Source of the DNA: Nanobdellota archaeon
Lineage (GTDB): Archaea; Nanobdellota; Nanobdellia; Parvarchaeales; Parvarchaeaceae
Direction of reading: 5' to 3'
Assembly: GCA_021818905.1 (NCBI GenBank)
Contig: JAKASS010000006.1
Location: 1-51,065, forward strand
Length of the DNA: 51,065 bases
The notes under the pieces were generated by a model. The model saw only the letters and a program-made list of their open reading frames with translations. It was not told the DNA's origin and searched no databases. Shown here one piece after another: positions 1-51,065 of this stretch. A program made the translations under genes and the position numbers. Position 1 is the stretch's first letter, and every line of letters starts with the position of its first letter.

Positions 1-54
1 GCCCAATACGATGGACGCAAATCTTTTATAGTAAGGACTCCCATTTTTATTCAT
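1..54 (-). CDS. Probable transposase, N-terminal 18 residues only (partial)
   Basis: Minus-strand frame starting with ATG at 54 and open to the window edge, reading MNKNGSPYYKRFASIVLG. A good Shine-Dalgarno sequence (GAGGTG, complement of 58-63) lies four to five bases upstream of the start. It sits just inside a terminal inverted repeat, so a transposase is the natural reading, but the fragment is too short to show a domain. It could be a different IS-encoded protein. Confidence 0.45.
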   Translation of the reverse strand, partial: MNKNGSPYYKRFASIVLG

Positions 55-103
55 AAGCACCTCTTTTTTTGTTTATTTCTTATAATAATTAAAGAGGTGC
101 TTA
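54..103 (-). promoter_or_regulatory. Inverted repeat masking the IS gene's ribosome binding site
   Basis: Perfect 13-bp inverted repeat: taagcacctcttt at 54-66 and aaagaggtgctta at 91-103, with a 24-base AT-rich loop. In a minus-strand transcript that enters from outside the IS, the upstream arm would pair with the arm containing GAGGTG and the first base of the ATG, hiding the start site. Known ISs (IS10, IS50, IS200) use such fold-back leaders to block expression from outside promoters. A transcript starting inside the loop would lack the upstream arm and be translatable. The structure is seen; the function is inferred. Confidence 0.6.
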
Positions 104-109
104 CTTTAG

Positions 110-126
110 AGGATTTCTACAGAGCC
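110..126. repeat. 17-bp terminal inverted repeat, left copy
   Basis: aggatttctacagagcc here is the exact reverse complement of 50939-50955. It marks the outer boundary of the left-edge IS. The flanking bases differ between the two ends of the window, so the repeat is exactly 17 bp as far as these two ends show. Confidence 0.75.
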
Positions 127-148
127 GAGTTCTTAGAAATAAACTTAT

Positions 149-808
149 ATGGAAGAGGCAAGCGAAATGTGCGGGGACCTTCATAACCTGTTTAACAAGA
201 TGGATAGGTTTGACTACCGGTTCGATAAAAGTAAAATCCCAGAAAACGGAATCTATATCGTGTTTGAAAAGGGCGAGACCGCTCATGGAGTCGATAGGAT
301 AGTAAGGGTAGGGACTCACACAGGAGAAAATCAGTTAAAATCACGACTTTCTCAGCATCTTACAAAGGAGAACAAGGACAGGAGCATCTTTAGGAAAAAC
401 ATAGGCCGAGCCATACTCAACAAAGAAAAAAGTCCTTTCATTTTAGAACAGTGGAACATAGACTTAACTACACTCAAGGCAAGAGAAAAATTCAAAGGAA
501 GGATAAACCAAGAGATGATAAAACAAATAGAACATAAGGTAACCAGATACATGCAGGAAAATTTAAGCTTTGCAGTTTTTGAGGTTAAACAAAAAGAGGA
601 TAGATTGTTTCTAGAGTCGAAAATAATCGCTACGGTTTCACTGTGCAGAAAAAATGAACCGTCTAGAGGATGGCTCGGGTTGAATTCTCCCGAACCAAAA
701 ATACGTAAAAGTGGCCTCTGGCTAGTAAATGAACTGTACAAAGAGCCCCTCAGCGCGGCAGATCTTGAGGAATTGAAGCGGCTAACGACCCATTATTATA
801 AACATTAA
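149..808 (+). CDS. GIY-YIG-like nuclease family protein
   Basis: 219 residues. The N-terminal half carries a GIY-YIG-like core: NGIYIVFE (about residues 33-40) as the first strand, then RIVRVGTH in place of the usual YIG segment, then an arginine-rich helix (RSIFRKNIGRAIL). A possible catalytic glutamate sits in LFLESKI around residue 155. The C-terminal part (WLGLNSP...SGLWLVNEL) looks like the conserved tail of the same family. Cellular role is not known; such folds cut DNA or RNA. A second ATG at 167 is an alternative start. The gene begins only 23 bp after the IS boundary, so its native promoter may have been replaced or separated by the insertion. Confidence 0.6.
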   Translation: MEEASEMCGDLHNLFNKMDRFDYRFDKSKIPENGIYIVFEKGETAHGVDRIVRVGTHTGENQLKSRLSQHLTKENKDRSIFRKNIGRAILNKEKSPFILEQWNIDLTTLKAREKFKGRINQEMIKQIEHKVTRYMQENLSFAVFEVKQKEDRLFLESKIIATVSLCRKNEPSRGWLGLNSPEPKIRKSGLWLVNELYKEPLSAADLEELKRLTTHYYKH

Positions 809-820
809 TTGAAACAACCT

Positions 821-828
821 TTTAATTA
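821..828 (+). promoter_or_regulatory. TATA-like element of tRNA-Ser
   Basis: tttaatta preceded by aacaacc, centred about 31 bp before the tRNA 5' end, the distance expected for an archaeal TATA box when transcription starts a few bases upstream of the mature tRNA. Confidence 0.45.
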
Positions 829-855
829 TTAGTTGCATAATAAAGAGATGCGATT

Positions 856-937
856 GTTGGGGTGACCGAGCGGTAAGGTGCACGCCTGCTAAGCGTGTTG
901 GCGAAAGCCTTGATGGGTTCAACCCCCATCCCCAACG
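856..937 (+). tRNA. tRNA-Ser (GCT)
   Basis: Acceptor strands GTTGGGG (856-862) and CCCCAAC (930-936) pair fully and leave G937 as discriminator. The anticodon loop reads CTGCTAA, giving anticodon GCT for AGC/AGT serine codons. A long variable arm (TTGGCGAAAGCCTTGA region) and a T arm GATGGGTTCAACCCCCATC fit a class II tRNA. No intron and no encoded CCA. Confidence 0.93.
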
Positions 938-1000
938 GTTTTAACTTATAAATACGGAAAAGATTCTTAATAAAGAATCAATATTTATCTAGCCCACCCA

Positions 1001-1369
1001 ATGAGAGACCGATTAGAAATCTAGAGGCGGGAAAAAGAGATAGAAAAGCGATTAGAAATAGAGCTTGTAAACCCGTCTTATAGTGCAGCCGAAATAGGCA
1101 ATATAAAACAGGTAGACTCGGGAGAAAAAGGAGTTTACGATCCATCATTTGATAGCTCTGAGATAGTCGAAGGCGACCTAGAACTGATCAGGAATGCAGA
1201 CGGGATGGTCGCAATAATAACGAAGAACACATCTATAGGGACAAATATGGAAATATTCTTCGATTCTTACGTCTTAAAAAGGCAGACAAAATATACAAAA
1301 ATAGAAAAGAATTCGCCGAGAAGTTTCTTGATAAGGACGACGGGTAGAAATGTGTTTAAAAGTATATAA
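1001..1369 (+). pseudogene. Nucleoside 2-deoxyribosyltransferase-like gene, broken by an in-frame TAG
   Basis: From ATG 1001 the frame reads MRDRLEI, then TAG (1022-1024), then stays open to TAA 1367-1369. The downstream part begins RREKEIEKRLEIEL, continues through VNPSYSAAEIG, and has DLELIRNADGMVAIITK followed by SIGTNMEIFFDSYVL. This resembles the C-terminal half of the nucleoside 2-deoxyribosyltransferase-like family, where an acidic ADGMVA strand and a S-I-G-T-x-x-E-I motif form the active-site side. The N-terminal strand that normally starts the fold is missing, and the tail (SFLIRTTGRNVFKSI) also looks degraded. Most likely a decayed nucleotide-salvage gene. Confidence 0.6.
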
Positions 1370-1371
1370 AT
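1363..1371 (+). promoter_or_regulatory. TATA box upstream of the small ORF and L10e
   Basis: tatataaat, centred 28 bp before the ATG at 1395. At that spacing archaeal transcription would start at or next to the start codon, giving a leaderless message. It overlaps the last codons of the preceding pseudogene. Confidence 0.45.
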
Positions 1372-1394
1372 GGAATATCTTATAATAATACTGT

Positions 1395-1580
1395 ATGGCA
1401 GATGAAAACGCATTGAAAAAGATACTCGCCTCGGCAGTATCTAATATGATGTCTAAGAACTCGCGAGAGTTGACTTTCACATTAGATAAAATGGAGTTAA
1501 AAACCCCGCTATCGGAAAAACCGCTAGTCCTTTCAGGAAAGCTGACGATAGAATTTTCTAGTAAAAAGGGCAAGAAGTAG
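1395..1580 (+). CDS. Small protein of unknown function upstream of L10e
   Basis: 61 residues, not recognised. Begins MADENALKKILASAVSNMM, an amphipathic helix, followed by two probable beta strands (RELTFTLDKMEL and PLVLSGKLTIEF) and a lysine-rich tail. It has its own TATA box and stops (TAG 1578-1580) three bases before the L10e start, so the two are almost certainly co-transcribed and perhaps share a translation-related job. No signal peptide or membrane segment. The function is open. Confidence 0.6.
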   Translation: MADENALKKILASAVSNMMSKNSRELTFTLDKMELKTPLSEKPLVLSGKLTIEFSSKKGKK

Positions 1581-1583
1581 ATC

Positions 1584-2102
1584 ATGGGTAGCAAGTTAAG
1601 ACCAGGACGTTCATATCGTAACTGGGACATGGCTTATACTCGCAAGTCAAAGTATAAGTCAAAGAACTATGTAAAAATGTCACAGACGCCGAAAATAACA
1701 CAATATCATTCTGGCAACGTTTCAAAGCAGTTCTCGACAAAAGTGCTAGTTTTGTCTGAGAGGACATTGCAGATAAGAGACAATGCAATCGAGGCTGCGA
1801 GGATAGTCGCAAACAAGCACTTGACAGATGCGATTGGAGACCAAAATTTTCATCTCATAGTCATAACTTACCCCCACAATATCTTGAAGGAGCATAAACT
1901 TGCCACCGGTGCTGGAGCCGACCGCTTTTCATCTGGTATGCAGCAATCTTTTGGCAAGCCGATAGGTCTCGCCGCCAGAGTCAGAGCGGGCGACAGGATA
2001 TTTGAGATATGTTTAGAAACGGAACATCTAAATGAAGCAAAGCTCGCCGCAGACAAGATAGGCAAGAAACTCGGCGTGAGGACCAGGGCGGTAGTAGCTT
2101 AA
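1584..2102 (+). CDS. rpl10e: Ribosomal protein L10e (uL16)
   Basis: 172 residues, full length for archaeal L10e. This large-subunit protein sits near the peptidyl transferase and A-site region of the 50S ribosome. Recognisable features are MGSKLRPGRSYRNWDM at the start, the loop region KLATGAGADRFSSGMQQSFG around residues 105-124, and the alpha-beta tail. Located away from the large ribosomal cluster, as L10e often is, and paired with a 61-residue unknown protein. The stop overlaps the stop of the convergent cobalamin adenosyltransferase gene. Confidence 0.95.
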   Translation: MGSKLRPGRSYRNWDMAYTRKSKYKSKNYVKMSQTPKITQYHSGNVSKQFSTKVLVLSERTLQIRDNAIEAARIVANKHLTDAIGDQNFHLIVITYPHNILKEHKLATGAGADRFSSGMQQSFGKPIGLAARVRAGDRIFEICLETEHLNEAKLAADKIGKKLGVRTRAVVA

Positions 2103-2629
2103 TCCAGCCTGAAAACGTCTTCTTTAAAATTATCGGACTTGTTCACATATCTGAACATCACGAATAAAAGTGAGGACAGACGGTTCAAATATTTTAGTAC
2201 ATATACATCAGAGACATCTGCGTCTAGTACCGTCCGTTCTGTGCGTCTCGCTATAGTCCTGCAGACGTTTAGCGAAGTCGCACCATCAAATCCATTTGGG
2301 TATATAAAATTTGTTATGTCCTTTATTTCCTTTGCATAAGACGCTATAGAATCTTCGATAAATTTTACGTTCTTTTCCGAGATCTTTTTCTCAGGGGCGC
2401 TCTTGTCTATGTGCGCGGATAATTCTCCGCTGAGAAGATACAAGTCATGCTCTACCTGTTTTAAGACGTCTTTTACATTACCATACTTTATTTTTGACAA
2501 AGCATTCCCCAAGAAAGCGTTTAGCTCGTCTAAATCGCCTATCGCCTTTACCAATTTGTCCGTCTTAGCGACACGCGAATTACATATGTAAGTGCCTCCG
2601 TCATCGCCACCGCCAGAATAATATTTCAT
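2099..2629 (-). CDS. Cob(I)yrinic acid a,c-diamide adenosyltransferase, PduO type
   Basis: 176 residues. Transfers the adenosyl group of ATP to cob(I)alamin to make coenzyme B12. Seen: the N-terminal ATP-binding segment GGGDDGGTYICNSRVAKTD, the GDLDELNAFLG helix, and RTIARRTERTVLDADVSD in the C-terminal helices, all hallmarks of the PduO/EutT-like five-helix family; length is typical. No corrinoid synthesis gene is nearby, so it would serve salvage of imported cobalamin for an enzyme encoded elsewhere. It follows a 114-residue unknown gene by two bases on the same strand, probably one operon. Confidence 0.85.
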   Translation of the reverse strand: MKYYSGGGDDGGTYICNSRVAKTDKLVKAIGDLDELNAFLGNALSKIKYGNVKDVLKQVEHDLYLLSGELSAHIDKSAPEKKISEKNVKFIEDSIASYAKEIKDITNFIYPNGFDGATSLNVCRTIARRTERTVLDADVSDVYVLKYLNRLSSLLFVMFRYVNKSDNFKEDVFRLD

Positions 2630-2631
2630 GG

Positions 2632-2976
2632 TTATTCCCCGTCATCTTTTTCGGCATCGACGTTCTTAAGCAGATAATATTTGGCTTTTCTCCGCATCGT
2701 GTCCAGGTAAACTCTGAACATGTCATACGAAAGATGGTAAAAAACGGCTTTGCCCCTGTGCTCAGAAACTAAGACCTTCCCGAACATCGGAGAAACAAGG
2801 TTGTAAAAATGCTTCTTGCCTCTGGGAGAATTCAGGTCTATCGCAAGAAAGGTGGCTAATTCCTCTCGGCCGACGTCGTTTTTCTCCCTTATAAAGTTTA
2901 TTAATTTTTCCGCTTCTGCGTATAACTTTTTACTTTTGGGATGGTTTCCGTATATCAGGTATAGCAGCTCTTCCAT
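2632..2976 (-). CDS. Hypothetical protein, possible winged-helix fold
   Basis: 114 residues, not recognised by name. The sequence is mostly alpha-helical with a segment (DVGREELATFLAID...KHFYNLVSPMFGKVLVSEHRGKAVFYHLS) that looks like helix-turn-helix plus a beta wing, as in small winged-helix DNA-binding or subunit-interaction domains. The end is charged (VDAEKDDGE). First gene of a two-gene unit with the cobalamin adenosyltransferase; it might regulate it, but that is only inference from position. Confidence 0.55.
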   Translation of the reverse strand: MEELLYLIYGNHPKSKKLYAEAEKLINFIREKNDVGREELATFLAIDLNSPRGKKHFYNLVSPMFGKVLVSEHRGKAVFYHLSYDMFRVYLDTMRRKAKYYLLKNVDAEKDDGE

Positions 2977-3096
2977 GCAATAGACTAATCTTCTTTAAAT
3001 ATAAGCTATTTTGTGTATGACATACTAAAAGCGGGGTTAGCCGTTTCTTACAACGCGATGTTGAAATTTTATAAAGTATAGAGTCATTACAATCAA

Positions 3097-3582
3097 ATGC
3101 GCACAGCTAAAGAAGTCCCCACACCGACCAAACATGTAACAATCTTTCATTATAAGGAACGTGGCCCGCTAGGAATAATATTCAGGGATTTGATTTTCGC
3201 ATTGGCAAAATATTTTCCGTCCTTTAAAATAAAGCGAGGCATTCTTAGACTAACGGGGATGAAGCTAGGAAGACACGTAACGATAGCGCCCTGCACAATA
3301 GACCCCATACGACCGGATCTTATCGAAGTCGGAGATTATAGCATAATAGGTTGGGATTCTATGCTTTTAACACACGAGATAGTAAGAGGTAGACTTAGAA
3401 TAGGACACATAAAGATCGGCAACAATGTGACTATCGGGGCAAGGTCGTTGATACTGCCTGGCGTTAAAATCGGTGATAACGCTATAGTTTCGGCCCAGTC
3501 TCTCGTAAACAAGGACGTGCCGCGTGGAGCGACTGTCGGGGGGGTTCCGGCCAAAAAAGTTTCTTTAAGATGGATTCGTTGA
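3097..3582 (+). CDS. Hexapeptide-repeat acyltransferase (left-handed beta helix)
   Basis: 161 residues. After an N-terminal part with helices, residues from about 55 on show the [LIV]-G-x4 repeat pattern (KLGRHVTIAPC, LIEVGDYSIIG, IKIGNNVTIGARSLILPGVKIGDNAIV) and end in the standard VPRGATVGGVPAKKV segment. Such proteins use acetyl-CoA or other acyl-CoA to modify sugars or small molecules as trimers. The likely catalytic histidine is in LTHEIVRGRLR around residue 94. The acceptor is not known. The N-terminus (IFHYKERGPLGIIFRDLIFALAKYFP) is hydrophobic but not a clear signal peptide. Confidence 0.75.
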   Translation: MRTAKEVPTPTKHVTIFHYKERGPLGIIFRDLIFALAKYFPSFKIKRGILRLTGMKLGRHVTIAPCTIDPIRPDLIEVGDYSIIGWDSMLLTHEIVRGRLRIGHIKIGNNVTIGARSLILPGVKIGDNAIVSAQSLVNKDVPRGATVGGVPAKKVSLRWIR

Positions 3583-3597
3583 GTCTGCCGTTTTCTT

Positions 3598-3840
3598 CTA
3601 CTGTAATTTCGTTCTTCTAAGTCTTTTGTAAATACGAATGCGTCCGTTTCCCCAGAGATGTTTTATGTACCCGACTTTTTTAAACCCGTTTTTTATATTA
3701 TATTTTTAAGCATGGATATTGTGAACATCTTCTTCTCCAACAATTTTTCGTATCCCGTTTTCTCTAGCAAAACGTACTAATCTGCCCATTAGAGCAGAAG
3801 TGACCGAACAATTTATAAAAGAAAATCTTATACTTGTCAT
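3598..3840 (-). pseudogene. GNAT acetyltransferase fragment with in-frame TAA
   Basis: Reading from ATG 3840, the frame gives SALMGRLVRFARENGIRKI, then VHNIHA, then TAA (3706-3708), then in the same frame KYNIKNGFKKVGYIK and GNGRIRIYKRLRR before TAG 3598-3600. This is the C-terminal half of a GNAT N-acetyltransferase: the motif A helix, the N-x-x-A junction and the Y-x-x-x-G-F motif B. The stop falls exactly where family members have an ordinary residue between NIHA and KY. The N-terminal half is absent. A decayed gene is the simplest reading. Confidence 0.7.
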
Positions 3841-3878
3841 AAAAAAGATTTAGGAACATTAAATTAGTATTTCGCTCT

Positions 3879-4442
3879 TCAATAAAGAATCCACTGTATC
3901 TGGGGATCGTTAATGAAACATTTGACTATTTCAAGAGCATTTGATTCTGTTTGTATATATCTCGCCGGTAAGGCGTTCACCAAGCTTTGGCAGACGCGTG
4001 TCCTCCCCCAAACTGGCGTTGGTAATTTGTAAAATCCTAGTCTTCCAAGATACGAGGTAGCAACCAACATAGGGCAGGATATTTTCTGCTCGTCTCTAGC
4101 CGTAAATTTAACTTTAAATGAAACCGTTGCTCCATAGTGGTCTTTAAAGTTAAACAAGACACGTTTCTCGAATTCTGAGACTAATTTTTTCTCTTTTAGT
4201 CTAGTGTAGATATTTTCCCCCATAGGCATAAATTGACTTTCTAAGAAAATTGCATTAGGTTTTATTTTTAAACCCGTATTTAGCGCAGTAATTACTTCCT
4301 GCGCCCCATTTGGATAATCACAATTTATATCGTCAATAATTATTACGAATTCGTCTGCTGCAGGATACGGTATTTTATTCGCCTCAACTATTGTCTTATT
4401 ATATTCTATGTCTGCGATATGGCAATACTCGACGCTTTTCAT
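3879..4442 (-). CDS. Hypothetical protein
   Basis: 187 residues, not recognised. The sequence looks globular and soluble, with a hydrophobic strand followed by acidic residues (EFVIIIDDINCDY, about residues 31-43), a central basic part (FNFKDHYGATVSFKVKFTARDEQ) and a C-terminal half with several cysteines but no CxxC pair. No signal peptide or membrane segment. It lies between the GNAT remnant and tRNA-Glu in the accessory part of the window and may itself be lineage-specific. Confidence 0.5.
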   Translation of the reverse strand: MKSVEYCHIADIEYNKTIVEANKIPYPAADEFVIIIDDINCDYPNGAQEVITALNTGLKIKPNAIFLESQFMPMGENIYTRLKEKKLVSEFEKRVLFNFKDHYGATVSFKVKFTARDEQKISCPMLVATSYLGRLGFYKLPTPVWGRTRVCQSLVNALPARYIQTESNALEIVKCFINDPQIQWILY

Positions 4443-4533
4443 GAGAAAGTAAGTTAATCAGAGTTAATAAAACGTTAAGGATTTCAGAAAAATAAAGCAA
4501 ATAGTTTTCTTTTCTATATTTAAATAAAGGAAT

Positions 4534-4606
4534 TGCCCTCGTCGGGATTTGAACCCGAGTCGTCGACTCGAGAGGCCGACGTCCTTGGCCGCTAGACTAC
4601 GAGGGC
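4534..4606 (-). tRNA. tRNA-Glu (CTC)
   Basis: On the minus strand the acceptor GCCCTCG pairs with CGAGGGC and leaves A as discriminator. The D arm holds AGTCTAGCGGCCAAGGAC, the anticodon stem TCGGC/GTCGA closes loop CTCTCGA with anticodon CTC (GAG codons), and the T loop is TTCAAAT. 73 bases, no intron, no encoded CCA. Confidence 0.93.
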
Positions 4607-4701
4607 ACTAATTATTTATCAATAATGCAATAAATAAAGCTGCTTCTTTCTTTCCTTTAAACATCAAGTAAGTATATTAGTAAAAATAAAGTAAATAAAT
4701 A

Positions 4702-5814
4702 ATGAATAATAGATACCTCGCAGCAATCGGCACCGTGATAGGTACCGTCATTGGCGCCGGGGTACTTGCTTTACCATATGCCGTATCGAAGTCTGGTTTT
4801 CTTATAGGCGCCCTACTTATTGTCATAGTAGGAATAGCATCGATTTTAATAATGATGTATACTGGTGAACTATCCTTTAGGCTAAAAAAGATACATCAGC
4901 TACCAGTTTTGATAAGCAAATACACCGGGAAAAGGTTTAGGCTAGCTATACTTATCCTCCAGGTATTGATATTATACGGGGCTATACTGGCTTACCTTAT
5001 CGCTATGGGGGACTCCCTTCAGACGCTCTTAGGAATTCCATACATGCTATCGGTTATTCTGGTTTTTGCTCTTTCGGCGCCGATAATCTATCAGGGGTAC
5101 AAGTGGGTTGAAGATGCCGAGGTCCCGCTTTCGGCTATAAAATTATTACTTATCGTAATAGTCGCCTTGGTGGTTATATTCTCGGCTAAATTAAGCAATC
5201 TTTCAATGATAAGTTCTAGCGGCGTTTTTGCCCCATTTGGGGTGATTCTCTTTGCAATGATGGGCTTTAGTGTAATACCAGAAATCAGGGAGGAGGTTTC
5301 TAACAACAGAAAGGATTTTAATAAAGCGATTATAATATCAATGATTATAACAATTCTTGTCTACATATTCTTCGCGGCGGCATTTGTCGGGGTCTTCGGC
5401 TCTAATGTTTCGGCGATAGCGACGAATTCACTTAGTTCTGGCTCATTTAGCTTCTTGTATTATCTTCTTACGATATTCTTGGTTGTAACACCGTACATAG
5501 CGCTAAGTCTTGTAATAGTAGATGCGTTTAATTATGATTTCAAATTAAAAAGAAATTACAGTTTTTGGCTTACGATGCTGATACCACTCGCCATAGCTCT
5601 CTTAGACCTAAACTTTGCCCACGTTTTGCAGATTACAGGCGGCATACTCTTACCGGTGCTGTCTATAATGATCCTAATCGCCATATACAAAGAAAGGAAA
5701 ATAGCTGGAGAAAGTAAGACTTATAGCGTTCCTGGCGGATTATATTTTTTAATATTTACGGCTTCCGTGATGGTAATAGGATTTTGCTATACATTGTTAT
5801 ACGTTTTGCTATGA
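4702..5814 (+). CDS. Amino acid permease (APC/AAAP superfamily)
   Basis: 370 residues with about eleven hydrophobic segments. It opens with AAIGTVIGTVIGAGVLALPYA, the unwound first helix (GxGVLALPYA) characteristic of the aromatic amino acid/AAAP branch of LeuT-fold permeases, which import amino acids driven by an ion gradient. The second notable part is FGVILFAMMGFSVIPEIREEV, the TM6-like region. The substrate cannot be read from sequence. The stop codon overlaps the start of the Pelota gene (ATGA), so the two are translationally coupled. Confidence 0.85.
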   Translation: MNNRYLAAIGTVIGTVIGAGVLALPYAVSKSGFLIGALLIVIVGIASILIMMYTGELSFRLKKIHQLPVLISKYTGKRFRLAILILQVLILYGAILAYLIAMGDSLQTLLGIPYMLSVILVFALSAPIIYQGYKWVEDAEVPLSAIKLLLIVIVALVVIFSAKLSNLSMISSSGVFAPFGVILFAMMGFSVIPEIREEVSNNRKDFNKAIIISMIITILVYIFFAAAFVGVFGSNVSAIATNSLSSGSFSFLYYLLTIFLVVTPYIALSLVIVDAFNYDFKLKRNYSFWLTMLIPLAIALLDLNFAHVLQITGGILLPVLSIMILIAIYKERKIAGESKTYSVPGGLYFLIFTASVMVIGFCYTLLYVLL

Positions 5815-6800
5815 AAGTAATAAAATTGGACAAAAAGAAAAGAATCTTAAAAGCGATAACGAAATCCTACGACGACCTGATAATATTAAGTTATGTAATA
5901 GGGCCGGGAGACAGACTAATCGCATATTCTCGTAGAAAAATAGATGTTGGGGCCTCGCCGGAAGTAAGGTTAGTTAAGATAGCGATAGCGGTCGAAAAAG
6001 TGTCTTTAGAAGAAACCTCTCTGGGAGTAAGTGGAAAAATAATGAGTTCGTCAGATGAAAGTGTGCCATTGCACAAATATCATACTATATACTTAAGACC
6101 TGGCAATGGTTTCGTTTTGCAGAAGGATAAATTTTTGTCATTCCAAGGCAACATGGTCTTAAAATCTCAAGAAAGATCACCAAAAATACTTATTTGTGTA
6201 TACGAAGAGGGGTATGCGATATTCTATAAGATTACGAATTATTCTCTCAAAAGACTTTACGAGATAAAGGAGAGCGTCGCAGGGAAAAGATTCAAAAATG
6301 ATGCTAGGTCAAAGTTCATCACACGACTCGTACAACAGATTAACGAAGAATATAATAAAATAAAGTGGAACCTAGTCATAGTCGCCGGGAAGGCGATGGA
6401 TAATGAAGAATTGAAGAAAAGCATGCTAAAGGACCTGAAAATTCAATACGAGACCGTCTCTTATGCGGACACGGGTCTTAGGGAAATAACTTCTAAAGAA
6501 AAGATAAGCTCGCTGCTTAAAAACACAAAGATAGCTACGCAGCGGAACCTGATGAAAGATTACATAAACGAAATATCTAAAGGTAATCCCTCGTATGTTT
6601 ATGGCTTCCAGAAAATAAGTGAAAGGGCCGCGTCAGAAAAACCGGAAGAAGCGCTTCTTTCAAAGGAATTCGTCTTGTCACATAAAGAACTTGTGGAACA
6701 GCTTGACGAAGCTGGAACAAATATAATATTCTTTGATGAAAAAGACGATTCACTGGATACGTTGGACAGTTTTGGAGGCGTAATATTAAAATTTTCTTAA
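5811..6800 (+). CDS. pelA: mRNA surveillance protein Pelota
   Basis: About 329 residues from ATG 5811; the frame extends 27 bases further up, but MKVIKLDKKKRILKA is the normal Pelota start and overlaps the permease stop as ATGA. Pelota (Dom34) binds stalled ribosomes and releases them together with ABCE1. Domains by order: N-terminal Sm-like fold (about 1-125), a central eRF1-like domain containing NLVIVAG without a GGQ motif, and a C-terminal L30e-like domain ending FGGVILKFS. Length is slightly shorter than typical archaeal Pelota. Its stop overlaps the convergent AsnRS gene by four bases. Confidence 0.93.
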   Translation: MKVIKLDKKKRILKAITKSYDDLIILSYVIGPGDRLIAYSRRKIDVGASPEVRLVKIAIAVEKVSLEETSLGVSGKIMSSSDESVPLHKYHTIYLRPGNGFVLQKDKFLSFQGNMVLKSQERSPKILICVYEEGYAIFYKITNYSLKRLYEIKESVAGKRFKNDARSKFITRLVQQINEEYNKIKWNLVIVAGKAMDNEELKKSMLKDLKIQYETVSYADTGLREITSKEKISSLLKNTKIATQRNLMKDYINEISKGNPSYVYGFQKISERAASEKPEEALLSKEFVLSHKELVEQLDEAGTNIIFFDEKDDSLDTLDSFGGVILKFS

Positions 6801-8083
6801 GGATATATTCTCCGGGGCGTTCTTGGAAAAGGCACCACATACATTATGTGCGGCAGTTTGCATATCCACATGACCAATCTGTCGACGCCTAAACCAAAGC
6901 CAGAATGCGGTATAGCGCCGTATCTCCTAAGATCTATATACCATTTGTAATCGTCAGGGTTTAAACCATCCTCTTTCAGTCTATTTATCAGTGTCTCTTT
7001 ATCGTCTACCCTTTGGCCGCCGCCTATTATCTCTCCGTATCCTTCCGGCGCTAAAAGATCATTGCACAACACATGTGTAGGATCAGATGGATCAGGTTTG
7101 TGATAGAAAGGCTTTAATTTTATCGGATAATTCATTGCAAACACCGGTACGTCTAACTTCGAAGTTATTACTCTCTCTTCATCCGCCCCTAAATCAGCGC
7201 CATACTCAAGTTTTAAACCATTCTTATTTGCCAGGTCTATTACAGACTCGTAGTTCATTCTTAAGAACGGTTTTTCAACGGCGTTTTTCAACATTGTTTG
7301 GTCACGTTTAAGAACATTGAGTTCCACCTGGTTTTTTAGAAGCACGTTCTTTACTACGTGTTTTACCAGCCGCTCTTCTAGGCCCATAAGCCCGTTTAAA
7401 TCAAGAAAAGCTACTTCAGTTTCAGCGTGCCAGAATTCGGTAAGATGTCTCCAAGTTCTACTGTTTTCTGCTCTGAATGATGGCGCCACGGTATATATCT
7501 TCCAAAGCGAGTCTACCATCGCTTCTGCATAAAGCTGCCAGCTTTGAGAAAGATATGCCTTCTTATCAAAATATTTTATCTCGAACAGAGTAGAACCACC
7601 CTCTACGCTTCCACCGACAAAAGAAGGGGATTGCATTTCATAAAAGCCATTATTTCTAAAAAATTCGTGTATGCTTTCAAAGACGCTGGACCTTATCTTC
7701 ATTATCGAGGTAACCCTTCTGCTTCTTAGCCATAGGTGTCTATTGTCAAAAAGGAAGACTTTTTTATGGCCTTTCTTTATAGGAAATGGTTCAGCAAGGC
7801 CGTATATTTTTAAATCGTCTATAGAAATCTCATAACCTCCTTCGGCTCGCTTGTCTTCTTTCAGTTTACCAGTTAGCTCGAGAGAAGATTCTCTTGTAAT
7901 TTTACTTACTTCTGAGAATGTTTTATCCGAGACATGCGATACGCATTGTATTACATCAGAAGGATCTCTAAGCATTAGGAAGACATTGTTTTTGCCTTTT
8001 CGTATGTTGCTAACGAACCCCCTAAGCGTAACAGAAGTTCCGATATGTTCTTTGTTTGCCACATCGGAGATGAGTAGGTCCAT
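6797..8083 (-). CDS. asnS: Asparaginyl-tRNA synthetase
   Basis: 428 residues, class II synthetase. N-terminal OB-fold anticodon-binding domain (about 1-105), then the catalytic core with motif 2 FRAENSRTWRHLTEF (203-217) and motif 3 GFGLGVDRLVMW near residue 400. The discriminating loop GGSVEGGSTLF (157-167) and the ending PFPRTPRRIYP are typical of archaeal AsnRS rather than AspRS. A discrete AsnRS means asparagine can be charged directly, although an archaeal AspRS2/AsnRS-like enzyme is a remote alternative. Confidence 0.88.
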   Translation of the reverse strand: MDLLISDVANKEHIGTSVTLRGFVSNIRKGKNNVFLMLRDPSDVIQCVSHVSDKTFSEVSKITRESSLELTGKLKEDKRAEGGYEISIDDLKIYGLAEPFPIKKGHKKVFLFDNRHLWLRSRRVTSIMKIRSSVFESIHEFFRNNGFYEMQSPSFVGGSVEGGSTLFEIKYFDKKAYLSQSWQLYAEAMVDSLWKIYTVAPSFRAENSRTWRHLTEFWHAETEVAFLDLNGLMGLEERLVKHVVKNVLLKNQVELNVLKRDQTMLKNAVEKPFLRMNYESVIDLANKNGLKLEYGADLGADEERVITSKLDVPVFAMNYPIKLKPFYHKPDPSDPTHVLCNDLLAPEGYGEIIGGGQRVDDKETLINRLKEDGLNPDDYKWYIDLRRYGAIPHSGFGLGVDRLVMWICKLPHIMYVVPFPRTPRRIYP

Positions 8084-8180
8084 ATATTACCTTAAAGTGT
8101 CGATTATTTAAGATTTTAGGTTTTATAGGTTATTTACAGCGAAATTTATGCCCCCAGAGTATTATCCGCAAAACAAAAGC

Positions 8181-8188
8181 TTTAAATA
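8181..8188 (+). promoter_or_regulatory. Promoter of EF-1 alpha (BRE/TATA)
   Basis: aaaagc followed by tttaaata is a good archaeal BRE-TATA pair. It lies about 62 bp before the start codon, so the message would have a leader of roughly 35-40 bases. A purine-rich gaggcg at 8234-8239 just before the ATG fits a ribosome binding site. Confidence 0.6.
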
Positions 8189-8246
8189 ATGTAAGGTTGA
8201 TTTATAATATAATAAAATTGAGCTGAAACTCAAGAGGCGATTAAAT

Positions 8247-9521
8247 ATGGCAGAAACAAAACCACACATGAATTTGATTTTTGTAGGTCACGTAGACTCA
8301 GGTAAGTCTACGACTGTAGGAAGACTTCTATATGAAACTGGAAGCTTCAGCGAACAGGATAAGGCAAAGATCCAGAAGGAGATTCAAACGCTTGGTAAGG
8401 TAGACTTTGAATTTGCTTACTTTTTAGATACTTCGGGCGAAGAGAGAAAGAAAGGCGTAACTATCGATCTTAGCCACCAAAAGTTCGTCAGCGATAAGTA
8501 TGAATTTACGATAATCGACGCCCCGGGACACGTAGACTTTATTAAGAACATGATTACCGGTGCATCTGAGGCCGATGCAGCAGTTCTCGTAGTAGACGGG
8601 AAAGAAGGAGTTGCACCACAAACGAGGGAGCACACGTATCTTATTAGAGTATTCGGTATAAAGAGCCTTACTATCGCGATAAATAAGATGGACCTTCTCG
8701 GATATGATCAGAAGAAATATGAAGCGGTGAAAGAAGAAATAATGAAGACCGTAAAGATTTCATATCCTAATGGAGACAAGTTTGACTACATTCCTATCTC
8801 CTCCAAAGATGGAGTCAACTTGGTCAAAAAATCGGACAAAATGCCATGGTATACCGGCCCAACATTACTAGAAGCTCTTAATGCGTTACCTTTGCCAGAA
8901 AGGCCGACTAACTTACCTTTAAGGGTACCAATAGAAGACGTTTATACGATCCAAGGAGTAGGAACGGTACCTGTCGGTAAAGTGGTAAGCGGTGTAATAA
9001 AGCCAGGAGACAAAATCATGTTCGAACCTTCGCATGTAAGCGGCGAAGTCAAATCCGTTCAAATGCACTTTCAAAACCTTGCTCAAGCGGGACCGGGAGA
9101 CAATATCGGGTTCAACGTAAGGGGAATAGAAAAAGAACAGATAAAAAGAGGAGACGTAGCAGGATTAGTTTCAAGCCCACCGACCGTAGTAACAGAATTT
9201 ACCGGCCAGATAATAGTCCTTCAACATCCGACTGCTATATCCGCGGGATACAGTCCAGTACTTCACACGCACACTGCGCAGGTCCCGGTGAAATTCAAGA
9301 AGATTCTTAAGAAACTCGACCCTAAGACTGGTGCAGTTTTAGAAGAAAATCCAGCGACCATAAAACAAGGTGACGCGGCGATAGTAGTATTCGAGCCCCT
9401 GAAACCATTGTCTTTGGAAAAAGCAGATTCGATTCCACAGCTCGCCGGTTTCGTTGTAAGGGATATGGGTCTTACGATAGCCGCAGGAAGATGTACAGAT
9501 CTCGTGCAGAAGAAAGATTAG
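8247..9521 (+). CDS. tuf: Elongation factor 1-alpha
   Basis: 424 residues, full length. Delivers aminoacyl-tRNA to the ribosomal A site as a GTP complex. G1 GHVDSGKST (14-22), G3 DAPGH (91-95) and G4 NKMD (146-149) are intact, followed by the two beta-barrel domains with the usual IEDVYTIQGVGTVPVGKV segment. The switch I region reads EERKKGVTIDLSHQKF. It has its own strong promoter and ends in TAG, followed by a hairpin and T-run. It faces topA, which is read the other way. Confidence 0.97.
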   Translation: MAETKPHMNLIFVGHVDSGKSTTVGRLLYETGSFSEQDKAKIQKEIQTLGKVDFEFAYFLDTSGEERKKGVTIDLSHQKFVSDKYEFTIIDAPGHVDFIKNMITGASEADAAVLVVDGKEGVAPQTREHTYLIRVFGIKSLTIAINKMDLLGYDQKKYEAVKEEIMKTVKISYPNGDKFDYIPISSKDGVNLVKKSDKMPWYTGPTLLEALNALPLPERPTNLPLRVPIEDVYTIQGVGTVPVGKVVSGVIKPGDKIMFEPSHVSGEVKSVQMHFQNLAQAGPGDNIGFNVRGIEKEQIKRGDVAGLVSSPPTVVTEFTGQIIVLQHPTAISAGYSPVLHTHTAQVPVKFKKILKKLDPKTGAVLEENPATIKQGDAAIVVFEPLKPLSLEKADSIPQLAGFVVRDMGLTIAAGRCTDLVQKKD

Positions 9522-9536
9522 ATCTTACAGCAATCT

Positions 9537-9558
9537 AGATTAGAAATCTGATTTTTTT
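9537..9558 (+). terminator. Terminator after EF-1 alpha
   Basis: A short stem (agat 9537-9540 with atct 9546-9549) is followed by seven thymines at 9552-9558. Archaeal RNA polymerase stops at T-runs; the hairpin is weak and may be incidental. Confidence 0.45.
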
Positions 9559-9609
9559 AAGACTATTTGCTGCCGATTTATCACAAAATTTACGGTCGAG
9601 AAAATTAAT

Positions 9610-11694
9610 TTATTGTTTATCTTTAGCAGCTGCAGTTTCCTTTTTAGCTTTAACGGCCACCAGCTTTTTTTGTTTTAAGTCCTCTTTCTTTGGTTTACAT
9701 GCAGGGTTTACACAAAATATGTAAGTTCTTTTGCTTTCCTTAGCATGCCATTCAATCATGTGTATACCGCATTTAGTACATGTCTGCGGTGATATGAACA
9801 TGTACCCAGACTGCGGTAATGGCATCCCAAAATGACACTTCGGATAATCGGCGCAGCCGACAAATCTTTTATGGGTCTTTTTAGATACTATCATCTTTAG
9901 ATTTCCACCACTTTTAGGACACTTACCGAATATGTATTGCTGCAGCAGGGCCTTATGCATAAGTTCCTTTATCTCTTTTCTCTTGCTGACCAATTGTGTA
10001 AGTAACTCCTTGATCATCTTTCTAGAATCGTCGACAACTTCTTCCTTTGTCTTTTTTCCGAGTTCTATCTCTTTCATCTCATCTTCCAATGCAGCAGTGA
10101 GTTTAGGGCTTGTTAAATCTTCAGATATCTTTTTCAAGTTTTCTATAACTGCAAAAGCCATCTCGCTGGGAATAAGTGTCCGACTTGCGGATATATAACG
10201 TCTCTCCATAAGTTTCTTCAATATTTCTGGTCTTGTCGCCTTTGTTCCAAGTCTAGAATCCTCCATAAGTTTCATCATGCCACCTTGCGAATAATGAGGT
10301 GGCGGCGTAGTCATGTCTTCAAGCTCTTCTACGGATTTAATTTTTATCACATCGCCTTCCTTTAGCTCCGGCAAAACATTTTCTTCATATTTCGAATAAG
10401 TGTATACGTTTCTCCATCCGGGTATTATCGCTCTAGAGCCGTGAGCAGAAAATTCTTTGCCGCCGATGCTTAGCTTTATATTCATCAACTCTTCTTTCGA
10501 AGGATTTGACAGCGTTGCTAAAAATCTTCTAGAAATCAGATCAAATATTTTTTCATCTTGGCGGGGCAGGTTTTCTTTCGGGACCATAACTGGGTGGATG
10601 GGGGGGTGGTCTTTTGCTTCTTTTCCTTTTGTTGGATGTAACGCGGTCTTTTTTATTTCTTCTGCGAATTTGTTGTAATGCGGTGATTTACCGAGCTCAT
10701 CAATTATCTCACCTAAATTAAGGGTTGGAGGATAAGCTTCGCTGTCCGTACGCGGATAAGAAACGTAACCCTTCATGTAGAGTCCTTGTACTATGCGCAT
10801 AGCGTTAGGAACACTAAAGCCGATTGATGCTGCGCTTCTTAAAAATCCAGTTGTGTTGAACGGTTTTGGAGGCGCAACTTCTCTGATTTTTTTGACAACT
10901 TCTTTTACCTTTGCCGTTTTTTTCGTCTTTACCTTTCTTATAGAAGTAGCTAACTTTACATCGAATATCTTGTCTTCTACGGATTCGGCTGTAAACAATT
11001 CTTTGCCTGAACTTAGCGTGGTTATAAAACGCCAGTATTTCTGCGGTTTGAATGCCCTCCTTTCGGCATCTCGATCGACTATAAGAGTAAGCGTTGGCGT
11101 TTGAACTCGGCCTACAGATAAAAAAGAATTGCCGAGTCTTTCTGCAGCCAGAGATATAAATCTCGTTAGTACAGCACCTATTATAAGATCTATTTCTCTT
11201 CTTGCATCCGCGCTGTCTGAAAGATTTTTATCAGGTTTTTTTAGGTTCAAAAAAGCATCATGTAATTCTTTAGCAGTAAGAGAAGAGAAAATGCTTCTGA
11301 ACACTTGTGCGTTTTTATTGGCGCTTTTGGCTACGTCTATGGCTTCGAAGCCTATAGATTCTCCTTCAGTGTCGTAGTCAGTTGCGATTATGACCTTGTC
11401 GGCTTTTTTGGCGTATTTATTTATAACTTCTATGTTGTCTAGAGCAGTCGGTACATATTCGAGTTTCGCATCTACAAGCTTGTTCAATGTAGCTTCATCC
11501 CATTTTTTGAATGCTTCTGGGTATCGCACATCCTTTATGTGGCCTTTAAGCGGTACTACCACAGAGTCTTCGCCGTTTATTTTTGTGAACCAGAATTTAA
11601 CTAAACCAAGTTCCTCGCTTCTTAATTTGCTTTCTGCGAGGTTTTTTGCTATAGTCTCTGCGGCCGTACTTTTTTCTGCTATTATTAGCTGCAT
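9610..11694 (-). CDS. topA: DNA topoisomerase I (type IA)
   Basis: 694 residues. Relaxes negative supercoils through a 5'-phosphotyrosine link. TOPRIM domain at the N-terminus with E7 and DYDTEGE (106-112), the SVGRVQTPTL segment (193-202), and the catalytic tyrosine Y313 in SYPRTDSEAYP. The C-terminal region has cysteine-rich zinc-ribbon segments (CPKSGGNLK...GCADYPKC and CTKCG...CVNPAC), the first of which has lost one usual cysteine, followed by a lysine-rich tail. Length matches archaeal type IA enzymes; no helicase domain, so it is not reverse gyrase. Confidence 0.95.
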   Translation of the reverse strand: MQLIIAEKSTAAETIAKNLAESKLRSEELGLVKFWFTKINGEDSVVVPLKGHIKDVRYPEAFKKWDEATLNKLVDAKLEYVPTALDNIEVINKYAKKADKVIIATDYDTEGESIGFEAIDVAKSANKNAQVFRSIFSSLTAKELHDAFLNLKKPDKNLSDSADARREIDLIIGAVLTRFISLAAERLGNSFLSVGRVQTPTLTLIVDRDAERRAFKPQKYWRFITTLSSGKELFTAESVEDKIFDVKLATSIRKVKTKKTAKVKEVVKKIREVAPPKPFNTTGFLRSAASIGFSVPNAMRIVQGLYMKGYVSYPRTDSEAYPPTLNLGEIIDELGKSPHYNKFAEEIKKTALHPTKGKEAKDHPPIHPVMVPKENLPRQDEKIFDLISRRFLATLSNPSKEELMNIKLSIGGKEFSAHGSRAIIPGWRNVYTYSKYEENVLPELKEGDVIKIKSVEELEDMTTPPPHYSQGGMMKLMEDSRLGTKATRPEILKKLMERRYISASRTLIPSEMAFAVIENLKKISEDLTSPKLTAALEDEMKEIELGKKTKEEVVDDSRKMIKELLTQLVSKRKEIKELMHKALLQQYIFGKCPKSGGNLKMIVSKKTHKRFVGCADYPKCHFGMPLPQSGYMFISPQTCTKCGIHMIEWHAKESKRTYIFCVNPACKPKKEDLKQKKLVAVKAKKETAAAKDKQ

Positions 11695-11733
11695 TATACA
11701 GTTTGAAAATTGTCCTATATAAGTATATCTATT

Positions 11734-12996
11734 TTATTTAGTCGACTCGGCAGGTCTCTCTTGCGGGGATTGTACATAGGTAAATACCAAGAAAGAACCC
11801 AGTATTGCGATTATCGCAACGGAGAATGTGGCTAGATAACCGAATTGGTATGAGATTACTCCCGATAAGAATGCACCTATGACTGCTGAGACCCCCAGGA
11901 TAGCGACCCAGACACCTATGTAATGTCCACGTCCAAGGTCCCTGATTTGCATATAAAGTATAACAGACGACGCGATGTTCCAGACCGCGTAACCGATACC
12001 CGCAATGAAATATCCTATAATATTAAGTTCTAGGAAATAAGTCGGGATAAGAATAGCTGGCACCGCAACAAGGAAACAACCGGACATTCTTACTATGTTT
12101 GAAGCAAGGTAAGACGTGCCAAGGTTTATTTTTCTTATAAGTAATATTACAGATATATATATGCAGAGCTGTGCAACGCTATTCAATATGTTAACTAGAA
12201 ATATATTGCTATAACTTATCGAGTGTGCACTCAAGTATGGGATATAGGACGTATTAAAAAGATACATGCTGGCATTGAATAGGCCTATCGCAGCTAATAA
12301 TATGTAGATATTTCTTATTTTCTTGTTTACAAGACCCGCCGCTATCTTCTGGATTAGCCTATAGCCAGTGAGGATATAGGGGGTCTTGCTTAACATATTT
12401 AATAAGGCGAAACTTCTCTTCACGAGTTTATGGCGGGCTTCCGCAGGTTTAATTTTGTCTGGCCGTACCAATAACATCGCAAGCATGAGCGAAATCGCGT
12501 TGAACACTAGAAGTAACATTAAATAATCTTTTATGAATCCGCCGCCTATGAAGAGCCCAGGGATTGTGCCGATTATAGAACCGGATATCGAAAGTATACT
12601 ATAGCGACTAAAATATCTAGGAAGGGCCGGATTTTTTCGGCGCGACATTATGAGTATATTTATAGCTGGAGAAGATGCCGTGGCTATGAAAGCATATATC
12701 CCATATGTAGCCTCTATCACAGGGACAAAAGCCAGAAGATAGAATATCAATAATATCGGAAACGAGCCGACTATCGAAATCAATATGAAAAGTTTTATTT
12801 TCCCGAGCTTATCGGTTAAGTCCCCCCAGAAAAGTGAAGCCGGTATGCTTACAAGCTCGAACAAAGTTATGGCAATCGCGACATTATAGACGTTTCCATG
12901 TGAAGCTAGGATATAGAGTGGTAGAAGCACGCTCAAACCACCGGACAAGGCGGAGATCGGTAATATCGTGTACATCCAATTCGAAGAGTTTGCCAT
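11734..12996 (-). CDS. Major facilitator superfamily transporter
   Basis: 420 residues with about twelve hydrophobic helices in two halves joined by a charged loop (RPDKIKPAEARHKLVKRS, near residues 178-195). The loop after the second helix, FWGDLTDKLGKIK (residues 56-68), is the MFS motif A (GxLaDrxGrr-like). The substrate cannot be told; drug or metabolite export and sugar or amino acid uptake are all possible. It precedes no obvious partner, although UMP kinase lies upstream on the same strand with a gap of about 40 bases. Confidence 0.82.
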   Translation of the reverse strand: MANSSNWMYTILPISALSGGLSVLLPLYILASHGNVYNVAIAITLFELVSIPASLFWGDLTDKLGKIKLFILISIVGSFPILLIFYLLAFVPVIEATYGIYAFIATASSPAINILIMSRRKNPALPRYFSRYSILSISGSIIGTIPGLFIGGGFIKDYLMLLLVFNAISLMLAMLLVRPDKIKPAEARHKLVKRSFALLNMLSKTPYILTGYRLIQKIAAGLVNKKIRNIYILLAAIGLFNASMYLFNTSYIPYLSAHSISYSNIFLVNILNSVAQLCIYISVILLIRKINLGTSYLASNIVRMSGCFLVAVPAILIPTYFLELNIIGYFIAGIGYAVWNIASSVILYMQIRDLGRGHYIGVWVAILGVSAVIGAFLSGVISYQFGYLATFSVAIIAILGSFLVFTYVQSPQERPAESTK

Positions 12997-13036
12997 TAGT
13001 AGTTATAATTAAACGAATATTTATTATTTTTATAGC

Positions 13037-13675
13037 TCACTCTATTAGCGTACCAGAAAATTCTTTACCGTGTATATAAGATGCAATATCACTTATTTTA
13101 TTCGTTACTATGACTTTTATTCCGTTTTTCTTGCATATGGCGCCGGCTTGCGGGTCAAATATAAAGTTCATTCCGGGGGTTCTTTTGCCCCGGTTTATTT
13201 TGTAAAGCGTTTCAAAAGAAAGGGTTTTTAGAAGTTTTGCATCGTCAAACTTATTTGGATCTTTGTCGTAAACGCCTTCCTCCTTCGAGAGATTAAAAAT
13301 GGCCTTTGCCTTGGAGGCTATAGCTGCGTATGCAGCGCAGATGTCAGTCGTCCAGCCTATCTCGAAACCGCCAGTTACGATAAGTCTTTTAGTTTTTATA
13401 AGGCGCGGGTCGCCTTCGTATAATTCTCCCCCCAATACTTTGTTAACTATTAATGCATTCAGTAGAGTGGACTTTATGCCGACGAGGTGCAGGTCTTCAG
13501 ATTTTAATTTAAATAACGAAGCAAATTTTATGTATTCTCTTGCCAACCTGCCGCCACCGCAGATAATTATGAAATTCTCGTCAGAGTTGCGTATGACCTT
13601 ATTTAGAGCGCGGACCTTTTCGGGACTTTCGAAAAGAAAAGAACCGCCCAATGATATAACTATTGCCATAGCCAA
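13037..13675 (-). CDS. pyrH: UMP kinase (archaeal type)
   Basis: 212 residues, amino acid kinase fold. Phosphorylates UMP to UDP. N-terminal IVISLGGSFLF is the phosphate-binding loop; FIIICGGGRLAREYI, the TDICAAYAA segment and a nucleotide-binding region with KEEGVYDKDPNKF follow, in the order known from archaeal PyrH. Slightly shorter than the usual 225 or so residues. MAM at the start offers two in-frame starts two codons apart (13675 or 13669). Confidence 0.9.
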   Translation of the reverse strand: MAMAIVISLGGSFLFESPEKVRALNKVIRNSDENFIIICGGGRLAREYIKFASLFKLKSEDLHLVGIKSTLLNALIVNKVLGGELYEGDPRLIKTKRLIVTGGFEIGWTTDICAAYAAIASKAKAIFNLSKEEGVYDKDPNKFDDAKLLKTLSFETLYKINRGKRTPGMNFIFDPQAGAICKKNGIKVIVTNKISDIASYIHGKEFSGTLIE

Positions 13676-13748
13676 TTATTATAAACACGTATACTTTATA
13701 TTTGCTACTAATTTTTAGGTTTATTTGATAGACAAAGATAGAATAAGT

Positions 13749-13755
13749 ATTAAAT
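13749..13755 (+). promoter_or_regulatory. TATA-like element of initiator tRNA
   Basis: attaaat centred 29 bp upstream of the 5' end of the tRNA, the expected distance for transcription starting at or a few bases before the mature end. Confidence 0.4.
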
Positions 13756-13780
13756 GTTCGGATATGCTAGTTAATAACAT

Positions 13781-13881
13781 AGCGGGATGGAGCAGCCAGG
13801 AGTGCTCGTCGGGCTCATAGGAGCTGGGTCTTTTATTACTGGGGCACCCGAAGGCCGGTGGTTCAAATCCACCTCCCGCTA
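13781..13881 (+). tRNA. Initiator tRNA-Met (CAT) with a 26-base intron
   Basis: Acceptor AGCGGGA pairs with TCCCGCT, giving the A1:U72 pair of initiators, and A13881 is the discriminator. The anticodon stem TCGGG/CCCGA has the three G:C pairs next to the loop that mark initiator tRNAs. Anticodon CAT is at 13816-13818. The loop is interrupted by an intron after position 37 (13820-13845). The T arm GGTGG-TTCAAAT-CCACC is standard. No encoded CCA. It lies about 100 bp before the gene for MetRS. Confidence 0.93.
13820..13845 (+). other. tRNA intron at canonical position 37/38
   Basis: Removing these 26 bases restores a seven-base loop CTCATAA between TCGGG and CCCGA. CTCA (13814-13817) can pair with TGGG (13840-13843), leaving three-base bulges TAG and GCA, each cut after its second base. 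That is the outer half of a bulge-helix-bulge; I see no good inner helix, so the motif looks relaxed. Confidence 0.8.
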
Positions 13882-13986
13882 ATATTTGTGATAAACGGTG
13901 CATTTAAGTGCCGTTTCTATATAAAGTTACAAACATCTTAAAGGTTTTAAAGTATAAATCTTCTTTCTAACTTAGGGGTCACAAAC

Positions 13987-15450
13987 ATGGAAAAATTTTA
14001 TGTAACTACGCCTATATATTATGTTACCGCTAAGCCACACTTAGGCCATGCTTTTGCTACAATCGTAGCCGATATTTTAGCTCGCTGGAATAGAATTCTA
14101 GGCAAAGAGGTTTTTTTCCTAACTGGCACAGACGAACATGGTACAAAAATAGAAAAAGCCGCTAGAGAAGCCGGTAAGACTCCAAAAGAATTTGTTGATG
14201 AAGTCGCAAATATGTATATGGGGGCGTGGAAAGCTTTGGACATATCTTACGATAAATTTATAAGAACAACAGACGAAGAACACGAAAAAGCTGTCTCGGA
14301 ATTTGTAAGACTCGTTTGGGACAACAAAGACATTTATAAGGGAGTATACGAAGGCTGGTATTGCGTTCCAGATGAAACTTTCATAGCAGATTTCGAAGTA
14401 AAGGATGGAAAATGTCCAGAATGCGGAAGAGACGTTCAAAGAGTAAAAGAGGATGCTTACTTCTTTGCCTTAAGTAGCTATAAGGAAGATCTTTTAAGAA
14501 TATTCGAAGAAAACCCAGATTTTGTAAAACCAAATTCTAGATTAAATGAAATAGTTAAAATACTTAAAGGTACTCTTAGAGATTTGGATATAACTAGAAA
14601 ATCGGTAACATGGGGAATTCCATTTGAACCCGATAAAGAACAAACGGTATATGTTTGGTTTGATGCCCTTATAAATTACATAAGCGCTTTAGGTTGGCCA
14701 AATGGTAGCAAATTTACGGAATTTTGGCCGGCAGATGTTCATATTGTTGGAAAAGAAATCAGCCGGTTCCACGCAGTAATTTGGCCAGCAATGTTATTAT
14801 CAGCAGGAATAGATCTACCAAAAACGATTTTAGTGCATGGGTGGTGGACAGTAGAAGGCAAAAAAATGGGCAAATCTTTAGGTAATGCCGTAAACCCGAT
14901 TGACCTTTCCAAAAAATATTCTGTTGACGCATTACGTTATTTCTTGGTAAAAGAAAAATCAATATGGGAAGACGGAGATTTCTCTGAAAGCGGATTAGTT
15001 TCTAGAATAAATGGCGAGCTACTTGCAGACCTAGGCAATCTAGTTGCAAGGGTACTGACTCTCGCAGAAAAATTCAAGGGGAAAATAGATGGGAAAGCGG
15101 AAATCGCAGATAATCTGAATATGAGCAGAATAATGGAATTATTCGACGGATATGATATAAATGGCGCACTAAACGAGATTTGGGCTTTTGTGCGTAGCAT
15201 AAATAAATACATAAACGATACAGAACCTTGGAAATTGGACGGCCCTAGATTGGGCACCGTCCTTAATAATTCTTTGGAGGCTTTAAGGATAATATCGATT
15301 TTGTTGTATCCATTCATGCCGTCTACAAGTGAAAGTATGCAGGCTCAATTGGGTATAAAGTTAGGCACAATCAACGACTGCAAATTTGGAACATTTAATG
15401 GTAAAGTTAAGAGGGGCAAAAATCTATTCGATAAGATAGTTACAGCTTAA
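13987..15450 (+). CDS. metG: Methionyl-tRNA synthetase, bacterial type
   Basis: 487 residues, class I. PHLGH (17-21) is the HIGH motif and KKMGKS (292-297) the KMSKS motif. TPIYYVTAKPHLGHAFATIV and YVWFDALINYISALG match the bacterial MetG form; archaeal MetRS normally has SALPYANGPIHxGH, KFSTS and a large insert with several zinc knuckles. Here only one CxxC (C143, C146) is present. The C-terminal anticodon-binding helices follow, and no tRNA-binding C-terminal domain is attached. Most likely acquired from bacteria. It sits beside the initiator tRNA-Met gene, and its stop overlaps the convergent acyl-CoA synthetase. Confidence 0.93.
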   Translation: MEKFYVTTPIYYVTAKPHLGHAFATIVADILARWNRILGKEVFFLTGTDEHGTKIEKAAREAGKTPKEFVDEVANMYMGAWKALDISYDKFIRTTDEEHEKAVSEFVRLVWDNKDIYKGVYEGWYCVPDETFIADFEVKDGKCPECGRDVQRVKEDAYFFALSSYKEDLLRIFEENPDFVKPNSRLNEIVKILKGTLRDLDITRKSVTWGIPFEPDKEQTVYVWFDALINYISALGWPNGSKFTEFWPADVHIVGKEISRFHAVIWPAMLLSAGIDLPKTILVHGWWTVEGKKMGKSLGNAVNPIDLSKKYSVDALRYFLVKEKSIWEDGDFSESGLVSRINGELLADLGNLVARVLTLAEKFKGKIDGKAEIADNLNMSRIMELFDGYDINGALNEIWAFVRSINKYINDTEPWKLDGPRLGTVLNNSLEALRIISILLYPFMPSTSESMQAQLGIKLGTINDCKFGTFNGKVKRGKNLFDKIVTA

Positions 15451-17498
15451 TTGTATATCTTGAAATCTGTAGCTATTGCTTCATCTTCGAATGTCATTAT
15501 CGGGTTTATGTCTATGTCCTTTATCTGCGGATTAGACTCCATAAGTTTTGATAGGCTTATCATATAATCGACAAGCTCATCGAAAACTTTATGCTTTGCA
15601 GCAGCAGAAATTATCTTTCCAATCTTTGAGTTTTTAAATTCATTTATGTCTTTATCAGCTATTGGCGCAAGCACAAATTCACTTTCATTAAGCAAATTCG
15701 CATATTCTCCACCGAGCCCAATCCCGATAAGCGGACCAAATTGTCTATCTCGATGGGCGCCTAGCAATATCTCAATATTCTGTCTATTGTCTTTATTTGC
15801 ATGCTCGTATAGTTCATACCCATTAATTTTTAGATGGTTTTCATTTACCTTTGCCTTTAAAGAAGCGAAAGCTTTCTTGAGTTCCTCATTGTTCTTTATT
15901 CCTAAGACTACTCCGCCGACTTCTGCCTTATGAGCTATAGAGTTTGACGCTATCTTAAGTACACAAGGATATCCGATCTTTTTTACGGCTTTTTGCAATT
16001 CAGCTTCATTTTTGAAAGGCACGCCAGACACTGTCCTTATGCCAAGTTTATCAAAAATTGTCTTAGCAGACAGTCCAAAAAGATTTTCTTTTGAGGAAAC
16101 TTTAGGAACTTTAGTCTTATTTTTATTGTAGGCCGTATAAACTGGGGGAGTAAACGTTCCATAAACATAGAGCCCGCGTATTATGTCTACGGCTTCATTT
16201 GGATAGCTATAAGCTGGCAGTCCATTCTCTCGAAGGTATCTTTTAGCCTTTTCTATCCTAGCGCCGCCAAGAAAAACCGGGAGTATAGGAAGATCACGGT
16301 TTTGAAGCCGTATCTCCGATATCTCCTTTGCCGTTTCTATCGGTAGTGAAGTTTCTTGCGGTGAAAATATCACTATTATCGGTTTGTTTAATTTAGAAAC
16401 GATCTCAAGCGCTTCCTTATATCTTTCTGGCGTGGCATCTCCGAGTATGTCTATCGGATTATGTAGGCTGGCCTCTTTTGGCAAAACTTTAGAAAGTTCG
16501 CTTATAATGTTATTGCTCAACTTTACAAGCTTTAAGTTAGCAGCACTAAGAGCATCGGTAGTTATAACGCCGCCACCACCAGCATTAGTTACTATAACAA
16601 TTTCGTCGCTCTTTATTTTTAGATTTGGGGCGTCCCTCATAAAATTGAAAAGGTCATCAATATTATCAACCGAGATCACACCCGATTTCTTGAAGGCAAG
16701 GTCATAGCTAGTGTTATTATCTGTCAAAGAACCAGTATGAGATTCAGCTGCTGCAGCGCCCATTTTAGATTTTCCGCCCTTTAGGGCGATTATCGGTTTC
16801 TTTTTTGCTACTTCTATAGCATTTTTTATAAACTTCTGGCCGTCTTCTAGTCCTTCCATATAAAGCGTTATTGCGCCGGTTTTTTCATCATTCAATAAGA
16901 CATTTAGCATCTCAGCCTCGTCTACATCAACTTCATTGCCGATGCTTATTATTTTACTAAATCCAATTTTTTCTAAGGTAGCATCATCAACTATCGCACT
17001 TAGGAGCGCACCGCTTTGGGAGATAAATGCCGTCCTGCCTTCAATCGGTTTTGAATTTGGGTCTATAAAGGTAGCATTATAAGAAGGAGAAGTGTTTATC
17101 GCGCCCAGAGAGTTCGGACCTATAACTCTTATTTTTGAGGTTTTAAGGAATTTTTTAATGTCCTCTTCTAATTTTAGGCCAGAGCTGCCAGATTCTTTGA
17201 AGCCGGCACTTATTACTATTGCAAACTTAATCTTTTTTCTTTCGCATTCCTTTAGAACAGATAATACGCCTTCTGCGGGTATCGATATAATCGCGAGGTC
17301 TATAGGGTCTTTAACTTCTGAAACCTTTTTGTATGCTTTGATTCCCTGTATCTCTTCGGTATTAAGGTTTATAGGGAATATCTTGCCTCGATAGGTTATC
17401 CTAAGATTCTTTAATATTACACTGCCGATTTTACCCGGATCTCTAGATGCGCCGACGACAGCGATGCTCTCCGGGCTGAATAGTCTGCTGAAGTCCAT
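15447..17498 (-). CDS. Acetate/acyl-CoA ligase, ADP-forming (fused alpha-beta)
   Basis: 683 residues. Makes ATP from acyl-CoA, ADP and phosphate, the energy-yielding last step of archaeal acetate fermentation. The order is a CoA-binding domain (SIAVVGASRDPGKIGSVILKNL at about 12-33), a succinyl-CoA-ligase-like domain with the phosphohistidine in AAAESHTGSLTD (about residue 252), then a linker and an ATP-grasp domain (CVLKIASNSIAHKAEVGGVVLGI). Alpha and beta parts are fused in one chain, as in many ACD-I type enzymes. The acyl substrate cannot be read. With pyruvate kinase it suggests substrate-level phosphorylation. Confidence 0.92.
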   Translation of the reverse strand: MDFSRLFSPESIAVVGASRDPGKIGSVILKNLRITYRGKIFPINLNTEEIQGIKAYKKVSEVKDPIDLAIISIPAEGVLSVLKECERKKIKFAIVISAGFKESGSSGLKLEEDIKKFLKTSKIRVIGPNSLGAINTSPSYNATFIDPNSKPIEGRTAFISQSGALLSAIVDDATLEKIGFSKIISIGNEVDVDEAEMLNVLLNDEKTGAITLYMEGLEDGQKFIKNAIEVAKKKPIIALKGGKSKMGAAAAESHTGSLTDNNTSYDLAFKKSGVISVDNIDDLFNFMRDAPNLKIKSDEIVIVTNAGGGGVITTDALSAANLKLVKLSNNIISELSKVLPKEASLHNPIDILGDATPERYKEALEIVSKLNKPIIVIFSPQETSLPIETAKEISEIRLQNRDLPILPVFLGGARIEKAKRYLRENGLPAYSYPNEAVDIIRGLYVYGTFTPPVYTAYNKNKTKVPKVSSKENLFGLSAKTIFDKLGIRTVSGVPFKNEAELQKAVKKIGYPCVLKIASNSIAHKAEVGGVVLGIKNNEELKKAFASLKAKVNENHLKINGYELYEHANKDNRQNIEILLGAHRDRQFGPLIGIGLGGEYANLLNESEFVLAPIADKDINEFKNSKIGKIISAAAKHKVFDELVDYMISLSKLMESNPQIKDIDINPIMTFEDEAIATDFKIYN

Positions 17499-17590
17499 AG
17501 ACTTTATACAAGATTAAAGAATTAAAGGTTTACTATACTTACTAAAAAGTAATTAAAATAATATTAAAATAAAATGTAAAATATAACTTT

Positions 17591-18502
17591 TCAAATTTTA
17601 TTAATAAATTTACTGAAAAAGGAGTTTATAACTTCTACCGCTACGGGAGCAGTCGTGCCGTCTTCGTCTTTCAAAGGATTTACTTCAGCCATTTCAAATG
17701 ACCCAACACAGCCAGAAGAGCCTAAAATCGACATAGCAACTTTTAGTTCACTAAGATCAAGCCCGCCCGGTACAGGAGTTCCAGTCCCAGTGGCAAATTT
17801 TGGATCAAGTACGTCTATGTCTACACTTAAATGCACTTTGCGCCCGTTTTCCGCAGCTATCTGTATAGCTTCGGCGATTATTTTGTTTATCCCGTTGGTT
17901 TTTATTTCGTTCATCCCTACTACATGGACCCCAGCTTTTTTTAATAGTATTTTTTCTTTCGGATCTATATCTCTTGCGCCTATTATTACAATATTTCTAG
18001 GGTCTACCGGTTTTTTCATGTCCAATGGTAGCGCTTTAGCTTTATATTGACCGGATATCAGTGCCAATGGCATCCCATGCACATTACCGCTCGGCGTGGT
18101 CTCTGGCGTATTGAAATCGCCATGCGCGTCAAAGTATATAACACCCACAAGGTCGTCAAAAGACTTTGACAGACCCGCAATAGAACCAATAGCTATAGAG
18201 TGGTCGCCCCCCAAAAGTAGCGGGAACATTTTCGATTTTATTGCATTGTATACTGATTCAGCGACCTTTTTGTCAACTTTCAATATTTCTGCTAGATGTC
18301 TCGCCTTCGGATTTACCTTTTGTGGCTTTTTTGTTTTTGGTTTTATGTCTCCATCCTCTTTTACTTTAAAGCCCAGTTTTTTAAGCAAAGAAACAAGCCC
18401 CGCCTTTTTTATCGCGTCTGGACCCAGTTCCGCGCCCCCTACGTTGCCGCCAAAAGACATCGGCACACTTATTATCTCCAAGGCAAATGGCGTATTTTTC
18501 AT
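17591..18502 (-). CDS. rocF: Arginase (ureohydrolase family)
   Basis: 303 residues. Hydrolyses arginine to ornithine and urea with a two-manganese centre. Metal ligands are present: H101 in GGDHS (98-102), DAHGD (125-129), and the SVDIDVLDP segment. SGNVHGMPLA (138-147) is the arginase form of the substrate loop, which separates it from agmatinase. The last conserved block is SFEMAEVNPL. It lies directly downstream of argS (18 bp) on the same strand, so both arginine-using genes are probably in one unit. No ornithine pathway is visible nearby. Confidence 0.88.
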   Translation of the reverse strand: MKNTPFALEIISVPMSFGGNVGGAELGPDAIKKAGLVSLLKKLGFKVKEDGDIKPKTKKPQKVNPKARHLAEILKVDKKVAESVYNAIKSKMFPLLLGGDHSIAIGSIAGLSKSFDDLVGVIYFDAHGDFNTPETTPSGNVHGMPLALISGQYKAKALPLDMKKPVDPRNIVIIGARDIDPKEKILLKKAGVHVVGMNEIKTNGINKIIAEAIQIAAENGRKVHLSVDIDVLDPKFATGTGTPVPGGLDLSELKVAMSILGSSGCVGSFEMAEVNPLKDEDGTTAPVAVEVINSFFSKFINKI

Positions 18503-18520
18503 ATATTATATACAAGTAAC

Positions 18521-20404
18521 TTACATCCTCTCAAGCGGAACTAAACCTAGTATTAACATAGCATTTATTAATGTTATCTTGGAAGCATTGACAAGCCACA
18601 GTCTAAAGTCTCTTACTTTTTCTTCGGCTTTTAGGACCGTTGTATTAGTATAGAATACATTGAAGTCTGATGTTAAGTCGGATAAGAAAGAAGATACAAC
18701 AGTTAAATCGAGAGATGTTGCTGACGATTCGATAGCTTCTGGAAACCGTATTATATCCAGAAGTACGTGCTTTTCAGAGTCGTTCAATTCTGGGACATCA
18801 ACACCATTTTTTATTTCTGATTTTGAATTTCTAAGTATACCGGACATACGAGCTAATGTGTAGTCGATGTAAACTGCGCTCTTCGATTCTAATTTTAATG
18901 CTTCATCCATATCAAAAACTATCGTCTTCTTTGGATCGATTCTTACCATTTCGTATCTTAGCGTTGAAACTGCCAAGCTTTCAGCGACTTTTTCACACAC
19001 GTTTTCGTTTAAGTCGGTATTCTTACTTTTAGTCTCTTCCAATATAGTTTTGTACAATTTTTCTAGAAAATCATCCGCATTTATGTAAATGCCTTTTCTA
19101 CCGCTCATCTGGAACGCGTCCTTTTCTTCAGTATCCTTTATGCCTAGTTTTTTAGCGGTGTTTGATGAAAGGGCTACTGGCCCATATTCGTAATGCATAT
19201 AATTAACGTCTTTTCCCCTGCCTAGCTTCTCTATGGCTTCCTTTACCACGGCCTGCTCATAACTCTGCCTCACGTCTATTACGCTTATCGAGCGTTTCAC
19301 GTGATTAAACGTAGGATGATTTTTTTCTGCATCTTTATCCAAAGTAGTAGTCCATAATTCTTCGTTGTTTTTTTGCAGTCCGAATTTTTTGTATCTAAAG
19401 TCGCTATCAAGTAAACCATGTTTCCACATCGCGTAGGCTATATCTTTGCCAGCATATACAACGGTTCCGTCCGAACGTACTAATATCTTGCCCTCATCTG
19501 GCAGGGGTGTCTCAAAAACCCAACAGCCTTTCTTTTCGCCATTAGTTTCTAATTTTATTGCTCCGATAGCTTTCATCTGAGCAAACGCCGTTGCCCAAAA
19601 TTTGTAGGTAAGTATATGTGATTCGTAATTTATTAGGTCATAGAAGACACCGAGCCTGCTAAGAGTTTCAATCTGTGCCTTAAGCACATCTAAGACCATT
19701 TCCCTCGCTAACGAAGAAATCTCGTTGTTTCCTTCTTCTATAGATTTTAACACAAGTCGTCTTTTTTCTAGAAGTGCAGGGTCGCTTTCATACAGTTTAT
19801 TTACTTTTACATAGACTTCATCACCTAGGTAGTGGTCTATCTTTATTCCGGGTTTAGATCTAGGGAAGCCAAGGAACTTAACTCCGACAACATTGTCGGC
19901 TACTTGAGCACCGGTGTCATCTATATAATTAGTAACCGTAAGATTGTATCCAGAAAATCTAAGTAGCCGAGATAGAGAGTCGCCTATCGCAGAATTTCTT
20001 ACGTGTCCTATATGGACGGCTTTATTGGGGTTTATACTCGTGTGTTCGACCATAACCCGTTCATTTTTTCCGCAGTTGCTTCTGCCGTAATCGGCGCTGA
20101 ACTCACTAATAAGTTCTTTTGCCAGTTTTTCGTAATTATACCAGCAGTTAACATAACCATTGACTACTTCGATCTTTTTTATGAAATCTGAGCCCTTCAG
20201 CTTGGCCTTTATGTCTTCCGCTGCCTTTTGTATCGGGATACCTTTTAGTTTGCTTTCCCTCAAAGCAAGTGTTATCGAAAAGTCGCCGCCGTACTCGTAT
20301 GTTTGATACTTAAAGTATCGCCTAGTTTCATCTGCGTTTTTTAGATTGAGTCTAGTCGTTATGTCTTTTAATATCTCGTCTACAAGATTCACATAGGCTT
20401 CCAT
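18521..20404 (-). CDS. argS: Arginyl-tRNA synthetase
   Basis: 627 residues, class I. An N-terminal Add-1 domain binding the tRNA D-loop (about 1-115) is followed by INPNKAVHIGHVRNSAIGD with the HIGH motif at 131-134, and by QMSGRKGIYI in the KMSKS position. The C-terminal helical DALR anticodon-binding domain ends in LILGLVPLERM. All standard parts are present and the length is usual. Followed by arginase 18 bp downstream. Confidence 0.95.
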   Translation of the reverse strand: MEAYVNLVDEILKDITTRLNLKNADETRRYFKYQTYEYGGDFSITLALRESKLKGIPIQKAAEDIKAKLKGSDFIKKIEVVNGYVNCWYNYEKLAKELISEFSADYGRSNCGKNERVMVEHTSINPNKAVHIGHVRNSAIGDSLSRLLRFSGYNLTVTNYIDDTGAQVADNVVGVKFLGFPRSKPGIKIDHYLGDEVYVKVNKLYESDPALLEKRRLVLKSIEEGNNEISSLAREMVLDVLKAQIETLSRLGVFYDLINYESHILTYKFWATAFAQMKAIGAIKLETNGEKKGCWVFETPLPDEGKILVRSDGTVVYAGKDIAYAMWKHGLLDSDFRYKKFGLQKNNEELWTTTLDKDAEKNHPTFNHVKRSISVIDVRQSYEQAVVKEAIEKLGRGKDVNYMHYEYGPVALSSNTAKKLGIKDTEEKDAFQMSGRKGIYINADDFLEKLYKTILEETKSKNTDLNENVCEKVAESLAVSTLRYEMVRIDPKKTIVFDMDEALKLESKSAVYIDYTLARMSGILRNSKSEIKNGVDVPELNDSEKHVLLDIIRFPEAIESSATSLDLTVVSSFLSDLTSDFNVFYTNTTVLKAEEKVRDFRLWLVNASKITLINAMLILGLVPLERM

Positions 20405-20575
20405 TTTATTCGCTTTGGGCTATAGCTATTCTAAGGTTAAGTTCCTATGAGATTTAAATATTTATTAAAAGAAAAAAGCCAAATTTTATCGCGTGCGCTA
20501 TTAGAAGCCTATTTATACTAGCTTAGCTCTATTAAAATATAGTTTATTAAGTACGAGGTAAAGAAGAAAAATATA

Positions 20576-20881
20576 ATGACAGAAGTCTGTTCAGTTTGCG
20601 GATTGCCAAAAGATCTTTGTATCTGCGGCACAATTTCTCAGGAAAATCAGAAAATAAGAATATACACCAAACACGTTTCTTTTAAGAAAGTAGTTACCAT
20701 GATAAGTGGGCTAGACCCAAAAGTAGCCGATTTAAAAACGATAACGAAGCAGCTTAAGAATAAATTGGCTTGCGGCGGTACCTATAAAGACAATACGATA
20801 GAATTGCAGGGCGACCACGTCGATAAGGTAAAGAAACTTCTTGTAGAATTAGGCTTTCCAGAATCTTCTTTTGTTCAATAA
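20576..20881 (+). CDS. Translation initiation factor aIF1 (SUI1)
   Basis: 101 residues. Binds the small subunit and guards start-codon selection. A four-cysteine N-terminal segment (CSVCGLPKDLCIC) is typical of archaeal aIF1, followed by the SUI1 fold with KKVVTMISGLD, LKTITKQLKNKLACGGTYKD and QGDHVDKVKKLLVELGF. Followed 64 bp later by the DNA polymerase D small subunit gene. Confidence 0.95.
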   Translation: MTEVCSVCGLPKDLCICGTISQENQKIRIYTKHVSFKKVVTMISGLDPKVADLKTITKQLKNKLACGGTYKDNTIELQGDHVDKVKKLLVELGFPESSFVQ

Positions 20882-20934
20882 AACATTTTTCTGAAGGACT
20901 AAATTATTTGAATAGAATTATAAACGATAACTTA

Positions 20935-20956
20935 CCTCCATAGCTATGCAGGAGGA
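20935..20956 (+). repeat. Inverted repeat spanning the DP1 start codon
   Basis: CCTCC (20935-20939) and GGAGG (20951-20955) flank the palindrome CATAGCTATG, which contains the ATG of the DP1 gene. In RNA this could hold the start in a loop; in DNA it could be an operator. It may also be chance. Confidence 0.35.
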
Positions 20957-22382
20957 AGACCTAAGTAAATTTTTCTTAAATGGGATACTTGTAGACGCCG
21001 CAATACAAAGCGCAAAAATAGATAATGTCGATCAAGTAATAAAGACGTTGAAGGAGAGGAACATAACTTTCTTGGACCAGATGATATTACATGACTTGTA
21101 TCCAGAAAACAAAAGCGGTTCTGAATATTCTGTTGAGATAATAAAGAACTATGAAGGTGGGACCTCGGCTTCTAAACCAGCTGACTGGACCGCATATTTT
21201 AATGACAGGTTTAACCGGATTAAGAATATACTCATAAACAAAGACGGCGGCGGCTTAATGTCCATTTCTCAGGTAAAAAACATGCCATCCGGCTCAGACG
21301 TAAAATTTATAGCGATGATCTCTAGTGTATCAATAAGCCCAATTAAGAAATTTATGATACTTGACATAGAAGATAATGTCTCATCTTATAGAGCAATATC
21401 TTCTACAATAAACCAGGACCTGATGCAGGATCAGATAGTGATAATAAAAGGAAAAAAGTCGAAGGATGCGGTCTTCATAAATGAGATTAATTTCCCAGAC
21501 ATACAGGTACGTAATGGGAAACCGCTAGAGATAGAAGACTCTTACGCGCTATTTTTATCTGATGTTCACGTGGGCTCAAAGCTTTTTGCCAGAGAACCGC
21601 TTGAGAAATTCATAAAATGGATAAACGGAGAGGTTGAGGAATACGTAGATATAGCGAGACTTACGAAATTTATCGTGATAACCGGCGATCTTGTCGACGG
21701 CATAGGGGTATATCCAGATCAGGAAAAAGAACTTAACATAACCGATTTAAAACAACAATATGATGAGCTTTACTCTATTTTAAACAAAATCCCAAAACAC
21801 ATAAAGATACTGATTTCGCAAGGCAACCATGACGCAACACACATTGCTGAACCACAACCAAGACTGGATTCATTTTTTGGAGGAGAACTTTACAAGCTAG
21901 AGAATGCAGTTTTCTTATCAAACCCTTACCAAGTTAATCTAGTTGTCGGTGGACATAAGACAAACTTGCTCGGGTATCATGGTTTTAGTATAACTTATTT
22001 CGTGAACACAATAAGCAAATATAATAAGATGACTACGGATGACGTGATTGCTATAATGAAATTGCAGTTAAAGTCGAGACACCTCGCACCTACACATGGG
22101 TCTACGCAAGTTGTCCCATTAACGCAAGATTACCTAGTAATCGATGAAACGCCGGACATATACGCGGCCGGCCATATACATAAAACTTTGATGTCAAAAT
22201 ATAAGGAAACTATATTAGTAAATGCTTCGTGCTGGCAGTATCAGACTTCCTATCAGAAAAAATACGGCATAGACCCGGAAGTCGCAAAAGTACCGGTCAT
22301 AAACCTTAAAACAAAAGACTATCAGATATTGGATTTTCTAGGAGAGAAAGTGCAAATTTACAAGAAAGGTATTAAAGCATAA
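20946..22382 (+). CDS. polB: DNA polymerase II (family D) small subunit DP1
   Basis: 478 residues. The 3'-5' exonuclease subunit of archaeal PolD. A short N-terminal helical region is followed by an OB fold (about 115-190) and a calcineurin-like phosphoesterase domain with all expected motifs in order: FLSDVHVGS, VITGDLVDG, ISQGNHD, LGYHGFS, PTHGSTQVVP and AAGHIHKT. Shorter than many euryarchaeal DP1 proteins because the N-terminal region is reduced. The large subunit DP2 is not in the window. The thymidylate kinase pair follows 17 bp downstream, so a replication and nucleotide-supply operon is likely. Confidence 0.95.
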   Translation: MQEEDLSKFFLNGILVDAAIQSAKIDNVDQVIKTLKERNITFLDQMILHDLYPENKSGSEYSVEIIKNYEGGTSASKPADWTAYFNDRFNRIKNILINKDGGGLMSISQVKNMPSGSDVKFIAMISSVSISPIKKFMILDIEDNVSSYRAISSTINQDLMQDQIVIIKGKKSKDAVFINEINFPDIQVRNGKPLEIEDSYALFLSDVHVGSKLFAREPLEKFIKWINGEVEEYVDIARLTKFIVITGDLVDGIGVYPDQEKELNITDLKQQYDELYSILNKIPKHIKILISQGNHDATHIAEPQPRLDSFFGGELYKLENAVFLSNPYQVNLVVGGHKTNLLGYHGFSITYFVNTISKYNKMTTDDVIAIMKLQLKSRHLAPTHGSTQVVPLTQDYLVIDETPDIYAAGHIHKTLMSKYKETILVNASCWQYQTSYQKKYGIDPEVAKVPVINLKTKDYQILDFLGEKVQIYKKGIKA

Positions 22383-22398
22383 GGATATTTCTTATCTT

Positions 22399-23031
22399 AT
22401 GTCAGGTAAACTTCTTGTTTTAGAAGGAACGGACGGCTCTGGAAAAGCAACACAAGTCAAAATTTTAAAAGAGCATCTGGAAAGCAAAGGCTCCAGGGTT
22501 TTAGCACTTTCCTATCCGGATTATACATACATATACGGGAGAATAATAGATGACTTCCTTCATTCTAGGGTAAATTTAGACGTTGAGGAGCAGTTCTTCG
22601 TCTACTTAGTGGATATGCTAAAGGATAAGCACAAAGTGAGAGGCGCAATAGCAGCGGGTGATTTTGTCATTATGGACAGATATCTTTTTTCCACTTTATC
22701 CTATCAGTGTTCTAACGGTTTTGATTATGAGAGAGCAAAATCCTTCATAAGACTTATGGAACTAAACGAACCATTCGCCGTGTTTTATGTCGATGTGCCA
22801 GTGGAAATTTCCATGCAGAGGAAACAGAAACAGAAAACTCTTATCGGCGACGTAGACAAGTTCGAAAAAGACAGGGCGCTTCTCCAAAATGTCAAGGGCA
22901 TTTACGAAAGATTAATAAGTGAAAAGTTTTTTTCCAAAAATTGGGTAAGGATAGACGGCTCCAATGACCAACACGTCGTAGCCGATCAGATACTATCAGA
23001 GCTTGCAAAACTAGAAGGTAAAAAAATATGA
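22399..23031 (+). CDS. tmk: Thymidylate kinase 1
   Basis: 210 residues. Phosphorylates dTMP to dTDP. The P-loop LEGTDGSGKATQ is intact with K16, the DRY motif is in MDRYLFSTLSYQ, and a lid region (RKQKQKTLIGDVDKFEKD) follows. It overlaps the next gene, a second thymidylate-kinase-like protein, by four bases (ATGA), and follows DP1 closely. Presumably the active kinase of the pair. Confidence 0.93.
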   Translation: MSGKLLVLEGTDGSGKATQVKILKEHLESKGSRVLALSYPDYTYIYGRIIDDFLHSRVNLDVEEQFFVYLVDMLKDKHKVRGAIAAGDFVIMDRYLFSTLSYQCSNGFDYERAKSFIRLMELNEPFAVFYVDVPVEISMQRKQKQKTLIGDVDKFEKDRALLQNVKGIYERLISEKFFSKNWVRIDGSNDQHVVADQILSELAKLEGKKI

Positions 23032-23618
23032 AAGGAAGGTTCATAGTGTTAGAAGGTCTAGACGGAGCGGGCCTGTCGACGCAAGCAGCGCTTTTAGCAC
23101 ATCATCTTAAGGAACGTGGCTTTCCCGTATTGCTTACGAAGGAGCCGACCAATGGCATAATCGGCGGCTTGTCGAAAGCTGCATTAAGGGGAGAATTTTC
23201 CACATCATCCAGAGCCCTTCAACTACTTTTTTGCGCAGATCGCGCCCACCACTTAGAAAAAGAAATAGAGCCGGCTCTTTCGAGAGGGAAGATGGTCGTA
23301 TGTGATAGATACTTATTTTCTACCCTGGCATATGGCTATGCTTCTAAGGTAAATTACAAGTGGCTTAGATACATAAACCTGAGCTTTAGACTTCCAGACA
23401 TAGGGATATTCATAGACGTAAAACCAAGCGTTTCTCTAGTAAGGATATCCGACCAGGAAGAGAGTCTGGAATTGTTTGAAGAAAAAGAAAAGCTTAACCA
23501 AGTAAGACAGGCATATCTGCATATCTCAAAAGAGTTTCACCTAAAGAAGGTGGATGGGGATAAAGACATAGGTGCCGTAAGTTTGAATATAAATAAGCTT
23601 ATCGACAAGGCGCTTTAA
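23028..23618 (+). CDS. Thymidylate kinase-like paralogue with altered Walker A
   Basis: 196 residues, same fold and motif order as the preceding gene: LEGLDGAGLSTQ, FCADRAHHLEKEIEPAL, CDRYLFSTLAYG. The P-loop lysine that contacts the ATP phosphates is replaced by leucine (L16), while the DRY motif and the FCADRAHH helix typical of dTMP kinases are kept. That retention suggests a folded protein under selection, not a pseudogene. It could be a kinase using another residue, a nucleotide-binding partner of the first enzyme, or a regulator. Start overlaps the stop of tmk 1. Confidence 0.85.
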   Translation: MKGRFIVLEGLDGAGLSTQAALLAHHLKERGFPVLLTKEPTNGIIGGLSKAALRGEFSTSSRALQLLFCADRAHHLEKEIEPALSRGKMVVCDRYLFSTLAYGYASKVNYKWLRYINLSFRLPDIGIFIDVKPSVSLVRISDQEESLELFEEKEKLNQVRQAYLHISKEFHLKKVDGDKDIGAVSLNINKLIDKAL

Positions 23619-23627
23619 AGTAATTAC

Positions 23628-25913
23628 ATGAAAGCACTCAATTCCAAATTGAAGGGACAGGTTTCTTTGGAATACCTTATAATCATAGGGATCGGGCTGT
23701 TGATACTTTCTACCTTTTTAGCCTATACGTTTTATTATTCATCCGCTTATAGCGCAACGGAGAACGGACAGAACTTGGCTCTGATAGTCAACAGCATTAG
23801 CGGGGCGGTCAGCTACCTAAGTTCGCAACAGACAGGTTCGTCGATGGCGTTCACTTTTGATTCTCCCGGCTTAAACATTTTGAATTCTTATCTCTGCAAC
23901 AGCTATCTGATTTTGGCGTCAAGCGGAGCCGAAGACACGTCGACGCTCAGTCTACCCATAGTCGGCGAACTGCCAATAAATCCAGGACAGTTTTCAGGTC
24001 AGGCAAAGTTGGTAGAGATAGACGGCAAGCAGACCACACTTCTTAGTTTCGATCTTCCGGTCTCTTTTATAAACGCTTCTTACGCTTTCAATTCTTCAAA
24101 TACAAAAATTTTATCGTATAATCTGTCCTTTTTATCGCAAAGCGGGGCGGCGGTCGATGATATAAACTTCAATATAACGGTTTATACGATCGGGGACGTT
24201 CAGATAGCTTCTGAAAACGAGAGTGCGACTAGCGGGGCTTTTTACGGCGCCATAAACCTAACAAAAACTTACCCGGAAGTTAAAATAATCGTCAGCGTGC
24301 CGTCTTTGGGCGTGGCTAGCTCGGAATGCTTTATCCCGTCGCAACAGCTTAAGATAACCTTATTAAATCCAGAGTTTGCTGCCACCCCGTCACCATTCCA
24401 GCAGGTGATCACAATAAACTCTTCGGCGTACTCTAAATATGAAGCTTCAAACCTCCAGGATATACAATTTTCTTATTCAAACGGCACTGTGATCCCCTCA
24501 TGGCTCGAGTCCGGCAACCTCGCAGATTTTAACGGATACACCAGTCGCATAGTGCCGCCACAGACCGTAAACTATTCGTTTAGTAAAGCGACTATTACCG
24601 GTTGGGTCGAGATATCCGGCTTCACGAGCAGCAACGGCGTTCAGGAATGGTGGACAAACAACACTGCGAGCCCATCTTTTGGCTTGCAGTCATACCCGAA
24701 TACTTACCCGGACCCTACTTCGACATCCTTTACTTTTTTTGTGCTTAATTCGACTCGTGGAACAAGTTCATGCAACAGCACGTCCATACCGCTAAATACC
24801 GTATATTTCGTCGCCGAAGTGATTGACGAAAACAACGCCATTATGTATGTCGACGGTAAGCCGTCCTGCACCTTTACGTTTGATGGCGCCGGGATCGGGA
24901 ACGTATCGCTTCCCGTGATCGGGTCTTACAGTCCGGGAGACGTTGGCGCCGGTAGCGTCATGGATGGCGTGATCGCGAACGTGCAGGCTTACGACACGTC
25001 GTTGACCAGCTCACAGGTGGCTTCCCTGTATAAAGAAGGTGAAGCCGGCTCTCCGATAACCATTGCGAAGGGCTGGTGGCCTCTCGCTGGGAACGCAAAC
25101 GATCACAGCGGCAACGGGTACAACGGAGTCGTATACAACGTTTCGTTTTCTGGGGCGGGCTCAGCGAGTACAGACACGACGTATTGGTTAAAATTAGGGG
25201 CGGGGATACCTGCCAACTCTGAACTATCTATATACATGGATCTATATTCGCCGCCGTATAATCTTTTTAATACACAGAACACGGGAGAAGCCCCGCAGCT
25301 ATCTCCGACATATGGAGAATACGACGACGGCGCGAACGTGTTTACTTATTATGACAACTTTGCAGGGTCGCTCGTATCAAACGGCTATACCGAAGTGATA
25401 CCATCCGGCACGACTATCACTCAGGACAATGGGATAACCATAACTACCGACAGCAGCGCTGCGTATGGCGGACTTGTCTATGATAATGGTTTCACACCAC
25501 CCGTGATATCTGAAGCGGACGTGATCACAGTAAGCGGGGTCGCGGCCGGCATAGCGCAACAAATAGGCGACACTCCGACGAGCGCCGGGTATGACTTTAA
25601 TTATTGGAGCGGAAGCGTAGCGTACGGATCTATGCAAAATGGGACGACCGGCGCCCAGAACCCGGCACTGACGATAACCAATGGGATCATCGGACAAGTA
25701 TGGATATCAGGTTCGGCACAGGCTTATTACATCGACTATTCAGCACCGCATCAGGGGACACTATCAGCGTTTAGTTTTCCAACGCTAGTATACCCGTCCA
25801 TGGGTATTTACGCTGATAGCCCCAATTCGAATATCGAGATCCAGTGGTTTAGGGTGAGAGCGTACCCTCCAAATGGCGTGATGCCGCTGGTTGCGATCGG
25901 CAGCCTAACTTAA
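23628..25913 (+). CDS. Large pilin-like secreted protein with class III signal peptide and LamG-like domain
   Basis: 761 residues. The N-terminus KLKGQVSLEYLIIIG is a class III (QxSxEY) signal: cleavage by a prepilin-type peptidase is expected after G10, leaving Q11 and a hydrophobic helix as in archaeal pilins. The rest is extracellular: a Ser/Thr/Asn-rich region with many N-x-S/T sites, a LamG/concanavalin-like domain (about 300-500, with YFVAEVIDENNAIMYVDGK and GWWPLAGNANDHSGNG), and a C-terminal region resembling DUF2341-linked surface proteins, ending RVRAYPPNGVMP. Base composition looks more GC-rich than its neighbours. Likely an adhesin or surface filament component, relevant to cell-cell contact. 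Confidence 0.75.
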   Translation: MKALNSKLKGQVSLEYLIIIGIGLLILSTFLAYTFYYSSAYSATENGQNLALIVNSISGAVSYLSSQQTGSSMAFTFDSPGLNILNSYLCNSYLILASSGAEDTSTLSLPIVGELPINPGQFSGQAKLVEIDGKQTTLLSFDLPVSFINASYAFNSSNTKILSYNLSFLSQSGAAVDDINFNITVYTIGDVQIASENESATSGAFYGAINLTKTYPEVKIIVSVPSLGVASSECFIPSQQLKITLLNPEFAATPSPFQQVITINSSAYSKYEASNLQDIQFSYSNGTVIPSWLESGNLADFNGYTSRIVPPQTVNYSFSKATITGWVEISGFTSSNGVQEWWTNNTASPSFGLQSYPNTYPDPTSTSFTFFVLNSTRGTSSCNSTSIPLNTVYFVAEVIDENNAIMYVDGKPSCTFTFDGAGIGNVSLPVIGSYSPGDVGAGSVMDGVIANVQAYDTSLTSSQVASLYKEGEAGSPITIAKGWWPLAGNANDHSGNGYNGVVYNVSFSGAGSASTDTTYWLKLGAGIPANSELSIYMDLYSPPYNLFNTQNTGEAPQLSPTYGEYDDGANVFTYYDNFAGSLVSNGYTEVIPSGTTITQDNGITITTDSSAAYGGLVYDNGFTPPVISEADVITVSGVAAGIAQQIGDTPTSAGYDFNYWSGSVAYGSMQNGTTGAQNPALTITNGIIGQVWISGSAQAYYIDYSAPHQGTLSAFSFPTLVYPSMGIYADSPNSNIEIQWFRVRAYPPNGVMPLVAIGSLT

Positions 25914-25938
25914 TAAATCAGAAAATTAACTATATGTG

Positions 25939-27279
25939 ATGTCAATGGAAAAAGGAAAGGTAAAAATAATCGCGACGCTCGGACCAGCTTCTGACAAGGA
26001 GGGCACCATCAAAAGACTAATATTAAATGGCGTCAATGTATTCAGACTAAACTTTTCACATGGGGACCCGGAATATTTTAGTAGGATAGTCAAAATAGTA
26101 AACAAGCTTAAGAAAAAACTGAGGAAAAACGTCTCTATCTTTGTAGACCTGCCGGGCCCGAAGATCAGGACAGGTCTTCTTAAAAACGCGCAGTTAGAAA
26201 TAAAACAAGGAGTCAAATATACGCTGGGGCCGGGCGGAGAGATACCTACGACAAAAGACATAGCGAGAGGCATCTCACTGGAAAAAAACGTATTGCTTTC
26301 AGACGGCAAGATTGAAGTAAAACCCCTAAAAAGGACAAGGGACTTAGTGATCGTCCGCGCACTTAACGATGGCATACTGCTAAGCAAACAGAGCATAAAC
26401 TCGCCGGGGCTGGTCTATAAAAAAACTTATCCGACGCATAAAGACACGGCGGCTATAAAATTCGGATTAAGCCACGGGATAGACGCCTTCGCCCTATCGT
26501 TCGTTTCAAAAAAGGAGGACATCCTCAAGACGAGAAAAATAACTGGTAAGGATAGCGTACTTATAGCGAAAATCGAAAGAAAGGAAGCGCTACAAAATTT
26601 TGACGAGATAGCCGAAGCTTCAGACGTAATAATGATCGCTAGGGGGGACCTTGGCCTGAACCTTGACATAGTCCAAGTCCCGTTTATCCAACGGAAACTG
26701 ATAAAAAAAGCGAATGAGTTGAGCAAACCGGTCATAACAGCGACGCAGATGCTAGAGTCTATGACGCATGGGAGGATGCCAACGAGAGCCGAAGCAGACG
26801 ATGTTTTTACCGCCGTTATGGAAGGCACGGACGCGGTAATGTTATCCGAAGAGACGGCGATAGGAGCATATCCGGTAAAGACCGTCGATATGCTTAGAAA
26901 ATTGATAGGATTCAACTATAGAAAACTAAGCGCGGTGGAGTACAAGATAAAAGGCGAAGGGGATGCTTTGATGGGGGGGATAGCCGGCCTTTCTGGAAAG
27001 ACCGGTATAAAAACCATAATCCTGGACACAAACGATATAAAAAATGCATTTAGGTTGTCAAGATATCACATAGATTTTAATATATTCGTGCTCGCAAAAC
27101 GCGAGGATATAAACGACCTTCTAAATTTTGGCCGCGACATAGTCCCGATCCGTGCGAATACCCTGGATACCGCCCTTAAGTACATAAAAAACGATTATGC
27201 GATCGAAAAAGCGATACTGGTATCAGATACTTCAAAGGATAAGAGGTCGATAGCAAAAATCGACATATTAAACCTCTGA
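25939..27279 (+). CDS. pyk: Pyruvate kinase
   Basis: About 446 residues. Converts phosphoenolpyruvate and ADP to pyruvate and ATP. KIIATLGPAS at the start, FRLNFSHGD with substrate arginine, VDLPGPKIRTG, the lysine in VLIAKIERKEAL, ARGDLGLNL, and the family signature TATQMLESMTHGRMPTRAE are all present. The C-terminal allosteric domain is short (about 100 residues). GTG 25936, ATG 25939 and ATG 25945 are all possible starts. Confidence 0.94.
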   Translation: MSMEKGKVKIIATLGPASDKEGTIKRLILNGVNVFRLNFSHGDPEYFSRIVKIVNKLKKKLRKNVSIFVDLPGPKIRTGLLKNAQLEIKQGVKYTLGPGGEIPTTKDIARGISLEKNVLLSDGKIEVKPLKRTRDLVIVRALNDGILLSKQSINSPGLVYKKTYPTHKDTAAIKFGLSHGIDAFALSFVSKKEDILKTRKITGKDSVLIAKIERKEALQNFDEIAEASDVIMIARGDLGLNLDIVQVPFIQRKLIKKANELSKPVITATQMLESMTHGRMPTRAEADDVFTAVMEGTDAVMLSEETAIGAYPVKTVDMLRKLIGFNYRKLSAVEYKIKGEGDALMGGIAGLSGKTGIKTIILDTNDIKNAFRLSRYHIDFNIFVLAKREDINDLLNFGRDIVPIRANTLDTALKYIKNDYAIEKAILVSDTSKDKRSIAKIDILNL

Positions 27280-27300
27280 CTGCCTTTAAAAAAATAAACG

Positions 27301-27308
27301 TATTTAAA
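27301..27308 (+). promoter_or_regulatory. Possible TATA box of the ribosomal cluster
   Basis: tatttaaa after aaacg, 54 bp before the L3 start, in the gap after pyruvate kinase. A second AT-rich stretch nearer the gene (27323-27336) is an alternative, so the exact promoter is uncertain. Confidence 0.35.
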
Positions 27309-27361
27309 TGAATTAATGATAAGTTATATAATTAAAACCACACTTATAAAAAATACAAAAT

Positions 27362-28315
27362 ATGGCACACCAGATAACCAAGAAGAGTACGCCCAGGCGA
27401 GGCAGCCTTCAGTTCTACCCTATAACCAGAAGCGACAGGCCGTACCACAATTTCAATAACTTTGGCCACCTGTCGCCGAAGGAGATAAGCGGATTTGCGG
27501 GTTATAAGGTCGGGATGACCACCTTGACTTATTTGGACAATGACAAGAATTCCCCTACTTTTAAGACGGAGGTCATGACGAATGCGACCATCCTGGAATG
27601 CCCCCCATTGGTCGTTTGCGCGCTACGTTTTTATAAAAACAAGAACACGGTCGGAGAAAGCTGGGCACAAGGTCTTAATAAAAACATATTAAGACGACTG
27701 AGTTTTAAAGAGAACAATGCAAATCCAGATGATATCAAAGGAAAGTCGGACGATTTAAGGCTCTTGGTCTCGACACAACCTTGGCTCGCCAACATAAAGA
27801 AAACCCCCGAGGTTTTTGAAATTGGCGTAGGCGGCAAGTTAGAAGAAAAATATCAGACCGTAAAAGACCTGTTAGGGAAGGACTTAGAAGTCGGCGCAGT
27901 GATAAAAGACGGGTCTTTCTTAGACGTAAGTTCTGTCACCAAAGGCCAGGGATTCACGGGTTCGGTAAAAAGATTTGGAGTTAAGATATACCCGGTGCAC
28001 GCAAGCAAATCCAGAAGAAAAGCCGGCAACCTCGGTGCCGAATCGATGGCAAAGGTACAGTTTACAGTACCGCAACACGGAAGATTAGGATTTAATTCGC
28101 GGGTGGAATACAACAAATTCGTTTTAAAGATAGTAAAGGAACCGGCTGAGATAAACATAAAGAGCGGTTATAAGAGATACGGAAACGTGACAAAGACCGC
28201 GCTGGTGCTTAAGGGTTCGACCCCGGGCAGCATAGGTAGGTTGATAGTGATGAGAAAGGCGTTAAGGCCGATAAAGAGCGCAGAACCCGTAAAAGTGAAT
28301 TTCATCAAATACTAA
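27362..28315 (+). CDS. rpl3: Ribosomal protein L3 (uL3)
   Basis: 317 residues, archaeal/eukaryotic-length L3. Sits at the core of the 50S subunit near the peptidyl transferase centre. Starts MAHQITKKSTPRRGSLQFYP, then FAGYKVGMTTLTYLD, the VTKGQGFTGSVKRFGVKIYP signature and a long basic extension. First gene of the S10-type cluster, followed by L4 after three bases. Confidence 0.96.
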   Translation: MAHQITKKSTPRRGSLQFYPITRSDRPYHNFNNFGHLSPKEISGFAGYKVGMTTLTYLDNDKNSPTFKTEVMTNATILECPPLVVCALRFYKNKNTVGESWAQGLNKNILRRLSFKENNANPDDIKGKSDDLRLLVSTQPWLANIKKTPEVFEIGVGGKLEEKYQTVKDLLGKDLEVGAVIKDGSFLDVSSVTKGQGFTGSVKRFGVKIYPVHASKSRRKAGNLGAESMAKVQFTVPQHGRLGFNSRVEYNKFVLKIVKEPAEINIKSGYKRYGNVTKTALVLKGSTPGSIGRLIVMRKALRPIKSAEPVKVNFIKY

Positions 28316-28318
28316 ATT

Positions 28319-29104
28319 ATGGCAGAAACAGCACAATCAGTCGTAAGGCAGGCAGACGGAAGCCAGTTGCCGGCGGTATTCCAGCAGGAAATAAACAAGG
28401 AGTTTCTTAAAAGGGCTTATCTATCCGAAGAATCGGAAAGATTCCAACTGAAATATACCGACCCCCTAGCAGGAAAAAGAAAATCGGCGGAGCTTACAAA
28501 GAGAAGGCGATCGTATAAGACGACTTATGGTCACACTATGAATAGAAGCCCGAGGAAGACGCTATTGCATAGGGGCACTAGCTTTTTTTATGTCGGCGCA
28601 GTAGCGCCTCACACGGTCGGTGGCAGGGAAGCACACCCGCCGAAAGCAGAACGCGTAATGGTTAAAAAACTGAACAAGAAGGAAAAAGTGTTGGCAATAA
28701 GAATGGGAATAGCCGGTTCTGCCAACAAAGAGATGGTTTCTAGATTTCACCTAGTAAAAGATATCAATTCCCTGCCGGTGACAGTAGATGATAAAATAAA
28801 CTCGCTTTCAAAAACCAAAGAGGCGATTGCCGCATTAAACGAGCTTGGTCTTTCAGATGAGCTAAAGAGGATAACGGAAAGGAAAATAAGAGCAGGTAAG
28901 GGCAAATTAAGGGGCAGGAAATACAAGAGGAAGCTGGGCCCAGTATTGGTTACAACCGATGATTCAAAGGTTGCTAGAGCCATGGCTAATCTAAACATTA
29001 CTGTAAGGAGACCAGGGTCCCTCAATATATATGATGTAACTCATGCAGGCAATGCCGGCAGACTTATGATATGGACTAAAGGCGCGCTGGCGTCTCTGGG
29101 CTAA
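28319..29104 (+). CDS. rpl4: Ribosomal protein L4 (uL4)
   Basis: 261 residues, archaeal L4 (L1e family), lining the 50S exit tunnel. Tunnel-loop region RSPRKTLLHRGTSFFYVG and VAPHTVGGREAHPPKAERV, then the C-terminal globular part with KRKLGPVLVTTDD and IYDVTHAGNAGRLMIWTKGAL, as expected. Between L3 and L23 with gaps of two to three bases. Confidence 0.95.
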   Translation: MAETAQSVVRQADGSQLPAVFQQEINKEFLKRAYLSEESERFQLKYTDPLAGKRKSAELTKRRRSYKTTYGHTMNRSPRKTLLHRGTSFFYVGAVAPHTVGGREAHPPKAERVMVKKLNKKEKVLAIRMGIAGSANKEMVSRFHLVKDINSLPVTVDDKINSLSKTKEAIAALNELGLSDELKRITERKIRAGKGKLRGRKYKRKLGPVLVTTDDSKVARAMANLNITVRRPGSLNIYDVTHAGNAGRLMIWTKGALASLG

Positions 29105-29106
29105 AC

Positions 29107-29370
29107 ATGGAAGAAAGCATAAAAAATATAATAAGCGTTCAAAGCGGTGAAAAAGCAACTAGGTTGATGCAGGAACAGAATAAGCTTTCATTTATAGTTT
29201 CAAAGACTTCGAATAGAATCGGCATAAGGAAAGAATTAGAAGCGCTTTTCGGCGCAAAAATCGAAAAGATAAATATAATAAACAAAATGAGCGGGGAGAA
29301 GGTCGCTATAGTAAAGCTAAAATCCGAGACAAGCGCCATGGATCTAGCGACAAAGCTTGGCTTAGTTTAA
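29107..29370 (+). CDS. rpl23: Ribosomal protein L23 (uL23)
   Basis: 87 residues, usual archaeal length. Located by the peptide exit tunnel, where it docks SRP and SecY. Features: SGEKATRLMQEQNKLSFIVS, then the basic loop and KINIINKMSGEKVAIVKL. It ends the first ribosomal block: L2 normally comes next but is absent; a T-run and a new promoter follow instead. Confidence 0.92.
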   Translation: MEESIKNIISVQSGEKATRLMQEQNKLSFIVSKTSNRIGIRKELEALFGAKIEKINIINKMSGEKVAIVKLKSETSAMDLATKLGLV

Positions 29371-29371
29371 A

Positions 29372-29382
29372 TTTTTACTTTT
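29372..29382 (+). terminator. T-rich end after L23
   Basis: tttttacttttattt-like stretch directly after the L23 stop, before a new TATA box. It probably ends the L3-L4-L23 transcript. Confidence 0.4.
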
Positions 29383-29409
29383 ATTACATTTCAAAGTAGC
29401 ATAAAAACG

Positions 29410-29417
29410 TTTTTAAA
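29410..29417 (+). promoter_or_regulatory. TATA box before the Rnp1-to-SecY operon
   Basis: tttttaaa preceded by aaaacg, centred 26-27 bp before the ATG at 29440. Transcription would start at or next to the start codon, giving a leaderless message for the first gene of a long operon. Confidence 0.5.
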
Positions 29418-29439
29418 CGATGGTTTTCTTAAATACCTA

Positions 29440-29649
29440 ATGTTAATTGGGAGAGACGTATCTATCAAGGATACAAATGTAAGAGGACTTGTTATAGACG
29501 AGACTAAGAATACGCTAGTTCTACGTATAAATGGAGAACAAAAAAGGATTATAAAAGACAAGAACAGATTTGTTGCCTATGCTAACGGAAAAGAAATCAA
29601 AATTAGGGGTGAAGAGATAAATTTGAGGCCTTGGGAATATGCAATATAG
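29440..29649 (+). CDS. rnp1: RNase P protein component 1 (Rpp29/Pop4)
   Basis: 69 residues. Part of archaeal RNase P, which trims tRNA 5' ends. The Sm-like core is visible: LIGRDVSIKD, GLVIDETKNTLVLRINGEQKRIIKDKN (the family's V-D-E-T-K-N-T motif), FVAYANGKEIKI. It is short compared with the usual 90 or more residues, lacking most of the N-terminal extension. Position just before S17 is the conserved archaeal place of this gene. The S17 start overlaps its end by 11 bases. Confidence 0.88.
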   Translation: MLIGRDVSIKDTNVRGLVIDETKNTLVLRINGEQKRIIKDKNRFVAYANGKEIKIRGEEINLRPWEYAI

Positions 29650-29950
29650 TGACCTGGTAGCTCCAGACGTAGAATGCAAGGATGATAATTGTCCTTATCA
29701 CGGATCTCTAAGAGTGCACGGTAGGAAATTTGAAGGGATTGTCACTTCAGCAAAAGCGCATAAGACCGTTGCAGTCAGCTGGACTAGATTTAGGCGACTT
29801 AAAAAATATGATAGATTCCTCAAGGAGAGGACAAAAGTTTTAGCTCATAATCCAGAATGCATAAATGCAAAGTTAGGAGACCGTGTAGTTATATACGAAA
29901 CTAGGCCAATAAGCAGGTGGAAGCGGTTCGTAGTGGTCAGGAAGGTTTAA
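29639..29950 (+). CDS. rps17: Ribosomal protein S17 (uS17)
   Basis: 103 residues. Primary 16S rRNA-binding protein of the 30S body. CPYHGSLRVHGRKFEGIVTS and KTVAVSWTRFRRLKKYDRFLKERTKVLAHNP are the archaeal S17 signatures, followed by GDRVVIYETRPISRWKRFVVV. Starts inside the end of rnp1 and is followed directly by L14. Confidence 0.95.
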   Translation: MQYSDLVAPDVECKDDNCPYHGSLRVHGRKFEGIVTSAKAHKTVAVSWTRFRRLKKYDRFLKERTKVLAHNPECINAKLGDRVVIYETRPISRWKRFVVVRKV

Positions 29951-29951
29951 C

Positions 29952-30383
29952 ATGGGAACAGGAAGAAAGGGTGGAGGTTTAAAGCCGCTTAGAGCTAAGA
30001 TAAGCAAATCGATAAATGTTGGCAGCTGGATAAATATTGCTGACAATTCTGGTGCGAAGATCGCCAAAGTTGTACAAGTGCGCGGTTATCACGGTGTAAA
30101 AGACAGGCAACCGAAATGTGGTGTAGGCGATACTGTTTGGGTCGTAGTAAAAAGAGGCTCACCAGATACGATTCATAAGACGTTTCCTGCGGTTATAGTA
30201 AGACAAAAGAAAGCTTTTAGGAGACACGACGGCACAAGACTTTCATTCGAAGACAATGCCTGCGCTATAGTAAAAGACATAGACAAATATGAACCACAAG
30301 GGACGATATTGAGGGGGCCCATACCAAAAGAGATATCTTTTAGGTTCCCACACATAACGAAAATATCACAGAGTATTGTATGA
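29952..30383 (+). CDS. rpl14: Ribosomal protein L14 (uL14)
   Basis: 143 residues, archaeal length. Binds 23S rRNA at the subunit interface. INIADNSGAKIAKVVQVRGY, VGDTVWVVVKRGSP, AVIVRQKKAFRRHDGTRLSF and the GTILRGPIPKE end are present. The stop overlaps the L24 start (ATGA). Confidence 0.96.
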   Translation: MGTGRKGGGLKPLRAKISKSINVGSWINIADNSGAKIAKVVQVRGYHGVKDRQPKCGVGDTVWVVVKRGSPDTIHKTFPAVIVRQKKAFRRHDGTRLSFEDNACAIVKDIDKYEPQGTILRGPIPKEISFRFPHITKISQSIV

Positions 30384-30772
30384 GCAAAGACTTTAGTAAA
30401 AATTGGATCAGCAGCGTTAGCCCGAAGAAACAGAGGAAATACCGAAAGAATGCACCGCTGCACCTAAAGAGACCTATGCTGTCTGCCCACTTATCGAAAG
30501 AACTCAGAAACATCTACAAGACAAGGAACGTTCCGGTGAGAAAAGGCGATGGCGTGCTTATAATGCGAGGAAAATTCAAGGGAACCGAAGGGAAAGTAGA
30601 CAAGGTATACACCAAACAATCAAAGGTTACTGTAGATAGCGTTAAGAGGACGACAAAAAAAGGGAACAAAGTACCGTTCAAATTAAGACCTTCAGCTTTG
30701 CTGGTTAAGGAATTAAATACTACAGATGGCTGGAGAACTGACAAGCTAAAAATTTATGGCAAGACACGGTGA
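30380..30772 (+). CDS. rpl24: Ribosomal protein L24 (uL24)
   Basis: 130 residues. Early assembly protein of the 50S subunit. KKQRKYRKNAPLHLKRPMLS at the N-terminus and the KOW motif VRKGDGVLIMRGKFKGTEGK place it with archaeal L24/L26e. Its last 17 bases overlap the start of S4e, implying coupled translation. Confidence 0.95.
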   Translation: MSKDFSKNWISSVSPKKQRKYRKNAPLHLKRPMLSAHLSKELRNIYKTRNVPVRKGDGVLIMRGKFKGTEGKVDKVYTKQSKVTVDSVKRTTKKGNKVPFKLRPSALLVKELNTTDGWRTDKLKIYGKTR

Positions 30773-31418
30773 ATCAAAGCACTTTAAGAGAAGCGTAGTA
30801 ACGAAATCGGTAGTCATACCTAGGAAAAAATATACTTATTACGTCCGCTCTCTGCCTGGCAAGCATAGAAGCTCAGAAGGCATAGCGCTCCTGGGGATAT
30901 TAAGAGACCTGATGAAAATTGTGAACAACTGCAAAGAGGCCAGATATCTTATAAGGGGCGGCAATGTAAAGGTGGATGGAAAGACGATAAAAGAAGAAAA
31001 GTACATAGTCGGTTTTGGCGATATGCTGAACGTTAAGGGAGACAAATTTATCGCGCATTTGGACGCGAAAGGAAAACTCATCATAAAAAAGGACGAGTCC
31101 GATCAGAAATCTAAGAAATTAAAAGTCCTATCTAAAGGCAAAGCAAATGGCGGCAAGACCGTGCTAAGGCTGAACGATGGAAGAAACGTCATAACAGACA
31201 GAGAAAATATACAGATAGGCGACACTGTAGTCTTGGACCTTCCGACAAATCAGATACAAGAAGTTCTACCTTTTGAACAAGGTCGTCAAGTAATAGTCTT
31301 TAGAGGTAAAAACGCCGGACTTACAGGAAAAATAACCAAAATAGACGAAGAATCAGTCGAACTAGAAAAAGACGGACAAGCGTTTAGGGCATCCGCAGCA
31401 TCTTGCTTTGTACTTTGA
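30756..31418 (+). CDS. rps4e: Ribosomal protein S4e (eS4)
   Basis: 220 residues, near the usual archaeal length. 30S protein shared with eukaryotes. N-terminal MARHGESKHFKRSVV, an S4-like RNA-binding domain (LLGILRDLMKIV...IRGGNVKVDGKTI), and a C-terminal KOW domain (GRQVIVFRGKNAGLTGKITKI). Overlaps L24 at its start. Confidence 0.95.
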   Translation: MARHGESKHFKRSVVTKSVVIPRKKYTYYVRSLPGKHRSSEGIALLGILRDLMKIVNNCKEARYLIRGGNVKVDGKTIKEEKYIVGFGDMLNVKGDKFIAHLDAKGKLIIKKDESDQKSKKLKVLSKGKANGGKTVLRLNDGRNVITDRENIQIGDTVVLDLPTNQIQEVLPFEQGRQVIVFRGKNAGLTGKITKIDEESVELEKDGQAFRASAASCFVL

Positions 31419-31420
31419 AC

Positions 31421-31930
31421 ATGGAAAATAAGATGAGAGAGATAAATATCGAGAAGATAACGATGAATGTCGGAGTAGGAGAACCTGGAGATAAGCTCGA
31501 GAAAATAGGAAAATTACTTGAGCAGATATCCGGGGCGAAATCAGTTAAAACAACGACTAAAAAGAGGATACCGGAATGGAATATAAGACCCGGCCTAGAT
31601 ATAGGCGTTAAAGTGACATTGAGGGGAGAAAAAGCAAATGAACTATTGAAAAGGCTCTTAGCCGCGGTAGAAGATAAGCTAAAGTCATCAAATTTCGATA
31701 AAAATGGCAACCTGTCTTTCGGTATATCAGAATATGTTCATATACCCGGAGCAAAGTATGATTACACCGTAGGTATAGTCGGCGTATCGGTCGCAATAAC
31801 TTTGTCAAGGAGAGGATATTCGATAGCTAGGAAGAGGATGGCAAGAAAGATAGGAAAGACGCACATAATAAAAAAGGAAGAAGCAATGGAATTTATAAGG
31901 GACAAATACAAAGTAAAGATAAATGATTAA
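31421..31930 (+). CDS. rpl5: Ribosomal protein L5 (uL5)
   Basis: About 169 residues from ATG 31421; six extra in-frame codons upstream overlap S4e and look non-native. Binds 5S rRNA and the central protuberance. IEKITMNVGVGEPGDKLEKI, TTTKKRIPEWNIRPGLDIGVKVTLRG, SFGISEYVHIPGAKYD and ITLSRRGYSIARKRM are the family blocks. Precedes S14, as in other archaeal spc operons. Confidence 0.95.
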   Translation: MENKMREINIEKITMNVGVGEPGDKLEKIGKLLEQISGAKSVKTTTKKRIPEWNIRPGLDIGVKVTLRGEKANELLKRLLAAVEDKLKSSNFDKNGNLSFGISEYVHIPGAKYDYTVGIVGVSVAITLSRRGYSIARKRMARKIGKTHIIKKEEAMEFIRDKYKVKIND

Positions 31931-31931
31931 T

Positions 31932-32168
31932 ATGGAAACGGCATTTGAAAGGATAGGGAAAAATCTTAAGGGAAAACCCGCTAAGTATAATCGATTCTTA
32001 AAGTTCAGCAAGCACAAGACACAGCCACACGATGCAAGAACAAGAAAATGCGTTCGATGTAACAGAGCAGAAGCCCACATAAGCGTACATGGTTTGAATT
32101 ATTGCAGAGAATGTTTTAGAGAAGTCGCATATGACCTTGGTTTTAGGAAATACGGAAAAGAGGCATAA
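31932..32168 (+). CDS. rps14: Ribosomal protein S14 (uS14), zinc form
   Basis: About 78 residues from ATG 31932 (an ATG at 31923 overlapping L5 is an alternative). Head protein of the 30S subunit. CVRCNRAEAHISVHGLNYC...C supplies the four zinc cysteines (CxxC then CxxC in LNYCRECFRE), and the end DLGFRKYGKEA is normal. The N-terminus has an unusual extension of about 25 residues before the zinc region compared with the shortest archaeal S14. Confidence 0.93.
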   Translation: METAFERIGKNLKGKPAKYNRFLKFSKHKTQPHDARTRKCVRCNRAEAHISVHGLNYCRECFREVAYDLGFRKYGKEA

Positions 32169-32170
32169 AC

Positions 32171-32557
32171 ATGGCAGACACACTTTCTAACGTTTTTAAT
32201 GTGATAGATGTAGCGAAGAATAACGGAAAAAAGACGTGCGTAGTAAGTCCCGTTTCCCAGTTTCTGATAAGGATACTCGATATTTTGAAGAATAATGGAT
32301 ATCTGAACAAATGCGAAGTAATAAGCGACTCAAGGGGCGGCTTCATAAAGTTAGAGTTAAGCGAAGATCTAAATAAATGCAAGGCGATAAGACCAAGACT
32401 GCCAATCAAAGCGGAAGAGCTGACAAAATACGAAAAAAGATTCCTTCCTGCACTTGGTTTTGGTATGATAGTCCTTTCCACGAATAAAGGACTTATGACA
32501 AACAAAGAAGCCAAGCAGCTTAGAGTTGGGGGTACATTGATAGCTTATGTCTACTAA
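32171..32557 (+). CDS. rps8: Ribosomal protein S8 (uS8)
   Basis: 128 residues, archaeal length. Binds 16S rRNA in the 30S platform. Begins ADTLSNVFNVIDVAKNNGKK and ends GFGMIVLSTNKGLMTNKEAKQLRVGGTLIAYVY, which carries the S8 signature. Overlaps L6 by 11 bases. Confidence 0.95.
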   Translation: MADTLSNVFNVIDVAKNNGKKTCVVSPVSQFLIRILDILKNNGYLNKCEVISDSRGGFIKLELSEDLNKCKAIRPRLPIKAEELTKYEKRFLPALGFGMIVLSTNKGLMTNKEAKQLRVGGTLIAYVY

Positions 32558-33068
32558 ATTCAAGGTCGACGTGTCTGGCGTAGACTTAAACATATCTGAA
32601 AATACAATAACGGTAAAAGGCAAAGAAGGCGAACTGAAGACAGAAATCAAATATCCCTTCTTGCAAATAAATTTGGACGGCACAACCTTGCATGTCGATG
32701 CAGATAGAGACATAGCCTATCAAAAAGCTATAGCTGGGACTTTGGCAGCGATGGTTAGAAACATGGTTAAGGGAGTAAACGAAAAATATACGGCAGAATT
32801 AGAACTTATCTATATGCACTTCCCAGCCACAGTAAAGGTAAGTGGCGATAAGCTGATAGTCGAGAATTTCGTCGGCGAAAGAAAGCCGAGAGAGATAAAG
32901 CTTCCAAAGGACGTAGAGGTAAAAGTAACCGGGACCAAGATAAAAGTCTCAGGTATAGATAAATATCTTGTAGGGCAAGTCGCAGGCACGATAGAAAGCA
33001 AGATACAAATCAAAAATAAGGACAGAAGAGTATTCAAGGATGGAATCTTCATAACAAAGAAACCTTAA
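32547..33068 (+). CDS. rpl6: Ribosomal protein L6 (uL6)
   Basis: 173 residues. Two L6 repeats: N-terminal VDLNISENTITVKGKEGEL-like strand set and the C-terminal one with VVENFVGERKPREIKLP and DVEVKVTGTKIKVSGIDKYLVGQVAGTIE. Located near the GTPase-associated region of the 50S subunit. Starts within the S8 gene. Confidence 0.95.
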   Translation: MSTKFKVDVSGVDLNISENTITVKGKEGELKTEIKYPFLQINLDGTTLHVDADRDIAYQKAIAGTLAAMVRNMVKGVNEKYTAELELIYMHFPATVKVSGDKLIVENFVGERKPREIKLPKDVEVKVTGTKIKVSGIDKYLVGQVAGTIESKIQIKNKDRRVFKDGIFITKKP

Positions 33069-33069
33069 C

Positions 33070-33420
33070 ATGGAATTCACAAAAAAAGATTCGGGAAAAT
33101 TAGTAAGAGTCGGAATGTCTTGGCGTAAGCCACGCGGGCGCAAGAACAAGACTAAGGTTGGAAAGAAAGGCCATAAACCAATGCCGTCAAAAGGATTCAT
33201 GTCTAGTGTTAAGACACGCGGCAAGATAGCGAATAAAATCCCGTTAATAGTCTATACTCCATCCGATTTGGGAAAAATAAATGAGAATAACATAGTAATA
33301 ATAGCAAGTGCCGTCGGTTCGATGAAAAGAGCAAAGATATTAGAGGAGTGCAAATCGAAAAATATACAGGTGGTAAACCATGAGAGGAATGTTAAAAACA
33401 CAGAGACGACTAGCAAGTGA
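33070..33420 (+). CDS. rpl32e: Ribosomal protein L32e (eL32)
   Basis: 116 residues. Archaeal/eukaryotic-specific 50S protein. WRKPRGRKNKTKVGKKGHKP is the L32e signature, followed by NKIPLIVYTPSDLGKI and VIIASAVGSMKRAKILEECKSKNIQVVN. It lies between L6 and L19e and overlaps L19e by about 40 bases. Confidence 0.93.
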   Translation: MEFTKKDSGKLVRVGMSWRKPRGRKNKTKVGKKGHKPMPSKGFMSSVKTRGKIANKIPLIVYTPSDLGKINENNIVIIASAVGSMKRAKILEECKSKNIQVVNHERNVKNTETTSK

Positions 33421-33823
33421 TATTTTGGGAGTCGGTGAGAAAAGAGTATGGCTAGACCCAGCCAAATTCAAGGAGATAAAAGAAGCGATAACTAGAGCCG
33501 ATGTGGATAATCTTATTTCAAGCGGCGCTATAAAGAAACAAGAAACACAAGGCCAATCTAGATCCAGAGCAAGGGAATTACATTTAAAGAAAAAGAGAGG
33601 ACATAGAAAGGGCGTAGGAAGCAGAAAAGGGAAGAAAAACGCCAGGATGCAATTCTCTTGGAAAGATAAAGTGCGAGCCTTAAGAAAAGAGTTGTTTAAA
33701 GAGCGCGCCGCCGGTAAAATAGATAATAAGCTTTTTAGAGTGGTCTATAGAAAAATAAAGGGAAACGCATTTCACAGCGTTACGCACATGAAGAATTCGA
33801 TAGAGGAGATGAAAAAATCATAA
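33380..33823 (+). CDS. rpl19e: Ribosomal protein L19e (eL19)
   Basis: 147 residues, typical. MLKTQRRLASDILGVGEKRVW then LDPAKFKEIKEAITRADV, the basic KKKRGHRKGVGSRKGKKNAR segment and a long C-terminal helix. Makes an interface contact with the 30S subunit. The 41-base overlap with L32e is unusually long for this operon. Confidence 0.95.
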   Translation: MRGMLKTQRRLASDILGVGEKRVWLDPAKFKEIKEAITRADVDNLISSGAIKKQETQGQSRSRARELHLKKKRGHRKGVGSRKGKKNARMQFSWKDKVRALRKELFKERAAGKIDNKLFRVVYRKIKGNAFHSVTHMKNSIEEMKKS

Positions 33824-33824
33824 T

Positions 33825-34343
33825 ATGAGATTACAACAAAAAGGAAATACCGACTATAGGAAGAGATTAAAGCTCTTGAAATCGGGCTTACCAAGAGTAG
33901 TCGTTAGAAAGACAGATAGCACGATAATAGGACAAGTAGTAGAATACGCAGAAGCGGGAGATAAGACCTTGGTCACGGTATACGGAAGAGAGCTTAAAAA
34001 ATATGGGTGGGCATTTAGTCCTAAGAATATACCTGCGTCATATTTGACAGGGTTTCTTTTGGCTAGGAAATCCAGCGCAAAGGAAGCGATACTCGACAAA
34101 GGGGGCAGAACTCTTAAGAAAGACAGTTTCATATATTATTTCCTAAAGGGCGCACAGGATGGCGGCCTGAATTTACATGCCGGTGAACTTCCAATATCAG
34201 AGGACAGACTATACGGATCGCATATAGCAAAACATTACGAAAATAAAAAAGGCAATCAATTTCATTTAGTAGGTGAAAAGGTTAAGGGCATGCGAGAAGA
34301 AGTAAATAAGGTAATTGACAATATAAAGCAACATGGAAACTGA
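33825..34343 (+). CDS. rpl18: Ribosomal protein L18 (uL18)
   Basis: 172 residues. 5S rRNA-binding protein of the central protuberance. NTDYRKRLKLLKSGLPRVVVRKTD is the archaeal/eukaryotic L18 start; LTGFLLARKSSAKEAILDKGG and the GGLNLHAGELPISEDRLYG region are as expected. Overlaps S5 by 11 bases. Confidence 0.95.
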   Translation: MRLQQKGNTDYRKRLKLLKSGLPRVVVRKTDSTIIGQVVEYAEAGDKTLVTVYGRELKKYGWAFSPKNIPASYLTGFLLARKSSAKEAILDKGGRTLKKDSFIYYFLKGAQDGGLNLHAGELPISEDRLYGSHIAKHYENKKGNQFHLVGEKVKGMREEVNKVIDNIKQHGN

Positions 34344-35112
34344 ACAAAAAGCCCCCGAAACTGTAGAGACTAAAAGTGCAGCAGAGGAGATAGCAGCGGA
34401 GGCGCCAAAATCATCGGCAGAGATTACAGGAAAAAAGTTTAGCAATTACAACTTTAAAAGTGATCTCGGTAGGCAAGTAGCTTCTGGCGAAATAAAAGAC
34501 ATAGACGAGATAATAAGCAAAAATCTTAAGGTCTTAGAACCACAGATAATAGACGCTCTATTGCCTAATCTTCAAATCGACTTTTTGTTTATAGGTCAGT
34601 CTAAAGGAAAACTCGGCGGCGGGAAAAGAAGGATAATAAGAAATACCCAGAAGGTTACTGCAAAGGCGAAGAGACAACATTTCTCAGCTATGGCAGTTGT
34701 CGGCGATTGCGATGGGCATATAGGAATAGGAAAAGGTAGCGCTCTAGAGTCGGTAACCGCAAAAGAAAAAGCCGTAAAGAAGGCAAAGCTAAGTCTAATA
34801 AAAATAAAGAGGGGCTGCGGCAGTTGGGAGTGTGCATGTGGTGCCCATCATTCTATACCATTCAAAGTAAATGGAAAGTCTGGTTCCGTGATAGTAACAT
34901 TGATGCCGGCGCCGAAAGGGATAGGCTTTTGCGTCGCAGACGACATAAAGACTATATTGAGACTAGCTGGAATCAAAGACGTTTGGTCTAGAGTCGAGGG
35001 ACAGACAAGCACAAGGATAAATCTAGGCTACGCGACATTCGAAGCTTTAAAGAAACTAGCTTCTTATCGCTTATTAAGCAGCGAAAGGAAATCATTGGGG
35101 ATAGTAGGTTAA
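34333..35112 (+). CDS. rps5: Ribosomal protein S5 (uS5) with acidic N-terminal extension
   Basis: 259 residues, longer than most archaeal S5 proteins because of an N-terminal tail of about 35 residues rich in Glu, Ala and Ser (TEQKAPETVETKSAAEEIAA). The rest is standard: FSAMAVVGDCDGHIGIGKGSAL, IKRGCGSWECACGAHHSIPF, and APKGIGFCVADDIKTILRLAG. Needed for decoding accuracy in the 30S subunit. The tail is probably disordered. Confidence 0.95.
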   Translation: METEQKAPETVETKSAAEEIAAEAPKSSAEITGKKFSNYNFKSDLGRQVASGEIKDIDEIISKNLKVLEPQIIDALLPNLQIDFLFIGQSKGKLGGGKRRIIRNTQKVTAKAKRQHFSAMAVVGDCDGHIGIGKGSALESVTAKEKAVKKAKLSLIKIKRGCGSWECACGAHHSIPFKVNGKSGSVIVTLMPAPKGIGFCVADDIKTILRLAGIKDVWSRVEGQTSTRINLGYATFEALKKLASYRLLSSERKSLGIVG

Positions 35113-35117
35113 CTAAG

Positions 35118-35567
35118 ATGGAAAAACTTTGTGTTATAAGGATAAGGTCGTCGCTGAAGAAAAGCGGAGATATAGGCAAAGTAATAAAAAACCTGGACAT
35201 TCGCAAATTATATTCGTGTACTTTATTGGATAATTCTCCTTCGAATCTTGGTATGATAAAGAAAGCCGACAGTGTTCTAACATACGGTGAGATAAACAAT
35301 GAGATGCTGGAGAAATTACTGCTAAAAAGAGCTAGGCTTAGCAATCGGAAGAAATTCGAGTGGCAAGATGCTCAATTAAAGGAAGCTGCCCAGAGTATCC
35401 TGTCTGGTAAGAGTGGTCTAGAAGACATGAAAATAAAGCGCGTATTCAATTTGCACCCGCCAATAAAAGGATTTGAAAGAAGGGGAAAGAAAATGCCGTA
35501 TACTTCAAAGGGAGTATTTGGTTACAGGGGCGCCGACATAAACAGTTTGCTCGATAGAATGATATGA
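35118..35567 (+). CDS. rpl30: Ribosomal protein L30 (uL30)
   Basis: 149 residues, archaeal long form. CVIRIRSSLKKSGDIGKVIKNLDIRKLYSC is the ferredoxin-like core, then LTYGEINNEMLEKLLLKRARL and the C-terminal LHPPIKGFERRGKKMPYTSKGVFGYRG. Ends with an ATGA overlap onto L15. Confidence 0.94.
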   Translation: MEKLCVIRIRSSLKKSGDIGKVIKNLDIRKLYSCTLLDNSPSNLGMIKKADSVLTYGEINNEMLEKLLLKRARLSNRKKFEWQDAQLKEAAQSILSGKSGLEDMKIKRVFNLHPPIKGFERRGKKMPYTSKGVFGYRGADINSLLDRMI

Positions 35568-35962
35568 AAAGAAAACATCTGAGAGGTAGTACAACTGCTG
35601 GAAGAGGGTACGGGAAAAGAGCAAGACACGCCGGCAACCGCGGCGGCAGGGGGCGGGCGGGTGGCGGGAAAAGAGGCCAGCAGAATATGATGTCTTTGAG
35701 GGCGCATGAACATAGATATGAGTTATCGAACGCTAGAAATGTGCCTCTAAATTTAAATCACATAGAAGATGAAATAAATTCTTTAGAAAAGAAAGGCGTG
35801 CTTAAAAAAGAAGGCGATAAAGTTGTTCTTAATCTGGCAGAGTTAGGCTATTCTAAAGTCTGTGGTAGATTCGGGAAGCAACGAGTCAAGATGATAGTGC
35901 ATGGAAAAGCTTCAGAGAAAGCCAGAAATGAAATAGTCTCCGCTGGCGGGGAAGTGGTATGA
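35564..35962 (+). CDS. rpl15: Ribosomal protein L15 (uL15)
   Basis: 132 residues. The glycine- and arginine-rich N-terminus (HLRGSTTAGRGYGKRARHAG and RGGRGRAGGGKRG) threads into 23S rRNA, followed by the globular part with KVCGRFGKQRVKMIVHGKASEKARNEI. Stop overlaps the SecY start (ATGA), the conserved L15-SecY junction. Confidence 0.95.
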   Translation: MKRKHLRGSTTAGRGYGKRARHAGNRGGRGRAGGGKRGQQNMMSLRAHEHRYELSNARNVPLNLNHIEDEINSLEKKGVLKKEGDKVVLNLAELGYSKVCGRFGKQRVKMIVHGKASEKARNEIVSAGGEVV

Positions 35963-37356
35963 ATCCAAAATTACAAGCTTTCATATCAAATTTACCCGCT
36001 ATTCCAGTCCCAGAAAAAAAGTTAAGTCTTAAGACAAAGCTTGGTTGGACGCTAGCTATCCTTCTTATATTTATAGTGATGTCGCTTATCCCACTTTTCG
36101 GCGTAAGCAAGTCTTATAGCCTTAGTTTTGAGATATTACAGGTCTTAATAGCATCTCACTTTGGTTCTCTTCTTTCCTTGGGTATAGGTCCTATCGTAAG
36201 TGCGAGCATAATAATACAAATGCTGCAAGGGACCGACGTAATCCATATAGACACTTCTACAAAGGAGGGAAGAATAACATTTCAGGGCATACAAAAGATA
36301 GCAACGATAGCTTTCATAATGATTGAAAATGGAGTTTACGTTTTTAGCGGTGCACTTACTCCAGCAACGCCGGGTCTAACTTTTCCGATAATAATGTTTA
36401 TAGAACTAATTTGTGCAGGGATAATCCTGATGTTTATGGACGAGGTGGTCAGCAAATGGGGCATCGGCTCAGGCATAAGTCTTTTCATATTGGCAGGGAT
36501 ATCGCTGCAATTGGTGAATACGACATTCAACCCCCTGATTAGCCCACTTGGGGCCGTGCCAGCTCTAATTACTTCCTTTATTTCTGGTGCAGTAGTAAGT
36601 GCAATCTTCCCGATAATAGAAATAATTTCTACAGTTGCTCTCTTCGCGGTTGCTATCTGGTTACAGGGAGTAAAAGTCGAACTTCCTTTATCATTTGGGA
36701 GACTCAAGGGCTATGCGATAAGATGGCCAGTCGCGCTTTTCTACACGAGCATAATACCGATAGTCTTGGTCGTCTCGCTAGTCGCAGGGGTGCAGTTTTT
36801 TGGTTTAACGCTTTATAACGCCGGCAATCATTTACTTGGCACATTTACTACGGAGACTACAGTTTTTGGTACCCAGCAAGTAGCGACTGGTGGCTTAGCA
36901 GCATTGCTTTCGCCGCCAAATCTACAAGAATTATATGTTAGTGCGACAACGACAGGGATAACAAGTCTTCAAATCGAATCACTAATCACATATACGATTC
37001 TTCTTGTCATAGGAGCGGCGATATTCTCGTATATATGGATGTATCTTGGCGGCCAGGATCCCAAATCCGTTTCTAAGCAGTTGATGAATTCTGGGTTGTC
37101 TATGCCTGGGTTCAGGCGGGATGAAAGAGTTCTAACTGAAATATTCAAAAGATATATAGTCCCACTGGCAATTATAGGTGGAGCATTGACGGGCCTGGTA
37201 GCAGCGCTAGCGACTCTTTTCGATACGCTTACAGCCGGAGTCGGTATACTCCTTGTGGTTATGATAATATATCAGTTTTATTTCTCATTGATGCAGGATA
37301 ATCCTCTAGAATTTAAGCCGATAAAAGAGCGGTTAACAGGAGAGGCGGAGGATTAA
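35959..37356 (+). CDS. secY: Preprotein translocase subunit SecY
   Basis: 465 residues with ten hydrophobic helices. Forms the protein-conducting channel in the membrane. The N-terminal helix is followed by SLIPLFGVSKSYS, SLLSLGIGPIVSASIIIQML (TM2), SKWGIGSGISLFILAGIS, and the cytoplasmic loop region RRDERVLTEIFKRYIVPL. It ends the spc block; a YidC-like insertase follows two bases later, so channel and insertase are made together. Confidence 0.96.
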   Translation: MNPKLQAFISNLPAIPVPEKKLSLKTKLGWTLAILLIFIVMSLIPLFGVSKSYSLSFEILQVLIASHFGSLLSLGIGPIVSASIIIQMLQGTDVIHIDTSTKEGRITFQGIQKIATIAFIMIENGVYVFSGALTPATPGLTFPIIMFIELICAGIILMFMDEVVSKWGIGSGISLFILAGISLQLVNTTFNPLISPLGAVPALITSFISGAVVSAIFPIIEIISTVALFAVAIWLQGVKVELPLSFGRLKGYAIRWPVALFYTSIIPIVLVVSLVAGVQFFGLTLYNAGNHLLGTFTTETTVFGTQQVATGGLAALLSPPNLQELYVSATTTGITSLQIESLITYTILLVIGAAIFSYIWMYLGGQDPKSVSKQLMNSGLSMPGFRRDERVLTEIFKRYIVPLAIIGGALTGLVAALATLFDTLTAGVGILLVVMIIYQFYFSLMQDNPLEFKPIKERLTGEAED

Positions 37357-37357
37357 T

Positions 37358-38080
37358 ATGTCAATGGAAGCAATCATTGTAATATTAATAGCAATAGCAG
37401 TCGGCGTTTCCGGTCAACTTGCTTATCTTTTCATAGTAGACCAAGAAATCGTCAGGGCAAGCAAAGGTAAAATAAAGGAACTTCAGAAAGAATTGAAACA
37501 GGTCAAACCGGGCGATCCACGGTTTAAAGAGATATATTCCCAGATGATGTCTGAAAACGGGAAAGTAATGAAACAATCACTCAAGCCCACATTCGTAACT
37601 TTCGTCCCTTTTATAATAGTATTTCTTCTTATGTCATCGTTTTTCAGCTATGTTCCGATAGCTCAAGGAACCTCGATACAATCGATAATATCAGGACCAG
37701 TTAACGGTACCCTTTCTTTCACGAATAATTGTTTGGCTATAAATGACAGTTCGAACCTAACACTGGTTTCTACGAACTTGCCCCAAACTTTTCCAGCGAT
37801 TTTTAAATCGGGAACCTGCACGGCGGTATTATTACAAAATGGCCAGGCGTATAACGCTTCTTTATCCAGCATAATTGGCTCTACAGCGGCAGAAACTACA
37901 TACAAGGTTGGTAACCTGTCATTATCATTGGCAGCGAATCCGTTGGTTATAGTTAACCTGCCTTTTAGCGTACCTTTAATCGGAGACCAATTAAATTGGT
38001 TTTGGACCTATCTTATAATAACTCTTATATCTGGGATAACTCTAAACAGAATATTTATACATTATAAATTAGTCGCTTAA
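37358..38080 (+). CDS. YidC/EMC3-like membrane insertase (DUF106, Ylp1)
   Basis: 240 residues. N-terminal helix (IIVILIAIAVGVSGQLAYLFIV), a positively charged coiled coil (KGKIKELQKELKQVKPGDPRF), a helix QSLKPTFVTFVPFIIVFLLMSSFF, and a final helix near the C-terminus. This is the layout of the archaeal DUF106 family, Oxa1-superfamily insertases related to EMC3 and TMCO1. The extracytoplasmic loop between the second and third helices is long (about 100 residues with several N-x-S/T sites). Position after SecY is common in archaea and supports the call. Confidence 0.85.
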   Translation: MSMEAIIVILIAIAVGVSGQLAYLFIVDQEIVRASKGKIKELQKELKQVKPGDPRFKEIYSQMMSENGKVMKQSLKPTFVTFVPFIIVFLLMSSFFSYVPIAQGTSIQSIISGPVNGTLSFTNNCLAINDSSNLTLVSTNLPQTFPAIFKSGTCTAVLLQNGQAYNASLSSIIGSTAAETTYKVGNLSLSLAANPLVIVNLPFSVPLIGDQLNWFWTYLIITLISGITLNRIFIHYKLVA

Positions 38081-38081
38081 G

Positions 38082-39248
38082 TTAGAAATCAGATAGTATT
38101 TTCTGCTTTTCTTTTAAGTTTATAATCTTAGACTTATTCTCTATATCAATCGGATAAAGTAGTTTAGATTTAGCGTTCTTTATTAATTTTGGCATGTCTA
38201 CGCTGGATTCTGCAGGATTCCCAAGCACTTTTCTAGCACCCTCCCTTACAACCCATACGCCGAGCGGCGCAAAATATTCCGGCGTGATTTCTCTTATCAC
38301 TATCACCGAAAACTGTTTTTTCATGGTTTTTAAGGTTTCTAGTACGGCTAATCTTATCGCATAGTATGCTCCAGCAGTATTGTGTACATAATCTTTTCTA
38401 CCTTCATAGAACTCATAATCGCTTTCGCCAGTTATTAGTGAATTCCCATTCCTATTCCAAGTTTCTATAAGCTCAAAAGACCAGGTTCCCTTTAAAAATA
38501 AGAAGATGAAATGGTTTCCAAGAACGGTCCCAGTTTTTACGAAGTAATCGTCTTCAGCATCAAAATCTTTTATCTCGTCTATAAGACCCTTTCCTACAGA
38601 ATCGTCTACTGCAGTTATGGCCCATTTCGTCGGCACAAGCCGTCTTTTTACACCAATAGCACCTACACTTAATACTTTGTTTATCTTGTTATCGTCTATC
38701 CCATTTTTGTAAAGGTAGTTTATAGCGTCTATGGCATTAAAATCTCTGTCGTAATAGACTTTCTCTATTGGATGGTCTATCCTAAAGTTCTCGTTAAGAT
38801 GGAAACTTTTTAGATCTGCTGTTATACCGTGTGGTGCAACAGTTTCAGATAGAAGCCCGCCATCATAAGCTTTTGACAATTTGAAGTCTATGGATAAATC
38901 GTTCCTGGACATGGTCGCAAAAGATATCTTCTGCATGAAATTTTCGTCCGGTTTTCTTACGTCAACTTTATCTCTTGCGTTCACAAGTGTCGTACGCATA
39001 GAAAATATTTTTGCAACGTCATAACCGGTTTTTACCCAATATTTGGGAGAGTCATAAAGATACGCGTTTTCATCTGTGGTAAAAATTATGCCAACTGAAA
39101 CTTTTGGGTAATTAAATTCTCCAACAAGTGTAGAAGGGGGTGTGAAGCCTTGGAGATCTCCTTTCTTAACGCGGGTTATAACATTATTTATTGCCTTTCT
39201 ATTTTTCTTTATCTCTTCATATACAGATTTTACGGAAATTATTTTCAT
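38082..39248 (-). CDS. Nre family DNA repair protein, zinc-finger-less
   Basis: 388 residues. FTPPSTLVGEFNYPKVSVG, VLSVGAIGVKRRLVPTKWAITAVDDSV and PLGVWVVREGARKVLG are the conserved blocks of the archaeal Nre (novel repair) family. The C-terminus KQKILSDF fits a PCNA-interacting motif (Q-x-x-L-x-x-F), a known feature of Nre proteins. Family members normally start with a four-cysteine zinc finger; here the N-terminus has no cysteine at all, so it is lost. It follows nop10 by two bases on the same strand, placing it in the aIF2 alpha unit. Confidence 0.85.
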   Translation of the reverse strand: MKIISVKSVYEEIKKNRKAINNVITRVKKGDLQGFTPPSTLVGEFNYPKVSVGIIFTTDENAYLYDSPKYWVKTGYDVAKIFSMRTTLVNARDKVDVRKPDENFMQKISFATMSRNDLSIDFKLSKAYDGGLLSETVAPHGITADLKSFHLNENFRIDHPIEKVYYDRDFNAIDAINYLYKNGIDDNKINKVLSVGAIGVKRRLVPTKWAITAVDDSVGKGLIDEIKDFDAEDDYFVKTGTVLGNHFIFLFLKGTWSFELIETWNRNGNSLITGESDYEFYEGRKDYVHNTAGAYYAIRLAVLETLKTMKKQFSVIVIREITPEYFAPLGVWVVREGARKVLGNPAESSVDMPKLIKNAKSKLLYPIDIENKSKIINLKEKQKILSDF

Positions 39249-39249
39249 A

Positions 39250-39426
39250 TTATAATATGCCCTTATTTTTTAAAACCTCCTTTTTTATTTGTCGTCTATA
39301 CTTAGCTATCTCCTCGTCTTTAGAGTATTTTTGTGGAGAGTTTATAATAGTTTGAGAGCTGCACGAATTACATTTTTCTTTTAGTGTATATTTTCCGCAT
39401 TGCTGGCAAAAACGAATTCTTTTCAT
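39250..39426 (-). CDS. nop10: H/ACA RNP protein Nop10
   Basis: 58 residues. Translated from ATG 39426: MKRIRFCQQCGKYTLKEKCN, then SCSSQTIINSPQKYSKDEEIA and YRRQIKKEVLKNKGIL. The two CxxC pairs (C7/C10 and C19/C22) form the zinc ribbon and PQKYS begins the helical tail. Nop10 binds Cbf5 in H/ACA particles that make pseudouridine in rRNA. The ATG overlaps the aIF2 alpha stop (ATGA), and the aIF2 alpha-Nop10 order is conserved in archaea, which confirms the call. Confidence 0.95.
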   Translation of the reverse strand: MKRIRFCQQCGKYTLKEKCNSCSSQTIINSPQKYSKDEEIAKYRRQIKKEVLKNKGIL

Positions 39427-40157
39427 TCTTTTACTTCCTTATACTTAAAATCTATGCCGAGCTCTTTGCTTGTAGCTTCTAATCGTTCTATTATTTTCTT
39501 GTTCTCGGATATAGTTTTCTTTGTATCCCCTGCGTTAACCGTAAGAAGATAATGGGGCGCTTTTATGTATTTTATGGAATAATTATTCTTTGTCGAATAT
39601 GGCTTTTGTAACAAACGTTTTATGTCTTCTACCCCCTCTTCAGCGAAGTCTTGTATAAATAAATCGGTCTTTATTGTTATTCTTTTTTTCGTTTTTTCTA
39701 CGAAGTCCGTTATAGCATCCGCCGCTTCTTTATTTAGCTTTAATCCTTCAAGAGTCGACTCGCCATTTTTTAGTACTGCGTTGTAGAATTCGTATACAGA
39801 GCCATATTTTTCCTTGATTGATTGCATAAACGAAGAAGAATCCGTTTTTAGGGTCTTTTCTATTATTCGGCCTATCCGATTTTCTACAGACCATTCCTTT
39901 AATGCCTGCCGTTCTTCATTATCAGTGACTCTCTTTGCTGATAGCTCGGTAGACTGCGAATCCATCTTTATCAACTTACAAACTATTTTATCGCCTTCTC
40001 TGGCTACGTCTTTTACATCTTTAACCCAGCGTTTGCTTAATTCAGAAATATGGATGAAACCCTCTTTTTGGGTGTCGTCTATCTGGATTATTATACCGTG
40101 CTGTAAGAGTTTTTTGACCTTACATACATAGACTGCGCCTATATTTAGTTCAACCAT
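39423..40157 (-). CDS. eif2a: Translation initiation factor aIF2 alpha
   Basis: About 244 residues from ATG 40157; the frame runs 17 codons further up but those residues (MKWIIHIIINRWVLIIC) are not part of the family, and MVELNIGAVYVCKVKKLL is the usual start. An S1 domain (about 1-80: QHGIIIQIDDTQKEGFIHISELS), a helical middle domain and a C-terminal alpha-beta domain (YIKAPHYLLTVNAGDTKKT) follow. Part of the aIF2 complex bringing initiator tRNA to the 30S subunit. Confidence 0.94.
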   Translation of the reverse strand: MVELNIGAVYVCKVKKLLQHGIIIQIDDTQKEGFIHISELSKRWVKDVKDVAREGDKIVCKLIKMDSQSTELSAKRVTDNEERQALKEWSVENRIGRIIEKTLKTDSSSFMQSIKEKYGSVYEFYNAVLKNGESTLEGLKLNKEAADAITDFVEKTKKRITIKTDLFIQDFAEEGVEDIKRLLQKPYSTKNNYSIKYIKAPHYLLTVNAGDTKKTISENKKIIERLEATSKELGIDFKYKEVKE

Positions 40158-40242
40158 ACAAATAATTAGTACCCACCTATTTATTATAATATGTATAATC
40201 CATTTCAATAAATGTTAAATACTAAAATAAATAATTTAGAAC

Positions 40243-40560
40243 ATGGCTGAACATCTAGATTCAAAAATCTTTAAGGACGCTATAGAGAATTTAGATGTGG
40301 CAGTTGTGGATTTCTGGGCTGAGTGGTGCGCACCGTGCAAGGCAATTTCACCTTTGCTTGAGGCGGTTGAGTCAAAGATGGCCGGCAAATTTAAATTATT
40401 TAAGCTTAACGTTGATACAAGCCCGCTCGTAGCCAGCGAATATGGAATCGAAAGCATACCAACTCTGCTAGTTTTTCGAAATGGAAAACCGGTAAATTCT
40501 TTAGTGGGTTTGGTTTCAAAAAATGAAATAGAAAAGACGATACTGTCTGCGATGCAATAG
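40243..40560 (+). CDS. trxA: Thioredoxin
   Basis: 105 residues, full thioredoxin fold. FWAEWCAPCKAI holds the redox pair C29/C32 and the cis-proline is in SIPTLLVF. Cytoplasmic thiol-disulfide reductant. TTAAATA at 40214-40221 lies about 25 bp upstream, so the transcript is probably leaderless. Shares a divergent intergenic region with aIF2 alpha; EndA follows three bases after its TAG stop. Confidence 0.95.
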   Translation: MAEHLDSKIFKDAIENLDVAVVDFWAEWCAPCKAISPLLEAVESKMAGKFKLFKLNVDTSPLVASEYGIESIPTLLVFRNGKPVNSLVGLVSKNEIEKTILSAMQ

Positions 40561-40563
40561 AAG

Positions 40564-41082
40564 ATGGAAAAGACAACCGTTACAAATGATAAGGTGATAG
40601 TATTTGATCCCCGACTCTCTTCAAAAATATTCAATAAGGGGTACTTCGGCTCGTTTCAAGACGGAAAGTTGGAACTGTCCTTTGAAGAAGCACTGTATTT
40701 GAATGAAAAGAAAGAATTGGCGGTATTTGATCGCAAGGGGAAAAAATTAGGTAGGCAGGCATTAATAAATGTTGCAGAAAAGAACCAAAAAAGATTTTGG
40801 GTACGATACTGTGTTTTTAGAAGCATGAGGGCGGCTGGGTTTGTGCTAAAGACAGCATTTAAATACGGCGGCGACTTCAGAGTATACAATAAAGGAGAGC
40901 ACCCTGGAAAAGCGCATGCCGCTTGGATACTCTATGTTGCAACAGAACATGAGTCAATAAAATTTTTGACTTTTTCCGCAGTAAATAGAGTAGCCCACAG
41001 CGTAAAGAAAAAAGTGCTTTTTGGTGTTGTTGATGATGAAGACTCAGTAACCTATTACGAAATAAACTGGGTGAAAATATAA
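40564..41082 (+). CDS. endA: tRNA-splicing endonuclease
   Basis: 172 residues, one-unit size as in homotetrameric archaeal EndA. Cuts introns out of pre-tRNA at bulge-helix-bulge sites. Catalytic triad by spacing: Y108 (GGDFRVY), H118 (GKAHAAW) and K149 (VAHSVKKK); Tyr-His and His-Lys distances of 10 and 31 match the known Methanocaldococcus triad. It is downstream of thioredoxin in one unit. Its likely substrate in this window is the initiator tRNA at 13781. Confidence 0.93.
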   Translation: MEKTTVTNDKVIVFDPRLSSKIFNKGYFGSFQDGKLELSFEEALYLNEKKELAVFDRKGKKLGRQALINVAEKNQKRFWVRYCVFRSMRAAGFVLKTAFKYGGDFRVYNKGEHPGKAHAAWILYVATEHESIKFLTFSAVNRVAHSVKKKVLFGVVDDEDSVTYYEINWVKI

Positions 41083-41084
41083 TT

Positions 41085-41195
41085 ATGGCAAAAATAAAGT
41101 TTAAGCATCTACGCAAAAAAAGAGAAGAAAGAAGAAGAGAGGCTTCGGATAAAGTCAGGTTTAAAAAAGTTATCGACGGATACGTCTCGCCTTAA
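41085..41195 (+). CDS. Small basic peptide (36 residues), uncertain
   Basis: Starts two bases after the EndA stop: a very basic sequence (KHLRKKREERRREASDKVR) of 36 residues ending DGYVSP. Its stop overlaps that of the convergent gene. It fits the tight spacing of the unit and may be a nucleic-acid-binding peptide, but nothing I recognise. It could also be a chance frame. Confidence 0.35.
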   Translation: MAKIKFKHLRKKREERRREASDKVRFKKVIDGYVSP

Positions 41196-41767
41196 GATAA
41201 ATTTACTCTCAATTTTCCTATCCAATTTAGACCTTCTACTTCTTTTGACCTAACTAGCACAAATAGAGTAGTTCCTTGTATCTTACGTTGCTGGCCTTCC
41301 CAACCTAATTTAAATCTGAATCTGCCGACATCTCCCGTGTCTATTATGTTCTCTAAAGTAAAGTTATTGAAATATGCACCTTCAGTCTTATTGAAAACGA
41401 CTGGGACAAAGTTGTCTCGGTCTTCAAGCGTTACTTCGAAGACTAAGGGAACATCAAATCTATTAATTACCTCAACCGATACGGTTTCGCTGCCCTCTTT
41501 TAAAAGGGCGACGTTGTCTGGTCTTATCTTAACGTCTAGTCTCGACGATAGTTCCTCACCAAGTTTTTCGAACACGTTTTTTGTTTTTAGACCGTATCCG
41601 CTCTTTACAAGTATCTCATTTAATGCATGAAGGATTCTGCTAGATTTTTCATTTTTTAATTTTAATTCCGCAAAGGTCTTTTCAGCTCCATCTTCGCCTA
41701 TTGTCCGCTTTAACGAGTCCGTTATTAAGTGCTCAAGCACTTTGCTATCTGACAAAGTTAAATCCAT
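41192..41767 (-). CDS. Hypothetical protein
   Basis: 191 residues, not recognised. The N-terminal half is helical (SDSKVLEHLITDSLKRTIG, SSRILHALNEILVKSGYGL). The C-terminal half is beta-rich (VALLKEGSETVSVEVINRFD and FVPVVFNKTEGAYFNNFTLEN), consistent with an immunoglobulin-like sandwich. No cysteines and no membrane segment. Sits between EndA and the primase on the primase strand; a role in replication or in RNA handling would be guesswork. Confidence 0.6.
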   Translation of the reverse strand: MDLTLSDSKVLEHLITDSLKRTIGEDGAEKTFAELKLKNEKSSRILHALNEILVKSGYGLKTKNVFEKLGEELSSRLDVKIRPDNVALLKEGSETVSVEVINRFDVPLVFEVTLEDRDNFVPVVFNKTEGAYFNNFTLENIIDTGDVGRFRFKLGWEGQQRKIQGTTLFVLVRSKEVEGLNWIGKLRVNLS

Positions 41768-41828
41768 AAAGTATAAACTACGATGTTATATTTAATGTTT
41801 TAGATTTTATTTTTCTTGGATTGGATAT

Positions 41829-43145
41829 TCACGGCGCCCTCTTTATTTTAGGGCACTTTTCATTTCTAGATTTTGAGAGTTTAAGGTAATATGATAGGGG
41901 ATTCTTTATTAATTTGCACGTTTCATTAGGAAAACAAACGTTGAAATATTTGTAATATCCCGCGGCATCGCAATTCGGCGGGGGGTATGCTTTACTTGAG
42001 AATGCATAATTTACCTGCTGCAATATCAAGTTTTCTTTTAGTGGTGGTTTATTTTTCTTGTTCCAAGCCAATAACAGGTTTATCACCTCATCACGATTTT
42101 TTCCTATGTTTCTATAAAAGTTGGTCAATATGAAAACGCTTCGTTTTTTCCCGTCTTGCAAACCAGCGGAGATAAATTTTATGCACGGCGGCAGGTAAGC
42201 TTCGTTTAGCGGGACAACGTTTATTTTGAATTCTTTCCTCTCACTAGCCTCTTTGTCCGCCCTTTCTGGGGGCTCGAACTTATCATACGCACGTATGAAT
42301 AAACTTGCAGATTCATTTTTGCTCGGCGACAGATTAAAGAAATCCATATGAGTATCAACATTCTCAGGTTTAGCCATCTCCACGTCAAAATTATCTACTT
42401 TATTTTTGTCTATTGGCAATGAAACAAGCCATTTTTTCTCATTTAGCGAATATTGCATTCTGAACATATGCCTTTCAGATATAAGGACAGTGTCTATGTC
42501 TATGACGGAATAAGGTTCGAAAATCTCATCTTTGTATAATTTATTCTCATCAAGTTTAAATATGGTCGCCAATTTTTTAACACCGTAATCCTTTTCTAAT
42601 ACCGCTTTTAATTGTTCCCTAAGCTCATCTTTAAGAAAAATAGAGATTATCATGGGCGCATCTGGAAATAGACGATTAATTCCAATGCCGTTTACCGTTG
42701 AAGGGAACGTCTCGTAAGGTATTAAAATGTGGAAACCCGAGCCCCCGCTAAATTTTACAGAAATCGTTCCAACGCCCTCTTTCTCTAATTTTTCCACAAG
42801 CATCTTGCAGAAGATCTTAGATATTTCTAGGTTCTTGCAGTCTATGTCTAAAATCATATCCCAGCCGCTTCGCATTTCGGAAAGCTTTTCTTTTGTAGCG
42901 TCTTTGCTAAGATCTAGAGGATTGATCCAACGTTCCTCGCTTACATGAAAGCTAGTTGCGCCGGTTTTTACCAGGTTTTCAATGTCTCCAGGATATTGGA
43001 AGAGCATCGGTCTTTTGCCAAAGCTTTCCCCGTATCTTACCGCGCATTCTCGGTTTTTAACATTAAGAAGCCGCTTTATTACCTCGTCATTTAAATAATA
43101 TTTTAAAATTTCAGACGGCTTCATATCATTTGATGCGTAAGTCAA
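41829..43145 (-). CDS. priS: DNA primase, PriS fused to the PriL iron-sulfur domain
   Basis: 438 residues. The N-terminal two thirds is the catalytic PriS fold: D100-I-D102 in WDMILDIDCKN, the nucleotide-binding SGGSGFH (133-139), and the third acidic residue in SVIDIDTVLISERH (216-218). From about residue 310 the sequence changes to the C-terminal domain normally found in PriL: YLPPCIKFI, an all-helical stretch, then YPPPNC, FNVC, ETC and KNPLSYYLK. Cysteines 321, 392, 404 and 410 can ligate the 4Fe-4S cluster. Fused primases of this sort are known in some nanosized archaea. Confidence 0.9.
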   Translation of the reverse strand: MTYASNDMKPSEILKYYLNDEVIKRLLNVKNRECAVRYGESFGKRPMLFQYPGDIENLVKTGATSFHVSEERWINPLDLSKDATKEKLSEMRSGWDMILDIDCKNLEISKIFCKMLVEKLEKEGVGTISVKFSGGSGFHILIPYETFPSTVNGIGINRLFPDAPMIISIFLKDELREQLKAVLEKDYGVKKLATIFKLDENKLYKDEIFEPYSVIDIDTVLISERHMFRMQYSLNEKKWLVSLPIDKNKVDNFDVEMAKPENVDTHMDFFNLSPSKNESASLFIRAYDKFEPPERADKEASERKEFKINVVPLNEAYLPPCIKFISAGLQDGKKRSVFILTNFYRNIGKNRDEVINLLLAWNKKNKPPLKENLILQQVNYAFSSKAYPPPNCDAAGYYKYFNVCFPNETCKLIKNPLSYYLKLSKSRNEKCPKIKRAP

Positions 43146-43181
43146 TTATTTAAATGCAACAATACCAATTATTAAATAATT

Positions 43182-44117
43182 ATGCTAGGAAAACCTGTAG
43201 AAAATATAAAAGTAAAGAAAGGGGAATCTATAAGGAGTTTAATCGAACAGTTTAAACACTCTGGCGGATTCACCGCAAAAAAACTAGCTACAGCTTGTGA
43301 GATTTTTAAGGGGATGCAGGGGGATAAAAAGTGTTTAAAATTTCTTTCGTTTCCAGCCGATATAATCTCAACCGGCACAAGGGGAGTCATAAAAGACCTA
43401 GTAAAAAACAAGTTGGTAGATGTCATAATAACGACATGCGGGATGATGGATCACGACCTAGCCAGAGTCTGGAAAGATTATTACACGGGTACAGAAGTAG
43501 CCAATGATGCGGAGTTAAGGGCTTCTGGCATAAATAGACTTTACAATATTTTTATACCAGACTCTAGTTATGGAATAGTCCTTGAAGATAAGCTGATACC
43601 AATACTCAAAGAAGCTGGTAAGGTTAAGAAAGAATACTCAACTAGCGACCTAATCGCATTTATAGGTGAAAAGCTTAAAGACGAACCGAAAGCAGAAGAG
43701 TCTATAACTTATTGGGCGTGGAAAAACAATATACCGATAGTAGTACCTGGCTTTACCGATGGAAGCTTCGGTTCTCAGATATGGATGTACTCACAAAAAG
43801 ACAAAGAATTCAGGATAAATACGATTGCGGATGAAAACCTTTTGGCAGACAAGGTATTCACAGCAAAGAAAAGCGGCGCATTGATGATGGGCGGAGGTAT
43901 ATCAAAACATCACGTTATATGGTGGAATCTATTTAAGAATGGTCTGGACTATGCGATATATATGACTACCGCAGTAGACTGGGATGGAAGTCTGTCTGGA
44001 GCAAAACTCGAAGAAGCAATATCTTGGGGTAAAATAAAGCCTAAAGCAAAATACGTGAATGTAGAGGGGGATGTAACTGTCCTCTTGCCATTGCTTTACG
44101 GTTCGTATCTAGGGTGA
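43182..44117 (+). CDS. dys: Deoxyhypusine synthase
   Basis: 311 residues. Transfers aminobutyl from spermidine to a lysine of aIF5A. SFPADIISTGTRGVIKDLV near residue 57 and VDVIITTCGMMDHDLAR form the NAD site, and the catalytic lysine lies in EAISWGKIKPKAKYVNVEGDV close to the C-terminus. Full set of conserved blocks. TATTTAAAT upstream (43146-43155) fits a promoter. The OB-fold gene starts six bases later. Confidence 0.95.
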   Translation: MLGKPVENIKVKKGESIRSLIEQFKHSGGFTAKKLATACEIFKGMQGDKKCLKFLSFPADIISTGTRGVIKDLVKNKLVDVIITTCGMMDHDLARVWKDYYTGTEVANDAELRASGINRLYNIFIPDSSYGIVLEDKLIPILKEAGKVKKEYSTSDLIAFIGEKLKDEPKAEESITYWAWKNNIPIVVPGFTDGSFGSQIWMYSQKDKEFRINTIADENLLADKVFTAKKSGALMMGGGISKHHVIWWNLFKNGLDYAIYMTTAVDWDGSLSGAKLEEAISWGKIKPKAKYVNVEGDVTVLLPLLYGSYLG

Positions 44118-44123
44118 AAAAAT

Positions 44124-44408
44124 ATGAATGTAAGTGAAATAAGAGACGGAATGTCGAATGTAGAATTCTCCGGGGAAGTCGTTGAAATATCCGAACCTAG
44201 GGAAGTGATAACTAAATTCGGCGATACAACTGTTGCGACAGCTAAAATAAGGGATGAAACAGGAACGATAAACCTGTCTTTGTGGGGAAAGCAGATAAGC
44301 ACTGTAAGCGTCGGAGACAGAATCGAAGTAACTGGCGGATATACGCGTTCGTTTAAAAATGAAGTAAGCGTCAATGTCGGTAAAACTGGCTCTATAAAAA
44401 AACTTTGA
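44124..44408 (+). CDS. Single-stranded nucleic-acid-binding OB-fold protein
   Basis: 94 residues. EFSGEVVEISEPREVITKFGDTTVATAKIRDETGTINLSLWGKQ then VGDRIEVTGGYTRSFKNEVSVNVG is a single OB fold of the RPA/SOSS-B kind, with the aromatic W at the usual strand position. It most likely binds single-stranded DNA or RNA. It has no zinc ribbon and no tail. The separate RPA-like gene nearby (44852-45760) suggests two ssDNA-binding proteins. Confidence 0.8.
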   Translation: MNVSEIRDGMSNVEFSGEVVEISEPREVITKFGDTTVATAKIRDETGTINLSLWGKQISTVSVGDRIEVTGGYTRSFKNEVSVNVGKTGSIKKL

Positions 44409-44412
44409 TAGT

Positions 44413-44851
44413 TTATTTTTTGCTCAACCAGTTTAGTATCTCTTTTGCATGCTCGGCAGGAGAAACGTTTGGATAAATTTTGATTATCTTTCCTGATTCG
44501 TTTAGTATGAATGTCACCCCCTTGCTGAGCCGGAAATCGATTCTACACCTAATTTCTTTATCAATTCTTTTTTGGAATCGCTTAATAATACAAAATTCAG
44601 AGAATATTTCTCTTTGAATTTTTTGTGGGATTCGATGCTATCAACACTTACGCCGTACACAGGTATTTTATTTTTAATAAATTCGCGCATCTCGTCCCTA
44701 AAATTGCAAGCTTCTTTGGTACACCCTAGCGCGTCATCTTTAGGATAAAAATAGATTATATTAATATCATTATCCAAGTCAGATTTTTTGACGTTTTTTC
44801 CAGAGCCAGATACAGGCAAAAAATCCGGAAAGTCTTCGCCTTCTTTAACAT
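44413..44851 (-). pseudogene. Peroxiredoxin (Bcp-type), frameshifted at both ends
   Basis: The middle frame reads NIIYFYPKDDALGCTKEACN with peroxidatic and resolving cysteines spaced as in Bcp, then VYGVSVDSIESHKKF and KLGVESISGSARG before TGA. The next frame continues immediately with GVTFILNESGKIIKIYPNVS and AEHAKEILNWLSKK. One extra G in the five-G run near 44518 would rejoin them. At the N-terminus, VKEGEDFPDFLPVSG is in frame but has no start: the ATG at 44851, overlapping the RPA stop, is one base out of frame. Inactive, unless these are sequencing errors. Confidence 0.75.
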
Positions 44852-45760
44852 TTATATGGTGTAGTCTATCGGTCTTACATCCTTTACATTTAGTGAGAGA
44901 GTTTCATTAAATTTGTTTGGGACACCAGACACTTCTACTTCGTATAAGCCAAATGAAACGTCATTAACCTTATTTTCTATGTTTTCGGCCTTTGATAAAC
45001 CGAGAAGTTTCTCTGCAGTTTTATCAAAAAAAGATGCCCGTATAGTCGAAAGGCCGTCATCTAATATTCCGGAGATAAAAAGCGTTTTTGACAGGGCAGT
45101 GTCTCCATGTTCATCGCATTTATCTATAACTTTCTTTTTGCATATACCGCAACGTATAAGAAATATATTATTAGTGAAAAGTCTCACGACAAAGCATCTT
45201 ATTTGGTACAGTTTTGAATCATCTTTTACATCGCTTATTCTTTGATATTCTTTTTTGTATGCCACCAAGGCGGTGGGGTTTTTAGTGACTTTTATGGCGC
45301 AGCCATTTCCAAGATGAAGTTCATACTTGTCATTCAATTTGTTTTTTCTAGAATACGCATTTGCTATTGAAATTGTGTCCCCATCAGATGCTTCCTTTTC
45401 GAGGTATCCGGCCTTATTCGCGTCCCACACAACGACATTTATCGAGCCGCCTTGGTCTTGCAAGACTAGGTTTATGACTTTAGATTTTGTCCCCTTTATC
45501 GTTATCTCACGAGGAGGAAACTTTCTTTTTATTGTCGCTGTAATGTTTATGTGGCCAAACTCGTCGTTTATATCGGCGATTTTATAGTTTCTCCTTATAG
45601 GCATGACCCCATTTTCTGTTGCCACCATCCTCAAAGCTGCGCTTTCTGTAAGATTCGGGAATTCATAAAGTTTCTTTTTTACCAGTTCTTTGACCTTATC
45701 TTGTCCAGTCCCCAGTTTTTCAGCTACAGCTTTGACTAACCAATCTTCATTTTCCATCAT
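44852..45760 (-). CDS. Replication protein A-like protein
   Basis: 302 residues. An N-terminal helical part (1-50) is followed by an OB fold (about 65-160: INLVLQDQGGSINVVVWDANKAGYLEKEASDGDTISIANAYSR region with the core tryptophan) and a further domain with a zinc ribbon (CGICKKKVIDKCDEHG, about 204-219) and OB-like strands. This matches archaeal RPA41/RPA70-like ssDNA-binding proteins, which protect ssDNA in replication and repair. The start overlaps the stop of the phosphohexomutase. MM at the start offers two ATGs. Confidence 0.8.
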   Translation of the reverse strand: MMENEDWLVKAVAEKLGTGQDKVKELVKKKLYEFPNLTESAALRMVATENGVMPIRRNYKIADINDEFGHINITATIKRKFPPREITIKGTKSKVINLVLQDQGGSINVVVWDANKAGYLEKEASDGDTISIANAYSRKNKLNDKYELHLGNGCAIKVTKNPTALVAYKKEYQRISDVKDDSKLYQIRCFVVRLFTNNIFLIRCGICKKKVIDKCDEHGDTALSKTLFISGILDDGLSTIRASFFDKTAEKLLGLSKAENIENKVNDVSFGLYEVEVSGVPNKFNETLSLNVKDVRPIDYTI

Positions 45761-47025
45761 TTTATTATCTGGTTAATAAGGGAATGTATCTGCCTGAATG
45801 CAGCAGGCCCACGCCCTTCGTAATATACTCTAACGAGCGGTTCAGTATTTGACGGCCTGAAGAGCATAAAACCATTTTCTAAGATTATTTTAACTCCGTC
45901 CATCTCTATTCTATTTTTATAACCTTTTAAGTTTTTCTCTATCTCAAGCATCTTTCTTTCTATACTTTCTTGATTAGAAAAAGCCAGAGAGATGTTTCCG
46001 TAATATACTTTTGGAAATTCTTCGACTAATTTACTTAATTTTTTACCCGTGAGTTCAATGACTCTGCCAATTAATATGCCAAGTAAAATACCATCTGAAA
46101 AAGGGTAGTATTTCCCAAAATAGAAGTGTGAGGCCGTCTCTACTCCAAAGTCATATTTTTCGGCCTTCATCTCTACTTCTACGTTTGGTCTGCCAGTCTT
46201 TACGTATTTTACCTTTGCGTAGTCTTCCAATAGGCTAGAACAAGCAATAGTCGCAACGATGTTCTTGAACTTTAAATATTTTATCAGTATCATCGAAGTA
46301 ATCATAGGGTCTAAAGCCCTGCCGTTGTCGTCAACTATCATGCCCCGGTCGCCATCTGCATCTAGTTGTAGTCCAAAATCAAGGCCCTCTTTTTTAACTA
46401 ATCTTCCCAACTCTTTGCAATTTTCTACACTTGGTTCCGGGGTACGTTCGTAAAAGTCACTCGATGGCGAACTCCTAAGCATAAATGTTTTGGCGCCAAG
46501 TTTATTGAAAGTATAAGGTGCTATAAAAGTAGTAGCACCGCCCATCGAATCTATCCCGACCTTTACGGCAAGTTTTCCACCTTTTGTTATATACTCAACA
46601 TATTTTTCATCATAATTGAATGGAACTATCTTTCCAAAGGTATTATTAAATTTCTTTTCTGAATAAGTTTTCTTGATTCCCTCGGGAGTTAGCGTTATTC
46701 CATCTAAATAAGTTAGAATCCCGGTATATTCCATCGGGTTATGAGATGCGCTTATGCATATCCCACACGCGGATTCATGGATAGACGCAAACGCAGAAAC
46801 GGTAACGGGCCCCATGCCTAGCTCATATACAGTTGCACCGCTGTGCAGAAGCCCGCTAGTAAAATCGTCTTTTATTCTTATGCTCCCTAATCTATTATCG
46901 TAGTTAAGAAAGATATTTTTCTTTTTCAGCAACGTTGCTATGGCTCTACCGATTTTAAATGCGTTTTCTTCATTTATTTCAGACGGATATAAACCGCGAA
47001 TATCGTATTTCCTGAAAATTTCCAT
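45757..47025 (-). CDS. manB: Phosphomannomutase/phosphoglucomutase
   Basis: 422 residues, alpha-D-phosphohexomutase family. The phosphoserine loop CISASHNPMEYTG, the metal site DADGDRGMI and the C-terminal phosphate-binding RPSNTEPLVRVYYEG are intact. The sugar-specificity loop ETASHFYFGKYY (usually GExSGHxxF) is unusual and does not decide mannose or glucose. It is the first gene of a unit with RPA and the broken peroxiredoxin. Confidence 0.88.
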   Translation of the reverse strand: MEIFRKYDIRGLYPSEINEENAFKIGRAIATLLKKKNIFLNYDNRLGSIRIKDDFTSGLLHSGATVYELGMGPVTVSAFASIHESACGICISASHNPMEYTGILTYLDGITLTPEGIKKTYSEKKFNNTFGKIVPFNYDEKYVEYITKGGKLAVKVGIDSMGGATTFIAPYTFNKLGAKTFMLRSSPSSDFYERTPEPSVENCKELGRLVKKEGLDFGLQLDADGDRGMIVDDNGRALDPMITSMILIKYLKFKNIVATIACSSLLEDYAKVKYVKTGRPNVEVEMKAEKYDFGVETASHFYFGKYYPFSDGILLGILIGRVIELTGKKLSKLVEEFPKVYYGNISLAFSNQESIERKMLEIEKNLKGYKNRIEMDGVKIILENGFMLFRPSNTEPLVRVYYEGRGPAAFRQIHSLINQIIK

Positions 47026-47176
47026 TAAACAAAGATTGAACTTTTAAATAAATATCGGCTCTTTTTGTATTTATATATTTTTTAAGCTGCCTTTAATTTA
47101 AATAGGCACAAATCTTATTGTTATATGTTATGCTCAGAGGTTTGCAATTGGTTTTAGAATACACGAGGAATATGAA

Positions 47177-47211
47177 ATCTAAACTTAAGATTTAGATAAC
47201 AGAAATCTAAA
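47177..47211. repeat. ATCTAAA repeats: hairpin plus a third copy
   Basis: ATCTAAA (47177-47183) and TTTAGAT (47191-47197) form a perfect inverted repeat with a seven-base loop; another ATCTAAA follows at 47205-47211. It lies in the 246-bp gap between manB and the DUF5752-like gene, which has no other gene I can support. It could be an operator, or chance in an AT-rich gap. Confidence 0.3.
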
Positions 47212-47271
47212 CACATAGTCGACTCGGCGGAAACCGTGTATTTTAAATACTTATCACACTTACTAATCAGT

Positions 47272-47616
47272 ATGGCGATATTCAACAGTAAAATGGACGG
47301 CTTGAAAAGTGTTTCTTCATCAACGCAACAATCGAATAGGTCCGAAATAGCAGCTGAACCAGGGAAAGAGTTTATCTTCAGGCTAAGAAACGGAACTGAA
47401 GTTGGGAGGGCGAGAACCTTTGGTGATTTCTTATCCAGAGTAAGAACCGTTCCTATAGAATCCATAGAATATCATTTCAATGGGCGCCACTTCTCACCAT
47501 GGCTTAGGTATCTAAAACTAAATCAGCTTGCAGAATCAATCGAAAAATTGACTTCTAAAGGAGAGAGATTGCGGGAAGATATACTTGAGCAGGTAAGTAA
47601 AGTCTGGCTTAAATAA
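47272..47616 (+). CDS. DUF5752-like protein
   Basis: About 114 residues from ATG 47272; the frame extends 12 codons up, but those overlap the likely promoter (ATTTTAAATAC at 47240-47250). The conserved part EFIFRLRNGTEVGRARTFGDFLSRVRTVPIESIEYHFNGRHFSPWLR region, then LAESIEKLTSKGERLREDILEQV, matches the small archaeal DUF5752 family of unknown function. Soluble; the first 30 residues look disordered. Confidence 0.7.
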   Translation: MAIFNSKMDGLKSVSSSTQQSNRSEIAAEPGKEFIFRLRNGTEVGRARTFGDFLSRVRTVPIESIEYHFNGRHFSPWLRYLKLNQLAESIEKLTSKGERLREDILEQVSKVWLK

Positions 47617-47630
47617 CTCTGGTAACAAGC

Positions 47631-47637
47631 TTTAAAT
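47631..47637 (+). promoter_or_regulatory. TATA box of the membrane protein gene
   Basis: tttaaat after acaagc, centred about 26 bp before the ATG at 47660, which would give a leaderless message. The same AAGC-TTTAAAT core occurs at the EF-1 alpha promoter. Confidence 0.5.
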
Positions 47638-47659
47638 CTGATAGATAATTATAAAAACA

Positions 47660-48334
47660 ATGTTTGCTACACAGGCAGTAGTTGAGGTATCAACGATAAT
47701 TATTTTTTTACTTAGCGCCGTACTTGCAGTATATTTAACAAGGAATTATCTAAGGATAAAAGCGCGGAGCCTTATTTTCTGGAGTGCGGGCCTTTGGTTA
47801 TTTGCGCTAGGCGTTATCTTAGAGATACTATTTGCATTTGGAATATATAGCGAATTTTTGATCGCGACTTATCTTTTTGTTGTAGCCCTGCTGGTTAACT
47901 CCTTAGCGCTTGGTTCGATGGAGCTGCTAAAAAGTAGAAAACTAAAATGGCCATATTATATTTTCTCGATTGCGGCTGAAACGGCATTGCTCTACTCGCT
48001 TGTGGTAAGTAACATTGGTAATATAATATCCACATATGTCGTCTGGGGGATTCTACCATTGCTCGTCGTTACAATGTCATCAATAATAACATTTGTAGCA
48101 GCAATAATTCTTGTTGTTATCGCGGTAATGACTTATCTAAGAACTAAGAATAAAAAAATGTTAAGCATAATCGCAGGAGTCATCATCGTATCAGTAGCGG
48201 GTAGCCTTTACATCGTGCAATTCCCTGCGTTTTTGTACTATTCTGAATTTATCGGCATAGTTTTGCTTTGGTTCGGATTTTTCAGCTTCAAGTCATCCAA
48301 GCAAAAAGCAAGCGCAAATAAAAGTAGTAGGTAA
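47660..48334 (+). CDS. Seven-helix membrane protein of unknown function
   Basis: 224 residues with about seven hydrophobic helices in short succession and a basic tail (KSSKQKASANKSSR). No signature lysine or motif that would mark a rhodopsin, and no transport motif; family not recognised. It is followed five bases later by the cydA remnant, so it may once have been part of a respiratory gene group. Confidence 0.7.
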   Translation: MFATQAVVEVSTIIIFLLSAVLAVYLTRNYLRIKARSLIFWSAGLWLFALGVILEILFAFGIYSEFLIATYLFVVALLVNSLALGSMELLKSRKLKWPYYIFSIAAETALLYSLVVSNIGNIISTYVVWGILPLLVVTMSSIITFVAAIILVVIAVMTYLRTKNKKMLSIIAGVIIVSVAGSLYIVQFPAFLYYSEFIGIVLLWFGFFSFKSSKQKASANKSSR

Positions 48335-48339
48335 TCAAT

Positions 48340-48549
48340 ATGATACCTATCCCGCTCGATAGGTTTATTACTGGGTTTTCTTTATCGGTACATATAATTC
48401 TTGCTTCAATCGGTATAGCCTTGCCCATAATAATGTCGATTATGGAGTTCATAGGCATTAGAGCAAGAGACCAAGTTTACATTCTCTTTGCAAGGCGAAT
48501 GACACCAGTCTTGATAGTTTTATTCGCAGTGGGTCGAGTCTACAACTAA
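48340..48549 (+). pseudogene. cydA: Cytochrome bd oxidase subunit I, N-terminal remnant
   Basis: 69 residues: PLDRFITGFSLSVHIILASI, then GIALPIIMSIMEFIGIRARD and QVYILFARRMTPVLIVLFAVG before RVYN and TAA. This is the first two helices of CydA (normally over 400 residues), including the histidine (H18 of SVHIIL) that is a haem ligand in the family. The normal continuation after FAVG (SGT) is lost. No CydB follows. A short alternative role is unlikely. Confidence 0.75.
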
Positions 48550-48611
48550 AGGGGATGTATGGTAAGAAAATGTGGGATATTAATACTTTTTCTATTATAA
48601 AATAGTAAAAA

Positions 48612-49703
48612 TTAAACACCTTTAGATGGTCGTTTTAATATTGCTGCGATTGCGCCAAGACTATAAAGCTGTTGGCCATCGCTCGAGTCTTTTGATATAA
48701 ATTCTACCTTTACTTCGCTTTCTTTCGCTTTATAATAAAATTCGTTCTTTTTTACGTCGTCAAGAGCGGAAGATATTAGTAATAATTCTACGTTTCCTGC
48801 GTTTAATTCTCTTCTAACGGCTTCTTCTCCATAAGCAGAAAGATTATCGTTTCTAGCTATACTTGCCATCAACTTTTGAACGTACTCTTTTTCTATCACT
48901 ACTCTTTCATTTACCAAAACGTCGCGGCTTTTTTCGACTAGTTCTTTTAAGCCGCTTTCATCCGTGTAGCTTATGCTTTTTGTAGCCTTTACAATATTTT
49001 TTAAATCCGTTGGAAGGTATCCGCTTTCAAGGAAGTTCTCCTTTGCCGGTCCAGGCCCGCCGATTATTATACCGGCTAGCCCCTTTCCAAAGAAAAAGGA
49101 CTTTGCTACCCCACCGATTTCTTTATAGAAATCTCTTATCAAACCTTCCCTTTCTCTGGCAAAACGGGTAGCAGACTGACCACCCTTTGAGAACTTCCCA
49201 GGCACAAGTGATTTTATGTGCTTAAGCATCGTAATTTTTGCACCTTCGAGAAGGCCAAACGTAGCTTCGCGGTGGTCTAAAACTATAAGTCCATACGCGT
49301 TAGCTTGCTGGTACATAGCCTTGAGGGGTTCTATTATAAATCGCTGGTCGCAACGATAAAGTCTTATGTCAGATTTTTGTGGAGGCTCTACTTCCCAGAC
49401 CTTTATATCTGGTTCGCCTTCCTTATCGGAAACGTTTCCGCAAAAGACAACAAGACCATTTAGCGGCGTCATGCGTATGAGCCTTAGTTCGTTAGATATC
49501 TTTTCTAGCGCATCTATTACGTTTTTACGGTTGTTTCTATCCTTTATGTTAGAAGCGGTGCTTTTTTCTTCTGCAAGCTGTCCTCGTATTATATCCAAAC
49601 TAAATCCTGCCGGGACGTAAACCGTTACTAGTTCGGTATGTCTGCCCTTTATACCTCCCAGATATTTTATAAGATTCAGTATCTCAAATTCGTCCATTTT
49701 CAT
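48612..49703 (-). CDS. prf1: Peptide chain release factor aRF1, with NIKD variant
   Basis: 363 residues. Recognises all three stop codons and triggers peptide release. The N domain has TASNIKD (49-55) where nearly all family members have TASNIKS, and YRCDQRF (116-122, the YxCxxxF motif) intact. The middle domain has GGQSATRF with GGQ at 174-176, and the C domain is complete but lacks the zinc part seen in some archaea. A second ATG is two codons down. The serine-to-aspartate change touches the stop-codon reading loop. Confidence 0.94.
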   Translation of the reverse strand: MKMDEFEILNLIKYLGGIKGRHTELVTVYVPAGFSLDIIRGQLAEEKSTASNIKDRNNRKNVIDALEKISNELRLIRMTPLNGLVVFCGNVSDKEGEPDIKVWEVEPPQKSDIRLYRCDQRFIIEPLKAMYQQANAYGLIVLDHREATFGLLEGAKITMLKHIKSLVPGKFSKGGQSATRFAREREGLIRDFYKEIGGVAKSFFFGKGLAGIIIGGPGPAKENFLESGYLPTDLKNIVKATKSISYTDESGLKELVEKSRDVLVNERVVIEKEYVQKLMASIARNDNLSAYGEEAVRRELNAGNVELLLISSALDDVKKNEFYYKAKESEVKVEFISKDSSDGQQLYSLGAIAAILKRPSKGV

Positions 49704-49711
49704 AAATAAAG

Positions 49712-50905
49712 TCAGCAGATTGCGATTTTTCCAGCAATCACGTCTTTTGTTATTTCATTTATCTTAGAAAGCCCATCGTTTATTAAATCAATGATTTTAT
49801 TTTTCTGTTCTTCTCCAGGTTTTTCAAAAGTTTCTACCGCCATTATTAGGGGTTGGTCCAAAGGCTGGCCTATTCTTCCAACAGCCCTTAAGTTTATCTC
49901 CAAGCCGGTAGAGTCGTATATTTTTTGTGCTAATCTTAGCGAAAGAAGATTATAGATTTTACCTATGTGATTTACGGGGTTTTTTCCAGCAGAAGCTTCT
50001 AAGCTCATCGGTCTATTCGGAGTTATTAGTCCATTTACTCTATTTCCCCTGCCCACAGCCCCATCATCCCCATGTTCAGAGCTAGAGCCGGTAACGGTAA
50101 GGTAACATCCATTCTTTCCTAGACTTTTATCATCCATCCCGTTTAGCGTTATCTTTACTTTCCTTTCGAGAGGGGTGGTCCCAAACTTTTGGGATAGCTC
50201 AGATACTATCTCGGTTTTCTTTCTGAAATAATCAGAAATGGAATTTACATATCTATCCACGAAAGCCATAGCTACCGTTATGTCAATTTTTTTATGGTTC
50301 CTTACACACATTACTTTTATGTCTTCACCAGAGAATGGAAATTTCCTTTTGAAATCCTTCGAGTTTGTATACTTTTCTATGTCCAAGACAAGTTTTTCGG
50401 ATTCGGTTAGAGGGGCATATCCCACACCAAATGAAGTATCGTTTGAGCCTATCCCGGCATCAGAGGAAAAAACACTCGAAAGATTAGCAGATCCACTTTT
50501 TGTTTCAAACATATAATTTATGGAGTCGGGATCCAAAAAGCGCAAGTTTTTTGAAATCCAATCATCAGCCGAATCGACAGCAATTTCTTTTACCGGTATT
50601 TCTGTCTCGGAGAACCTGTCTGTGGCTCTGCCTGAAAACAGAATGGATATTGGTTTTATTACCTTGCCGCCGCCAAATTCAGGGTCAGTTTTGCCGCCTA
50701 TTACTTCCAATTTATCGACGTTGTGATGCAGGACTTTACCGAAATTTTTAATATAGTACTTGCATAATTCTTCAGAAAAAGATTCAGCAAGCGAGTCGGC
50801 AATATAGTCGGGATGTCCTAGGCCCTTTCTTTCCACAATCTCTATCTTTTGCTTCTCTAGTGGGATGCTTCTAACTTTGGTTATTACAATGTTTCTTTTC
50901 ACCAT
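49712..50905 (-). CDS. mat: S-adenosylmethionine synthetase (archaeal type)
   Basis: 397 residues. Makes S-adenosylmethionine from methionine and ATP. Belongs to the archaeal MAT family, unlike bacterial Met[19 protein letters not shown] at 25-42, [58 protein letters not shown] and [10 protein letters not shown] are its blocks. Nine bases separate it from the aRF1 gene downstream. The IS begins 33 bp upstream of its start. Confidence 0.96.
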
Positions 50906-50938
50906 ATAATAAAAGTTCCATCATTTAACTATTTTAAG

Positions 50939-50955
50939 GGCTCTGTAGAAATCCT
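50939..50955. repeat. 17-bp terminal inverted repeat, right copy
   Basis: ggctctgtagaaatcct, the exact reverse complement of 110-126. Sequence to its right is unlike the region just inside the left copy, so this is the opposite end of the element. Confidence 0.75.
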
Positions 50956-51065
50956 ATGATAATAATATAAGCAAGCTGTATGCATCGCCGGATGTCGTAG
51001 ACTACGTCGATCACCTTCACTTCCTTAAGCTTGTTCAGATGCAGCCTGCTGCTCAAGGTGGAGCC
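50939..51065 (-). mobile_element. Insertion sequence, 3' end (partial)
   Basis: Begins with the shared terminal repeat and runs off the window. Since the left-edge copy shows the start of the IS gene on the minus strand and this copy shows a different interior, this is the 3' end of a copy in the same orientation. On the minus strand, one frame is open through the repeat to TAA 50934-50936 (ends IGFLQSP); another stops near 51025 after LHLEQQAASEQA. I cannot tell which is the transposase end. Confidence 0.55.

Follow-up and report, generated by a model that had tools for sequence, protein, structure and literature searches.

How an archaeal insertion sequence (IS) might keep its transposase from being translated off transcripts that enter from outside is the question raised by the left end of the window, a 51,065-nt stretch of a Nanobdellota archaeon (Parvarchaeaceae; contig JAKASS010000006.1). 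Here an inverted repeat lies directly on a transposase start. Control of this kind is known from IS10 and IS50, bacterial elements of the IS4 family, in which RNA that reads through from outside folds so that the ribosome site and start of the transposase gene are masked. The native RNA of these elements starts inside or past the upstream arm, and IS10 additionally uses antisense RNA and Dam control. An earlier note on this DNA had ascribed the fold-back logic of IS10, IS50 and IS200 to the leader, a proposal supported by sequence comparison with other copies of the element and with relatives whose arms are unrelated and pair nonetheless.

The element and its family

The start of the window falls inside an IS: the contig begins within the element, so only the first 126 bp are present. 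This segment (positions 1–126, minus strand) is the left, transposase-proximal part of a 967-bp IS5-family element, its limit being set by copies that align up to position 126. Full copies measure 966–967 bp, and the window's first 126 bases recur about 24 times, whole or in part, in the 945-kb genome. The terminal inverted repeat, GGCTCTGTAGAAATCC, occupies 16 bp at 111–126 (minus strand), and the identical 16 bp are found inverted at the opposite end of full copies; terminal inverted repeats are a trait of IS5 elements. Six full copies (L009, L011, L014, L018, L019 and L023) are flanked by 9-bp target duplications, from which GAGTTCTTA at 127–135 is the expected duplication adjoining this end, the partner side lying off the contig. 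The transposase gene is cut by the contig end after its first 18 codons (1–54, minus strand; N-terminus matched at C20:1-54:-), and both the copies and the N-terminal match place its ATG at 52–54 (minus strand).

The transposase of the full copy L009 scores 177.7 bits against NF033579 (transpos_IS5_2), for which the curated cut-off is 140, and 40.1 against DDE_Tnp_1 (cut-off 23). The element is an IS5-family IS (NF033579), sharing with that family the transposase, the 16-bp inverted ends and the 9-bp target duplication. To our knowledge, leader control is not part of the description of this family. Descent from IS10 and the IS4 family was considered and rejected, the best family being IS5_2 and not that of IS4 transposases; the element may work like the IS10 control, yet it is no relative of IS10.

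In nine full copies (L009, L011, L012, L014, L016, L018, L019, L023 and L024), no stop codon of the transposase lies within the element. The frame crosses the right terminal repeat and ends 17–215 nt into target DNA, so that each copy receives its own C-terminal tail. At the opposite end of the contig (50939–51065), a further copy of this IS contributes its right end, which is without the start-pairing arm. With an IS right end there and an IS left end at 1–126, the assembly evidently broke at IS copies on both sides. No relatives were found in viral contigs, and a DNA-level search of plasmids found none either. Rfam matching of window positions 1–1200 returned only a tRNA and a sub-threshold microRNA model, and no leader or riboregulator model.

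An inverted repeat at the transposase start

Positions 54–66 (TAAGCACCTCTTT) and 91–103 (AAAGAGGTGCTTA) are perfectly complementary over 13 bp around a 24-nt loop, and a G.U pair between 104 and 53 lengthens the stem to 14. On the transposase strand (minus), the upstream arm at 91–103 reads 5'-UAAGCACCUCUUU-3' in RNA and sits 7 bp inside the 16-bp terminal repeat. The downstream arm at 54–66, 5'-AAAGAGGUGCUUA-3', contains a Shine–Dalgarno (SD)-like GAGGUG (GAGGTG in the DNA) and the A of AUG, both buried in the pairing, which the U joins by wobble. This SD-like sequence is complementary to the CACCTCC that the host 16S rRNA retains at its 3' end. Between the arms lies an AT-rich loop with a predicted promoter (67–90, minus strand). 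As in a fold-back IS, the inverted repeat joins the ribosome site and start codon to a stretch near the outer end of the element. The earlier description, of a perfect 13-bp repeat pairing the ribosome binding site and first start-codon base with sequence just inside the terminal repeat around an AT-rich loop, is exact.

Host-genome scans, which cover 451 kb of the 945-kb genome, show how rare this arrangement is. Within these 451 kb, the only inverted repeats that are perfect over 13 bp or more and have a loop of 3–40 nt belong to five copies of this element. At the transposase start the stem score is 31.5, whereas 414 other gene starts average 12.4 and do not exceed 27; pairing of the start region reaches 0.91, and at the 414 other starts it averages 0.50 and peaks at 0.89. 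That an RNA started outside, and carrying both arms, would fold agrees with computation: the folded read-through RNA has a z of -3.4, with none of 200 shuffles equally stable, and the RNA without the upstream arm (z -0.6) is not unusually stable relative to shuffles.

As a separate matter, a reading of the hairpin as a terminator is unsupported, no U-run following it on the transposase strand.

Predicted promoter and transcript start

Gene starts of the host indicate where its transcripts are likely to begin. SD sequences precede only 20 of the 225 genes that have an upstream gap, and host genes show a sharp TATA-like peak 26–30 nt before the ATG; on these two grounds, most host mRNAs are probably leaderless. 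Across 418 genes of the host (G000), an SD of at least 5 nt was observed at 32 starts.

TATA position weights, a crude model trained on 225 genes of this one host, point to a TATA-like ATTATAAG at -32 from the ATG (79–86, minus strand), within the loop. A variant group of copies described below (group B) has TATATAAA at -30, the host consensus word at its usual place. A free TATA motif search in 26 upstream regions yielded no clear motif. With the loop box near -30 in a leaderless host, the native mRNA probably begins at or near the ATG and would contain neither arm. Alternatively, transcription would begin inside the loop if driven by a weaker TATA-like CCTCTAAA at -58 (105–112, minus strand; score 3.4), which sits on the terminal-repeat edge. 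Both predicted starts lie 3' of the upstream arm, so that a native mRNA from either would escape masking. The earlier note had placed the start within the AT-rich loop, with loss of the upstream arm. Absence of that arm from the predicted mRNA holds, whereas the best-placed box moves the predicted start to the ATG.

Taken with the comparisons below, the leader is probably a fold-back control of the IS10/IS50 type that blocks translation of the transposase from outside transcripts. Read-through RNA entering from outside would carry both arms, and their pairing in the cell would make both the start codon and the SD-like sequence inaccessible, with reduced translation and transposition as the expected outcome. 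The element's own promoter, or at least its own start site, would lie 3' of the upstream arm; a native mRNA without this arm, most likely beginning at the ATG in a leaderless host, would have an open start. Some points count against fold-back control. A leaderless native mRNA would have no use for the downstream arm's SD and would give no reason for its being kept; the SD may serve SD-led translation when this mobile family occupies other hosts. In addition, a protein-bound DNA palindrome would share several of the same features.

Copies within the genome and other transposases of the host

Twenty copies with a readable leader were compared, and the SD core stays paired in all of them. The window's arms are present in 11 copies. 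Three others, forming group B (L021, L023 and L025), carry AACTACCTCC and GGAGGTAGTT as arms, which are altered on both sides at three pairs and still perfectly complementary. Four copies (L016, L024, L026 and L027) have one mismatch in 13. The remaining two (L019 and L022) are hybrids, each with its upstream arm from one group and its downstream arm from the other, and have 2–3 mismatches. The L019 hybrid carries a clean 9-bp target duplication, so that it is probably a genuine hybrid that has transposed and not a product of misassembly; arm hybrids can apparently transpose. A lack of arm conservation among copies had been named beforehand as an outcome that would refute control by folding, and in this comparison the arms are kept paired.

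Compensatory change of the arms within this genome is suggestive. The covariation does not beat column shuffles (72 of 500 reach it), and the close kinship of the copies makes it count as one or two events only. The right end does not vary with the arms between copy groups. A transposase end-binding motif was considered as an explanation of the arms and rejected, as the right end stays unchanged when they change.

When 414 host starts were ranked by stem strength with copies of the element excluded, a ranking that did not select for transposases, the top position fell to another IS5-type transposase (L181:7469-8422), whose element ends differ from those of the window's element. At this gene a AATGCCTCC / GGAGGCATT repeat covers the SD and adjoins the ATG. 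Its start region resembles that of group B, so this transposase and the window's element may not be wholly independent cases. The start region AAACAAAAAAGGAGG...TTATGGATAAA is 85% shared between L181:7364-7480 and the group B copies, in elements with different ends, which suggests that the start region was exchanged between elements and the upstream arm adjusted. Three more distant DDE transposases (L188, L181:6304-7281 and L195) showed no clear start masking in a quick fold, and the feature is therefore not universal for ISs of this host.

Relatives across archaea

Leaders of related elements extend the comparison beyond this genome. A 47%-identical element from the same genus (G020) has the same ends and a different leader, in which CCTCCTT pairs with AAGGAGG and TAG pairs with CTA at the ATG. 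Among 58 distinct leaders, taken from loci of a species-genome collection and a phylum search, pairing at -12 to +3 averages 0.67 compared with 0.52 in shuffles, and no mean of a shuffle replicate exceeds 0.561. Start pairing of host genes, at an average of 0.50, is likewise below that of the IS leaders. Strong stems are commonest at the ATG (38%, versus about 9% inside the gene). A Woesearchaeal element (L105) has a 15-bp stem ending in ATG, and further relatives with start-pairing leaders come from Methanosarcina (L072), Nanoarchaeota (L099) and Diapherotrites (L119). In 11 of the 58 relatives, whose start codons are uncertain, the predicted fold masks the start with few pairs or none. Relatives differ in the sequence of the arms, in the length of the loop (about 7 to 30 nt) and in how far the pairing lies from the tip, and the paired arm still lies on the ATG and/or the SD. 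These leaders support the view that pairing over the start is maintained despite unrelated arm sequences.

The placement of promoters in relatives bears on whether the native mRNA would contain the hairpin. In 35 of 47 start-masking relatives transcription is predicted to begin 3' of the upstream arm, compared with 28.6 in permutations (0 of 1000 as high), and across relatives the position of the TATA box correlates with that of the arm in the direction that fold-back predicts. Across 46 elements, start pairing drops from 0.68 to 0.50 once the upstream arm is taken away (Wilcoxon p 4e-8), an effect that is partly built in, since the arm was chosen for its pairing with the start. In 12 of the 47, the best TATA-like box puts the start inside or upstream of the arm. 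Such leaders favor a different reading, in which transcription from the terminal repeat or the flank retains the hairpin in the native mRNA as a brake, either constitutive or regulated, that a helper RNA, an Sm-type protein or temperature would open. The ISPpu9 leader offers a precedent (PMC8450116), and SmAP1 binds transposase mRNAs in Halobacterium (PMC10134880). For the present element a brake of this kind is distinctly unlikely, given that the host-calibrated TATA position sets the start at the ATG and that the correlation of TATA and arm positions across relatives fits fold-back.

Covariation in Micrarchaeal elements

Nine related Micrarchaeal elements have two tandem hairpins, the second of which contains the ATG in its 3' arm. 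Covariation of this start-codon helix was scored on the seven Micrarchaeal elements that align without gaps. Four of the nine pairs are changed on both sides, and 95% of cells are paired. The covariation score is reached by 0 of 500 shuffles and lies far above all slid-partner controls, so that these relatives show the compensatory change expected of a fold-back IS. The loop of the second hairpin, ATTTGGCG, hardly varies. A TATA-like GGATTTTAACC lies within the first hairpin, which covaries too; this box would start transcription in or near the second loop. Promoter-like letters are conserved in the loops, and the arms are conserved only as complements. The covarying TATA-enclosing hairpin was seen in L068, L069, L071, L120, L209, L210, L216 and L217, upstream of the predicted start, from which position it is predicted to be absent from native RNA.

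These comparisons also bear on chance, that is, on a functionless complementarity merely spread by transposition. Since the copies in the genome all go back to a single element, their number alone is no evidence against it, and the covariation within the genome fails to beat shuffles. The explanation is nevertheless highly improbable: in 451 kb only IS copies hold such repeats, and both the pairing and the covariation recur in independent elements whose arms differ.

The main rival holds that the palindrome acts as DNA, as an operator at which the transposase or a host dimer represses the promoter between the arms, RNA folding being incidental. In its favor, the arms flank the predicted promoter, and the first Micrarchaeal helix encloses its TATA-like box upstream of the predicted start, where it would be missing from native RNA. 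The operator reading is weakened, since the repeat keeps its place at the ATG and its arms can change in sequence freely. Specifically, the paired arm tracks the ATG and SD even though arm sequence, loop length and tip distance differ; the arms diverge freely around conserved loops, whereas a protein-binding site in the arms would give the opposite pattern; no matching variation of the motif is seen at the right end; and G-U pairs are present in the helices. On this evidence an operator is unlikely, and fold-back control remains the preferred reading.

Relation to known systems and significance

The likeness to IS10 and IS50 is that read-through RNA would fold over the start and that the native RNA, as predicted here, lacks the full upstream arm. 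Those elements are bacterial, SD-led and members of another IS family, whereas the present one is archaeal, with a TATA-like box within or near the loop and a native mRNA predicted to be leaderless. IS200 has a translational hairpin that is present in its own mRNA. As with IS200, a stem-loop covers the ribosome site, and the Micrarchaeal relatives likewise have two tandem hairpins; the transposases are unrelated, and the hairpin described here has no terminator-like U-run on the gene strand. In the IS200 tnpA leader, one of two stem-loops is described as terminating impinging transcripts and the other as occluding the ribosome site (PMC3196728).

Other bacterial elements offer partial parallels. 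In Amoebophilus asiaticus, hairpins were predicted in the first 50 bp of several ISs (reported as data not shown) and were suggested to control expression; the set includes ISs assigned to the IS5 family (PMC3196728). Unlike the elements compared here, those are bacterial, and neither covariation nor promoter placement was part of the case. In ISPpu9, leader structure in the 5'-UTR likewise masks the ribosome site of the transposase, but it is present in the native mRNA and is opened by antisense RNA, the RNAs involved being Asr9 and Ssr9 (PMC8450116). In Halobacterium, transposase mRNAs can be abundant with their proteins undetected, for which an Sm-type protein and antisense RNAs were proposed as the cause (PMC10134880).

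A search of the open literature found bacterial hairpin control and SmAP1 or antisense silencing of archaeal transposases, and no archaeal fold-back leader. The view that such control is not well described for archaeal ISs agrees with this result, and an archaeal fold-back leader has apparently not been described before.

The best account of the leader, as judged from sequence comparison, is IS10/IS50 logic in another IS family, fitted to archaeal promoters and leaderless translation. Whether this extends to archaeal IS5_2 elements as a group is an evenly balanced question. These elements would then carry a lock fitted to archaeal starts, with the promoter in the loops and a leaderless or very short-leader native mRNA, so that only foreign transcripts are locked; the arms would vary freely and yet stay paired to the start codon in DPANN hosts, methanogens and other archaea. 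If the fold-back reading is true, an element-borne lock would be a simpler and general cause of silent archaeal transposase mRNAs, and the bacterial answer to read-through transcription would also exist in archaeal elements, adapted to leaderless translation.
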